From: Morchella semilibera
Taxonomy: Eukaryota; Ascomycota; Pezizomycetes; Pezizales; Morchellaceae
Assembly (NCBI GenBank): GCA_009192285.1
Contig: CM018603.1
Coordinates: forward strand, 5,577,613-5,641,612
Reading direction: 5' to 3'
DNA: 64,000 nt
The notes under the pieces were generated by a model. That model had not been told where the DNA came from, made no database searches, and was given only the letters and a program-made list of their open reading frames with translations. Numbering within the stretch: the stretch's first letter is position 1; every line of letters starts with the position of its first letter. Positions 1 to 64,000 of the stretch are shown here, piece by piece. Position numbers and translations under genes: made by a program.

Positions 1-402
1 ATGCCATGATCGCAAACGGAGTCTATTGTTGTTCTTCTCCTTACAACAATTCATGACGCCTGTCAATATGTTAGTATGCGCCGCAAAACTAAAAGTGCAG
101 CATCCGCGCTGCTTCAACCAGGTAGCTGTTTGCAGGGGGTGGCATCGCAAGCTACTTCCAATAACAGAACCCATTAGTGACTACGATCACTTCATGGGTG
201 GTGTTGACATTGCGGATCAACTAAGAAGCAACTATCCTACGTATCAAAAGAGTGGGAGACATGGCGCCTTACTCTTTTGTTCTACCTCTTAAACACCTCA
301 AGTGGCAATTTACACATTATTGAAAAGAATTTCCACCTAAGTGGTCTCATTAGAGCGAAGACTTTCAATCCCCAATGTGTTGATTTCATCAGGCTCGAAG
401 GA
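1..402 (+). pseudogene. piggyBac-type transposase remnant (3' part)
   Basis: This is the C-terminal part of a DDE_Tnp_1_7 (piggyBac) transposase that begins before the window. Three reading frames must be joined to follow it. One frame up to about 115 reads TTIHDACQYV; a second (26-250) carries SDYDHFMGGVDIADQLRS; a third (about 253-402) carries WETWRLTLLFYLLNTSSG. The GGVD aspartate is the third catalytic residue of the family, and the DYDHFMGGVDIADQLRS block is its most recognisable signature. The two frame changes show that the copy is dead. No TTAA-flanked terminus was found downstream. It is most likely an old transposon relic, with no role in the host. Confidence 0.85.
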
Positions 403-3400
403 ACTTAAACACAATAAGTATGTGCAAACCCCAAACCGTCATTCATGTGTTACGGAGGCGACCGTTTTACCACCTCCGAAATTGAGGTTTCTGGGAGCCA
501 CGGCGAGGAGGGGGTTCCAGGCGCGAGTGCTGGTATTACGGATATAGAGAGGTAGATGGAGGTCCTGAAAATCCACCCCCGGCAAGGCAAAGGAAGGAAA
601 CTTGAAAGTTACAACGGATTAAATTGACGGGGGCTTGGTCTCTGTAAGCACCGATTTGTAAGAGGTGTGATTGCTTCAAAGACTACCATACTGTCAATTA
701 GGATAGAGATATCAAGTACTATAGTTAATTAGATTCCATTACTTACTATCACGAGATTATCTGCTCTTATTTCACTCTTTTTACCCCCCGGAATTGGTAG
801 CGGGTCCATTTTGCGATATGATTTGACGGGTTCCCCAAATTAGCAGCAGATATAAACTTTCTCCCTATATAATTGAGTTTCATAGTATCTAAAAGTTTAA
901 AACTCTAATTTCAACTCAATCCGATTCATATTGGCTGAGTTATGCAGTCTTTTGTAAATGTTTTTATCAATCACTGGTGCTAACCCCTATAATCCTGAAC
1001 GCAACACTCATAATCCTAGCTGTCTAAATTTTCCCATAAGTCATATTAAATTTGAAGAATCATATTCTTTAATATCACCTCAATGCAATGAATATTGGTA
1101 AATTTATCTGACTTTTTGTCTTTTTTTCTGTGAAAAGTAGCAGGTCAAAGTTGATACAGGCTTTGACGCACAATTGGTAATAGTGGAAGGTTTTTGGTAA
1201 CTGCCTATCTAGATTTCACTATTACTGATGGGCCTAAACCCTGGGTTCCAACTCAATTCAATAAGATATGGTAGGGTTGCCCCATCCCTTGAGGTGCTTC
1301 GGCCGGCCAGCTTCCATCATGGGGTATCACTCGTGGCTTACTAATGGGGCCAAGCGCCCTCACTTCCCTAGGAAGACAGGGAATCCGCATGTCTCACCAG
1401 CCCAGGAGGCTGTTCCAACGGCAAACAGGCACCTCCTTACTCTACCGGCTCACCCTTGGCACCGTGGTACACCCAAATTGGTGGGGTTCAACATGATGCT
1501 GCCAAGAATTGAACCCAAGTTGCCAAAAACCATAGCCTCAAGATGGAGTTGCCAAGAGTTTCAACCCCTGGCAATTCAGTTAAGCCTGGCTTTATTCGGG
1601 CACTTATTTGTCACATCATCTCTTATTCAACTACGGCCTAGAGAAATTGTTCTGACCTGAGTCGCAAGTAACTACGGGCGCTGATTACACTCCCGGTGGC
1701 TGCGGCGGCGGCCTCCAGCGTGCTCGAAGGAGCGAGCTGTTATCAATATAGGCGGAGAGTGTGGGTGTGCGACTAGTACTCCGGGGGTGGATCAGATAAG
1801 CGAGAACACACCCTCCATTCATCCAAACCACCGAAGTACATACTAGATTGGTGCCCAATGGAAGATCTGAACGGTCCCAAGAAGAGTTTAAGTGTCACCT
1901 CCGCTAACCCCAATTAAACCATCACTCCCGGTGGCTGGCTCGCTTACGGACATCACATTGCCTAAGGCCGCCCTCGCATGTGCTAACCTGTACCACGTTC
2001 ATCGCAACCGCTAAGGGTTAGGGTTTATGCAGAAGACCAACAACATCCGTATAAGCCACAGTAATGAACATGTATCTTGAGGGAATACTTGTTCATTAGT
2101 CATACCCATAACTCTCTCCACGGCACAAACATCAATAGAATAAAACTTCAGCCTATCTTCATACTTCACCACACGTACTTCCCGTAGCTGAAGTACCTAG
2201 CAGCCATATAGCTCACCTGTCGCACTCATGATCATCACGCTTAATATCTCAGCCTGGAGGTTTCAGGGTCTGGAAGCCTTGTGGACGCCATTTAGCATCG
2301 GCGGCGAGGGCACGCATTCCGGCAGCGGAAGCTGAGAGGATGTTAGCCACCCCGGCGGTCCTGTCTAGCTGCATCTTAGATGCTCGAATTCCATATACCA
2401 CCCCTAGTCGGGCCTCGTCCCGCATTATGGATATACCTGATGTAGATCACCTAAGTGACTACGTACAATAATGTATAAGAGAGATAAGATGATAACATAT
2501 GTGGGTCATGGAATCTCACTCGCCCCGCGTAACCCAATGTTCAGCGCGCCCCCATACAGCTTCATATATCTTGATGGAAGTCGGGAATCTACTCTCGCGG
2601 CCAGACCGGAAGGAACGAGCCACTATTAGCAATCAGTGACTACTCGGCGCCAGCCTGAACTTGAGGGTTGGACTCAGTTCCAACCCCCTCCCCCCTGGTG
2701 CAGCATTCTATATGGCATAGGCCTGTTGTACTATTTTTTCAGGAATATACCTATTGACAAACGCACATCCATTTTATTTCATAATTCCCAACAGCACCAT
2801 GAGCTTTTCCCTTTGCATAGGAAATTGTTGAAGGACTGGATAGAGGCTCAATAAACAGGTCTTTCAGCAATTCTAGTGGAGAAGGCAATTATTCATTCCG
2901 GTAATCACTCATCAGCATGTTGCCTCTTACATAGTGAAAATAGGTACATCAGTTGCTCTCATCTTGTAGGGCTCATACGCGCTACCTACTCATACCACGG
3001 GATGAAGCTTTAGTAGGGGCTGTTGCGGGTGGTCCGAATACCAGCCTAGGTCCTCTCCAAGCTTTCTGGACCAGCGGCTTCTGCAAATGCTATCTCCCAC
3101 GTGGGTGGGTATTTTATATATTGTCTCGGCGGGGCTTGGCAGAGGCGATCCCTACCCCGACTCCGATCCTGATTCTAAGTCTAGTTTCTTTTTTCGAGTT
3201 TGTAAGCCTCATACAGTTGTCGCCACCGCTTCCTCTTCCCTAGAAATAAGAGGCCCTTGACACTCCCGGGACAGCTACAACGGAATTTCTCCTTATACCT
3301 GCGAAGGAAATTCCTGTAGCACCCAGCCCCATATCAAATCTGCCAAGAGGCCCAATTGAGTTTCTAGAAGCAAGACCTTTTTGAAGTCCACTCTGTCTAT

Positions 3401-4480
3401 AGATGACGTACCATCAAAAGTAGTTTCCAACTTGGCCAGGCGGGGTACAACCTCGTGGTGATGTGGTTTTCTTTTTACTAAAATCTACACTTTGAGGCAT
3501 TAAATCAGGGAGCAAGGCGCGTGGAAATCGCAAGGTTGTTCTAGCATTGAACCATTGGTTTGTAGGTCCCCGCAAGCGGGCCTGGTGCCAGTGGTCAGGA
3601 GGGCTCTTGAACGCATTATTGGTTGGGTTCTCTTCTGATCGTATGAGCATACGTCGATCGTTGGTTAGCTTTATCGCCATCATAAATACATAAATACAGA
3701 AGGCACTCTGTGTCTAACCAGAAATGTGTGACAGACGACGCATGATGCCTGCTCTCGGATGGGCTGGAGGCCGTGCAGTACTAATATCCAACCAAACGTA
3801 TGTGTATATATATCTCCTGGGCATATCAGGCTCCGGCATTGGTGGCTGTAGAGAGTCGAATGGATTCACGGGTTCGTAGTACGTTCCCGACACAGCTCTG
3901 CTAGGTCACCGATGCCTACAAACAGAGCGAATGAGAAGCGGGGGGATAGCGATCCCCCGCAGGTTCATCCGAATGACGAATATTACGTACACGTACAGGA
4001 AGGCGCCAAAACTACTTTTTGTATGGCATCCAATTGCAACCGTTCCAAAACGCCATGACGTTGCGAGAACTAATAACTTGAACGTAGAATTTGAGGCTTG
4101 TGACTCCTTGCACATTACAAGTTCAAGTAAAATTCTTGCTTCTCACAACTAACGCCCTTTGGCTGGGACCTACCGTAGAATCTAGAGTTATTAGTGTCGT
4201 GTAGCAGGGGTATTCTACACCAAAGGTGAAGATATTGCCCCTGATTTGCCAATACCCCTACCGGTTTCTCGAAACACGTTTGTTACGGTGGATAAATCTA
4301 GTGCGTTGCGGTTTAAAGGTCGAGCATAGGCATAAGATAGTTAATATCTTAATAGACAATTCTATAGGAGGACGGACGGAAATTGATGCAAGCCAAAATA
4401 GGAAATTTGTACTGAAAGAGATTTTACCCATATCTGGGCCTGTCAAGCAACAGTAAACTAGTAATGGGCTACTCTAGGTA
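403..4480. other. gene-free stretch
   Basis: No convincing coding region was seen here. The short open frames lack recognisable domains and splice-linked partners. The stretch holds a telomere-like motif (2013-2027), two copies of a recurrent CATGNNNTATCACTCG-like motif (about 1318 and 2507) and otherwise unassigned sequence, probably decayed transposon DNA. Confidence 0.5.
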
Positions 4481-4624
4481 CTCCGTTTCCCTGCTCAGCG
4501 AGGTCCCTACTCAGTGAGATTCACATACAAGTATTTCTTGGCTGTGGGCTCGGCGGCCAGGTTTTACGTGGTGGAGGACCATAGTTCCCGGCCAATAGGG
4601 ATCTCGCTGAGCAGGGAAACGGAG
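4481..4624. mobile_element. TA-flanked MITE, 144 bp
   Basis: The termini are near-perfect inverted repeats of about 30 bp, starting CTCCGTTTCCCTGCTCAGCG on the left and mirrored on the right. TA dinucleotides lie immediately outside (4479-4480 and 4625-4626). This is the structure of a Tc1/mariner-type non-autonomous element. The interior does not encode a transposase. Confidence 0.8.
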
Positions 4625-5370
4625 TATCGTCAAGCCTTATCTACTAGTATGAGACACCTGTATATTATCCCTCAGGGTTTATCCCGGATTTTGGGTAAAC
4701 GTAAGGGGTTCCCCGCTTTAATTTTACGGGTCTTGGAATACCGAGATGTGCTATTCGCGGGCTGCTGCCATTTCTGGGTCGATCACTGCCTGGGTAGAGC
4801 ACTCTAATGCATGAGTACCTATGCACTAGGCTATGAACTTGAAGTGTTGAACCAAATAGTGCACTTCAATGAGTTGCGCTGGTTCCATTGATAATTTTAG
4901 ACACAGAACAATTATCCAGACTACCTTTGGTATGGTAATCTGGGCACGCTACTAGTTCGTAGCGCTTAAGAATAATATTTAGTCACCCACGGTAGCCTAC
5001 CTATACGCCGGAAAGAAACGCAGTTTCTAGTCATTATAATCAAGTCCAACCAGCTTTGAATTTTTGTTTTCATGATCATCAGAGATAGACCACCACCCTC
5101 TGGTCAGTCGAAGCCCCTACTGCTTATTGTTCGACGAAGCAATGACTGCGCACACAGCCAGCAGGACGCAATTGTGGTCGAGTTCAGAATTGTACATGCG
5201 CATATTTACATGGATATTTTACTGCAGAGGCTTCCATACCGTAACTTGATTAATCAATTGGCTACCTCCGGCAGAATGTCTCTTCCTGCAAAAAGTGGGC
5301 TGGCAGAACGCTTTATCTCACCCAGTCGATAGTGATTAATGTGTCTCCTCGAGTAGAGTATGTAGTCTCA

Positions 5371-5510
5371 GGTGATGTGATGAGATGTACTAGGAAAAAC
5401 CGCCATTTGATGTCGTTGTGGGTAGTCGATCCTGGGGTAGCATCGTCCTACAGTGATTGGTAGTTTTAAGTTCTAAACACGACCGCTACTGCATGCCATA
5501 CACCAAGACT
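5371..5510 (+). repeat. dispersed repeat, copy 1
   Basis: A block containing GGTGATGTGATGAGATG, GGGTAGTCGAT and GATTGGTAGTT..AAGTTCTAAAC is shared with 6452-6559 in the same orientation and at about 80% identity by eye. The second copy is interrupted by a small element at its 3' side, so copy 1 shows the unoccupied arrangement. The family is unknown. Confidence 0.7.
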
Positions 5511-5600
5511 GGTCTTGGCGATTCTTCTATATGCAAGATCAGCCGTGATTGCGAGCGCTAGCGTTTCTGCCCTTTAGCACATCAAGAAAATAGCACTTCG

Positions 5601-5625
5601 AGTACTGTTTGGTGCAAACAGTACT
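5601..5625. repeat. perfect hairpin
   Basis: Arms AGTACTGTTT (5601-5610) and AAACAGTACT (5616-5625) form a perfect 10-bp stem with a 5-nt loop. No gene lies beside it. It may be the core of a decayed inverted-repeat element. Confidence 0.6.
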
Positions 5626-6451
5626 AGCGAATTTTCCGAGCACCGACGATAGGCATAGATGACTCAGGTTCTTTCCCGGCCAGGAAATCCTCCTCCTCTC
5701 CTCTTGTCTATATAGGAGGTACCCCCTCTCCGTCTAATCCTAGATCCTTTCTATCCACCACGCGCTATATCCTCCTCAACGACACCACTATCATATACTT
5801 CTGACACACTATACAAATCCAAGTTTACTACTATCTACAACACAATGAACCAAACGGGCTCTACTATCAAAAGACCCATCACTCCCTCGGGATAGGCTCA
5901 TCCACTGCTAAGCCCCCTGGTTTGTAAACCTTTCATCTACTCCAATAATATTATTATTAACGGCTATTTTGGCTATAGCTTAGAGTTTTGGTGCTCTTAA
6001 CATCTGTGTGCCGGCCATGGACGCGGTGAAGCGGGAGGCAGTACGGGTTTGGAAATTGGGGGGTCTTTTCTTTCATCGGTACGGAAGTTAGGGTTCTGGG
6101 GTATCGCGATCCCGGGGGGGGGGGTCTTGAATTTTGTTTCTTATCAAATGAAAATTTCTCAACCAGTCCTGTGGTTACGTATGTTGTGAACAAGATGTTG
6201 TGTTTTGTACTCGGGGTAGGTGAAAGGTACCGTATAGTAAGGGTTTTGGTACTACGCGATAACCGCTGCAAGACAAGAATATTTGCATTGTCCGCTTCTC
6301 TTTACCTCCCCGAATATGTACTCGTAGATTTGTAATGTTTCCGAACACAACCAGTCTTTCATACCGTATAGAAAGTGGACTGGGCTGGTTCTTTCTGTGT
6401 ATGTAGTTGTGACTAGAAACACTATGAGATTACGAGTAGTCCCATGGCCTT

Positions 6452-6559
6452 GGTGATGTGATGAGATGCGCTAGTCTGGTGGGTAGTCGATGCTAGTAGG
6501 ATCGTCCTACACGGATTGGTAGTTGTAAGTTCTAAACTCGACCGCTGCTGCATGTCATA
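6452..6559 (+). repeat. dispersed repeat, copy 2
   Basis: Second copy of the block at 5371-5510, same orientation. Similarity ends exactly where the left terminus of a TA-flanked element begins (TA at 6558-6559). Confidence 0.7.
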
Positions 6560-6640
6560 CAGCGATGGGGAAAATTATTGTAGACACAGGGGTCTAAAAC
6601 AGGGTTTGAATATCTCATTTGGCCAATGGGTAAGTGGTAT
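6560..6640 (+). mobile_element. left end of a MITE also found at 58850-58969
   Basis: Begins CAGCGATGGGGAAAATTATT right after a TA and stays similar to the 58.85-kb element over about 80 bp. No matching right terminus was found nearby, so this copy looks truncated or strongly diverged. Confidence 0.6.
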
Positions 6641-6944
6641 TCCGGCCCAGTATGTAGTCCGATTGGTCCCAGGATCCTGTGCCCGCCAGAGATAAAGTTT
6701 GATGATATCGGTGGCCAAACTCCACGGAGGCTGCATTTAGTGCTGCAGGTGGCCACCCTCTTTCCCCAGCATGAGATGCAGAACGATTACGCAGGTATGG
6801 GAGGCTATTGGCGGCTGGGTTAGTAACCTGAACACTGTTCCCAGGCCCTTGGCAGTCATGTGCTGGCTTGGCACGGCAGTCCGAATTTGGTATGGTTGGG
6901 AACTCCTTGGACCGGGGCCAAGTTCGACCGCGGTTCCACAACTA

Positions 6945-7110
6945 CAGTCTTTCACAGTCGCTTGACGAATACTGCCACTTGACGAACAGGGATTCCAAGT
7001 ATGGCAGGGAATAGCCAAGCCGCGAGATCTCCAGTCAACTCTAGCTTCTATTGGCCCAGAGTCCCTTGCTCGTCAACTGGCAGTATTCGTCAAGTGACTG
7101 TGAGAGACTG
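6945..7110. mobile_element. TA-flanked MITE, 166 bp
   Basis: Imperfect inverted repeats of about 50 bp lie at 6945-6994 and 7060-7110, reading inward from CAGTCTTTCACAGTCGCTTG on the left and CAGTCTCTCACAGTCACTTG on the right. They are bordered by TA at 6943-6944 and 7111-7112. The TIR length against the roughly 65-bp spacer means the transcript would fold into a long hairpin. Its termini differ from those of the Fot1-like element that starts 150 bp downstream, so it is not a deletion product of that element. Confidence 0.85.
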
Positions 7111-7406
7111 TACACCCTCATTAATTTTTTCATCGGCGGTTCTGCTCTCCCTCTACTATGTAACTGAGCCAGACTTTACCTTTTCTTGTAGTGAAGTTGC
7201 GAATTTTGCAAAAGTTGGGTTTTGGTGGGGACCATCCATAATTGCCTATTTGGGAGAAATACCGCAAAATCTTACGAATAACGAAACGGACCGGAAGGAA
7301 GTTGATACTTTTGTGATTGGCCAGACTCAACCACAACTCCATGACACGTTGTCATCTTAAATAAATTGTAGTAGAGATGAAGAATGAATAGTATAGACCC
7401 GCAATC

Positions 7407-9368
7407 ATGCCTCTTTCTATTATTCCCGATACCCAGTTGCAAAATGTTAAGCGGCCAGGAAAGAAGAGAACCACTAGTACAGTGGCAGAAAATCCCCGTG
7501 CTTTCCGTTCACAACCTGTCAAGTCAAAAGCTCGGCGTTCCTATCCTAATAGGAAAAAAATTGAGGTTCTATCCTACCTAGCGACCCGGTGTATCAGAGG
7601 AGAAGATGATTCCAGCGGAAAGTCTCAACAACGGTTTCCAACCCTGGTAGAAGCCTCACAATATGTTGGAGGCATTCCCATTTCGTGTATATCAACTTGG
7701 CGGAGGGATGAGGCAGAGCTTTTGAAAGGAAGGGCACATGGTCAAGGTGATAGGCAGATAAAAAGAACACATACACAGTGCATGTGGCCAGAAATGGAGA
7801 AAATCGTTTATATTCAGTTTTTGAAGCAGAGGGAAAAGGGTCAGATTGTTAGGCGTGGCTGGTTCCGATACTCAAGCACAAAGGCTTTTCAACAATGTTA
7901 TCCCAGATCGGAAAAACAATTTTGTTTTTCTCAAGGATGGTTTACTAGATTTTTGATACGTCACCAAATATCTATACGATTCACAACAAATCGTGCAACA
8001 AAAATTCCTCAAGATTACCTGACACCCATCATTAATTTCTTCCGGTTTATTCGACGGAACCTACACCCCAGAAACGGCGATATTGATTATCTTGACAATA
8101 TAAATCCTCTTGGCCGTATTCATTCAGTTGCTAGAATTGCGAATATGGATCAAACCCCTGCACCGTTTGAATATCTCTCCGGCCGGACATATGAACTGAA
8201 GGGTTCACATACTATATGGGCAAAAGCAGAGAGGAGTGGTTGGGATAAAAGGCAAGCAACAATTCAGTTAACTGTTTTGGCTGATGGGACTATGTTGAAG
8301 CCATGGATTATATATCGTGGAAAAGGCATGCTTCCTGACGCTGAATTAGATCAATATGATCAACGTGTGAGTGTGAAGTTCAATGAGGAGGGATATGCGA
8401 ATGAGAGTATTATTCTGGAATGGATTGAGCAACAACTTATACCTGTTATCCATCGAAAAAACACGGAAAATACTGCTAAATCAAGTGCTACTGGTTTACC
8501 GCTTGGTTTCCCAGAGCCAAATGCTGCTGGCCTTGTCGCTCTTGATGCCGCAAGTTTTCATCGAACCCCTAAAGTCCTGGATACCCTCAAAAATTCTAAT
8601 ATTACACCATGTTTAATACCTGGCGGATGTACAAGTCTCATCCAAGTTCTGGATGTTTCGGTCAATCGCTCATTCAAGGATATTTTAAAAGAAACAATGG
8701 AGGATGAACTGTATCGACTGGTTGACATTAGAGGAGAAAGCATTCTTCATACTCTAGATGCTGCCGAGAACGAAAGCGCCGAGAGCCATAGCACCGAAGG
8801 CGCCGAGAGCCATAGCACCGAAAGCGCCGAGAGCCATAGCACCGAAAGCGCCGAGCTTAAAAATCTGCAGCCAGCTTCTATATCCACTGTTGGACTCCGT
8901 AGAATCTTGCTAACACGGGCTGTTGGGGCTGCATGGGAAAGATTTGGTGAAGAAAAATATAAAAACAGCATTTTCAGAACATTCAGAAGGTAAGTAAACT
9001 CTCTAATTACTAGTGAATTATTCTAACTTTATAGTTTGGGTATGTCTCTGCCTATTGATGGCTCATGCGACAATGAGTTGTCAATTAAGGGTTTGGATCC
9101 GCAAGACTTAGTAGTGGGAGATTGGAAAGAAGACCTCCCCCTGAGTACTTGCATAGGACCCGGCGCAGTTGAGAAGGAGATAGCAGTAGAGGATGATGAA
9201 AACACGGGTGTTTCTTTTGTAGAAGTTGGAGGAGTTCTCCTTCAGGTAGGACGGCCAAAAAAAAACCACCCGGGCCCTAACCAAGAAAATAGTATACCTA
9301 GGGAAAAGCGGAAAATGACCTGCTCTTTGTGCCATCAACTTGGTCATAATAGAAGATCATGTAAATAG
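7407..9368 (+). CDS. Fot1/pogo transposase (DDE superfamily, CENP-B-like HTH)
   Basis: Cut-and-paste transposase inside the element at 7262-9483. Exons 7407-8989 and 9035-9368 are joined by a 45-nt intron with a GTAAGT donor, TTCTAAC branch and TATAG acceptor; the product is 638 aa. Residues about 120-205 form a CENP-B-type helix-turn-helix (RRGWFRYSSTKAF..QGWFTRFLIRH) that binds the TIRs. The DDE_1 catalytic core has D248 (ANMDQTP), D380 (VALDAASFH) and D416 (LIQVLDVSVNRSFK), a DD35D spacing typical of pogo/Fot1. Exon 2 ends in a CX2CX4HX4C zinc knuckle (CSLCHQLGHNRRSC). Without splicing the protein would stop at residue 528 and lose the knuckle. A 24-bp tandem repeat encoding SAESHSTE units lies near residues 453-483, just beyond the core. 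All key residues are present. Confidence 0.93.
8763..8855 (+). repeat. 24-bp in-frame tandem repeat in the transposase
   Basis: Three to four copies of a 24-bp unit (gaaagcgccgagagccatag + cacc) encode repeated SAESHSTE in the linker between the DDE core and the C-terminal part. Unit identity is almost perfect, so copy number probably varies between family members. Confidence 0.85.
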
Positions 9369-9485
9369 CGAGAGTGCCAAGTTTATATTTCTATTTGGCC
9401 TAGATGCATCTATATCCAATCCCATCGCCCTCCATCATTGCTGACTCCATCCGGTCCGTTTCGTTATTCGTGAGATTTTGCGGTA

Positions 9486-10374
9486 CATGCGGCCATTTGT
9501 TGTATAGTAGCGCCAAGAAACGGCTCTTGGCAACCTACTAGCCGAAGGATGGTTAGCAATTGCCTAATGGGGAAATTGGTCGTCAAAAATTACAGACTTG
9601 GTCCGCACAATCAGTCAGTTGGGTAGTATTTCTATACTGTGGAGTCAACTACGCTTCCCAATCATTATTAGCTCCAACACCCGGCAGACGCGGAATTTTA
9701 GCTCTTCGCCGGACCGATAGGCTGAGCGATAATAACTTCTGTATTGGTGTTCTAGGTAGAGGAGATCGAGAGAGGGAGGCCCAGTACTCTCTCCCTGACT
9801 AATTACAAGTGTTCTCTAGAAAATTTGCCGCTATCCTACGTAGTTAATTGCTTACATAATACCTAACCCATAGGACATGTGGCGACTAACTAGGCTCACT
9901 TATGGGGTTATGCCGAACATGGGGGAACGCCGAATAGGCAAGAGTGTGGCTGGTTGCAACATCGAGTTTGAGTGTAACTCGGTAAGTTATCGGTAGAAAT
10001 ATCAGGGGCAGTCGGCTGCCGGTTGCCGACGGTGAAATCGCCAAGACTTTGGTATGGATTGCACTTGCTATCCCACGTGAGTACCTCATAGGGCCCCGCA
10101 CCGGAGAGGCTGGAGCACTACGATTCCACCGTTTGGTGAGACCCTCTCGAGAGCTCCTACACTTCCGAAGTTTTAATCGCTGAAGAAGCTCCATTCCCTC
10201 TGTCAAGCCATAGATATGGGACCTCCGAGACTTTCTGGCTGAGCGGTAGGTCTATTCCATCTGTATCCACAGTTAGCGCATGGGGGGGGGGGGGGAGGGA
10301 GGAATGAAGCTGACAGAGAAATGAATGCAACACAGGAACCTCTCTATGCTCGCTAGTATACACCAAACAGCAAC
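9486..10374. other. gene-free stretch
   Basis: No supported coding region. It includes a 9-11 nt G tract near 10281. A GCGCCAAGAAACGGCTCTTGGC inverted motif near 9511-9532 recalls the CTTGGCG motifs of the repeats at 15.5, 36.1, 37.8 and 41.8 kb. Confidence 0.4.
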
Positions 10375-10744
10375 CAAGGACGTCAATAGGTCGTGGGTTG
10401 AGATGGGCCGCCCGGGCCTTAGGTCCTATCCGACGGACCGGGCCAGGCGGAGGCCAACATCCAGGCCGGGCCAAATAGGCAGGCCCGGGCTTTAAGGCGC
10501 CCACATAATCTTAGCAGTTCTTCCTTAATATATGGACATTTTCTACTAGAAGAGGCAGGGAAAACGACGTTTATATATTTCCTAATATATGTGGCAGGTT
10601 GGGTTGCAGCATTTTCGATCCTATCAACATTAATCTCAAGAAAGTTAGTTCAAATGATGACGAACACCTGTATTTGTGGAGCCTGGACTATTTAGCTTGG
10701 GCCGATCCTATTTTCAAGCCCTGGCTGGCCCATCGGTGTCCTTG
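10375..10744 (-). mobile_element. GC-rich inverted-repeat element, copy 2 (370 bp)
   Basis: The ends read CAAGGACGTCAATAGG and, mirrored, CAAGGACACCGATGGGCC. Just inside lie GTGGGTTGAGATGGGCCG and several GCCCGGGC motifs, and the centre is AT-rich (CTCAAGAAAGTTAG). The same structure occurs in the opposite orientation inside the tyrosinase gene (19824-20260). No open frame is shared. Target duplications could not be identified, so the superfamily is uncertain; a hAT-like MITE is one possibility. Confidence 0.75.
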
Positions 10745-13700
10745 CCTGGTTTCTGGAATATGCAATCATGACATAATGTTGTCTCAATCTCAACCAATTA
10801 CTATGAATTGTTTGGGTGAGGAGGGTGTTCGGGTGGCTAGAGAAGTTATCCATTGCAAATGTCTCACGTGCCCAGGGGATACATGAGGTTGTTGCCGAAA
10901 AAGGCATAGAGGTAGACCTTACAGCAGCATGTTGAGCAAGATTTGTGGACTAGAGATCATACACTATGTATTTCTGATAAGGTGATTGCCAGCTACAGCG
11001 CTGGCTTGCTGCACGACTCTCCTTTGGGAAGGGTTGGTAGGCTTGCACGAAAGTGTTCAATTATATCTTATCCGAGTAAAGCCGTTTTAGAACTGGTGAT
11101 AAGAGCCATTGAATGATGAAACAGGGAAAGATGGCCTTTTATTTGTAGTAGCGGCTGCTGTTTTGAATTTGATGTCGAACAGACCTGGGCGTTAAGAAGC
11201 CTCTGAGGGAAAGCCCTATCATAAAGGCGGAAAAAAGGTTTCGCACTAAATTGAGCCTCTATACCACACCATCTGACTAACTCCGGGAAAGGTCCGTATG
11301 ATAGAACCGAAAGCTTCTCAATCCTATAGGTGGATTATAATCTCATTTATACGAAGTATGATGTCTATTGATAGCCTTTACACCACCCTCCCTACTTGAA
11401 GATTTATCAAGAGAATTTATTTACGGAAGCAAAGATAACTATTGTACTACAAATCTTTGGGTATCGGTGTTTTCTTTACTCCAAAAACCTTTTATCGTCT
11501 TAAATGCCCATTCTACTGTTGCTGCTAAAGCTAGGGGAAACCCCAAATTTGTCAATTAACGCGACAGCTTTGGCTTTACTAGTAATTCTCTGGCGGGGTT
11601 TTGGGGCCTCTGGAATTCACCTATACAGCTACGGAATCATTTTGGACGAGCCGTTGCTTTCGGAGCCTGATATGGCTTTTGGGCTACTCAGGCCAGCTCA
11701 ATAACACCTAGACCTTTATGTGTCCCATTCGATATCTCAACTTGTCATTTTTCTATATTCCAGTTGACTCAACTTCTGTGCAGGCCGGCGTGGACACAAT
11801 AAAAACAAACATCCCAGATTATTATATTTATAAAGTCATATTCGAGAAACGGATAAACCCTTGATCATCTACCAATCGCCACACTTTACTACCTGGTTAG
11901 TTCTCCCACTTCGTACCACCCCACGCAGTCACCCACCACCGTGCAACCACTCTACTACGGAGGGACTATTCACCCTATAAGCACTGGACAAATACTATGT
12001 CTTTACCTGTTATCCTTTTTATCCTATCGGGTATATCGTTCACTAAATGTTTTGTTACCCTCATATGGTATCAGTCACTCCTCGTTAAATACGGAACTCT
12101 TATCTCTTCCTTTCTTTCCAAATTTAAAACAATAACAAACATTATTTTCACACTTACGTAGTAGTTAAGACTATAAGGGGTGGAGGACAGAGAGGTGAGC
12201 GTAAGGTAAATCAGGGAATATAGCCGAAGACAAGACTAAGCCACTGGCGGGAAGTAACGACACACCTCCAGGACCAGAATAACAAAAACCTTATGATGTG
12301 TTTCAGAACTAGAGGGATCACTATAAACATTAAGTGAACCGCAAAAAGAAAAAGTATTTCCCGTAATTCTCCTTTACACCATAAACAAGAGGACGATGAT
12401 CAGGATAATGAAAATATCAAGTATATTTCCTATAGCGGCGATGACTAGGAGAAAAAAGTAAATAAAAGAACAAAGAACACCGAAAAAACACAAATAAGTA
12501 ATAGCCATCAAGCCCTCGTCCATCATGTCTAATCCCTTGCCCCTTGCATAACCCATAGCTATAGTATCCGACCAAGCATGATATTCCAAATACCCTTCAT
12601 CTCAACTTGCTAAGTGACCCAAATACCTAAGTAGTTCATTCATTACTCAATTCCTATTATCCTACCAAAATGATTTAGCGCACATCCATCATGGTTCCGG
12701 CACACTCCCATACTAAAGTCTATACTAGTAGGCAGTGCGTGCCATGGTAGAAACCAGTATAGAATTGGACATATCTTGTACTGACTATACCATGGATACC
12801 TCTCTCTATTAGCTACAAGACAGAGTCCTATTCACCATAGAAACCGTTAAAATGGTTCATTAGTCCTGGCGCCGTCCATCCTTAGGGTGATCGTTCCACG
12901 GGCGGGCGGGTCCGTTCTGCGAATCCGTTCCATATTTAGTCCAAAAAGGTACTTACATGTACTGTTTGCTATGTGGATTGCACTGGCCCGGAGATGTTGC
13001 TATCTCGGTTTAACCATACTAATTGTTGCGCTAAACTGTACTCGATCACTGTCTCATTATCATTCGATGAATACCGGCTTTACCGCCAAACCGTAGTCCC
13101 ACTACAAACACTGGGATCAGGATCAAAATTTGAAGTTTCCTAAACTCATTATCTCTCCCCATTGCAAGTAACAAACAAAATAACCGACAAAGGAAACACA
13201 AAAATGATGGGCACTGCAGCATTTCGCTGTATAAAGCGGAACGGAATGGGTTTCTTGCTCATGACGAGCCACACTGATCCACCTGTATGGGTTTTGGTGG
13301 GCCAATCACAGGTATTGTTTACTATGTTTCTTTCATTTCTAGTGATCCACTCATTCTGAATTAATCAATGCAGAAGGCCAGATGTTCCACGATATTTCCT
13401 CAGTTATAATTCTTGTTCGTGGTCCCTAAAATACTTTGGTAACAACATTTCAACTTGATATGAACTGTATTGCAAAACCTATTGACTGGTAACAGTGCCT
13501 AGGTTTAAAGATGAAGGCGATGGCCGTAGTGTTATTAATTTAGGCTTAGCAGAAGGGTCAGGGTGGTGGTTATTTCAAAGTTGTTATATATAGTGACAGT
13601 CAATAATATCTGTGTAATAGGTTAGCGGCAAACGGAGCGAGAACTAGAAGGAATTTTTTAGAGCGGCAGAGCCTGAGAAAGACAACAATAGATCCAAATG

Positions 13701-15544
13701 GGAGGGCAGTCTGTCAAGTATCTTGAACACAAACCAACTAAAACTCTTAGTCTCTTCTTTGTTCTCTTTACAAAGGGTAGCCAATCGTTATTCACCCTCG
13801 CAAACCAATCAATCCCAATTTCTCCCAAAACACCCTTTCCTGCGGTCCTTGGGGCAGGAAAGCCATGGAGTCAAATAAACTCTATCCTGCATAATAAAGA
13901 GATCATATAGCATTGAATACGAATTGAAGTCAACAGAATCTCACAAATCATCGCTTGACGAAGATTCTCAAGCGGCTATTGAGAGATTATTAGCAAGAAA
14001 ATTAAGTGCCACTCCTACTATCTTGATGAAGGAAGGAGGGGGAGATGAAAATACATCTACGGATACAGTATGGATAAGTAGAGGAAAGAACTTCTACTTG
14101 GGCAGAACTATATTCACAACCCTTTACGGATCCCAGCGCCATTTGTTGGAATATATTCAATCGGATACTTGTTTCTACAGGCGCCACGAGATTATAACAT
14201 TCTGTTCAGACCTTTCAGCAATTATATATATTTCCACTACTCCCCATCGGGATATGGACAATCTTTGGGTAATAAGGGATTTTTGAGTGGTTATAGAAGC
14301 AATGGACCAATTCAACAAAGAATATAACTGGAGAGCTCTAGGAGAGTTCATTTAAAACAATATTTTTGTCAAATATACTTATAGTTATTCATACTTCGCC
14401 TAAAGGTATAGCGAACCTAGAAATATAAGCAACTACTTGGGAACCCCAAAGCTACCCCTGAATCCGGGAAGTCAACAGTATGGCTTTGTCAAAACCTGTC
14501 AAAGCTATGAAACGACAACAGTAATAATCGGGAACTCGCCTGTAATGTACGTATACTACTATCAGGATATACGAGTCATTGGTTCATTAGTATTGATTCA
14601 TTATTAAGGACAATAATCAACAATTCAGACAAAGGTTCTACAAATTGCATATCTTTTCAGGATCCAGGATTTGTTCAGGTTGTCGATACACCAACCAAAG
14701 ACTCATCGGAAATGTTGACAGCTAATGGCACGGGGTCAACCGCAATATCCTTCTAGAGTCTAGTGTTTGTTGTTGTAACTGCGGTCCGGGTGTTGATGCA
14801 GGAGAAGCAGGAATGGAACTAAGCAAGCCAATAAAGAGCTATCAGGTAGGGTAGCTCCAAACAAATATTTTCGTAAATATATTCCACTTTTTACTTTTTT
14901 CGGACTGCATACCGGAATGTAGGGTGGAGTGGCTTGGCTCAGCCCGTACAGTCCACCCTAACTGGACGGCTGGTGGTGGTGGTGGTGGCCAGGCCACTTG
15001 TATCAACCGCAAAATCTGAGAGAATTCGTTGCACTGCAGCAAATTACTTACACCAAAACTTGCAGATTGAGGGCTCTAGTTGGCCTATACCCCTACTGTC
15101 TCGCAACAAATCTTTTCAGATAATACGGTACTTGCCGAGTTTTCAAGTTTAAGACGGCTGCCACACAACCTTTGGTTATATCTCCTGGACTTAAAGTATT
15201 ACAGTTAGTCTCGTTCCCAGCCCATACGGTGGTGTTAGTGGTGGTGGTGGTTCAATATAGGTTCATCACAGTAGGGTCTGGAGCAATAACTTTTCGGAAA
15301 AAAAACCGGGTTTCTAAATGACCCCGCCGGACTTTTTTTGGTAGAGAATCCAGAGTTTTTGGCCTAGCAACCGGGGATTTTGGAGGGCAACCGGACTTTT
15401 TTTGGGGCTCTTTGGCAAGGGAAGGACTGGTATAAACTTTTTGGGCAAGCACACGAGACCTTTCCGGTATTGAACTATACAACCAAAGATATACCGCTGG
15501 GAAACGAGACTATTACAGTACCCTATCTCAAAGTGCGACATCTC
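10745..15544. other. gene-free stretch
   Basis: No recognisable gene. Open frames such as 13924-14286 (120 codons) show no known domain and no splice-linked neighbours. The content looks like old, unassignable repeat DNA. Confidence 0.4.
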
Positions 15545-15888
15545 GGCTTGGTGAAGTGGCAGGGATTAATGAGAGGTGGTTGACTAAGCACCGCCAAGAG
15601 CTTAATATTTAGACACAGAGGTGGTTAGCGCCACTTCCTATTTAGGCGCGCTAGTGGCAGAAAGTATAATAGTGAGACATGTGTGAGACAGAATCTACGT
15701 GATTTGATTGGCCTGGCAGGGATTAACGCCAAGAGCTTAATATTTACACACAGGGGTGGTTAGCGCTACTTTCTCTCAAATCTGAGCAGCTAGGTAACCG
15801 AACAGGTTAATCCCCCCGCTGTTCCTATACTTTACCGCTGTTCCCTAGACTCTGTCGCTGTTCCCTATTACTGGATCAGCTTGCAGTC
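15545..15888 (+). repeat. dispersed repeat A, copy 1 (344 bp)
   Basis: The whole block is repeated in reverse orientation at 41790-42127. Each copy contains two internal subrepeats with GCCAAGAGCTTAATATTTA followed by GGTGGTTAGCGCCACTT. They are separated by a segment with ATAATAGTGAGACATGTGTG and followed by GTAACCGAACAGGTTAATCC. No coding capacity. Probably a non-autonomous mobile element or part of one. Confidence 0.85.
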
Positions 15889-17210
15889 GCGAGCTGGCCA
15901 TTGCTAGTTTGGCAAGTACAGCTTCCCACCCCACCCACCCCCCACCACACATTTCAGAGGGACTATTGATCAAGAACCACTACTCCCTGATCCGCTCTCT
16001 ACTGAATTACGACGCCAACAGTACTCACCCCTCCACCCCTACTAGACCCCTACGTCTGGATGCCTAAACACCCCCAGGCAGGTCGGGGCCTGGATAGGCT
16101 TGGAACAAAGCTTAACCTCCGGTTGGAATGCTTAAATCACGTTCTCTTTTCGCCATGCTCGCGTAATGTCCGGCTTTCACTTTGCATAAAATGAGGTTTT
16201 TTTCGGGTGGGAATGAGCATATTTTAGTAACCTAATAGGAGAATCGGATAAAGTTCCAGCATCCCGCTTGGAAATGAAGCCTGATTTTCACCCCGACCGC
16301 AGCCTAAATACATCCTAACAAATGCCGGGACGATATCCGTCCAGCGCCTCTGGTAGGAGAGCATGGGGGGGGGGGGAGCCTAGCTCCTATCCTACCGAAT
16401 AGGCTCGGCAGCCCAAGAGAGGTCTTCTATTATTGCATAACCCCCCTTGTGTGCCAATTGTTCTCTGGGATGCGCTAACCATCCAATAGGTCAATCTGGC
16501 GGACCTCTGAATCCAAATATTTCAAAATTCGAGCTCATTGTTACGACGCCAAAACCAAAAGATATTTTCTTTCATTATGTAGTGTTTCAGTAGGAATTGT
16601 AGTCATTCAATTTAAGTACAAATATTAAACTTAAAGAAAGAGATATTACCTGCGATATGTTCGACCCATTTGTCGGTACCGATTCATATATCCTTGTTTA
16701 TCACCGACGTGCGCATGAAATTCAAGCAAAAGGCCAACTGCAAAAAGGACCCAACAGCCCCAAACGGCCACCGCTAAGCTCCCCCCCCCCCCAGCCAACC
16801 CCGCATCGGCGATAACACCAACAAGGCTGAGGCTAAGAGAGTCAGTCCGGGCCCAGTTTTGGTGGGCATGGGATTGCATGGTCTTGAGGACTTTCAGATA
16901 ATCTCGGCGGGGTAAGCAGCTCGCCGACTTTACCAGCCTTGACTGGTGATAGTGAGAATGGGTGAAGATCCGCTCTTCTGACGCTAGTGTGGTCGTAATT
17001 ATGGGAAATACTTTCTTCATACTATACTTATTAGGGTAAGGTGTTGCGCCCCGCATAGCTCTTCGGGGTCACATGCAGGTATGGTGCGGGGGGGCGATTT
17101 TGACAACCCTGTACACACCACTTCAACCAATTCTTTCATTGGCTCTTGGAAGCAAACATTGAAGAGCCTCACCTTTAACTCGACTCTATGCCCGTCAGAG
17201 CGAATAAGAT
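15889..17210. other. gene-free stretch with homopolymer tracts
   Basis: Contains a G11-type tract near 16366 and a C-tract near 16782. The minus-strand open frame 16646-17056 has a hydrophobic stretch but no recognisable domain or intron partner and was not called. Confidence 0.4.
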
Positions 17211-17319
17211 AGAGACTTTGCGCAAATCCAGCCAGCTCTATATTCTGATTGGCAGGCTACGGGATCGGCATCAATCAGGTTACCGGAAAATGGGCTGGCT
17301 CCGTTTGCGCAAAGACTCT
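17211..17319 (+). mobile_element. MITE family B, copy 1 (109 bp)
   Basis: The ends AGAGACTTTGCGCAAA and TTTGCGCAAAGACTCT are inverted repeats continuing into AGCCAGC/GCTGGCT. The centre, with GATTGGCAGGCTACGGGATC and TCAGGTTACCGGAAAATGG, is shared with 18285-18402. Confidence 0.85.
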
Positions 17320-17377
17320 GATATCACACTGAACAGGGCTGACAACATCACCCTCTAAGCCTTCTCGCACCATACTA

Positions 17378-17456
17378 CTCGCCAGATTTTTAAGTCTGTT
17401 GATTCTTTAGGTGCGGTTGCCACGCAAAATATCAACAGACTTTAAAAATTGGCGAG
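17378..17456. mobile_element. TA-flanked hairpin element, 79 bp
   Basis: The arms CTCGCCAGATTTTTAAGTC and GACTTTAAAAATTGGCGAG enclose a short loop, with TA on both sides (17376-17377 and 17457-17458). The right TA is also the left TA of the next element. Confidence 0.85.
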
Positions 17457-17458
17457 TA

Positions 17459-17577
17459 CTCGCCCGTCTTTGCCAAGGATTTTCACCTGACCACCCTCTC
17501 CATAGGCTCACCACGATATTCTCCAATAAAACCTCAGAGTGCGAGTCACGTGAAAATCCTTGGCAAAGACGGGCGAG
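17459..17577. mobile_element. TA-flanked hairpin element, 119 bp
   Basis: The 29-bp arms (CTCGCCCGTCTTTGCCAAGG and on) are perfectly inverted at the far end. TA lies at 17457-17458 and 17578-17579. It abuts the preceding 79-bp element and shares the terminal CTCGCC, but the rest of the arm is unrelated. Confidence 0.9.
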
Positions 17578-18284
17578 TACACACCCACGCGTGCCAAGCC
17601 TACCCCGCCATTTGCCTGCGGTGCGACACACTCGCAGGCTTTAACATACACCCCGCGATGAGCATTTCTGGGGCGGGTAAGCATGCAAGACATATCATAG
17701 ACATTCATCCGCGATCGAACGCCCCACCTACAGAACCTGGTACAGCGCATGTGTGATGATATATGGCGTAGGAGTGGCAGCTGTACTGCGCAGGGCTCGG
17801 CGACCTTCACGGTCGGTTGAATTGTTTACTAACGCTTGAATTATAGATAATTATGCCGGTACTCAATACTTTAGGTATTACATTGCTTGGTGTATAAAAC
17901 GCCACGACGCCGAAGACCACCACAACTCATTAAAATTGATCAACCTATCTCTTGGACAGATGAAGTCCTCCAACTCGCGACATGGACCGTGCACGTATTT
18001 ACTAAGGTAACTGGTTTTGCTCTTACGGTGGTAATAATGATAGAGCCAATGAGAAGTTAACATCAGTTATCACATAGGGCTAGGAATAGCTGAGGATTTC
18101 ATCTGCCCAAGGGATAGGTTCTCCAATTGGAAAGGATCTCCAGCATAGGTATATCGACCTGAAAAGGTTGAAAGAAACGAATGTTGTGTCGGCTCCTGCA
18201 CGTTTACCATGCAAAGAGCCGGGAGATGCAAGTGACAGGAACGGGGTTGATTTGTAGGAGTTATTACCGCCACTCCATACCAGC

Positions 18285-18402
18285 AGAGACTTTGTGCAAA
18301 TGGAGCCAGCCCTATATTTCGATTATCTGATTGGCAGGCTATGGGATCGGCGTCGATCAGGTTACCGGAAAATGGAGTTGGCTCCATCTGCGCAAGGTCT
18401 CT
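18285..18402 (+). mobile_element. MITE family B, copy 2 (118 bp)
   Basis: Same family and orientation as 17211-17319, with ends AGAGACTTTGTGCAAATGGA and TGCGCAAGGTCTCT. A longer centre includes TCTGATTGGCAGGCTATGGG and TCAGGTTACCGGAAAATGG. Confidence 0.85.
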
Positions 18403-18429
18403 ATTATCGTTGCATTTTCCATTATTGTA

Positions 18430-18519
18430 CTTGGGGCGAGAATAAGTTTCCACCAGGTTTGCGCGAGAAGACGCTGTTGCAACACAGAAGTGGTGGCAGA
18501 AACTTATTCTCGCGGCAAG
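18430..18519. mobile_element. TA-flanked hairpin element, 90 bp
   Basis: The arms CTTGGGGCGAGAATAAGTTT and AAACTTATTCTCGCGGCAAG are inverted, and TA lies at 18428-18429 and 18520-18521. Non-coding. Confidence 0.85.
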
Positions 18520-18540
18520 TACTTAGGCATTCAGTAAAAA

Positions 18541-18570
18541 GTCGTGAAAAATTGCCCCAGTTTTCACGAC
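18541..18570. repeat. perfect stem-loop
   Basis: GTCGTGAAAA and TTTTCACGAC pair perfectly around a 10-nt loop. It lies just downstream of the 90-bp hairpin element. Function unknown. Confidence 0.6.
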
Positions 18571-19371
18571 CTTGAACTAAAAGCCAAAGCAGTTCCTGGG
18601 CATAAACCTTGTCCCCACTCAAAAGAAATTACTGGGGGATCTTCGGCCTTCCTGTGCGTATGTGTGTTTTCGGGTCATGAGGTCGCTCCTCGAACCTGTG
18701 GAAGCCCCGTTTCACCTGGCCTAGGGTTCTGCATTGGTTAAACAATCCAATTGAAAGCACTGTAGAGCCCTGTCCGCCTACGACCTCGCATATATTCTAC
18801 CCCACATAAATACCCACTTGACTTTCCTTGCAAAAACAAAAAGCATGTGGGACATACGAGTCAAACTGCATCTCAAGCCTATAGGAACACTAAAGATCCG
18901 CAAAGCCTCGAGTAGCTCGCTGGCATAGCCCAGGGCCCCTCTTCTGTAATCGGTTAGAGGCCATTGTACTGCATCAGATATCACATAGAAGTAATCTTGA
19001 CATCACGGAGCTACTCCACTCCGTTGATGATCGCCTGGGGCACCGGGAGGGCAATTGGGATACCCTTGGCCGCTGATCAAGTCTGTCAAATGGTGACTCC
19101 CCTGTCAATATTTCCTCTAAGCTGCGCTCTGGATGAAGATAGGTTTTCCGTGAGTTCGCCGAATTTTTCGGGAGCGGCATTGTTGTTGCGCTATTTTTTC
19201 AGAGGTGGTTGCACAAATTATTCATAGGTAGGTGTATGATAAGGACAGTGTTCATTGACGGTGCTTAAACCTGCATGTAGCTGGATGGGTGTTCTTTCTG
19301 TAGTGCGTTTCTTCAGCTCTGTGGGGCTTCATTCCTGTCTCTCGCACTACTGGGTTGTCCTCAAATTCTAC
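18571..19371. other. intergenic stretch upstream of the tyrosinase gene
   Basis: No gene seen. This is the likely upstream regulatory region of the tyrosinase gene, but no binding site can be named from sequence alone. Confidence 0.4.
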
Positions 19372-19404
19372 TATAAAAGCCCCCCCTCCCCCCCCCCCCC
19401 CCAC
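19372..19404 (+). promoter_or_regulatory. TATA box and C-rich tract before the tyrosinase gene
   Basis: TATAAAAG (19372-19379) is followed at once by an almost pure C tract to about 19402. The tyrosinase start codon is about 95 bp downstream, a normal distance for a fungal promoter. The C tract would lie at or just after the transcription start. Assignment rests on position and the TATA match only. Confidence 0.5.
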
Positions 19405-19791
19405 GGATGCTCGATTCTCCACCCCAAATCTCTAAAACATTATACTGCAATCTTCTACCGCTTATTCAATATGGCAAAACCGTATCAACACGTCGAGATA
19501 CCACCCGTGAAGCCCGAGGCAGGCCAGCCTCTCCCCTATCGCTATGAGATTCGTGAGCTTATGAAAGCCCCTGACTATTTCAGTCAGGTCTTGCGCGCCT
19601 ACCGTCATTCCCAGAACGACGCCCTGAGGGAGAACCCTTGTTCCTGGTTTGAAATCGGTGGGATTCATGGATGTCCGTTCAGGGAGTGGGACAGAGTCCC
19701 AAGACACGCTAAGGGTTATCAAGGATACTGCCCCCACGGCAACAGCTTCCTATTTCTCCCCTGGCATCGTGCCTGGGAGGCTTTGTTTGAT

Positions 19792-19820
19792 GTTAGTTAT
19801 CATATGATATGATAACTAAC
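19792..19820. repeat. 29-bp palindrome at the tyrosinase exon 1 boundary
   Basis: Two 14-bp arms (GTTAGTTATCATAT and its mirror) meet at a single central base. The left arm starts with the presumed splice donor GTTAGT, and the right arm contains a branch-like CTAAC. It lies 3 bp before the GC-rich mobile element. Confidence 0.8.
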
Positions 19821-19823
19821 ATC

Positions 19824-20260
19824 CAAGGACGCCAATGGGCCAGCCCGGGCTGGAAAATAGGGTCGGCCTGGCCCGGCCCATGTTATCCAAGTCATAGCCT
19901 GGCCCAAGCCAAATAGCCCGGGTTAGGCCCGGGCCAGATATTTATGGCCCAGGCTCCCACAAATGCAGGTATTCATCACAACTCAAACTAATTTTCTTGA
20001 GATTAATGTAGGTAGAATCAAAAATGCTGCAACTTAATCTGCCTGTTATAGTATGAAATATACAAATGTGGTTTACCTTGCCTCTCATAGTACAGAATGT
20101 CTATATATCAAGGAAGAACTACTAAGATCGTATGAGCACGTTCAAGCCTGGGCCTGCCCATTTAGCCCGGGCCAAAGATTAACCTCCGTCTGGTCCGGCC
20201 TGGCCCGCCCAAAAAGAGCCCGGGCGGCCCATCTCAACCCACGGCCCATTGACGTCCTTG
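19824..20260 (+). mobile_element. GC-rich inverted-repeat element, copy 1 (437 bp), in the tyrosinase gene
   Basis: The ends CAAGGACGCCAATGGGCC and, mirrored, CAAGGACGTCAATGGGCC match the element at 10375-10744, which lies in the opposite orientation. The inside carries many GCCCGGGC and GGCCCGGG motifs and an AT-rich centre. It sits between exon 1 and exon 2 of the tyrosinase, where about 30 codons are missing. No clean target duplication was found, so deletion may have followed or accompanied the insertion. Confidence 0.8.
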
Positions 20261-20967
20261 TATACGGTATATCACCGGGGGGTTGAGACACTAATTGTTT
20301 TTATCCGATAGGTACTGGGACTGGGCTCAAATCTTTCCTGGCGGTGACACTACGGTTCCTGATGTCTTCCTAAACAGAAGAATAAAGATTGCTGCTCCAG
20401 GACCCGCCGGAACGACAGAGGAGATTACGAACCCACTCTACAGCTCCAACTTCAAGGAGGTTACAGAGAGCGAGTTTCCAGTACGTAAAATATTTAGATA
20501 ATCTCCCTTCGCCCCTCCATCACCACAGGTTGCTTCAGGTCCCTTTTTAACCAGAAATCATGGGTAAGAATAAACTCTTAGAACACATGGGACGGTTTTA
20601 GCATATTTCTCAATACGGTCCGCCATCCAAAGAGCACTGCGGGAACCTTTGACCCCCATGACGTCGGGCAGCCGGACAGGCTTCAAGAGAGGTTCGCCTG
20701 CGAAGTTAGCAGGTAAATGCTCGTGCGCTTACATGAGAGTAAATTTGACAAACGATCTCCACTAGTATCCTGCAACAAATATACTACTTATTGACAGATA
20801 GCGAGTACGCCGATTTCGCGAAGTTCTCCAACCAGCTTGAATCGATCCATGGTCATGTCCATAACATTATCGGGGGTTCAGGTACTAAACCCCCCCCTGA
20901 TTCCTTCCTCTCCCGCCTGTGAAGGCTGTAACCCTGTTAACTTGGCGTTTTTCTATCGTTTTAACAG

Positions 20968-20975
20968 GTCATATG
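20968..20975 (+). other. 8-nt microexon of the tyrosinase gene
   Basis: GTCATATG lies between an acceptor (TTTTAACAG) and a donor (GTGAGC). It completes the Gly codon from exon 4 and adds His-Met, giving the GGSGHM motif found before the CuB helix. Skipping it would put exon 6 out of frame, so the 8 nt are needed to keep the phase. Confidence 0.7.
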
Positions 20976-22088
20976 GTGAGCACACCCCAAGGCCTCAAGT
21001 GATGTATGCGGAGACTGATATGATGATGTTAGGCTGATTTCGACTATGCATGCGTCGACCCCATATTTTCACTTCACCATGGGTTCGTCGATCTCCTCTT
21101 TACAGTCTGGCAAAAGCTGTATCCACAAGGCGACATGGGTGATAAAACGCATTTCAACACTAGTAGATACGGTCACGGATTCTACGACGGCAAACAGTCT
21201 TGTAAGTCAGGCCAGATTTTCGACAGGGCAGACCTCATTTTGCTTACTAATGAAATATCACAGTTCTCCCGCCTTTCCACCAAACCAAGGATGTGCTGTT
21301 GAATAACATGACGGTGTGGAACGGCGCAGACTTTGGCAGCAATTATAAGTCGCTCGAAGGGGAAGTGACACCAGAGAAGATGAGAACTATTATCAGGGCG
21401 CTGTACTCAGAGGCATCCGCGCAGAGCCTTATCCTTAACCACTTCCCACAATTGATCAAGGAGAAGAATATCACTACAGAGTAACGTCTCTCTAGATAAC
21501 TTCCCAGTCTAGAATGGTGCTAAAAGAAGATACAGGTACTTTGCAACTGTTAGTGCAAAGCATTACGCCCTCAACCGATCCTTCTTGTGTCGTCTATTTC
21601 TAAGCGAAGACACTATGGAGAACCAGTACGACAACCAGTATTTCGTCGGTACATTTGCCGTCTTCTCCACAACCCTGTCACCACTGGCTACGAGAAGTGC
21701 AAGGTCAAAGAGACGGACAACAAGATCGACTTCGTCAGGATCCCGTTGACTGTCGCGCTCCTAGAAAGGCTCGGCGAGGGCGGAAACAGGAGTACACTGG
21801 ATCCGGGAAATATCGGCCCTTACCTAAAGAAGAACCTGAAATGGCAGATCACCCTCGTTTGTGCACCCATCCCACACTTTTTTAATTCCGCCCCACATTT
21901 TGCGTGGATGCTAACCAACTTAGGCCAATGGCGACCCTGTTCCATTGGAGGATGTTCCTAGTCTTCGCATAGAGATCTCCACAAAGGAGGTGGCCCTTGG
22001 TGATCTTGATACGGATTCCGGTCGCAGAGGGCCCGGCCTGGTCCCACATATGCCTCAGAGGTTCCCCGAGTATAGGCCCGGCAAGTAA

Positions 22089-23490
22089 CTCTTCCACCTC
22101 GGACCGTCCGCCTAAATAGTACTGCTTCTTGAGTAAGGTCAGGAATAAGAAGGAGGATATTTTCTTATCTACACGAGCTTCTTTTAGTGACTGCTTTTCC
22201 TTTTGTCGCGCGAGGTATTTAGTGGTGGTGGGTCTATGGATGATGCATGTAACGGAACAAGCTGTATTCATAGCCAATGACAACTTTCATTTATTCAAGG
22301 CCACAATAGCAGTAGCTGAACTCACAATTTCTCGGCTCCAGTGCACTATAGCCCCCAAAGTCTTATCATACATGGATGAACGACATATTCGGATGGATCT
22401 CTTCATGGATGGTTTTTTTTTTCCTTCTTTAGTTCATTAATTGTCTTCTTTCAGGTAAAGGCCAGGTCATCAGCGTTTTTGGGTGGGGAAACATGCGGCC
22501 AAGCGGCCTGTTACCTTACTTCAGCCTCGAAATATTTCTTGGCCATAGAAATGTTTATATAACCTGCCTTATCTCGGAAATCTACTCATCAAACAGGCCA
22601 ATATAAATGAGGCAGCCCCCGTATCATAGCCTTTCAGGTAATGAAGCAACTTCTCTTTCCGCGTATCAGTAGTAGTATGTAGTGTAGTATATCAGCTTTA
22701 TCATTGTACACTGCCTCTCAACTTAAGCCCGTGTGGGTCAAAGGTTCGCATCATGTGGTATCACTCGTTCTGCACAAAGCTCTGCAGAGATTGATATACC
22801 TCTTCCTTTACTTATTTATTTATACTTCATACACAACCTACCCACCCTATATTGTGCAACGCGGTTCTGTGCGCAAAATATTGGCGCCGGTTGATCCACC
22901 GATACACTCCACTCGCTGGTTGCCCATCCTACCAATATTAAGGGAAAAATCATGCTGTTATATGTCTTCGCCCTCCTGCTTAGCCATTCCCTCCAAACTG
23001 CCATTCAAGATAAACAACAATGTGTGCAGGTGTTTACTACTCGAGTTGAAAGCTCTGGGACCTGCGGAGATAATGACATCATCACCTAAGCATCAAACTA
23101 AAAAATCATGATTCTGCAAAGGCAACACCTCAGCATTGCCGAAATGGTCTGATACATCGTCGATGTGTTAAACTCATGCTTGTAGGATCCCTTAGGGACA
23201 GATGTCGGGGGACTAGTAGCCTTAGGGGGTCTGGTGTAAGGAAAGTGCCCGGGAGCGAACATATACCCCGGTGTCATGCACCTATTAGGTCTCCGTATTT
23301 CCAAGCATGCAACCTCTGCATATTCAGAGCGATACAAGCGAGGAGGACCCCTCGGCGTATTAGCATGTGTATGGGGTTATGACATTATTGTATTTGTTCT
23401 GATCCATTGATAGACCATCTGGATACTGAGGTCCGTTTACATGGCCGGTGGAGCTTGATAATAACCACTTCTTATGTTGTTACTATACGA
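22089..23490. other. gene-free stretch downstream of tyrosinase
   Basis: No supported gene. It contains a copy of the CATGNNNTATCACTCG motif at about 22752 and otherwise unassigned sequence. Confidence 0.4.
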
Positions 23491-23498
23491 CTTGATTG

Positions 23499-23860
23499 TA
23501 GTGATGGGCACGAGGCAAGTTATCGAGAGACTTTGTCTCGAGACTGTTGGCAAGACAAGACGACCTGGGGGTCATCAAGACGAGACAAGGTTGGTCATGG
23601 ATATTTCGAGACTTGTCTCGAGACCTTTTTAACTTTTTACTATCATACAATCTGATATTAATTACAAATTTCCAAATCAGGGTTAGGGTTTGGCAGAGCC
23701 TTCGGCCCGGTGGTTCTACTTCTCTCATCTTTTCTGGCATCAAGTTCACATGACCACAAAGTCTCGAGACTCTATCAAGACCAGGAGACTTTCGAGACCG
23801 GAATGAGAAAATACAAGACCTGTCCAAGTCTCGTCTCGTCTTGTCTCGTGCTCACCACTA
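23499..23860. mobile_element. hAT-type MITE, 362 bp, with 8-bp target duplication
   Basis: The terminal inverted repeats TAGTGATGGGCACGAG (left) and TAGTGGTGAGCACGAG (mirrored right) are flanked by a perfect 8-bp direct repeat, CTTGATTG (23491-23498 and 23861-23868). The 8-bp duplication and TAGTGNTGGGC-like end are hallmarks of hAT elements. The interior is rich in GTCTCGAGAC/CAAGACGAGAC motifs near both ends and holds a telomere-like GGGTTAGGG (23680-23688). No transposase is encoded. Confidence 0.92.
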
Positions 23861-26848
23861 CTTGATTGCCTAACTTCTAAGATATGCGTTTCCTCAGGGA
23901 AGAACGCACGTTCAATTCCCCCACGTAATAGATTATCCTAATCCTGTCAAACCTGTGCAAGCATTCACTGGTCCCTTTATAATTATAGATCCATTTATAG
24001 ATCCATTTATTGGCGCGTTTGCGCCGGGAAATCGTTAAGTGGGGCTGGGATGCATATGTCGATTTATTTAAAATGCATTCACCGATGGATACTTGTAACA
24101 CAAGTACCACCCTCAAAGCCAAGCGGCTACCGATGATACAATATACATTTCCGAACCATTTCCTAACGTGGCAGAGGATAAGCTATCGGACAAACTAACA
24201 CCATATAATTACTACATAACACACTTATTGATTTCTACCATCAGTTCAAGAACCACGGAATGTATAAAAGAATCTGTGAATACAAGATTCAGGGGAAACA
24301 AACTACTAGCCACATCCCCGAAAAATCACACCCGAACTAATGAATCTTTTGACTCATTTCCCAAGTTTACTTTGCAGAGTAAATCCCGGTATAATTCGTC
24401 TAGTGGAGGAATCAATGAAATCACCACACTAGGCTCTGAATAGCCGAAAGAGGGAGGTCACGGATTTGAAGTTTTATCCTTCCAATACATTGGAAACGCT
24501 TTTCTCTTGGCAGAATCTAAAATGAGAAATTACTGTGCTGGCTCCCTAGTTTTCTTTTGTAACACAGGTTCCACATCTTTATCAATATCGATCCAGTCGG
24601 CACAGTCTGGTCTTAATATCAGGCAAAGTCGCAGTGCTTTACTCCTCGAAGGTTATTTAGCCGACGATTACTGAGAGTAAGGTTAAGCTCCCGAGATTTG
24701 AATTATATCCACTATATACACCAGAACTGTACTTGAATCAACAGCGCCACGCCCTCACGTTTACTTTATAATGGAGCGGGAATAATCGTTAACATTATAT
24801 AAATAAACAACTCCAGGCTCAAGGTCGCGGGTTGAACATCTCTTTCTACCCTTAGGGGTATCCTCCCCCTTACAAGGTCACGGCACATAGGCCAGCTTAA
24901 CCGGTGAGGTGTTGGTAGTCCAGTTTAGGGTTAGGGTTACCGCCAGCTACCTTCCCTACTTGTTGTCGGGGGCTGGGGTGGAGTTAATCCCCAATCAGAA
25001 AGGCGGTGAGGCTCCGACTGGCGCCGGAAGCGTAGCTACATTACTACCACAAGGTCGGTATGTGTATTCAGGGCTTGCGTACACGGTGATTGATACACTA
25101 GGAGAAAGAGAGGCTAAGACGCTATTAAGAACCGTAAAACCACTTAGAAAAAGCTTTGTTGGTAACCGTCTGCTGGTAAAAAAGGGAGGCAGGCCCCATG
25201 ATCCACGAGGTCATCCCACACAGAAACAAATCTAAACACCTGCGCCTACCAAGTGGTCGCGGGAATGCAGTGTCGCATAGCACGAGCTGCATTATCACGA
25301 GGTAGTTACAGCCGCTGGATTGTTGCCATTTCCAATTAGTTCACCTAACACCTCCGTGCCAGTCTCAGTAGTTTCTTTTAGCGAGGGTAGCAGGATTACG
25401 GCCATGGATTTTGTAATTATTTTTCGGCGTCGCAAAATGGACGGTGATTTTATTTAGACCTCTCTCGTCCTGCCGTTGCAACCTCTAGTAAATACGTATC
25501 CGGAAGTGATCAAGGCGCCGAGAAGCAACGCTAAGGGGCGAGGTTTCGGAGTAGTATCATTATCGGAGCGTGATTGGCGGTGGGGCTCATATCATATGTC
25601 AGGTATTTTACATGAACGGCTATAAATGACCATTTTATTCGTGGGGCTGGGAATTAGCTTTGGTTTCCTGTCTTGGTTTGTGGCATGGTGGCTAATATCT
25701 CAATCCCGTCGGTTTCTCGATTCTTGGTCCGGATGTGCTTTAGGACCTTTTGGTTGACGTTGAGCTAGCTAGGACCTATAGCTATAGGTTGAGCGGAACA
25801 AACAACCCGTTGCCACCGATTGATAGCTTTTTTGAGGGGAAAAATAGGCCCTTGCATTATTAAAATGTAACGGACTCTCATGTCTCTGGTCGGAGGGACC
25901 ACGCGTGTAGTAAACCCCACGCCTTCTGTTTCGGCACCCAACACCGACAGGGCGAGGGTGCTTGGGGCCTGGGGGGCTGGGTGGTAAGAGCTTAGTGTAC
26001 CGACCTTGTCATTACAGGAGAGAGCTGTGATTTGTCTTCATACCTAGCCCTTAGTAGCGGTCGTGATACAGGTTATATAAAATACCAGAGAGGGTTATGT
26101 AATAGATTATCATAGCGATACGGTATTGTGAAAATCCCCTAATTAGATCGGCTTTCGGCAATTATATCGATGTAGCCATGCTGTACTGACATGATATTTT
26201 GGCTGGATGCAATAGTTTTTCTTGTACTGCAGACACCACAGGTAGGTATTACAACCAGAGAGACGAGTCAAATGTGGAGCCCCTCAAGGTTTCCCCCCCC
26301 CCCCGGAGCTAGCGAAACAATTGGTTGGGGTGGTTGTATATGGTTGTCAAGATCTCCGCCGGACTTGGCGGATTCTACCGGCGACGCCCCCTCTCCCCTC
26401 TCTCATCACAAGGTAACTGCCACGGTGAGACCACAGTCCCGTGTCTAGTCCTTTTTGATCTAGCTAGCTGTCAATTTGTTACTTAAGATTTATATGCAAT
26501 GATACATCGCCTGCTATATCCGCGATACCCGACCATGTGCTTTGCGGATTAAATCCATGTTTCCGCTCGCTTCAGCTACTACATCATGTCAGTGGCCGTT
26601 TATTTGTGAAGTCTCTTCACCGCGAGGGGTATTGGTACGACACAGCTAGGAAGAATAAGTGTATAGGCTGCCGGCATTCGGCTGATAAGGACAATTCACC
26701 AGCTTAATCCCTTGGTCAAAGATGGCCAACCAATCTTTTATGAAGCTAAAAGATACCACCGGAGGTCTCATATATAAAGCATGATGGATATTAATATTGA
26801 AGGGATGGTCACTAGATGAGTACATGAATGCTCCGATTCACAATTTGC

Positions 26849-26900
26849 AAGGGAGGCAGAGTTGTATGAAGTATAAATAAACACTTAAGGGAGGCGGAGT
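26849..26900 (+). mobile_element. ultra-short retroposon-like insertion 1
   Basis: A 24-nt segment, TGTATGAAGTATAAATAAAC + ACTT (26863-26886), lies between direct repeats AAGGGAGGCAGAGT (26849-26862) and AAGGGAGGCGGAGT (26887-26900). The AT-rich, A-ending core is shared with insertions at 57.6 and 63.0 kb and more loosely with 56.8 kb. Variable-length target duplications with an A-rich tail suggest target-primed reverse transcription with extreme 5' truncation. Confidence 0.6.
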
Positions 26901-28289
26901 GTAGCTCTCTTCACCCTTGCCTCACACTATATACTCGCCCTTCTCGTACCCTTCCCCTACGACAGATGCTAGGGAGAATTCCTAACACTCTTCATTTCCC
27001 ATAGGCAGGACCAAACTGTGACATCAGTCCCAAAGTGATATCGGGGTCAAAGCAGACATTATTTGCAATCTTAATTCCCATGAAAGAACCTCCATTCCCA
27101 GTCGGAAGCTAAACCAAACGTTTTAAATTGGGCTCCAACAGCCCTTGATTACCAACAGCAGCATTTCTAGCATCAGGGAGCTACCAAAGAGATTTTCACC
27201 AAGGATCCGGGCGATAATGGTCTAGCCCTCTGACCGGAGGCCTGCTAAGAGCCTAGGGTACACCACCCGGCACCCTAACCCTTGCCCTACACCTAAGACC
27301 CTAAAATACGACAGCGCTTACCTCTATACACATTATCGCCACATACGTCCCAGAGTCATTGCTTGCATTGGCTAGTATGAAAATCCCAATGTTTCCAATC
27401 CTCATCCGCGCCATCACAGGGCATACAGCTCGAGTATGACCCTCTCAAGTATATTCGTTCTTGATGTTCTATGCAACACAATAGGTGCTTGATGTATTAC
27501 ACCCTTATCATCAAGCCAGTGTGGTCTGCCCCTAATGATGGGATATCATTCGGAGACGTCCAGCCTCATGTCTCTGCTGGACCATTGTGTCGACCCGAAC
27601 TCCAGTACTCCTGGCGAAATTACCTTCTTACCATTCTCTAGCTTGCATCGTACAGGATGCGGCCATGATATGGCTACTATTCGACAGGGTGGCCGTCCCG
27701 CCGTTAGGACTAACTGGAGGGCCATAGCAAGTTGTCACTAGCAATGCTTTCTGGCGATGGCAACATGAAGATAACCAATTGTTGCCTATGTATTGCATTT
27801 AAACCGGCGCCATGGGACAGGAGGTCTTTGGAGGAATTGATTGATTGATCGATTCATTCAGTGCTCCTGAAGTGCGCAATTGACAATTTCGCGCTGCGTC
27901 GTGGAGGGTAGTACCGCCATCATCGCCGACCAAGAGAGAGGAGAACCTGTGGAGTGTCCTTTTGACCATGTTGCACAGCAACGTGGAGATGAGTTGAGTT
28001 CCGGTGAGGTGTCGTATGTATATCGACTCGGTGTGACAGCGGGGCCTGTGCGATCTCTGTGTATGTACAGTGTGAGTATGCTCAATGGTGACATGAAATG
28101 AGCGGATGCATTGTCTATGAATGCTGCCTTAATATCACACGCACGTCGCAATGTTAGAAGCGCTCTGTGCGTTAGAAACCGCGGCCAGATAAGGAGCGGT
28201 GCTGCCTTTGTTACTAACCAGATGAATGTTGGCGCCCTGAGACAGGTGGGCCTTAATTTTGTCCTTTCACCCAACAGGGCATGGTTTCC

Positions 28290-28720
28290 AATGGTTCACC
28301 CGTTCTACCAAACAAACCGGTTTCGGTAAACCGGTTCAGTTAATATTTCGGTTGAGCCTTTCTCTTTGAGTTAATTTGGTTTGAACGGTTCATCACAGTC
28401 AAAAACCACTTCAAACCGGTTTACTAAACGGTTCTATCATGCAGGTACGCATCACATAGAGGACATATTTCCCGCCTTCACCCCTTTTGGGCAGGCTTAA
28501 TTGCACCTGATAAATCAAGAAAAATACTCTGAAAGTACATCTAGTGTGTGGACCTGCAAACAAAAAAAAAGAACGGTTCTAGTTAAACCATTTTAGAGGA
28601 CCAATATCCAGTTCAGTTCAGTTCAGTTCATTTGGACATGTCATTCAGTTCAGTTCGGTATGGTATGACCTCCGAATACAACCAGTTTCAGCCGTTGGAA
28701 CTACCGGTTCAACAGGGCAA
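28290..28720. repeat. AACCGGTT-rich repeat block
   Basis: Many copies of AAACCGGTTT, ACGGTTC and CAGTTCAGTTC occur on both strands, including a (GTTCA)4 run at about 28611-28630. The block has inverted symmetry but no sharp termini that I could define. Probably a degenerate mobile element. Confidence 0.5.
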
Positions 28721-29410
28721 GTGGCGACAAACCATCTGACCAATTGGCTCCTGTTCCTGGCGTAGCCCGATCTTCGGCCATCTCGAACAATACCCAGGTG
28801 TGGCCCGCACTTGATAGGATGACCGGCACTCATAATTCCCTAAAGTTCAATAAACTGCCCCCCACCCGGCCGCGTCACTTTAGCCGCAAACAAAACCTCC
28901 TAATCAGGAACTCTTAGAGGTGTGCACTATTACTAGGGTGGTTGGTACTAAACGACTTTAGGCGCCACAGCACTGGCCAAGCGCATATCCCTCCTTTACC
29001 CCCCGCACTCGGGGCGAGAGAGCCGTGTTTACGGATAACTGGAATCCTCTACTTCGTAAGTAAATGAAAGACTTGCAAGGAGCTTTCTGTGTCTCCGTGA
29101 GCTAATGCCCCTTTAAGGAAAATGATATTTGAATACGCAGAAAAAGAAAGAAGATAGAAAACAGACACGACATAAGCGCTACAGAGAGTATAAAGTGCAC
29201 TATAATGAGGAAACCTTCCCAAACCCCTCCGACACACTCCAAATCCCACCTTCCAACCAACCTACATCCGGATCCCCCACAGCGCCATAAACCTCATATC
29301 ACAAACCTTCCCTGATCACAGCCCCGCCTGTCAACGCCCTTTGACCCAGAGAATAAGTCTAAAGCATGGAATTGGTAGCGTGAAAGGGGGCTCTCGCTGC
29401 CGAAAGAAAA

Positions 29411-32400
29411 CTATGCCCCCCCAGAGAAGAGATCAGGCCTCAGCAGTTTCATGACACTTTGGTGATCGCCATCCCGTGCAATATCCAAAGCTGATTTCCC
29501 TTCTGCGTCGGTGATACTGACGTCAATACCAGCCACCCCCAGTAGCATCTCCACCGCTCCGTTATGGCCTTTGCTCGCTGCCAGCGTCAAGGCCGTAGAC
29601 CCAAGTCGGTTGCGGTAATTTATGTCGTATTCGCCCCTCTCCAAGACTAACTCAACGATCCGTGTCTTACCTGATTCCGATGCCATGAGAAGAGGGGTGT
29701 CGCCGTCACCGTCTATTTCCTGCAGCCTGTCCGTTTTGTCGTGCCTCTCGAGTAGCATCTCGCATATCTCGACATTTCCGCATTCGGCAGCGATCAGCAG
29801 TGGCGTTGCACCGTGGTTGGTGGTAGTCTTAAAGTCTACCCCTGGGTCCTGTAGGAGGAACTTGACTGCCTCGGTTGAACCCCATCTACAGGCTGAATAA
29901 AGAGGAGTACAGCCGCTATACTTTGTAAAACTCGTACCTTTCCTAATATCTTGGGCGACTATATTCAGGTCTGCCCCATGCGATAGGAGCTCTCGTATTG
30001 CCCCTACGTGGTTATTTCGAGCAGCCATATGTAGGGCAGTTTCACCCGTTTCTGATGAGGAATTTATATCGGCCCCATGAGACAGCAAAAGCTTAACTAT
30101 CTCCGTATTACCGTTCCTGGCAGCGACGTGGAGTGGGGTCCAGAATCCTTGAGTCTCTGCGTTGACGTCTGCCCCATACGATAGGAGCTCTCGTACTGCC
30201 TCTACGCGGTTATACCGAGCAGCCATGTGCAGGGCAGTTTCACCCGTTTCCGATGAGGAATGTATATCGGCCCCATGAGACAGCAAAAGCTTAACTATCT
30301 CCGTATTACCGTCCTCTGCAGCGACGTGGAGTGGGGTCCAGAGGGCTTTAGTTTTCGCGTTGACGTCTGCCCCATGCGATAGGAGCTCTTGTGCCGACCC
30401 CACAGAATTGTATTCCGCAGCGGTGTGTAGCGCAGTGTGGCCCGTTTCTAATGAGGAATGAATATCGGCCCCATGAGACAGCAAAAGCTTAACTATCTCC
30501 GTATTACCGTACTCGGCAGCGACGTGGAGTGGGTTCCAGAACTCTTTAGTTTTTGCGTTGGCGTCTGCTCCATGCGATAGGAGCTCTTGTGCCGACCCCA
30601 CAGAATTGTATTCCGCAGCGATGTGTAGCGCAGTGTGGCCCGTTTCTAACGAGGAATGAATACCGGCCCCACGAGACAGCAAAAGCTTAACTATCTCCGC
30701 ATTACCCTTCCAGGCGGCGGTGTGGAGTGGGGTCCAGAATTCTTTAGTTTTTGCGTTGACGTCTGCCCCATGCGATAGGAGCTCTTGCGCTGACCTCACA
30801 GAATTGTATTGAGCAGCGATGTGTAGAGCAGTGTAGCCCGTCTCTAATGAGGAATGAATATCGGCCCCATTAGACAGCAAAAGCTTAACTATCTCCGTAT
30901 TACCCTTCCAGACGGCGGTGTGGAGTGGGGTCCAGAATTCTTTAGTTTTTGCGTTGACGTCTGCCCCATGCGATAGGAGCTCTTGTGCCGACCCCACAGA
31001 ATTGTATTCCGCAGCAATGTCTAGCGCAGTGTAGCCTGTTTCTAATGAGGAATGAATATCGGCCCCATGAGATAGCAAAAGCTCAACTATCTCCGTATCA
31101 CCCTTCTTGGCGGCGGCGAGGAGTGGGGTCCAGAATTCTTCAGCTTTTGCGTTAACGTCTGCCCCATGAGACAGTAGCACCTTCAGCGCCCCTAATGAAC
31201 CAGCTCTCACAGCATTATACACCGCAGTCCACCCACATGCTCCTCGGCGATCGATATCGAGATTATTCCCTTTCAACAACAGCTCCAATAGCCAAACCTG
31301 GCCATTCTCCGCTGCCTTGATGAGTAGGGTATCTGCTCCCATGCTGCAATTTGCATCAATCCCTTCATGTGTAATGAGAAGATCAAGAATGACCCGATGT
31401 TCAAGGCGAGCAGCAGTGAAGAGAGGAGGTTCCATCTGCCCGTTTTGGCAATTCGGGTCAATTTCCTTGTGCCCCAAAAGGGTCTGTACAACTGATGCAT
31501 GTCCCCCGGTAACACCAAGAGATAACGCCGTGTCTCCCGCTTTAGACTTGTGGTTAATATTCAGGACTGGCTCACGGAGCAAGTCTTCGAGGATTGTACA
31601 GTGCCCCCCCACAGCGGCATGGTGAATCGCAGTAAGTCCGCTCTTATCTTCCAGGTTTATATCACAGCAAGCCACCTCCAGCATGTATGTAGCAGCGACA
31701 CCGACGTCGCCTATCTGTGGAACAACGGACTGTCTCTTACTACCCAGGAGAAAACGAACAGTGTCCACCCTGTTGCATTTAACCGCCACTATCAGTGGCG
31801 TAAGGCCGCCACCATCCCTCGCGTTTAAGTCAATGGTGGGTTCTTCCACCAATTTCTCAAGAAGGGTGAGTTTTCCCTTCTCAGCAAGATAATGGAACGG
31901 TGTGCTTCCGGCAAGGTTTGTACAGTTAGCTGTAAGAGTGTGCAAGCTTTCCTCCGCGATACCTATTAGCCCGTAGTAACAGACTGCCCAGACCAGACTA
32001 ATAGGCTCCCCCGCAGGGGCTTTGAGAGCGGGAATAAGTCTCCCTACGTTCCATGCCCAGAACCCCCAAGGCGGAGATGAGGGGTCAAGAAAGTTGGACC
32101 ACGAACGGATAGGAGCTATTCCAGGTTCGCTAAGGTGTATACCCCAATTCCGCATTGCGTAAGTGAATAGATCTTGACGTGAGGAGGTTAAGGAGCTTGG
32201 GTCTGGAAGCTCAGTTGGCGTGCACGTAAGAACTGAGAGGCAACGGTCAAGGATCCACTCTTGCCCCCCTTTTACACAGTCCTTTGGCCCTTCGTCCAGA
32301 TACTGTCGAACGGTGGCATGGGAAAAGCGTAGGATGCCTGTCTCGCGATCGTATACTATGAGTCCACAACACACATGGAGAAGGTTGTCAATCCTCCAAT

Positions 32401-35306
32401 GAATGGTCTCTTCGGATTTGATAGGCGATGGGAGATTGACATTAAGTGCTTGCAGTATCGTTTTTGGTGAGAAGTCATCTACCGCATAGAATAACCATTG
32501 AACCACCCTCTGAGCAGACGCTTGGTCTGTAGGACTCTGCTGTCTGATCCTCTTGAATATTCCGTCATACATAGTAGTCAAACCATGCGGAAACACCGCT
32601 AGGGCATCCGTTACGCCCTCGATAGTTGTTTCACGAGCTAAAGCCTGCATCCTAAGATGGATTGAAAGAAACCTGTATCGTTAGAACAGGAGACATTGAA
32701 TGATAACTTGTCGTATACATACATTCCGTCAACACCCTCCTGGAGAGCTGCCAAGATCTCCTTCTCGCCGCTCTTCATATCTTCCACCATACCTTTCTTT
32801 GTAGGATCCTTATATAACTTATCAAGCTCGTCCCGCATATAGCATTCAATGTCCATGAGGTTATCTCCAGGCTCGATGAGGTAGTTCTCGTAACCGTCCA
32901 TATATGCAATAATGTCTCCCTCGTTGCGCCCTGTGACGAATATCCGGGCTCCTTTCCCCCCCTTTTCAATAGCCTCCAGGGCCGAAAAAAGCTCCTTCCG
33001 TGTCTCTTTGTCACATTCGTCCAGGGCATCAAGAACGATCCATAACCCAGTGAGATGTCGAGAGAGCTTGATGATAAGGTCCGTGCTTTCTTTGACGCTT
33101 AATATGTCGGTACACTCCCGTTCTTTTGAGTCCTTGAGCTCCACCAGTGCGTGCGGGAGCCCATAGCCATCAGGTGAGTATGCAAGACAAACCTGTCTTA
33201 CAAGAGCCCGGAGTATGGAACCAGGGTCTGATCTATCCGTATGGGTTATACTACAGTAGAAGTACGCCACACAGTCCCCAGTTTGGATTGCGTTCTTTTT
33301 CAATAGCTCAATAGCAAAAGATCTATGGGCCGTCTCAGTATGGAATGCGGAATGAGTCGGGAGAACTCTATACTGACGCAAGAATTGTTTTTCCAGTACC
33401 AGCTTTGTCACAATTAGATTATCGTTATGAGTAGGGGAATATGTGGAGGCCTCTCTTACCACCACCCCTGAGCCATAGGACGGAGGACGAAGTCCTGGAA
33501 GAATTAAGCCAAGCGTCAAACTTATGGTTTTTCGTCAGCCATAGACATGTATTAGGAGTCCGTCGACGACAATGTTCCAAGTGGGTCTTTCCAAACTGCG
33601 TAGTTGACACCCAGTCTAGGGTTGTGGTTATGACTTGCTCTTCTCAAGTTAGCTCATTAAAATAATATGGTGGAATCGCGTTCGTGCGTACTATCGACAA
33701 ATTGACGGAGCCGCTTAATGCTTTCATGGCAAGATATCAGGATCGTCTCCACCATTCTTAACTGTCCCCTGACCTCTTTTAAGTGACCTTCAAGCTTGTT
33801 GCGTGATTCATTCTGTTCTATAACCCCATCTGCTGTTAAAACCAAACGATGCGGAAGGAAACCAGGGAGTGGATACTTAATCGCTCCATAGTCATAGCTT
33901 CGCTAGTATGTCAGTATCAGACGTTATGGATTCTCGGTGATAATAGAGTTCGAACCTTCTTTTTCAATAAGTTCCGCCCGTTTTCTAGTTTCCTCCTCCG
34001 AATCTCGTATTCTTTGCAGCAGGTCCGCAAGCGTTGAAGAGAGGCTTTGTATAATTTGCACTATTGAGCGAAAAGTCATCAGTTTACCACTTATACTGAA
34101 GATTAGTATTTCGTAGATATCGGACAATTCGTACCCCCTGTATTCTTTTGCAGATGCTGTTTGGCACATAGAAGATACTCCAAAATTGCGACATATTGAT
34201 TGATCAAGGATCTCTGTAGGTGAATTATCGATCCTTGCTCGAGATCTATGTATAGGTGCTCGTAAATCGCCCCACAGCATATGACCCACGAAAGATAACC
34301 CAGGCTACTTAGGATCCTCGCAAGATTTTCACTATACGCAACTCCTACCTGCAAACTATTAGCAGAGTTCACCCTTGGCTCAGTGAGTACTAACATCCAG
34401 GAGGAACCTAAATCCTGCCCAAACTAATGCCACTACATCTGGATTATGCTGCAGGGCAATATCGCCGATTTTAGCGTACTTTTTGAGTTGAGAAAAGATT
34501 TTGTCGGCAATAAACACATCATCACCCTTTGCGACTTTATACTTTAATCGTTTCTTATCGACCTCTTCCCGTAAATGCTCCACCTCCTCAATCAAGCTCT
34601 TCACTGGTGGCTGGGCATTCTCCCTATCAACATCTAGCTCCACATCGCAACTCTCTTTCAAGATGGCTATTGCTTCGCCCCACAACCAAGATCTATATCC
34701 CATGAAGCATATGAGTATTGGTCAACCTGACCTCTTTGATATATCAGGCGGGCTCTTACCGCTCTATATTTTCAGTGATCAAATCGTCGAATGTCACCAT
34801 ATCTCCAATTGCGCGGCTCCTGGTCGTTGGACCAAATGATTCTTTTAGGTGGATGCCCCCCCCACCGTGGGATGGCCGTATCAGTATATCGGGCGCTGCA
34901 ATGTGTCTAGGCGGCGGCTCAAGCTGTGTTCCGTTTAGAGTAGTTTTTGGTGGTATAAGATTCGTCTGGGCTAATGCATTATTGCCACCACCGTTTGCTT
35001 CCCCGGTGATGGGATATGAGGTAGGTAAAGGCAGGGGAGGCGGGAGGTCGATAGCACCTATAGCCGGAGTTCTTTTAAATAATTAGAACACATTCCCTTA
35101 GAGCCTATGATCTCAGAAACATACTTAGGCACATCCTCAGATCCAACGGAATTTGCAGTATCGGTCGGGTCGGGCGGTGTATCCGGCTCCTGTAAGGCCA
35201 CGAGGGTCTGGTCTGTTTGTGGTACCGCATCGGCGGGGGGCGGAGATGTCTTTCCCTTCCCCGATCTTCCCTTTGAAGTGCAGAGCTTTGATAGTGCAGA
35301 GCCCAT
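29411..35306 (-). CDS. NOD-like receptor: lipidation-type N-terminus, Pro-rich linker, helical domain, NACHT, ankyrin repeats
   Basis: Ten exons (minus, 5' to 3'): 35306-35125, 35071-34760, 34692-34395, 34348-34135, 34060-33956, 33832-33692, 33615-33460, 33402-33374, 33333-32723, 32672-29411. All phases close, giving 1769 aa. Residues 1-19 (MGSALSKLCTSKGRSGKGK) look myristoylated, palmitoylated and basic, so inner-membrane attachment is likely. Residues 20-164 are Pro-rich (LPPPLPLP at 70-77). Residues 165-450 match the helical domain before NACHT in fungal NLRs (LWGEAIAIL, ALVWAGFRFLLD, QYVAILEYLL). NACHT: P-loop GGAGTGKT (468-475), Walker B LWIVLDALDEC (576-586), and GMFLSIHL at the end. 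About 24 ankyrin repeats fill roughly 945-1765. Such receptors sense non-self and trigger cell death or incompatibility. Exons 4-6 have the weakest splice sites (33955 donor GTTCGA); the rest is well supported. No internal stop remains. Confidence 0.88.
30045..31230 (-). repeat. tandem 198-bp units coding for paired ankyrin repeats
   Basis: Six consecutive 66-residue units, each two ankyrin repeats (consensus TALHIAAEYNSVGSAQELLS then TPLHVAAxxGNTEIVKLLLS), differ at only a few positions, whereas the flanking ankyrin repeats are diverged. The DNA is likewise highly similar between units. This pattern is typical of repeat arrays that expand and homogenise by unequal crossing-over in fungal recognition genes. 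Confidence 0.9.
33374..33402 (-). other. 29-nt microexon encoding the NLR P-loop core
   Basis: The exon encodes the end of Ala470 and then GTGKTILAS. It lies between a 57-nt intron (donor GTAAGA at 33459) and a 40-nt intron (donor GTATAG at 33373, acceptor at 33334). Unspliced translation lacks any Walker A motif; with both introns removed the motif is perfect and in frame. Confidence 0.8.
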
Positions 35307-36141
35307 GGTGATAATGAGGGTAAGCGAACAAGTGCTAACGCGAAGAAGACAGAAACAACGCCGAAAAGGAGGATTGTGAGGTTATTATATAGCACTTAGC
35401 CGAACTCCCTGCTTTCCCCTAATCTCGAGACCCCATGCACACCAATCTGAGAATCAGCAATGCGGGTGGGTATTGGGCAAATGGTGGGTAGGGTTGTGTA
35501 ATTGTTATTGGTACGATATATGCAGTCGAATTTCAAACTCGACTAAAACATCCGGCAAGGAAAGAATTGACGCCCTCCTCTGGGCCCAGAATCCTCTCTG
35601 CGCGTGAAAAATCCAACCCTGTCCAACCAAGGGGCTATGCCTTTGTACGCGGGTTTTTGAATATGCATGCAGAGTTGCTTGAAGACTTGGTCCGGTCCTG
35701 AACCGGACGCGACTGATCCTGAGAGCCTAGGGGACCGCTATCCTACCACAGCCAGACTGTGGCCAGGGCTATGGACTGCATTATCAGACTACAGTGGGGT
35801 TCTTAGGCATGTGCCCTAAGACGAGCTCTGTTATTAAGTATTTATGCACATCACGACAGTTTCACCAAATCCCTTTAGGCAGTATTCAGTCCACAGTCTA
35901 CCAGTCCGTCAAAAAGTGGATGGACTGGACTTTCTGTAGGACCGCAGACCACAGTCCAGTAGTCCTTCAAGGTAATTCCGGATTCCCTGGCTTGGCACAG
36001 TTGACTGTAATTGACTGTAGTCGGACGCGACTGTTGGCAATATTGAATTATTATTATTATTATTCCTGCTATCCAGCTCACGTGATTCTGCGAAATGTTT
36101 CTTTTTATGGCCCGGCGCGCCATAAGGTGTGCATCAGGGCG
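35307..36141. other. intergenic stretch upstream of the ankyrin NLR
   Basis: No gene seen. It contains CCAGTCCG/TCCAGTCC-type short repeats near 35880-35960 and a (TTA)n microsatellite at about 36046-36064. This would be the NLR promoter side, but no defined element was recognised. Confidence 0.4.
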
Positions 36142-36215
36142 TCAACTTCTGAGTCTAAATATTTAGTTCTTGGCGACTGGTTTTTGGTGTGGATAGCCCG
36201 CCAAGAGCTCGAAAT
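36142..36215 (+). repeat. dispersed repeat C, copy 1
   Basis: CTGAGTCTAAATATTTAGTT then CTTGGCGAC, and CCCGCCAAGAGCTCGAAATT, recur as the reverse complement at 37762-37845. The CTTGGCG/CGCCAAG pair makes the unit partly palindromic. Confidence 0.7.
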
Positions 36216-37761
36216 TTGAACTCAAAATTTGAAAATATGAGTGTGGCCAACACGCTCTATTGCGAATAATCTTTCCATCAGGTAAGATGTTAAGGACATT
36301 TGAAGGCAAATTGTAAGTATAATTATGAAGGTTTTGGCTTCATAGATTTTTGATATCCTGTCTTAAGATGTTATTAGCAATGCCATTTGACTATTTTTGT
36401 AGAAAGCGCCAAGACCTGGTGAAGCGGACCCTTCATTACTAAGACGTGGTTTCCAGACTAAAATGCTTCAGACCATTGGGAGGATTGTTCCAGCTCAAAT
36501 ACGCGCCATAATTGTATGCCCCCAGCTTTGCGCAAAATTCCGTTGGATAAGAACAGAGGTTCGCGGCGTAAGCCACACCATCTTTCTGTGGCTTATGCGA
36601 AGACCTGATAGGGGCCACAAAAACTCGGAGAGGGAAATCATAGGCATAAAGAGTTAAATATATCTCCATATCCTACTTGAATGTCTTGGAAGTGTTGGGA
36701 ACAAGTAGTCCTTCAAAAAAAAAAATACTACACAAAGTAACTGAAGATCACCCCCCCCCAACCCTACCAAGCACTACCGTCCAAAAGAAAATTTCCCCGG
36801 AAAACCTTCCAGCCGCTTATTTCACCAGCGGGTGCAATCGCCAAAGACAAAACATCTGCTATGCATGCAACATTAAGACTACAGCTAATGATCACTTCCG
36901 AGCCTGATCAACAGATACAAGAAACGGCTAGAGACCGAGCTTTTGCGGTGGCGCCACTTTTCCCAGAGGCCTCTAGTAACCCGGACCCACGATGTTGGTA
37001 TTGACAACGACGATGCCGGCGGTCACTGCCGGCGGGCGGCATACGGCTTAAGGGGAAGGGGTGGAGGACGAGCTAGGAGACTTTCCAGAAGCTGTTGCAT
37101 AGGATTGGGACACGTTCGCGAAACTTGACAGGCGGAGTTGACAGCTTCATCAACAGCGTATGGGATCAGGGCTGGAGACGGTGTGGTGGTTATTATATTT
37201 ATACATACCCCGGGTGTTATAAGCGAAGTCAGAGCTGAAAAGGTGGGTTTAAAACCTTTCAAGGGCCGATAGGAGAGCTATACGATAGAATCTATGGTGG
37301 GGTAATGTGTCAAAAGTAATTTTACCAACGGTGGTGGATTCTTCTAGCACCGGCACCACAGATACATGCCGCGCTACCATTACTACGAACACTTATGTAG
37401 GTTCCCTACCGGTGGTGAAATTCCCTACCAGTGGACAATCGCGGCACACATCCGACACCCCCGATCCCCAACAGAGCATATGATGCCCCTAGACCGCAAA
37501 GGGAGGGCCGTGTATATGCCTTCATACGTCCCCAAAGTGCGAGAGCCTGGTTGTCGGCTGCCGGAAAACATCTCTATTTATTCTCGCTTGTCTGCATTTT
37601 CAATGCCTGCGGGGGTGTCAACCCTGGGAGAGGTGAGGGGGGGGTGCTGTTCCAGCAATACGGATCACAAACACATAAACATAAACGCATAGTTCTTGCC
37701 GGGGAAGAGGAAATGGGGAGGCGTTAGAGCGGTCTTGCCAATCCCTGTTTCTCGGATTTAG

Positions 37762-37845
37762 TGCTCAAAATTTGAGCTCTTGGCGGGATTTTCACACAAA
37801 ATTTGTCGCCAAGAAATAAATACTTAGATTCAGCCAAGTCGCTCT
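37762..37845 (-). repeat. dispersed repeat C, copy 2
   Basis: Reverse-complement partner of 36142-36215: AAATTTGAGCTCTTGGCGGG, then TTTGTCGCCAAGAAATAAAT, then CTTAGATTCAG. Confidence 0.7.
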
Positions 37846-40375
37846 GTTGCAGCTGCGGGCAAATATTCGCCCAAACTAGCGTCTGAAGGGCCGCCTCCTT
37901 GGCACAAGTAAGTGTTGCGGACAAAGATAAATACGAGCCAAGGAATAGGCATTTGTCGGGGTCCATTATATTGGCCGTTGGTATTAGCAACACGTATATA
38001 TCAATTGCGAATCTTTGAACACAAGCGATCTCGGGGGTGACAGCAAGTGGCATGCACTAGCAATAAATTTTTAACCAAAATAGGCCCTTCTAACTCAGGG
38101 TCAGGGACGGAAACGGTGCTTCAATGATACAGATTACGTAGTTGACGCATCGGGCAGTGGATCGAGGACGTGGAGGAGGTGCAGGTACCCGATAATACCT
38201 GCGTGCTCACGCTAGAAAATCTGTAGGCCAGAAAAAAAGAAGAATACAAAGAAAAACGGGCAATTGGTGTAAAACCCTTTACACCTCCCAATACGGCAAT
38301 CCTAACCGGGGGAGAAATTGGCATAAAATCTATGATTATAGAGGGGGTGGTGATTTGTTAATGATAAGCATCACCAGTTCAATAAACCGTTCACTAGAAT
38401 GGGTAACTACTCAAACGACGCCCCTGTTTAACATTATATTAACGGGCGACATAAAACGGATGAACCAGCTTGATGGGCCATTCCTAGAAAAAGATACTCG
38501 GAGCAATAAACTATACTATTTCTTAGCACTAACCAACCACTATATCATAGAAGTCCTCAAGCAACAGACCCCGCTCCCCCTCCCTTGTACACAAATATTG
38601 ACTAACACTCGTGTCCAGGCATTAATAACCCCAGTAGACAATTTGTCTTGAAAATATTTAGGATTGTTTCTTCCAGGAGTGAGTTATTTATGTCCGATGG
38701 GTGCCTCCAGCCACAACCGGCCAGAGACTTCATGAGGGGATATCACGCTCGTACTCATGCAACGTACTCTGTTCATCATGAAATATCACTCGCTTCACCA
38801 CCATATCGTTGGCACCCAGCTTTTTTTTTTTTTTGTTTATTCTGGCACCAAGCTCGACAGGTCATACGGAGTTTGCGAATTGAACTTAAAGATGGGTTCT
38901 CACTCGTCCATAATAGTATTGTAGGCGTCGTAATCGGTGTTGCTCCTGAGCACAGTCAACTATTGTGCCGAGGACCCCAATTATTTGACTATGTAGATTG
39001 TTCCCCGACGGGTGGGATCACCTTTTATAAACTGGTCATATTTCCAGGGTCAGGGTTGATCCTTGGGCTGTCTACAAACCTGCACAGCCTCTAGCAACGC
39101 CACACCGCCACTAGAGTGCCAATCATGAAATCCCTCTCGGTACATTGGCTGGAGGCCTTCTGTTTTTCTTTTTGTTTACTTCATTAATTGGAGGCCTTCT
39201 GGTGTATGCAAGCGAGTATGTTTCTCCCCACCACATATCACAACACCAAGATAGAGTCGTCGCTGCAGATTCGTTCTATACTGCCCTCTTGATCCTGAGC
39301 CAAGATGCCCACAATCCCTTAATCAAAGGCAGGGGAAGCCTTAGCCAGCGCCCGAAAGGAAAACACCACCGCCTTACGCCGCGTCCGAGCAAAAAGAATA
39401 TTATCTAGCCAGGACAAAAGACTTTCATGGGCCACCCGCCCAAAGCTTACTATATTTGTTGCAAACCTGACATCCTTTGTCCTTCTTACCAGCGATTCCC
39501 CGCCATCCCTCCAGCAAACCTTCCTTGTGCAGCCTCTCGGGTAGGGCGGACTATCCGTGCTCAATGCACCCCTCCTGCGCCGATATACCGCCTTTCTACA
39601 CCTCCGTCCTCTTTACTACCCGCCTGGCCCAGCAAGGCACCCCACGTACCACCACCGACATCCTCGCATCATCCCCACTCATCTTTGCCTTCACCTCCGA
39701 CATCCGCCCAGCTCGGATACACTACATCTACCATGGCAATTGCAGCCCCCAACCTCTACCCCCGGAACCACACAGCTAGCGCATCCCACCGGTAATCACC
39801 AGATACCACCCAACTGGATCTCGCCTACAAACTCCCCAGCTTATGACAACTCCTGCCCGGCTGTTTGATCCTTTCACATCCCTACCTGTCGCTCTAGTTA
39901 TGCGACTAAACCTCGGCTAGGGCTTCGCCCTGGTCATGGAATATCACTCGCCCCAGCCTAGGCCTCATAGGCAAGGACCGTGCGGTTATTCCTGTCTCTT
40001 CCGTTGGTTAGGGCCACAGCGCTGTCAGGGATTGTGGATAGGCGCGACCGCAGCCTCCATACCTACCTCTTACCTATCGTAGAGCGGATACCACTATCAC
40101 CAACATCCCCACCATTTGGAAGCAATTGGGAAAAATGTGGTAGCGGGGGGTCGCCCGGGTCGAGATATGCTTTGAAGATACCACGGCTGAGCCCCTCCTC
40201 AGCGGGATCATATTTTTTAACTCATTGTTTAATTCCTCATAACAAAGCTGATTATCACATCATTATTACATGGATTCATGGCCTAGCTGGTGAGATATAC
40301 ATCCCCTCAGCGGGAGCATCCAGGTTCAACACCTACACATCAAATTCTTCTTTTTCCGCACCCTTTACCGATTGG

Positions 40376-40540
40376 AAAGTCATCAAATGGGACTGGAGTG
40401 CATGTGCCGATTCATTTAGGATTCATTTAGGATGCATTTAGGATTCATTTGCCGATTCATAATTAGCACACGAAGGATGCATTCTGAGATGCATTCTGAG
40501 ATACATTGGCGATGCATTATACGGCGTAGTAGAGACATTT
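40376..40540 (+). repeat. GATGCATT-type repeat, copy 2
   Basis: Starts around GGAAAGTCATCAAATGGGAC and runs through tandem 11-12 bp units (GATTCATTTAG / GATGCATTTAG) to ATGCATTATACGGCGTAGTA. Related copies are at 58040-58195 (ending GATGCATTATCTGGCGTAGT) and, as a shorter fragment, at 24028-24080. Confidence 0.7.
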
Positions 40541-41789
40541 AATTTACCTCCTGTTTTCTGTATACGGGTGAGACTAGGGCTGGAAGTTGCACTACGTTGA
40601 TGTAGTGATTCAGTAAACGGTTAAACAACAAAAAGGTATTGCCATAGCCGGGAATCTGCAATTAATCAATTCAAAAAAGAAGCGGAACGAAACGAAACGG
40701 AGGTGGTGCGTGCTGAGAGCAGGATACCCTCTCGGACCCGAGACCCTGAAAATCTCAATACCTAATAGTGCGGTCCTTAATGAGTTAAATAAAAAAAAGA
40801 TGAAAAAATATGGGAAAAAAGATTTATGAAGTTTAAATAAATAAACAAATAAATAAAAAAAGAAAAAACAGTGCAGTCTTCGACTCAACGAGTGATACCT
40901 AGTGATGTACCACCGGTATTCTGTCCTACCTGCGCGGCTAGCGAGGGGGGCTAATGGTTCACTTGTAGGAATTTGGCATGAAACCCTACCCAACGTCTAC
41001 TGCAAGGTGGCTGGCACAGAAGGTACAGAAATGTTATTTTGGGAGCAGAGGTAGCTAGCTAACTTGCGCAAGGAGAAACGGAATCTCGCTCATGCCAAGA
41101 AACGCCGAGGCTTGGGGGGGGTAAAGGAATATGACCAAGTGGCAAAGACTAAGGCCCCAAAATGAAGGTGAGCTATCGATCTAGAGGTTGAGGGGGGGAG
41201 ATTATGGTGGGTGACTACCGAGTTGATGAAGAAGATATATTAAGTAATGTAGATAATACTAAGGAGGCGCTGATGACTCTGCTGGTCTGGTCACGATGAC
41301 GGCACGTTACTGCATGTAGTTTATGCTATTCTACACTCTCTTTTCGCTCATAAAAGCGGGAAGTAATAGTTACACATTTAAGGACAAGTGTCTAAAGGTT
41401 TCCTCGCTTAGGCTTTGAACACCTCCCGACTGGCTTGGGGGGCAGAACGATTACTTGACGCATCGGTTATTATGGCCACCACAAACATCCAGCAAATAAC
41501 TCCCAGAATTAAAAAGAAACCCAAGACCCGAACCACTCCCGGCTCTGCACCACCGCTTTACCTCGCGACGATAACAAGGCGGGATGAGACTCCGCTGAAC
41601 AAGCCCAAGAGAGGCTCCCTGTTACTCCCCCCCCCCCCACCCCCCTCACTGGAAACTACCATAATCAAGCGCGGCGAGCCGTTTTGGTGGTAACCGTTGT
41701 GGCCTCCGGATCAAGGCGGGGAACAACTCTGAAGAGTGACTGACTAAGCGCGACGGTCTGCGTGGTGCGGAAGGTTACTAGTAATGTCG

Positions 41790-42127
41790 AAGTTGATCTA
41801 GTAATAGGGGACAGTGACCGAACAGCGGTAAAGTATAGGAATAGCGGGGATTAACCTGTTCGGTTACCTGCTCAGACTTGATGTGTTGTGCTTAGTCATG
41901 AAGTGGCGCTAACCACCTGTGTGCCTAAATATTTAGCTCTTGGCATTAATCTCTGTCAATCCAATTAAATCACGTAGATTCTGTCTCACACATGTCTCAC
42001 TATTATACTTTCTACCATTAGCACCTATATAGGAAGTGGCGCTAACCACCTCTGTGTCTGAATATTGAGCTCTTGGCGGTGCTTAGTCAACTAACCTCTC
42101 ATCAAACCCTGCCACTTCACCAACCAA
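41790..42127 (-). repeat. dispersed repeat A, copy 2 (338 bp)
   Basis: Reverse-complement copy of 15545-15888, with both internal GGCGCTAACCACCT..AGCTCTTGGC subrepeats and the GATTAACCTGTTCGGTTACC end. Confidence 0.85.
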
Positions 42128-45044
42128 GCCACATCGAGATGTTCACTTTCATATTTTCTAAGACATAGGGTACTGTAGTACTATATAGATGATAGAGAAC
42201 AGGTACTTCTGGAGTGACCTGCGGGGTTCGTGATAGCGGCTTATCATCTGCGAAGAGGATACACGGTTTTTCTTTATACCTAAGTGAGTAAAGGAATAGA
42301 ATAACGAACCTTATACCCCCACCCAGGGTTTCAACAGAGCAAGACACACAGCAGCCCATGCCTCCGAGGCCGAATTATCATCTAAGCTTGCGTTTCCAAT
42401 GGGCGTGCGGATTCCTACGGGCGGGCAGAGTACATCCGGGGAAACCTTAGCCATATCACAAGCCCCCTTCGTCGTGGTATAGATCACCCAGCAGCCCCCA
42501 TATGCTAATTCCCAGTGGCGGAGTCGTTTCAGACTGCTCGTGCCATGCCGTAATCGGTAGCTCCACCACACCCGCAGACGCTCCAGACAACCCAAACCAG
42601 CACACCCCGCATTCCCGCCCACCCACCCCGCCGCAGCCACCTCCACGTCCAGATCTCACATCTCACCCACCACCCCCTCCAACCCCAACCTGCGCCTCTC
42701 TAATAGCAGTCCTAACCCAACCCTCACCACTGCACCCACTCCCACCCCGTCAAGGCCCCGCTGCCGCATGCAGTTTGCCGTAACTCGTGCCACCCAACCC
42801 CACCCTGGCGGTGCCCCAGCACCCGCCAACACCGTTCTGCTGCTTGATCGCGTATTAGTTACCCCGTCCTGTCGACCCGAGATGCTACACCCGCGCCATG
42901 ACCGTGGCGCCGCCGAATCTCATCAGTCCAACACCTCCACCAACGCGCCCTTTGCGGCCGCCCTGTAATTGCAGACATCGCCGTCCGTCGTAGATGTGGT
43001 TGTACCCATTCGGTCTCGAGTTCTCGTGCAAAGAGGTGGTGTGGTTGTTGGTGGTACTTGCCGAGTGCGGTGTGCGCGGTAGCAGCGAACGAGGCTAGGG
43101 CTGGTGAGGGGTAGGGGAGAGGGAGATGAGGCTTGGTAATGTGGCGGTGGGAAGAATAGCAAGGATGTTATGATGCTGAGAGACGCATTACCTTGGGTTG
43201 GGCAACAACCTGCACGCGTGAATACATGGGGGATAGAAGTCGCTTTCTCTGTATGAGCCGCCTCTACGCAATTTATCTCTGGATGTATCTTTTTGGATTT
43301 GATTCTATTAATCAGCAACCTGTAATTTTTGGCTGTGCTTGGTTACTCCCTAGCTTGCGAATGATCTGCCAGGGTTAGGGTTGGTCATGCTAGCAACTCA
43401 AACGACATTACGCGCTGAATTAGATCCAACGAGTAGGAATCCCGCCTTAAGAGTGTTCATACGGATGACGCGAAGGTCTCCCCTGATGAGCGCTGTAGAA
43501 GCGGCAGGTGGAGCTTGAAATGCAGAATAGGCAAGGCTTGCTACGCTTGTTGCAATTGAACTTGAGCGGAGAATTTTGATATGGGCAACCGTCAGGGTGT
43601 AAGGCTCTAGGGATTTTCTTATACACTTAGGAGTCTTTTTCATTACCTTTATTTGAGCTGTCTCAGTACTTGTTGCCAGTACGGCTCCTCCGTTGCCTCT
43701 GATTCCGGACTATCCGATGGTACGTCGGTGCTGGCCCCCGTATGTCCCAGACGAGCAAGACAGTGTAGGAAATCTCTCTTATGCATTACTGTGGCCTATG
43801 AAGGAAATGATCGACTAAACAAAGCAGCACCGTGCGAAGTTCATCGAATTTCTCAGTGTTTTAAAGACTAATAATCCGGCGAAGTACTACTTACCGGACA
43901 TCCTCTGTAGCAAAAACACGAGAGAGACTTCCTACACTGTCTTAATGTGCGTCCGGGACATAATAGAGGATTCAAGTTCGTTTTGGGAAATCTATTACTT
44001 CAAAACAAGATTCGCTAGTAGAGCTACACTGGGTTTACTTTTTCTGGGGGGTCGGCATGTTACTGACGGACTATTGGATACCGTAGATACTCGAAAAATT
44101 CGTTTGCACCAAAAAGTACCCAAGTCTGTTTTTTGGTATGCAGTTTGTTGCCGGGTTAGGGTTACGACCAACATTTTATAGTTTCTTGTCTTTTTGCAGT
44201 CACGCACCCACACTCTTGATTTCCCTTTAGTCTTGGTATTATTACTCTATAAATATCCGGTGTTCGTGGAAAATCAACCTCAAGCAATGTTACAATCAAT
44301 CCATTCCCAAGTCCCCCGCGTCCTAATCACGTGTCTTCAGCCTCGGCTCACTGGATACTACACATAGCATCTCATCTGCAGAACCCTTAGGACCTCTCAG
44401 TGTTTGGGTACGGATGCTGTGCCGAACATTCGGTTCGCCTTTGCACTGATGACATTACAACATCCTTTCATAACTTCGTCCCTATCTTTGAGTTTGGCGT
44501 CGTTTCTAGTTCCTAAATGACGAAACAGGTCCTTTTTCAGCTAGGGACAGCATGACCGAACTAAGGATTTAGGACCTGCGATATCGGCGCTACCCTCGCT
44601 ACAATGCTGAATGGTTCCCGTGTGACCACCCCCGATAGCACCTTCTGATCGCGAAGGGAACTGACACTTACTGGATATCGGCGGACACTGGGGTTGACGT
44701 AGTGGGGCTTTTTGGCCAATAGCGATAGATAAGATGGGCTTGGCTTTTTGTGGGGTCCGTCAACACCCAGTATCCATCATCACCCGGTGAACGACAGTAT
44801 CTTTTTTACTATCACTGTCTCTTCTCTCCAGTGAGAAAGAAAAGGCCCCGGGTTGATAGGCTCTGCAAGGATGTTGGTGCCAAGACTCCACCGTTGTGCT
44901 ACATAGCATACTGTTGATCATGTGGGTTCTAACCTCCGGAGCAAGGTGAGGAATGTATCGAAATGAATTTGAGTGTATCATAAACTCTCAGGGAGCTTCC
45001 CTGACTCTGCCGAGACCTCTCTGTGACTCCATTACGGGAGTGGA

Positions 45045-48000
45045 ATGCATTCTACCCTCGCGTGTTCTGATAGGTTCGAAGTATCAACCCCCGCATTCAT
45101 CCGGGGTCTCGCGCTTCATGAACTCACCACCTCACCCTTGCGCAAAGGATTCCGTGACGGTATGGAGTGCAACAACTACCGCCTCGAGACAGAGTTTTTA
45201 AATGACGGCTCTTCCGTGGCTCATACCACACGAGTCGACGCTAATCTTCCGCCCACCACCACTGTCTGGACCACCACGCGTTCCATAGGACACGGTGGTG
45301 ATGGGGTCGTGGACCTCCAGTCAGAGCCATCTGGTCTTGTCCGCGCTGTTAAACGCGTCCATGTTTGCGACAGATACATGAAAGAGGTCATCATCCTATC
45401 AAAGGTTTCGGATGTAAACACACCTCTTGATCCCCTTTCGCGTCCGTTGCTAAATTGGAGAACCGTCACGACCTCTTCGTTCAGTTCCTTGGGTGGTATG
45501 AAGATAAAAACTTCCTATACATCGCTATGGAATTCATTGCAAATGGCGATCTGGCCGAGTACATAAAGGCCCGTGGGGAGTCACCGGTACCGGAGCAGAC
45601 ATGCCAGGCGATATCGAGGCAGCTGCTCGAGGGGCTGCAGGTGTTGCATGAGAGGCTCATTTGCCATAGGGATTTAAAACCACGGGTAAGGACCATATAC
45701 ATCGCCCTTCACCTCTTTGTCCTTCAGTGATTCCTGCTTACTTGGAATGGACCTAGAATATCCTTGTTGCCACTTTAGAACCGATTAGTGTTAAAATAAC
45801 TGACTTTGGGGTATCCAAGCATCTGGAAGGCACAGTGTACCGCACTAGGGTGGGAACGGTTGGATATATCGCACCGGAGATCCAGGGCATGTGGCCACCG
45901 CCGAAGACGCGGCGCGTTCCTTTCAGTATGGCCGTCGATATCTGGGCGGTGGGTTGTATCATCCACCAGTTATTGTCACTGCAACTGCCGTTCGCTAGAG
46001 AGTGGGAGGATGGTCAGGATGTCATGATGGCAGATGGATATTCGGTGGGGGATTGCAGCCAGATAATTGTCGAAATGGATATGCCTCGATTGCTGGCGTA
46101 CTGCTTGGGTCCGGAACCGCTCCCTGTAGAGGCACTGGAGAGGTCAGGCACCAGCCTGAACGCGATGGAGGTTGTGAGAGCTCTTTTAAGGGCCGATCCA
46201 GCCGCCCGAGTAACTGCAACAGAAGCACTGGAGTATCCCTGGCTGTTGCGACCCGAGCAACACTTCAGATTTCGAGTTGATCCTACAATCACTGGACCTT
46301 CAACCTCTGGCTCCCAGCGCACACCGCCACCGCACCAACCGGCTGAACCTGGGGCCCCACCGGAAGAGCCCAACCCACTGGCAGACTATCCACACACGGC
46401 AAAGGCATTGTACCCATTTGATAGCGGTATACACTCATCAAAACAAAACGTATTGTCATTTTCCATGTTTGATATAATGGATGTTCTAGACGTCTCCAAG
46501 GCCTCAGCGTGGTGGAGTGCAAGAGATAAGAGCGGGCAGCGGGGTTGGGTACCATCAAACTACTTTGTTGTCATCAATAGTCCACCGGCAGAGGATCCTT
46601 CTATCAACCATACGGCCCCAGGACCTGCGCCTGACCTGAGAGGGACAGTCATCGGAACATCCACTACTTCCAATCTTAGCGTCCTTTCCCTTATCCTCAC
46701 TATACTCCAAGGCTATAGGAAAATCAAGACATTCGTCCCAGATAACAAGATGCACGACCAAGACGCCCAGCTGCTCTCTTCCACCGTGGTGATGTCCCGA
46801 GTGCTGTTTCGCAGTGCTCTCGAATGCTTCCTCCAGGATATCATCGAGGACCATATACGGCATACCATGCTTGATGACCTGGATAGCCCGCACTGGCGTG
46901 GGGATGAGCTCAACACCCGAGTCAATAATACGCTGGGGAAATCTATCGATGCGGTAAGAGCGCTACTTTGAGCTGCACGCAAATCCTCGGACAGATTCAG
47001 CATTTACAGGCTAGTTTATTTCAGTGGCCAACGCATGAGGGTAATCCCGAGAAACTCGCGGTAGCACACCCCGAAGAACGTTTGCGTGGCTCAAAGTAAC
47101 TAACGGTCTAGGAAAACGTTCTCTCCGACCTCGTCAAACTCCGAGACGAGCTGATAGAGTACTCCAACTATATGTTTGAGCTTCTCAATTCGATAAAAGT
47201 ACGGGCGGAGAGCCCACCGGCTGCCGGGTTCCCAGAGCAGTGGCGGCGGGTGGGATGGCTCACGTTCCTCCGGGTGGTTTTATCCGACGCCTTGATATGC
47301 CAATGTCACACTGTTTACCTTTGTCTTGACGGGCAGGTGGTCACGGAAACGTCAAGCGACAACAGGAATGGAGTATCCAGTGAAATGCAGACTCCTATGG
47401 ATGTAGAACCGCAATTTTCGTTCCTATTTACGAAGGGGAAAAACACTACCATGATACCGGAATCGTTACTGGTGTCTTTTCGACCTGTGACTGTGCCCTC
47501 ACAAACCCCTGACCGGTGCTGGCGAGGTAGTATCTGTGCGAAGGTGAAGAGTCAACGGGTGGGTTACGAAAGATACATCCGGATCCCCCATCATGCCAGC
47601 TGGGGCTTCAAGCTTCGGCTGAACAAACCTTACGCGTTGGATGACGGCGGCGGCATGTCCTCACTTATGCACCTGATCACAACGCGGTCCTACCAGCTGA
47701 CGACCATTGATCGCCTCCTAATGGGGATCAAACTAGCCGAATCATCCCTGCACCTGTACACCTCGCCCTTGGTGCGAGGCTGGAGCGTCGACACTATCTA
47801 CTTTCTCACCGAGCAGGCCAGAGGGGGGCCAACGGCGGGGCGGTGGACACCACATCTAGTGCTAAGTCCCGCGGCCTGGGCGGTTTATGCCGTTAGCGAT
47901 TGGAGTCAGGGCATGTTCAGGCTGGGGATTATGCTTCTTCAGGTTGGCTTGGAGGGCTGGGGACCCGGTTCCGAGACTTCGGCCTTAACGTCGATTGTGC

Positions 48001-48176
48001 CGGCGATTGTAGGGGTCGATGAGTCAATGGGTTCTGCATACGCTAACCTTGCAACATGGTGTTTAATGCGGGGTCGGAAAAGCAATATGTTTGATCCTAT
48101 GTCTGAGCTGGTCGCGGAAGTGTTCATGATACACTTAAATAGGTTAAGGCGGGCGGCTGGTACAGTTGATACCTAG
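45045..48176 (+). CDS. Ser/Thr protein kinase - SH3 - helical segment - DUF7580-like protein
   Basis: Exons 45045-45413, 45461-45685, 45757-46953 and 47112-48176 are all joined at phase 0, giving 951 aa. Kinase, residues about 72-300: glycine loop SIGHGGDGVV, AVKRV Lys103, Glu114, HRDLKPRN (192-199), DFG (214-216) and APE (237-239), all catalytic residues present. A Pro-rich linker (TPPPHQPAEPGAPPEEPNP) follows. SH3, 415-471: ALYPFD, WWSARDKSGQRGWVPSNYF. Residues about 505-640 are helical and resemble the first part of fungal DUF7580 proteins, themselves compared with HeLo-type cell-death domains. The C-terminus (CQCHTVYLCLDG, FRLGIMLLQVGLEGW, ATWCLMRG..DPMSELVAEVF) resembles DUF7580. Inference: a signalling kinase that recruits Pro-rich partners and carries its own death or immunity-related module. 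The exact start is uncertain; Met40 is an alternative. The third intron (158 nt) is the least certain join. Confidence 0.85.
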
Positions 48177-50864
48177 TATAGGAAGTGGTATCTGTGATGA
48201 TGGTATTAGAAGGTTGGGGGCTAGCCTCCATCTAAGCAACCTCCTAGTGCATGGTATTGACTACATATCTCCTCTACCACCATAACTACATGTATGTATA
48301 CTTCAATACGGGAACTCGTGGTAAATTAGCCACAGTGGCGCTTTTTTTCCTTTTTTGCGGGGGGTAAAGCATTATAGCCCTTTATTCTGTTAAATGATAA
48401 ATTGTTAGTCTCAGTGGTACCGATTAGGCACTATCTGGCCAACGCTGATTTCCTTGCTTGAGGTAATATCATAGAAGGTAAAAGATCCAACGCTGGTATA
48501 TATGATTTTGATCTCTATGTAAAGTATATACGGGGTGGAAATGCATCAATTAGTGCGTTTCACAAACAGGAGGGAAAAAAATACATGGAAGTTCATCTGC
48601 AAGCGTGTTTCTTGTAAAAATTCGTCCCTTTACCCCTCTCCACATATCTTTCCCCTATCACCCATTTCCTTCCATTTTTAATGTTTTTTTTGACGTCCAT
48701 TCTATGTTCTTTTCGACTAGAGTGCCGGTAGTGTTGTTCATGATTTCCTTCTGCTACCTTCGTCGTACTTGTAAATTTTCAATCTCTAATATATATATAT
48801 CGATCCCCTATTATTCCTCAATCCCCTTTACTAGCCCCCCCTTTATTCCCTTCCTGCTCTCTCTAATTCTTATACCTAATAACCACCCATCAGAATCGGT
48901 ATATAGGTTCAAAGACAGATTTCCTCACCAGTCTCATGATCTTTCGTCTATCCAAGTCTCCTTCCCTGCTTTTACCCAGTCGGGTGTTCGAACCGCGTCT
49001 AGGGAATGGTGGTTGGTAATATCCGTTTCTTTGAGTTTGTTTTCTAATTTGCGTCCATTTTTTTGCAGGCGCAAAAAAAAATCATTATCCGCCCACATCG
49101 AATTGTGTTGGCGGGTTGAAATACAAAGCAATTACTTGTCCACGCGCGTGAAAAACAAAGACCTTGGTTTCCGCCCAACATTATTGTTTTCCACCCCTCG
49201 GATTTTATTCCCCCGCCAGAGGAATAGTTCATTTTGCCATATAAGAAATAATGCATCCCCAGATCCATTCTCCGTAGCAGTGTTGTATTTTGCCACCAAC
49301 GCGCAGAGAGGAACTTGTTATGTTTTGGGATACAGCGAAATCTGTCATGATTCTACTGGTAGTAGCCGAGATTTGCTCGAATTATCCTAGGGATGGAATT
49401 CCGAGACGCGGAATTCTGATAGAATACAAAAGGGACTCCATACATTATATCTACCTTTGTCCCCCTGGTCCGCGGTAAAGGTGTATGCCCCCACGAACCC
49501 GACAAATAACGGGTATTGACTCAATATAGTACACACACAAGTCCGCCTTGGGCCAAGACTCGGCGAACACTGCCATAACCACGAGATGATAATGGTATAT
49601 GGCGTGGATTTCACGTAATGTCGGGTTTGTGGCGGCGATGCGTGGCACAAGGGTATAGCCACGGTATTTTCCACCTCTATCTCCATTGCATACTACAAAC
49701 AAATAATCAATAATGACCTCCATGTAGATAGGGTATTCCGATAATGTGGGTGGGCGCAGGCGAGCGTACGTAGAAGAGAAAGCTCGGTAAAATTATTCAA
49801 TGTTATAAGAAGTAAAATCGGTCGCAACCTTAGCACTCCCGTCGCTGTACTACATGCATCGCGACATGTACAAGGAGTCCGAATTTTTAGTTAACGACCG
49901 AGTATGGCTGCAAGAGCAGACCCACTCAACGTAGAAAGAGTAACACCAAATTTATTTTTCCCCGGGGGACGGAGGTGATGCTAAGTTTCAGCCTCATTTG
50001 TGACGTAGTGACTAGATGTGGCTCAAAAATGGCTGTTGGGGCGTTAGTCGCGGTTGTTCCTGGGACCTGGGATGGGATATGCAGGGACCGTCAAACACGC
50101 TCGCTTAACCCTAAATCAACGTTCTCTGTCTCTGGTACCTTACATCACCTCGCAGCGGCGCATGTTACACAACACCAAAACACAGCCACTATTGATAATA
50201 AGTAAATGTGGCTTGGTGGAAGAATCATTCAGTAGATGCCCGTTCTGCTGCATAGTTATATTCCATAACACAACTCAGCACGTCGTCGCAGCACTCTAGA
50301 CCAGAACCATCGTGGGGTAATCTGTGGAGATGAGCGAGAATATTTGTTGTTATGATCATGAAAGGGAGTGAGGTCCTTATCCCGCCCCCTTTTCTAAGTA
50401 CAACTTCCTATGCCATTCGTTCCTTGCCACATTGTATAATACTCACATAGTCTCTGCTTAATGTGAATTACCACACATAGTACCAACAGCCCAGTTCATC
50501 TTCCACAACCCGCGACAGATTACCCCCACAGCCTCCGCGGCTAGTCTACCGGTCGCGAACCCATTCTTTTTTGGACACCCCCGCAATACCTCCCAGACGG
50601 TCAAAGGCACTATCCACAGTCCTGGCAATACCCACGGTGACACTATCCACGTCCCTGGCACTCGCTATTCAGCACGGGTTGGTATGGTATGGGAGGTCCT
50701 TTAATGGCCGTCGCACGCGCTTATGTCCCGCCGTTGTGGGTGGCGGTGGGTTGCGGTAGCGCGGGGGTCAGGGCGCGGGGTGGGCGAAGATAGGGTTCGT
50801 ATTGCCGTGTTAAGTGGTGACAAGGATTTTTTATTTTTTTATTTTTTTATTTCATCTTCTCCCC
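48177..50864. other. gene-free stretch downstream of the kinase gene
   Basis: The open frame 48605-49390 is pyrimidine-rich and low-complexity and was not called. The minus-strand frame 49451-49723 shows no known domain. Nothing else was recognised. Confidence 0.4.
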
Positions 50865-51100
50865 CTTTCTATTTCTATTTCTATTTCTATTTCTATTTTA
50901 TTTTTATTCTTATTTTTATCCTTACCTCATACTCATTTTTGTTTTTATCTTTATTTTCATCTTTATTTTCATCTTTATTTTCATCTTTATTTTCATCTTT
51001 ATTTTCATCTTTATTTTTATCTTTATTTTTATCTTTATTTTTATCTTTATCTTTGATTTTATCTTTATTTTCATCTTTACTCTTATCTTTATTGTTATTG
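50865..51100. repeat. microsatellite block: (TTTCTA)n then (TTTATTTTCATC)n
   Basis: About five TTTCTA units (50865-50897) are followed by a degenerate AT-rich link. Then come about ten 12-bp units of ATCTTTATTTTC or ATCTTTATTTTT (about 50947-51060). Because the unit is a multiple of 3, it keeps frames open on both strands and creates artificial Phe/Leu-rich and Lys/Asp/Asn-rich open frames. Confidence 0.9.
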
Positions 51101-53750
51101 AGATTTCTAATGTATCGTACACCCTGCATTTTTCTTGCTTTGTTCAATTATTTTTATTCCGGGGCCGGGGTAGATGCGCGTGTGCGGGTCTAGGTTTCCT
51201 GACCGGGGCTGGAGCTAGCAAGAAGGATTTCAGACCGGGAGTAGTGCAAGAAGTACATATTACGAGCCATCCACCTCCGCCCCATACCAAGCCAGCAAGC
51301 AGCGGGGCGGGAGCTTGTAATTCCATACTAGTTCTCAGCATCCCGTCGCTAATGTCAGCGCGCTGCAAGATGGCTGGTGTTCAAACCCACCAATGGAGCT
51401 ATTAGTCGGCGTAGCCGAAGCTGGCACCGGAAGTGCCCTGCGGGCAAGGGGTGGAATGCTGGTGGCAGGGGGTTGCAATTCGTATGGCCGCGGATGGCGG
51501 CTTAGGCCTGGGTCATGTTAGCTAGTGTCGCCTGTGTCGGGGGTGGCATTTAGCCTTTGTACACATGAGGGGATATCCGCTATGGTTTTTCTCCCCAAGT
51601 AGGTTCCCGGACTACAAACGTCAGGAGAAAGACCCATTCCCCACGCCGGAGCATCAACCGTGTGTTGCGGGGGACTGGGGTGGGCCTTGCTTCCATGCAT
51701 ACATGCGCCGGAGGCTCTACGGCGATCTGGAAATGCGTCAGGCTGGGTGTCTCCCCCGGAAAACATCCCCGGCGAAGGCGCATGGGGTAGCGTCGTCTTG
51801 TACCGTTTTTACATGTCTCCACTGCAGCATTCTCATCATGTGTACTACTTGCGTCCCCTTTTCATAACCTTCAGTCCCTCTCCTCTTCCTCAGTGTTGCT
51901 CCTTACCGTAGTCGCTACTTGAATCTATGGGATATGTAGGCACTCAAGACCGAGCATCGTCATAGATATGGCTGTAGTCTAGCTGCTCGCCCTCCGACCC
52001 CGGTACTACCGCGTCATATGATGGCTCAACATCATGTATTCCTGACGACGCGTTGCTGCAATTGGATTACCGCCGACTACCTATCATCCTACAGGTCATG
52101 TAGAGCTCACCCCCGCTTAGGCGATCTTCAACTTTCATAGTCTTATGCTTCACTAACCAGGTGGTAGCGGCTGACAGGGCTCTCCCTTAGCCACTTACTG
52201 TAACAGGTGCGACATAAAATGCCTGTGATCATGTTACGGGGTCTTGGACCCGAGCCTACCACCACCCCTCCAAAGCGGTTGATTCTTGCCGAACGTTTGT
52301 CAAATTATTTGGACTTGAAAACTGTTTCTAGTAAACTAGTTCATACCTTAACTATTCCTTGTTCGTTCCTCGTTCGGGAAAAAAAGATTATTCCCAGACC
52401 CCCGCCTCCACCTCCGCAGGGCCTCTGGTTATGTATATGGTAAATAGTGCTGTAATGCTATGCTAGCTGGCTCTAGGGAAACTTTCAATTTTCTATTTTC
52501 AGTAGACAGTTGATTGGTTGAGAGCCGTGGCAACCCTTACCCTCCTTAGAAACCACTCCGCCACACGGAATTTATGCAATGGAAGCTCTATGGTGCACAT
52601 GACATTTAAATCTGAAATCTAAAGGTCTAATGAATCGAATCCTCTAACCGAGGGTGGTAGGAGTTGTCGGGATCGCTACTAGCAGTGGTGGAAGGGAATT
52701 GAAGTTGCAGGGGGTGATAGGGTGCGGACTCTGGAGACCAAAATACAGATGTGATCGGTGTCTACAGATCAAAGTTGGTACATTGCGGACTGGATCGAAA
52801 AGACAAAATATCGGCGTGTCATGAGGTACTCGGTCTGCAGATGTGGAGGTGGCAATGGGGGGAAGCCAGCTGCTCTGGGCAAGCAACGTCATCTGCTGAG
52901 GTGGAAACACATGTAGGTATGAGGGTCTCCGCGGTCGCAAGCCGGCCCTGCTAGTTTGTCTAGTACTGCTATGAACGCCGCTGACAGAGGCGGCGTACAC
53001 AGGTGGTATCAGAAATACCATTATGGCTTTTCAAGCACTGTGGCGTGGAGCAGTGAGGCAAGTTTTCTTGCAAATCTAACAAAAGTCACACTCGTCACCC
53101 TCCATCAACAGGTCTTTTCTATTTTGGGGAATAATCTTACTCTTTTAGCAGCTAACGGATAATGGCATACAGCGGCGATTAGCGGCGTTTACCTAATCAC
53201 ACCAACGCCATATGGCTAGTAGAAAAGCAGCCCCTCTCATCGCCGGTCTTTTTGAACCCCCCTTGCCACACCAACACTCCTTTTCTCTCGCCCACCCCCA
53301 CCTAAAGACAAACACCCACTGCTTCACCATCTCCAACGGTTGCACGACACCCCCGAGCGGAAAACGCTGCGAAGGTATCCTCTACACCCAAAGGTAGGGT
53401 ATGGGAGGGGGTGTGGCCTACATGGAGGTTTTAGATCTGCAGGCCTGACGTACGAGACTGCTTCAGTGATCAGGACGTCGGCTGGAGCGTCGTCTATTGA
53501 TGCTTTTGGTAAGCATAAACACTGGGGAAGCTTATTTTCAACACCTGCAACTGCTCTACATCACGGAAAGAATATGCAAGATCTCTCGGCAGGAAGAGAT
53601 TATTCCTGGCCCTCGTAATCGGGTACCCCTGCAACCTTCGGTAATCTGGTTCTAAAAGGGATTAGATTTCTCGCGTTACATACCACCAAACCACACCACT
53701 ACCGTCCAGCAAGACTCTCTAAGCCGCACACACCAGCTCTGTACCTCGTA
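51101..53750. other. gene-free stretch
   Basis: No supported gene, and no clear mobile element boundaries were seen. Confidence 0.4.
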
Positions 53751-53848
53751 CAGCGGTGGGTAATAGGTCATTGGACGGAACGCCGCCAGAATGCGCGTTT
53801 GCAGGCAAAATTGTGTTAGGTCGTCCGATGACGTATTACCCACTGCTG
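53751..53848. mobile_element. TA-flanked MITE, 98 bp
   Basis: The ends CAGCGGTGGGTAATAGGTCA and, mirrored, CAGCAGTGGGTAATACGTCA are bordered by TA at 53749-53750 and 53849-53850. Non-coding. Confidence 0.85.
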
Positions 53849-54446
53849 TACCGCCGCACCCTTTACCACCGCACCTACTACTGCTGAAGCACGACCGCTG
53901 AAAGGTACCCAGGGCTATAAAGGGGGCCCAAGCCTGGAGCAGCAGACGGGATATGAGAGTCACTTGAACTCCGGAAACGTAACTCGAATTTAGGGCTTAC
54001 GAGCAGTCGTCGTAAGCCCCGACAGAAAATATATTTTATCAACCGGTCATACCCCTATTAAGGCACCGCGCACAAGAAGTGGTTCTAGATAGCTGTATGA
54101 AAAGACACACAGCACAACTCAGCACAGCGGAAATCGTAGACGACCAGTCCAACTATGCTCTAGACGGATGAAAGCTGTCAATTTCGCGGCCTAGGCCTGC
54201 ACCACTTGGCAAAGGAATTATATTCCTTCCTACGAGAAATAAAAATAATAATTGCAACACTAGGCTACTGGTAGTTGGAAGCCAGGGGCCGCGGGCTTGA
54301 CAGGTTTTATCCGTCAACGGGAAAAAGGCTCAACGTAATGAAAAATAAGATGATGTTTTAGCAGCCACAAAAATAACTCGACTGCATTTTGTATAACGTA
54401 TAATGAAGAGCCTAATGGCTAACTACCGGGATATCGGGTGCACTCC

Positions 54447-54521
54447 GGTGTTAAGGGTAAGTGGGTAGAACGCGGCGGTGCGGTTTACGTTGCTACGTTC
54501 TACTCACTTACTCTTGACACC
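54447..54521. repeat. imperfect 26-bp hairpin
   Basis: GGTGTTAAGGGTAAGTGGGT.. (54447-54472) and its mirror (54496-54521) match at 23 of 26 positions around a 23-nt loop. Fifty bases further on, TGATCAGAAT (54546) and ATTCTGATCA (54599) form a second small inverted repeat. Confidence 0.65.
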
Positions 54522-55139
54522 ATAATACAATTGTTTAAAAAAAATTGATCAGAATCTAAGATAAGATGCGTGTATTCACCGCAACATACACCTATCGAAT
54601 TCTGATCATTTACCATCAACAGGCGGCGCGTTCTGACATTGGCACTCGTGTTTTAGACCAGTTCTGCGTCGGATTCTAGGGGTGTGTTCTTCTAAACACG
54701 GGAGCTGTGGCATGCCAAGTAGCGCCGGGTGAACAGTAACTAAAGATTTACTGGTTATTCGAATGCCATAACCTTTACAACCAGGCAAAAGTCTGAACCT
54801 GCAAGCAATATACACCATCAACACCTGCTATATGGCACGATCTCTCACCCATGGTGCGCCATTCCTTGCATAACAAAGATCACATGACAAACAAAGGACA
54901 GAGTTGAAAAGAATAAACTATTGCAGTCGCCGAGGTAAAGGCTTTGGGGGCGGAGGTATTAATTAGGCTCGGAGAGACAAAAAGACGGGACAGCACGAGT
55001 CAGAACGGAAGATATAGGACCGGGGGTTTCTGCCCAAAAATAGCGGGTAAGGAGGGTAGTCGTATTTGAGGGGTACTGTTCGATGCCTGCGCTCTTGCTG
55101 CAGTAGTTCACAGTGCCCTTTAACGGCTCCCATTATTTA

Positions 55140-55170
55140 CAAATAATAATAATAATAATAATAATAATTT
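55140..55170. repeat. (AAT)n microsatellite
   Basis: About nine AAT units in an AT-rich setting. Confidence 0.9.
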
Positions 55171-55707
55171 CATTTTACAAATAATAGAGCAACAGCACTA
55201 GATAACTCTACTCCAGCCTCTCCACCAACCTGTGGAGAATCTATTATCGGCCTCCCGCGACCCAAAGTACCCCCCCCCTCTCTGAACAGGGCACATGACT
55301 TTGCTATGGCTATGGTGATCAACATTCAATTATTTAGGGCTTTAGAGCGAAAGCGGGTTTATAATACTTACATATAGGCAGCGGAGGCGTTCTTCAATGG
55401 TACTCCCGGGACCGAAGGATGTTACCCTTATAAAAGCTCTGGCTGTATCCTTCCATTATAGCTGGTGTAGCTTTGAGGACACTATGTCCGTGGGTTTGAC
55501 TTAAGTTTGAAGCTGGGCAAAGCGCAAAAGCCCATCTGCAACACCATTTAAAGTATGTATTCTTTACCAGCCGATGTAGCCCTCTGACTGCTAATCCGCG
55601 GCGGGGGCCACACTACATCTCTCCAATGACTACCGCGGTATCTCGAAGGATAGGCTGCGCATATGAGACCAGGTCATTATTAGCAGCAATAGTTCACTAT
55701 TTAACTA

Positions 55708-55890
55708 CAGTGCGACCCCGATAGCGGCATATGGCCCGGAATGAAAATTTCTATGCTACTATCGAGAATATGCTTGTATCGAGAACAGATTTGCCTGTTC
55801 GTTCGGGAATAGCTAACAATATGCTGCCATCGAGGATATGCTACTATCGGGTATGCTACTATCGGGTATGCTACTATCGGGTTTCCGCTG
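55708..55890. mobile_element. TA-flanked pogo/Tigger-like MITE, 183 bp, with internal tandem units
   Basis: The ends CAGTGCGACCCCGATAGCGG and, mirrored, CAGCGGAAACCCGATAGTAG are bounded by TA at 55706-55707 and 55891-55892. The right part contains three to four tandem 15-bp units (TATGCTACTATCGGG). The CAGTG..ACCCCGATA style of terminus is typical of pogo/Tigger-type elements. Confidence 0.8.
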
Positions 55891-55892
55891 TA

Positions 55893-57599
55893 TTCGTTAA
55901 GTAGATAATCTCTGGCCGGAGATAGGTCGAGAATTGCTGGTACACTTATACCTGTATATACCGCGTGATATCTCTGCCACCCTTGATAGTAGATATTCCG
56001 GCAGTCCCAGATGGCGATATATAGCGCTCGAAGTAGGCATTTCCCGGAGCGTGCCTTGCTTTTCTAGAGGTTAAAATATGTACTACCTCCCAAGCCAATT
56101 TTGGTTCAGGGGATACAACAAGGGCGGGTGGAAGCCATCATCCTTGATTGTGCCCTTAAAGATTTGGTAGGATATATAGCACTTCTCACTATCATCTTTT
56201 AACCAATGATCAGCGTTCTCCTCCCTCACTGTTACCATGACAGCCGCCAATCCAGCCACCAAGGCGTCTTGCACCTATATCGATGGAAATTGAACCTACC
56301 TTACAGACAGGAGTTACAAAATCAACATTGAGGGGCATGAAGTGGATCGCTACCCAACTCACAACTTACCCTCTGGCGATCACCCCGATGACGGCTAATA
56401 AAAGCATAATTGCGTAAAAGGGTATATAGGTGGTGTCTCAAGAGGTCTGCAGATGCATTATAGTCTGTAGCCTCCCAATAGATCGTGATCGTTCTTCTGG
56501 GAGTTGGTTAATTAGGGTTAGGTTTTGTAAGAGAAAGTGCCTTGAAAGATAAATTGAAAGATAATGCGGGTTAGTTGAGGCTAGTGATAACCTGTGGCTT
56601 AGGAGATGAACGCAGGTCCTGCAGAATAGAAGCCGCTCAACTCCTGCCGTGGGAACACCAGTGGGTGGTTTTCGGCTCGAATCGGGTATTAGTTTATGCT
56701 CAAGAATGAAAGGAAAAAGACCATAGGAGTTGATGAAAAACAGTACTAGGAAGCAGGTTCCACCTTGGCTTTAGATCAGGACAGCAGACTTTAAGCGTGA
56801 TGTAAAACATGATACGGATGTAATTAATGAAGTAAACAAAAAAAAAACATGATACGGGAAGGATTCTGATGGCCGAGTGACAGCTTATGATTTAGGTAAA
56901 AAAAAAATAAGGCACGCGATAGTTAGTGAATCGTTAATTTCAAGATCCAAGAAATGATCTTATACATATTGTATTACTCATTATTGATACTAGATAGTGC
57001 GGAGCTTGTCTGAAGTTGGACGGTCGGGGGGTGTTTTAACCATAGATATCTTTAGCACCCCATAAACAAAAGCTCTGATATATTCAGAACTGCCCCTTTG
57101 GATCAGCTGAGCACTTTCACAGGTTTTAGTCAAATAGTCTCTCAAAAACTTTGTACGATAGTGGATGTCACACAAAATCAGTTGCCGCCCCTTGATTACT
57201 CGAAACAGCACAGATGTGCCATTTGGGATACTATTTTATACGGGAGTGGGCATAAGTACCACTCCGAAATGAATTGTAAATGGTTTGAGTGCCCCGACAC
57301 GAGAACTGTCGGTGGTTCATCACTCCAACCAGACATTCGAGTTCGATCTAAACCTTTCTGGGCCCCGCCACAGGAATCAGACATATTTTACTACCCTGAT
57401 ATACAGTCAGGGTCTCCCTCGAAACCTGTGGGATTAATACTCTTCTATACCCTACTGCAGCAAACTGGCCGTACAGAGCGGGTACTAGACCACCGGGATT
57501 CATACCTATAGCCTAGGATGTATCTTCTTATCGATCTTCAGCTCTTTAACTGCACACCTATCTCCTATGATTCAAGTCTATTGTATCTAGTTCATGACC
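55893..57599. other. gene-free stretch
   Basis: No supported gene. The 137-codon frame at 57098-57511 has no recognisable domain. It contains a short telomere-like motif near 56513 and retroposon-like insertion 2. Confidence 0.4.
56804..56857 (+). mobile_element. ultra-short retroposon-like insertion 2
   Basis: A perfect 14-bp direct repeat, AAAACATGATACGG (56804-56817 and 56844-56857), flanks a 26-nt segment containing ATTAATGAAGTAAACAAAAA. The A-rich 3' end and the ATGAAGTA core relate it to the other short insertions. Confidence 0.6.
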
Positions 57600-57636
57600 A
57601 GTATGAAGTAATAAATAAATAAATGGGTTCATGACC
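57590..57636 (+). mobile_element. ultra-short retroposon-like insertion 3
   Basis: Direct repeats GTTCATGACC (57590-57599 and 57627-57636) flank AGTATGAAGTAATAAATAAA + TAAATGG. Confidence 0.65.
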
Positions 57637-58039
57637 GGTCACTCTCACACGCGTATTGCCAGGTGACAAAAGTAACCGTGACTCTGCGTAGCACCCACCA
57701 AAGATTGGGCGGGTCGACCAACTCCCAAATTCAGCCGCCAAGGCTCATACCCAAGGGGTAGGTTCTATCAATCTAATACTTTGTAATTATATTATCTTTT
57801 CTTTTATATCTATTATCATTGTGGTATACCTGTTTCAAGACACATTCCCATATATACTCCACCACGCCAGGAAATGCATCATTTGATGCATTACCTGTCG
57901 AGGCCCCTCTTGATCAGTATGCATGATGCATTCAATGACGAATTTGCCGCCTTGCACCATTTTCCGGGAAAGGCATCAAGGGAAGCCGTGGAAAGCCATC
58001 GAATAGCTATAGACTCACTGATCACTCTACTGGTCCTTT

Positions 58040-58195
58040 TCCTGATTGAAAAGTCGTCTAGTAGGACTAGGGTGCATTAGCTGATTCATTTAGGATGCAT
58101 TTGTCGATGCATTCGTTGATGCAATTAGGATTCATTCGCCAATTCATAATTAGCGCGAAGGACTCATTGTGGGATGCATTATCTGGCGTAGTAGA
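58040..58195 (+). repeat. GATGCATT-type repeat, copy 3
   Basis: GATTGAAAAGTCGTCTAG, then CTGATTCATTTAGGATGCAT and GATGCATTATCTGGCGTAGT, related to 40376-40540. Further ATGCATT units lie just upstream (57874-57935). Confidence 0.65.
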
Positions 58196-58582
58196 GATGC
58201 AAAGTCGGATTGCGATGCAAAATTATGGTTACTCTTGTCACCCGACAATAGTAATTATAAGTCAATCTCTTGGACGTATGAGACATTTGGAGAAATCCTC
58301 TCATGCATAAACCTGCGAGCTTAACGGCACATTGGGGGGTATCCTAGAGACTACCCTACTTACCTGGGCTCCGGGTGGCTTATACCTCTAGGAGATAGCA
58401 TCTCACATGCACAAGTATCCTGAAGGCTGACATCAGCGCGGCGAGCAGCCTACCCGGCCCGGACATACACCAGGCGATAGTATTATGTAGAGAGTTTTAG
58501 TCACGCTCAAATTCGACATTCGAGGCAACTTTCGAGGCAAAATGAGCAATGGCCAACCAGGACCTGATATTTGCACTGCGTA

Positions 58583-59361
58583 TGGTGCGGCGCGTCTCAA
58601 AGATGAAATGCCGGTGTCTCTGCTGGAACAATCTTAGCCACTCCGGCTACTTATGGACCAATAAGGGCCTTCTATTCCAGCCACCTTATGGTTAAAAACT
58701 GGATCATGTCTTTTGTTTGCGGTGTAAGAGATACACGGGTATCGCCTAGTAGGCCGAGAAATGCTCAGAATCTAGTGCTCTACAGCCTTGGCAGTTTTGG
58801 GTGAAATAGTAATATGCAGAGCGCCGGATTCTGGGCGTGTCTCGGCCTGCAGCGTTGGGGAGGTTATTGTAGGGACGGGGGCCTAAAAACAGGGTTTAGG
58901 TGGCTGCCCCAGCCAATAGGACTCGTACCATACTTCTACAATAATTTTCCCCATTGCTGTACCAGGCGATAATACTGTTCCACTTCATCTTACCGCTTTT
59001 TACAAGAACCGGCAGATTCGATCTCTTGCAACTTTAGCAAGACAGGGTATCAAAAATCTATCAGATGAAAATCTCTATCATACATACCTGCAATTTTATT
59101 TCGCAGATTTCTGATATCTTCCCTGGTTGAAGGGTTATGTCCTGGGCGTGTGAGACATTTTCGAAAATCGCTCATGCATGAAAGTGATTTCAAGACTGAT
59201 GATAGTGTGAAATGCCATAGACTCCGCTGAATTCTAGAGTACTTTATTCTAGTCAATCACTTCCTACATAAGCAATGCTAATGCATGAGAGAGGTTTCGC
59301 ACGTCTCACGTGCTCAGGATAAATGATATAATTTTTGTCACCTTTAAGCTGCGCCGCACCA
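58583..59361 (+). mobile_element. TA-flanked element family D, copy 1 (779 bp)
   Basis: The ends TGGTGCGGCGCGTCTCAAAG and, mirrored, TGGTGCGGCGCAGCTTAAAG lie next to TA at 58581-58582 and 59362-59363. Segments such as GCTGGAACAATCTT and ATACTGTTCCACTTCA, and a GATATCAAAAATCTAT-type inverted segment, are shared with copy 2. A different MITE (58850-58969) is nested inside. No transposase is encoded. Confidence 0.8.
58850..58969. mobile_element. MITE nested in family D copy 1 (120 bp)
   Basis: The ends CAGCGTTGGGGAGGTTATTG and, mirrored, CAGCAATGGGGAAAATTATT form the inverted repeat. TA follows the right end (58970-58971); the left flank has lost it. Related to the partial element at 6560. Confidence 0.75.
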
Positions 59362-59718
59362 TAAATCTGAAAATTTGACGTATCACACTGCAAGCTGCGA
59401 GGGTTCAGTATCTTTATGCGACCCCCCGGCTATTCTCCCTCAAGGGTTGCCTCGATTGTTGAATTAGGACGCCAGGTTAGTATAGGACGAGATACAGACT
59501 CATTACTCCAGACTAGTCCAATTCAAGGCATTACGCAACCCAGAGTACTAATTTTTCTCGGGCCCTCCGCGCCCGCGCATAGCACGGCGTGAGCTGCGAA
59601 ACCTCTCCAATATGACTGGTCAAGAACGAGTTGAATCCAACCTGCACAATAAACCTACTCTGACCTACAGAGGGGATCGCGCCTCGCATCGGTAGAGCAC
59701 AGTTGGGCAGAGAGGTAT

Positions 59719-60092
59719 GGTGCGGCGCGTCTTAAAGGTGACATGTCTGTATTTCAGCTGGAACAATCTTGGCTGCTCCGAACCAATTAGAGCATGGTAA
59801 TCCAGCCATCTTATGGCTGGAAATCACATCTTAGCCGCAATTCCGCAATGAAGAGGGTATAAATGGGTATAATACTGTTCCACTTCACCAAGTCTTGGCA
59901 CTTTTTACATACAAAAATAGGTAAAAGGCATCATGAATAGCTTTTCAACCAGGCAAGATATCAAAAATCTATGAGATCAAAATCTTTATCATACCTATAC
60001 CTACAATCTGATCTCATAGATTTTTGATATCTTGTCTGGTTGAAAAGTTATTCGCACTGCAATTTCTGTCACCTTTAAGCTGCGCCGCACCA
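59719..60092 (+). mobile_element. TA-flanked element family D, copy 2 (374 bp) with a long internal hairpin
   Basis: The ends TGGTGCGGCGCGTCTTAAAG and, mirrored, TGGTGCGGCGCAGCTTAAAG are flanked by TA at 59717-59718 and 60093-60094. Inside, a 39-bp inverted repeat (59941-59979 and 60009-60047, one mismatch) surrounds a 29-nt loop. It is shorter than copy 1 and shares its blocks, so the two are differently deleted or interrupted relatives. Confidence 0.85.
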
Positions 60093-61331
60093 TATGTAGG
60101 CACTAAAGGGATCTATTGGGACGCGGGGGCAGGGGTCCGGGATTTAGAAGGGCTGTGTAGCGCCCTGGTTGGGGAGGGCCCTTATCCGCTGACCGTGTCG
60201 CTTTCGGTAGTCTTGGCCAACACACGCTCACTTACCAAAACGCGGCAATCGCAGCCATTCAAAAACATCGCCGCTCGCGGCTCCCTACTCATGCAGGCGC
60301 ATCCCAGCAGTGGGCAACGACAAACCAATTGTGTTGCTTCGATAAGCCAGAAAACTATCTACCATAGGGACCTTTCGTAGAATTTGTAACTTGATAGATA
60401 TCCTTCAATACTAGCTTTCTGCGATATCGGATGTGGTTCGCATACAGCTACCTTATTCCTTGTAGACACAGAAATAGAGCTAGAATGTTAGGTAAAAGAG
60501 TCTATGGTAAGATTGTCTAGTGTGGTGAGGGACCAGCTTTGTGAGTAACTCATAACCTTAACCCTCAACACACAGTCTCAAAACATTTTTGGGGAGTATG
60601 CCCGATCTTAGGTGGGGTAACTCCTCGTAATAGCACTTTGAATGTTGTACTCGGGGCAGGCAAGAAGAACCTGAACATCGTTTTTCTATTAGCCACCACT
60701 TCGACCCCTACTAGCGCGTTTTTATGTTCAGGTTCTATTTGCCTGCCCCGAGTAGAGTACATACTTGATTCGAACTTGGCCACTGTTCTAGACTCTTCGA
60801 ATAGAGGTCACTAAACCATATATCCCATCCGTCTCTAAGTGGTGCCATATCACTTTTATTTGTTTTCCGCCAAGAGAACAACCATGAAATGCTTCATAGT
60901 ACTAGGGCCTGAGGGGGAACTAGAGAATCCCCTTTTCTCCAATGCCACTAAACATAGACGATCAGGCAACAGCCTTGGCGTCAGTTCAAAATAACGGTGC
61001 CTGCCCAGCCAGAGACATGTTCCGACACTAGTGCACTGGAACCCGCCGCCATATATTGTCTAAAGTATATGCGCTCCCCGACAAGTGACATTCCGAGCCA
61101 TTGAAGCCAGGGACCAAGGCATACCGGAAATCCCGCTCACCTGAAGTCCACATCCCACAACGTACCCGTGGGAAGTATAACACAGATTAAGCCTAATACC
61201 AGAACTAATCAAATTTCATTAACCGTCTCTATTGTCTCCGGGGCCTGTCTCCTTTACCTGGTGCCTTCCGAGTGGTTTCCGGAACATAACCCGCCTCTTA
61301 CCAAGACTATCTAACGGGGATACAATCAGGG
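60093..61331. other. gene-free stretch before the second NLR
   Basis: Apart from the MITE at 60650-60752, nothing was recognised. The last few hundred bases are the likely promoter region of the hydrolase-NACHT gene. Confidence 0.4.
60650..60752. mobile_element. TA-flanked MITE, 103 bp
   Basis: The ends CTCGGGGCAGGCAAGAAGAA and, mirrored, CTCGGGGCAGGCAAATAGAA lie next to TA at 60648-60649 and 60753-60754. A ten-base fragment of the same end (TACTCGGGGTAGG) occurs near 6208. Confidence 0.85.
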
Positions 61332-64000
61332 ATGGATGAGCAGAGAGAGGAGTGGGTGAAGGTTGAGTCTCGGGCATCTTCTCCAGGCGATAGGAGCACG
61401 TTGACCCCCCAGCATAACAAGAGCGCGCCCGGACCGAGGCCAGTGTCAGGCCAGAGCTTCCGTATCTCCGACATACCAAACTCTATTTCGCAATCCCAAC
61501 TTCGTCAATTCCTGGAAGAGCTAGCTATCCCAGCTGGAGAGAGAAGAGAAGGAGATAATGTCCTTATATTGTCTCTCGCCAGGTCCCACTCCGGGATCGA
61601 TTCGACTCGATATCAGATAGCAACGGTTACCTTCCATCAGGTCCCAGAAAGACTTCTCTCATGTGTCTCTCGCTCCGAGACGGTACCAGTTTTGCTATCG
61701 AAAGGCCGGGAGTCTACGGAAGTCAACTTTGATTCTCATTTCCTTGGTTTAACGCCGTTATTCAGTGCTGAGAACCCCACGGTTGAGTGTGTTGGATATC
61801 TTTGACTTCTCCTTTACAAACCAAGGATAACCTGGCTAATTAGCGCGCTGCTATATAGTATCATTGCAGTTACTGGCCTCGCGGGGCATGCCTTCGGCTC
61901 TTGGAAGGCCCGTGGCGGCGTAAGGATGTGGCTTCGTGATTTCCTTGCAGAGGATATAGCTCAGGACGGTCATTATGTTCGAATTATGACATATGGGTAC
62001 GATTCAACACTGGTTGGGAGTGCATCGGATGCCTCAGTACACGAATTTGCAAGGAGGCTTTTAGAGACATTGAAGGACTCACGTTCTCATCCAAATGTAG
62101 GTGAAGGAACCCACCAATGGAACCTAGGCACTTTGAATATGCAGACATATTTAGCTTCACACACTTACCCTTCGTTAGGAAGAGTGTCGACCGATCATCT
62201 TTATCGCACATAGCCTTGGTGGCCTTGTTCTCAAGCATGTAGGAGCATCTCACTCGAATCACCTTAGCACTCGTTCCAGCTGACCATCTAGGCCCTTAAT
62301 GAGGCAGCACACGGTGACTCTAGAGACCAGGCCATTTTCCGATCATGTTATGCGGCCTTATTCTTCGGGGTGCCAAACAGAGGCCTTCTGAATACCCACT
62401 TAGTCTCGATGGTGCGAGGTCAGCCAAATGCGCACCTCGTGAGGGATCTCGGTGAAAGGTCACAGTTCCTTCCACAGTTACATCGAGAGTTCCAGCGTCT
62501 ATTTGTTTTCGAGGATGCCAAAATCTATTCGTTTTACGAGTCGAAGGATACCCGGTCTGTTGAGGTAGCCCTCGCGTGTCCATCCACATCTAAGGAATAT
62601 ACTTATCACCTACTCTGTTTATAGTATAACCAGGACACGAAGAAATACGAGAGGACAGGTCCACTGGTACGGATGGTTACGCGCGAATCTGCAACATCCT
62701 CGGGCCCAAATGAAAAGATTTACCATCAACTCAACATCGACGCTGACCACTCCGATATCGTTAAGTTCGGAAGCCGCTCAAATTTTGATTATATGACGGT
62801 CAGAAGGAAGATTATAGAGTGTGTTAAGGAAGCACCACGAGCCATAAGGAACCGGTTCATAAGGACGGAGAGTATGTAAACTCTGTATTTGATGGGCAAC
62901 CCTTTTAAGCCCAAATGATATCTCTACTTAGTCTTCAGATATGTTGAATTGCATGTATGAAGTATAAATAAATAAATAAACATATATGTTGAATTTAAAC
63001 TAACCAAAAGCTGCATTGCGTTCCAGGAACCTCTGAGGAGGAGCAATGCCTCCGTTCCTTACTTGCGGCCGGCAATGACTCAGTCCCTAAGGCACCGATA
63101 GCTCACCCAGGGACTTGCGAATGGCTTCTTGGGCAGGAAACTTTCAATGAGTGGCGGTTCTCCAGAAAAACAGCTTCTCGGTTCCTGTGGATTCATGGGA
63201 ATCCTGGCACTGGAAAGACGGTCCTCATGAACTTTTTGCGAGAGCAGCTGGCCACCGATTCAAAATCGTGCATCGCCTACTTTTCCTGCAACGATAAGGA
63301 AGACAACAATCGCACAGCGCTAGCAGTACTCAAGTCGCTACTATATCAGTTACTGAGGCAGAACCTGGCGTTCTTCCAACATATCCTACCAGAATATGAG
63401 AAATTGGGGATGGGTAAGGAAATGAATTGGTCGGCTACCGCGCTTTGGGGTATATTCCGCAAGATAGCCACTGATCCAGCCGCCGAATGGGTGTACTGCG
63501 TTGTTGATGCTCTGGATGAGTGTCTCGATGATCAGAGTGGAAATCACTACCGACGGTCGGATCTCCTCCGTGACCTACATGCGCTATATCTTTCACAGTC
63601 CCCAGAACAGTGCACAGCCAGAATTACACTCAGTAGCCGACCGATTCTACAAATTCAATCACTTCTACCAAATGTCAGCATTGTCATCCGACTCGAAGAC
63701 TTTAATGCTCCAGACATCGCCCGATATATTTCAGATGAGGTCGGTAGACTAGCTATCAAAGGCAAATATCCGCCAAGCCTGAAGACGGAGGTTCAGGAGG
63801 CAATTGAAGGAATGTCCGGCAACATGTTCCTTTGGGTTTCCTTGACAATGAGCGAATTAAGCAAGCGCCGCACAACCAAAGAAGTCCGCCATCTGCTTAA
63901 CAATGTCCCGCAGACCTTATTCGCATATTACGAACGTATTCTTGCCAGCATTAGTAGCGAAAATAGGGACCGAGCGAAAGTTCTGCTTATGTGGATTACG
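61332..64000 (+). CDS. NOD-like receptor with SesB-like alpha/beta-hydrolase and NACHT domains (3' end beyond window)
   Basis: Exons 61332-61786, 61859-62096, 62179-62238, 62292-62564, 62634-62871 and 63027-64000 (continuing) give 746 codons with closed phases. Residues 1-152 are an N-terminal region with FRISDIPNSISQSQLRQFLE. A lipase/esterase domain of the SesB (PGAP1-like) type follows: IIAVTGLAGHAFGSWKAR, AHSLGG with nucleophile Ser243, LFFGVPNRG, and DADHSDIVKF with likely catalytic His381. NACHT: CEWLLGQETFNEW, P-loop HGNPGTGKT (478-485), YCVVDALDEC, LSSRP, GNMFLWVSL. Repeat domains normally follow, but the window ends first. Fungal NLRs of this class couple non-self sensing to a putative lipid-modifying effector. 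Intron 5 (62872-63026, donor GTATGT) carries a tiny retroposon-like insertion. The first donor (GTGTGT) is unusual; the others are ordinary. Confidence 0.9.
62939..62995 (+). mobile_element. ultra-short retroposon-like insertion 4, in an NLR intron
   Basis: A perfect 12-bp direct repeat, ATATGTTGAATT (62939-62950 and 62984-62995), flanks GCATGTATGAAGTATAAATA + AATAAATAAACAT. It lies wholly in intron 5 of the hydrolase-NACHT gene. Confidence 0.65.

Follow-up and report, generated by a model that had tools for sequence, protein, structure and literature searches.

A kinase-SH3-DUF7580-type fusion gene in Morchella semilibera as a candidate signalling switch

Pseudokinases pair with kinases, and in necroptosis RIPK3 phosphorylates MLKL, a relay that serves as the model for one of the readings weighed below. 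In fungi, CHK2/PRD-4-like kinase domains have been reported in 12 NLRs of the Sordariales, with a C-terminal position in nine of them, and have been proposed to act as decoys (PMC12258605). According to a 2025 review, HELL domains occur in some kinase or pseudokinase proteins, and the extreme N-terminal helix of HeLo proteins is described there as the element that attacks the membrane (PMC12881547). No paper was found in a literature search on DUF7580, nor was any paper on the order kinase-SH3-DUF7580 found by title or abstract start; the sequence comparisons reported here cover this genome, Pfam and the PDB.

The window analysed here is a stretch of 64,000 nucleotides of M. semilibera (C1:5577613-5641612), and the genome searched comprises 56.8 Mb in 23 contigs, with a gene content that points to a fungus (short introns and genes of the HeLo, DUF7580 and NACHT-ankyrin kinds). 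A kinase-SH3-DUF7580 fusion is real in the sequence of one gene of the window (Table 1). The order of the three parts in one protein, proposed by an earlier sequence-only reading of this DNA, holds, and exon 3 is shared between them, with the qualification that the last part is DUF7580 by transitivity only.

Table 1. Features of the fusion gene (positions in the window) and of its DUF7580-matching paralogs (contig positions)
Feature	Coordinates	Strand	Basis or remarks
Gene, kinase + SH3 + DUF7580-type	45045..48176	+	951 aa in the model of the sequence-only reading
Exon 1, aa 1-123: N-terminal extension and start of kinase N-lobe	45045..45413	+	G-loop 82-89, K103, E114
Exon 2, aa 124-198: kinase core up to HRDLKPR	45461..45685	+	72% identity to paralog E exon 2, dN/dS 0.16
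Exon 3, aa 199-597: kinase C-lobe, SH3, start of DUF7580-type module	45757..46953	+	single open frame, 399 codons
Exon 4, aa 598-951 and stop: remaining DUF7580-type module	47112..48176	+	identity 40/41/34/32% to paralogs A/B/C/D
Protein kinase domain, aa 76-361, spanning introns 1 and 2	45270..46245	+	Pkinase E 3.4e-49
SH3 domain, aa 414-465	46402..46557	+	SH3_1 above Pfam cut-off
Helical N-part of DUF7580-type protein, without the relatives' start Met	46669..46953	+	alignment to A, B, C, D
Putative former coding stretch, frame shifted, within intron 3 as first drawn	46954..47060	+	in-register match to A/B/C
Likely ancestral intron 3, 51 bases, GCG/GTAGCA ... CTAAC ... TAG	47061..47111	+	inferred from sequence
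DUF7580 part, probable pseudokinase-like C-lobe, aa 660-951, HRD and DFG absent	47298..48173	+	profile comparison; no direct Pfam match
Paralog A (L052)	C21:65422-66339		40% identity to exon 4
Paralog B (L053)	C1:5664080-5665018		41% identity to exon 4; about 38 kb downstream, same contig
Paralog C (L054)	C21:652425-653321		34% identity to exon 4
Paralog D (L034)	C21:1387728-1388429		32% identity to exon 4

Gene structure and the third intron

An exon 1 end at 45404, giving a protein of 948 aa, was dropped in favour of 45413 (951 aa), since the kinase-SH3 gene designated paralog E has a matching donor junction at the common position (GAT/GTAAAC in the window, GAT/GTAAGC at the E junction). Translation could possibly start instead at the later Met40, which by eye has a counterpart in paralog E. 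On the strand of exon 3, the other two frames hold 13 and 21 stops, and exon 4 is one open frame of 354 codons.

The 399 codons of exon 3 run from the kinase C-lobe through the SH3 domain into the first part of the DUF7580-type module, with no stop between the SH3 domain and the helical part. The standalone DUF7580 relatives A, B and C start with MDITLGV or a similar sequence at the point where the window segment begins, and no Met is found in the aligned window segment, SNLSVLSLILTILQGYRK, nor anywhere across aa 440-529. Both kinds of gene occur separately elsewhere in the same genome, which would agree with two neighbouring genes, kinase-SH3 and then DUF7580. Nevertheless, because exon 3 is shared and the DUF7580 part has no internal start codon, this reading is highly improbable, and the two-gene model was discarded.

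As first drawn, intron 3 extends from 46954 to 47111 and measures 158 bases, the other introns of the gene having 47 and 71. Read in a shifted frame, however, its first part (46954-47060) continues the A/B/C helix in register. In a register test against A, B and C, which allowed any of three frames and shifts of at most 2 residues, the in-register score was equalled by 2 of 5000 dinucleotide shuffles and at 2 of 18,256 window places, taken every 7 bases on both strands. Local alignment of the stretch at any place was not significant, 1073, 1027 and 259 of 2000 shuffles being as good for A, B and C, respectively. Against D, this procedure picked out another match, which lies in a different frame and reads through a TGA (35 of 2000 shuffles as good, tblastn E 0.004), and when the four paralogs were summed, 93 of 2000 shuffles were as good. 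Since only the fixed-register test against A/B/C is strong, the case for a hidden exon depends on this register and on where C and D have their introns (64 and 52 bases), which follow a GCG codon in the corresponding linker. In the window, GCG is likewise followed by a possible intron of 51 bases (47061-47111), with the same acceptor as the 158-base intron. The donor of the longer intron (GTAAGA) is nearer the usual consensus than that of the shorter one (GTAGCA). The simplest account of the sequence would be that a single-base slip of the frame near 46955 created the GTAAGA donor as well, and the third intron was probably misplaced in the earlier model. The phase consistency that the sequence-only reading attributed to its gene model is not confirmed, its intron 3 apparently holding a shifted-frame coding remnant that few shuffles equal.

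Genome searches returned matching places on both members of the contig pairs C9/C10, C12/C13 and C21/C22. Eight locus pairs of C9/C10 and C21/C22 were compared base by base, amounting to 28.2 kb aligned but about 21.4 kb distinct, since two pairs overlap two others, and they revealed 4 one-base indels, all in a single pair, and 0 substitutions. On this basis, C9/C10 and C21/C22 would seem to be duplicates made in assembly, with some errors left in them.

The apparent frame break near intron 3 may be an assembly error, a mutation rescued by splicing or the sign of a broken gene. We consider it possible, and just short of probable, that the slip is an assembly error and that the living fungus carries an intact gene, with a longer exon 3, a 51-base intron and a complete helical part. 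Indeed, the C and D introns match the 51-base intron, the hidden stretch still resembles A/B/C, and the duplicate contigs differ by one-base indels, so that such errors seem to occur, although these indels are confined to one of the eight pairs and the donor of the 158-base intron is the closer to consensus. That donor, together with a CTAAC branch-like site, a TAG acceptor and an in-frame join of exons 3 and 4, would instead suit a real slip whose shifted stretch is spliced out, the frame being restored and the 951-aa model being right except for the last helical part. Intronization, albeit rare, is reported in fungi and provides a precedent (PMC2740785, PMC3629103), but 158 bases compare poorly with the 47 and 71 of the gene's own introns and the 64 and 52 of C and D, and we regard this second course as unlikely. 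To the same degree unlikely is a decaying gene, in which a real and unrescued slip would cut the product to about 602 residues (kinase, SH3 and part of the helical region) and leave the 3' part dead. The unspliced exon-3 frame is open to 46968, with TGA next, and residues in the C-terminal part are altered, as such decay would have it; nevertheless, the 354 open codons of exon 4, with a dN/dS of about 0.2 against the nearest relatives, argue against it.

Kinase, SH3 domain and DUF7580-type module

In the Pfam search, aa 76-361 matched Pkinase with an E of 3.4e-49 (168 bits; 951-aa numbering), and the full set of catalytic residues claimed by the sequence-only reading was recovered: G-loop 82-89, K103, E114, HRD 192-194 with D194, DFG 214-216 with D214, APE 237-239 and D259. 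The kinase is presumably active. The SH3 domain was also confirmed, SH3_1 scoring 27.8 bits (cut-off 22.9; E 1.9e-6, aa 414-465) and the genome scan giving identical bases; the SH3 match of paralog E reaches 28.2 bits. Among the best 60 of 492 PDB matches, the nearest solved structure was RAD53 (E 1.8e-35), followed by a CAMK2 (3.8e-27) and CHK2 (2.9e-25). Phylogenetically, the kinase groups with the FHA-kinase L061/L066 of its own genome (support 0.872 in FastTree and 75% in IQ-TREE), L061 being, with moderate support, the nearest to it among the genome's FHA-kinases in the tree. No FHA domain is among the Pfam matches of the window protein, and none of the 13 FHA hits in the genome falls at the gene. 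On the best reading of the sequence, the gene would belong to an expanded family of CHK2/Rad53-like kinases whose partner modules have been swapped.

Neither the full protein nor exon 4 was matched by the Pfam profile DUF7580 (PF24476) with the E limit set at 1, nor were the last 453 residues with a limit of 5, and the window gene is absent from the 11 hits of this profile in the genome. Beyond itself, exon 4 matches seven genome places, corresponding to four distinct genes after dropping duplicate contig copies, namely paralogs A, B, C and D (E 1.6e-49, 3.5e-45, 3.9e-35 and 4.7e-12, respectively), whose helical N-parts are 39, 36, 27 and 20% identical to that of the window protein in the alignment. 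These paralogs match DUF7580 with E values of 1.6e-5, 3.5e-5, 5.8e-9 and 3.3e-6, C and D lying above the cut-off and A and B just below it. Because it is A-D, and not the window protein, that match the profile, the C-terminal half would belong with DUF7580 proteins by transitivity only. The DUF7580-like character claimed for this half is thus upheld through the paralogs and fails as a direct Pfam match, and the profile check that the sequence-only reading had proposed found SH3 above its cut-off and reached DUF7580 by that indirect route.

The C-terminal half likely consists, although this falls short of proof, of about 100 helical residues followed by a C-lobe that is kinase-like but diverged and has neither HRD nor DFG, so that the helical module proposed earlier would be retained for the first of these segments and not for the remainder. 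Two proteins of the same genome provide bridges to kinases. One stretch of L015 matches both DUF7580 (8.4e-7) and Pkinase (1.7e-6, below cut-off), and L012 (L012:493-2130) combines a HeLo match (E 4e-5, above cut-off) with DUF7580. In profile comparisons, the window family was related to the L012/L015 bridge at 96% (E 1.4e-9) and the bridge to kinases at 97% (E 1.6e-10), whereas the relation of the window family to kinases without the bridge was weak (24%, E 8e-4). Three reversed controls gave 0.1-0.2%, and the observed score of the window family profile was reached by 0 of 40 column shuffles against the bridge and by 0 of 40 against kinases. With the bridges in the profile (A1), a PDB search recovered the kinase domains of KSR, B-Raf and MLKL (best of each, E 1.4e-5 to 2e-4), MLKL ranking behind the other two; once the two bridge proteins were left out, the window-family profile found no PDB kinases. 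Taken as bridges, L012 and L015 suggest that DUF7580 is kinase-related. Single-sequence structure models had pLDDT values too low to use (36.5 for exon 4 and 41.8 for 46357-46953).

No Pfam match to HeLo was found in the helical part. In profile comparison, this part gave 0.1% with the HeLo segment of L012, no higher than any of 20 shuffles, and 1.8% with the N-part of L015, above all 20 shuffles but across 15 columns only. A PDB search with the helical part (A2) returned nothing meaningful, with 5 matches up to E 10 and MLKL not among them. Since there is no Pfam match and the profile relation to L012/L015 is low, the sequence does not support the name HeLo for this part. The coupling of the kinase to a cell-death domain, which the sequence-only reading had considered plausible, finds no backing in these comparisons.

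Relatives, neighbourhood and selection

Paralog E (L055, C23:2413501-2420500) encodes a kinase 60% identical to that of the window gene, followed by SH3 and a C2H2-like tail whose matches lie under the Pfam cut-offs, and no DUF7580 part was found within its 7-kb locus. The window kinase and paralog E are sisters in the tree (100% support) and lie together with L045-L051 on one side of a well-supported split (0.997 and 100%). Of these, L047, L048, L049 and L050 are presumed CHK2-like kinases with ankyrin repeats behind the kinase; in L048 and L050 the kinase and ankyrin matches share one open frame, and in L047 and L049, where the matches lie in separate frames, the fusion is presumed. Of the 150 kinase rows listed, a minimum for the genome, 34 by hand count (32 without two duplicate-contig copies) begin at profile positions 125-129, just after HRDLKP, the intron site of the family. 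The fusion appears to be one outcome of the swapping of C-terminal modules in this kinase family, and its likely parent types, a kinase-SH3 gene like E and standalone DUF7580 genes, would be present in the same genome.

Pairwise dN/dS was 0.23 for the kinase against E and 0.18-0.25, where computable, for the C-terminal part against A and B, values that take in time before the fusion. The dS values (1.1-3.2) are near saturation, and 8 of 15 comparisons, that of SH3 with E included, were saturated. These figures are consistent with purifying selection when each half is compared with its nearest relative. In an unrooted five-sequence tree, the branch lengths to the common node were 0.91 for the window, 0.42 for A, 0.93 for C and 1.61 for D, the window branch exceeding those of A and B but not that of C. 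The motifs RDWG and NRD.YRLG, common to A/B/C, read RGWS and SQGMFRLG in the window and are mostly changed in the more distant D too; such alterations would fit a decaying module.

Elsewhere in the window, an NPHP3_N ORF (32641-33534) followed by an ankyrin ORF (29414-32680), both on the minus strand, was taken as presumably one NLR-type gene (29414-33534), and a plus-strand NPHP3_N/NACHT ORF (62999-64000), also NLR-type, runs off the window end. The NLR/HeLo environment suggested by the sequence-only reading is thus matched by NLR-type genes, and not by the helical part, in which HeLo was not found. A transposase-like ORF with DDE_1 and Tc5 DNA-binding matches is located at 7392-8990 on the plus strand. 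Paralogs A, B and C each stand head-to-head with a gene that by eye is zinc-finger-like (HVFADL.PYMCI or similar ... HHMEDIRLFALPP), and this conserved DUF7580/zinc-finger-like gene pair may be a functional unit. No relative of the zinc-finger-like partner of A was found beside the window gene, the best window match (28330-28488) having an E of 0.037, and the two tested ORFs of the zinc-finger-like partner gave no Pfam match at E up to 0.01.

A possible relay and its place among known systems

The explanation that we tentatively favour, as possible but somewhat short of probable, is that of one gene for a three-part protein, in which an active kinase of CHK2/Rad53 type is joined to an SH3 domain and to a DUF7580-type module (a helical part and a catalytically dead kinase-like C-lobe), which would have arisen by fusion of an E-like kinase-SH3 gene with an A/B-like standalone DUF7580 gene and would operate as a relay. 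In such a relay, the SH3 domain and the DUF7580 module would place and restrain the kinase and would recruit partners to it, most likely standalone DUF7580 proteins. On release, the kinase would phosphorylate the attached module or the standalone DUF7580 partners, and this phosphorylation would relay a nonself or damage signal. The enzymatic activity, partners and immune role of the fusion protein are those that we infer, and the gene would be a candidate for a self-contained signalling switch.

The above-cut-off matches to Pkinase and SH3, the homology of the C-terminal half to the DUF7580-matching paralogs, the existence of E as a kinase-SH3 sister without DUF7580, the starts of A/B/C at the beginning of the Met-less window segment, the purifying dN/dS of both halves and the link of the DUF7580 C-lobe to kinases via L012/L015 are all in line with the three-part relay, and have to be set against a frame slip that may end the protein at 46968, ahead of exon 4, changes in residues common to A/B/C (changed in D too), a long window branch (0.91, with 0.93 for C), a direct link to kinases that is weak (24%) and finds no PDB kinase without the bridges, and dN/dS values that partly predate the fusion. 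A wider proposal, which we hold to be quite unlikely, is that DUF7580 represents an unrecognised fungal pseudokinase family and that the gene joins a kinase to its pseudokinase partner in a single-molecule relay of the RIPK3-MLKL type, in a fungus whose CHK2-like kinase family has interchangeable modules (ankyrin repeats, zinc finger, SH3 and DUF7580). Very unlikely, in our estimation, is a necroptosis-like executioner in cis, with the kinase phosphorylating its own pseudokinase part and thereby freeing a membrane-attacking helical bundle. A helical part and a pseudokinase-like C-lobe do adjoin an active-looking kinase, MLKL is among the A1 matches in the PDB, and some HELL domains are reported in kinase/pseudokinase proteins (PMC12881547). 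However, the attack helix of HeLo is described in the same review as extreme N-terminal (PMC12881547), and because the helical part is internal here, near residue 503, and has no HeLo match, the executioner version is the less likely one.

Fusions reveal partnerships, and if kinase and DUF7580 module work in one chain, the separate ones of other fungi may cooperate. The three-part relay, if true, would give the poorly known DUF7580 family a first testable role, and would add to the reported NLR cases (PMC12258605) a further setting in which CHK2-like kinases are tied to nonself responses of fungi.

Within the genome, paralog E resembles the window gene in its probably CHK2-like kinase and SH3 domain, its first intron donor and its 60% kinase identity, and differs from it in the C2H2-like tail and in the DUF7580 part, which was not found in the 7-kb locus. 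The standalone paralogs A, B, C and D have the same helical N-part and DUF7580 C-part, whereas the loci of A, B and C contain no kinase match (B has one at chance level, E 0.69). L012 shares the DUF7580 C-part, but has a HeLo match above cut-off and no kinase-SH3 part in its frame. Among described systems, MLKL and the fungal HELL-kinase/pseudokinase proteins, as reviewed, have a comparable layout (PMC12881547), a helical part preceding what in the window protein is probably a dead kinase-like part, whereas in the window protein a relation to HeLo/4HB is unsupported and an active-looking kinase and SH3 domain stand in front. The Sordariales NLR kinases, as reported, bring a CHK2-type kinase into immune-type architectures (PMC12258605), as the window protein probably does; the latter differs from them in its N-terminal kinase, its SH3 domain and DUF7580 module, and its lack of NACHT.
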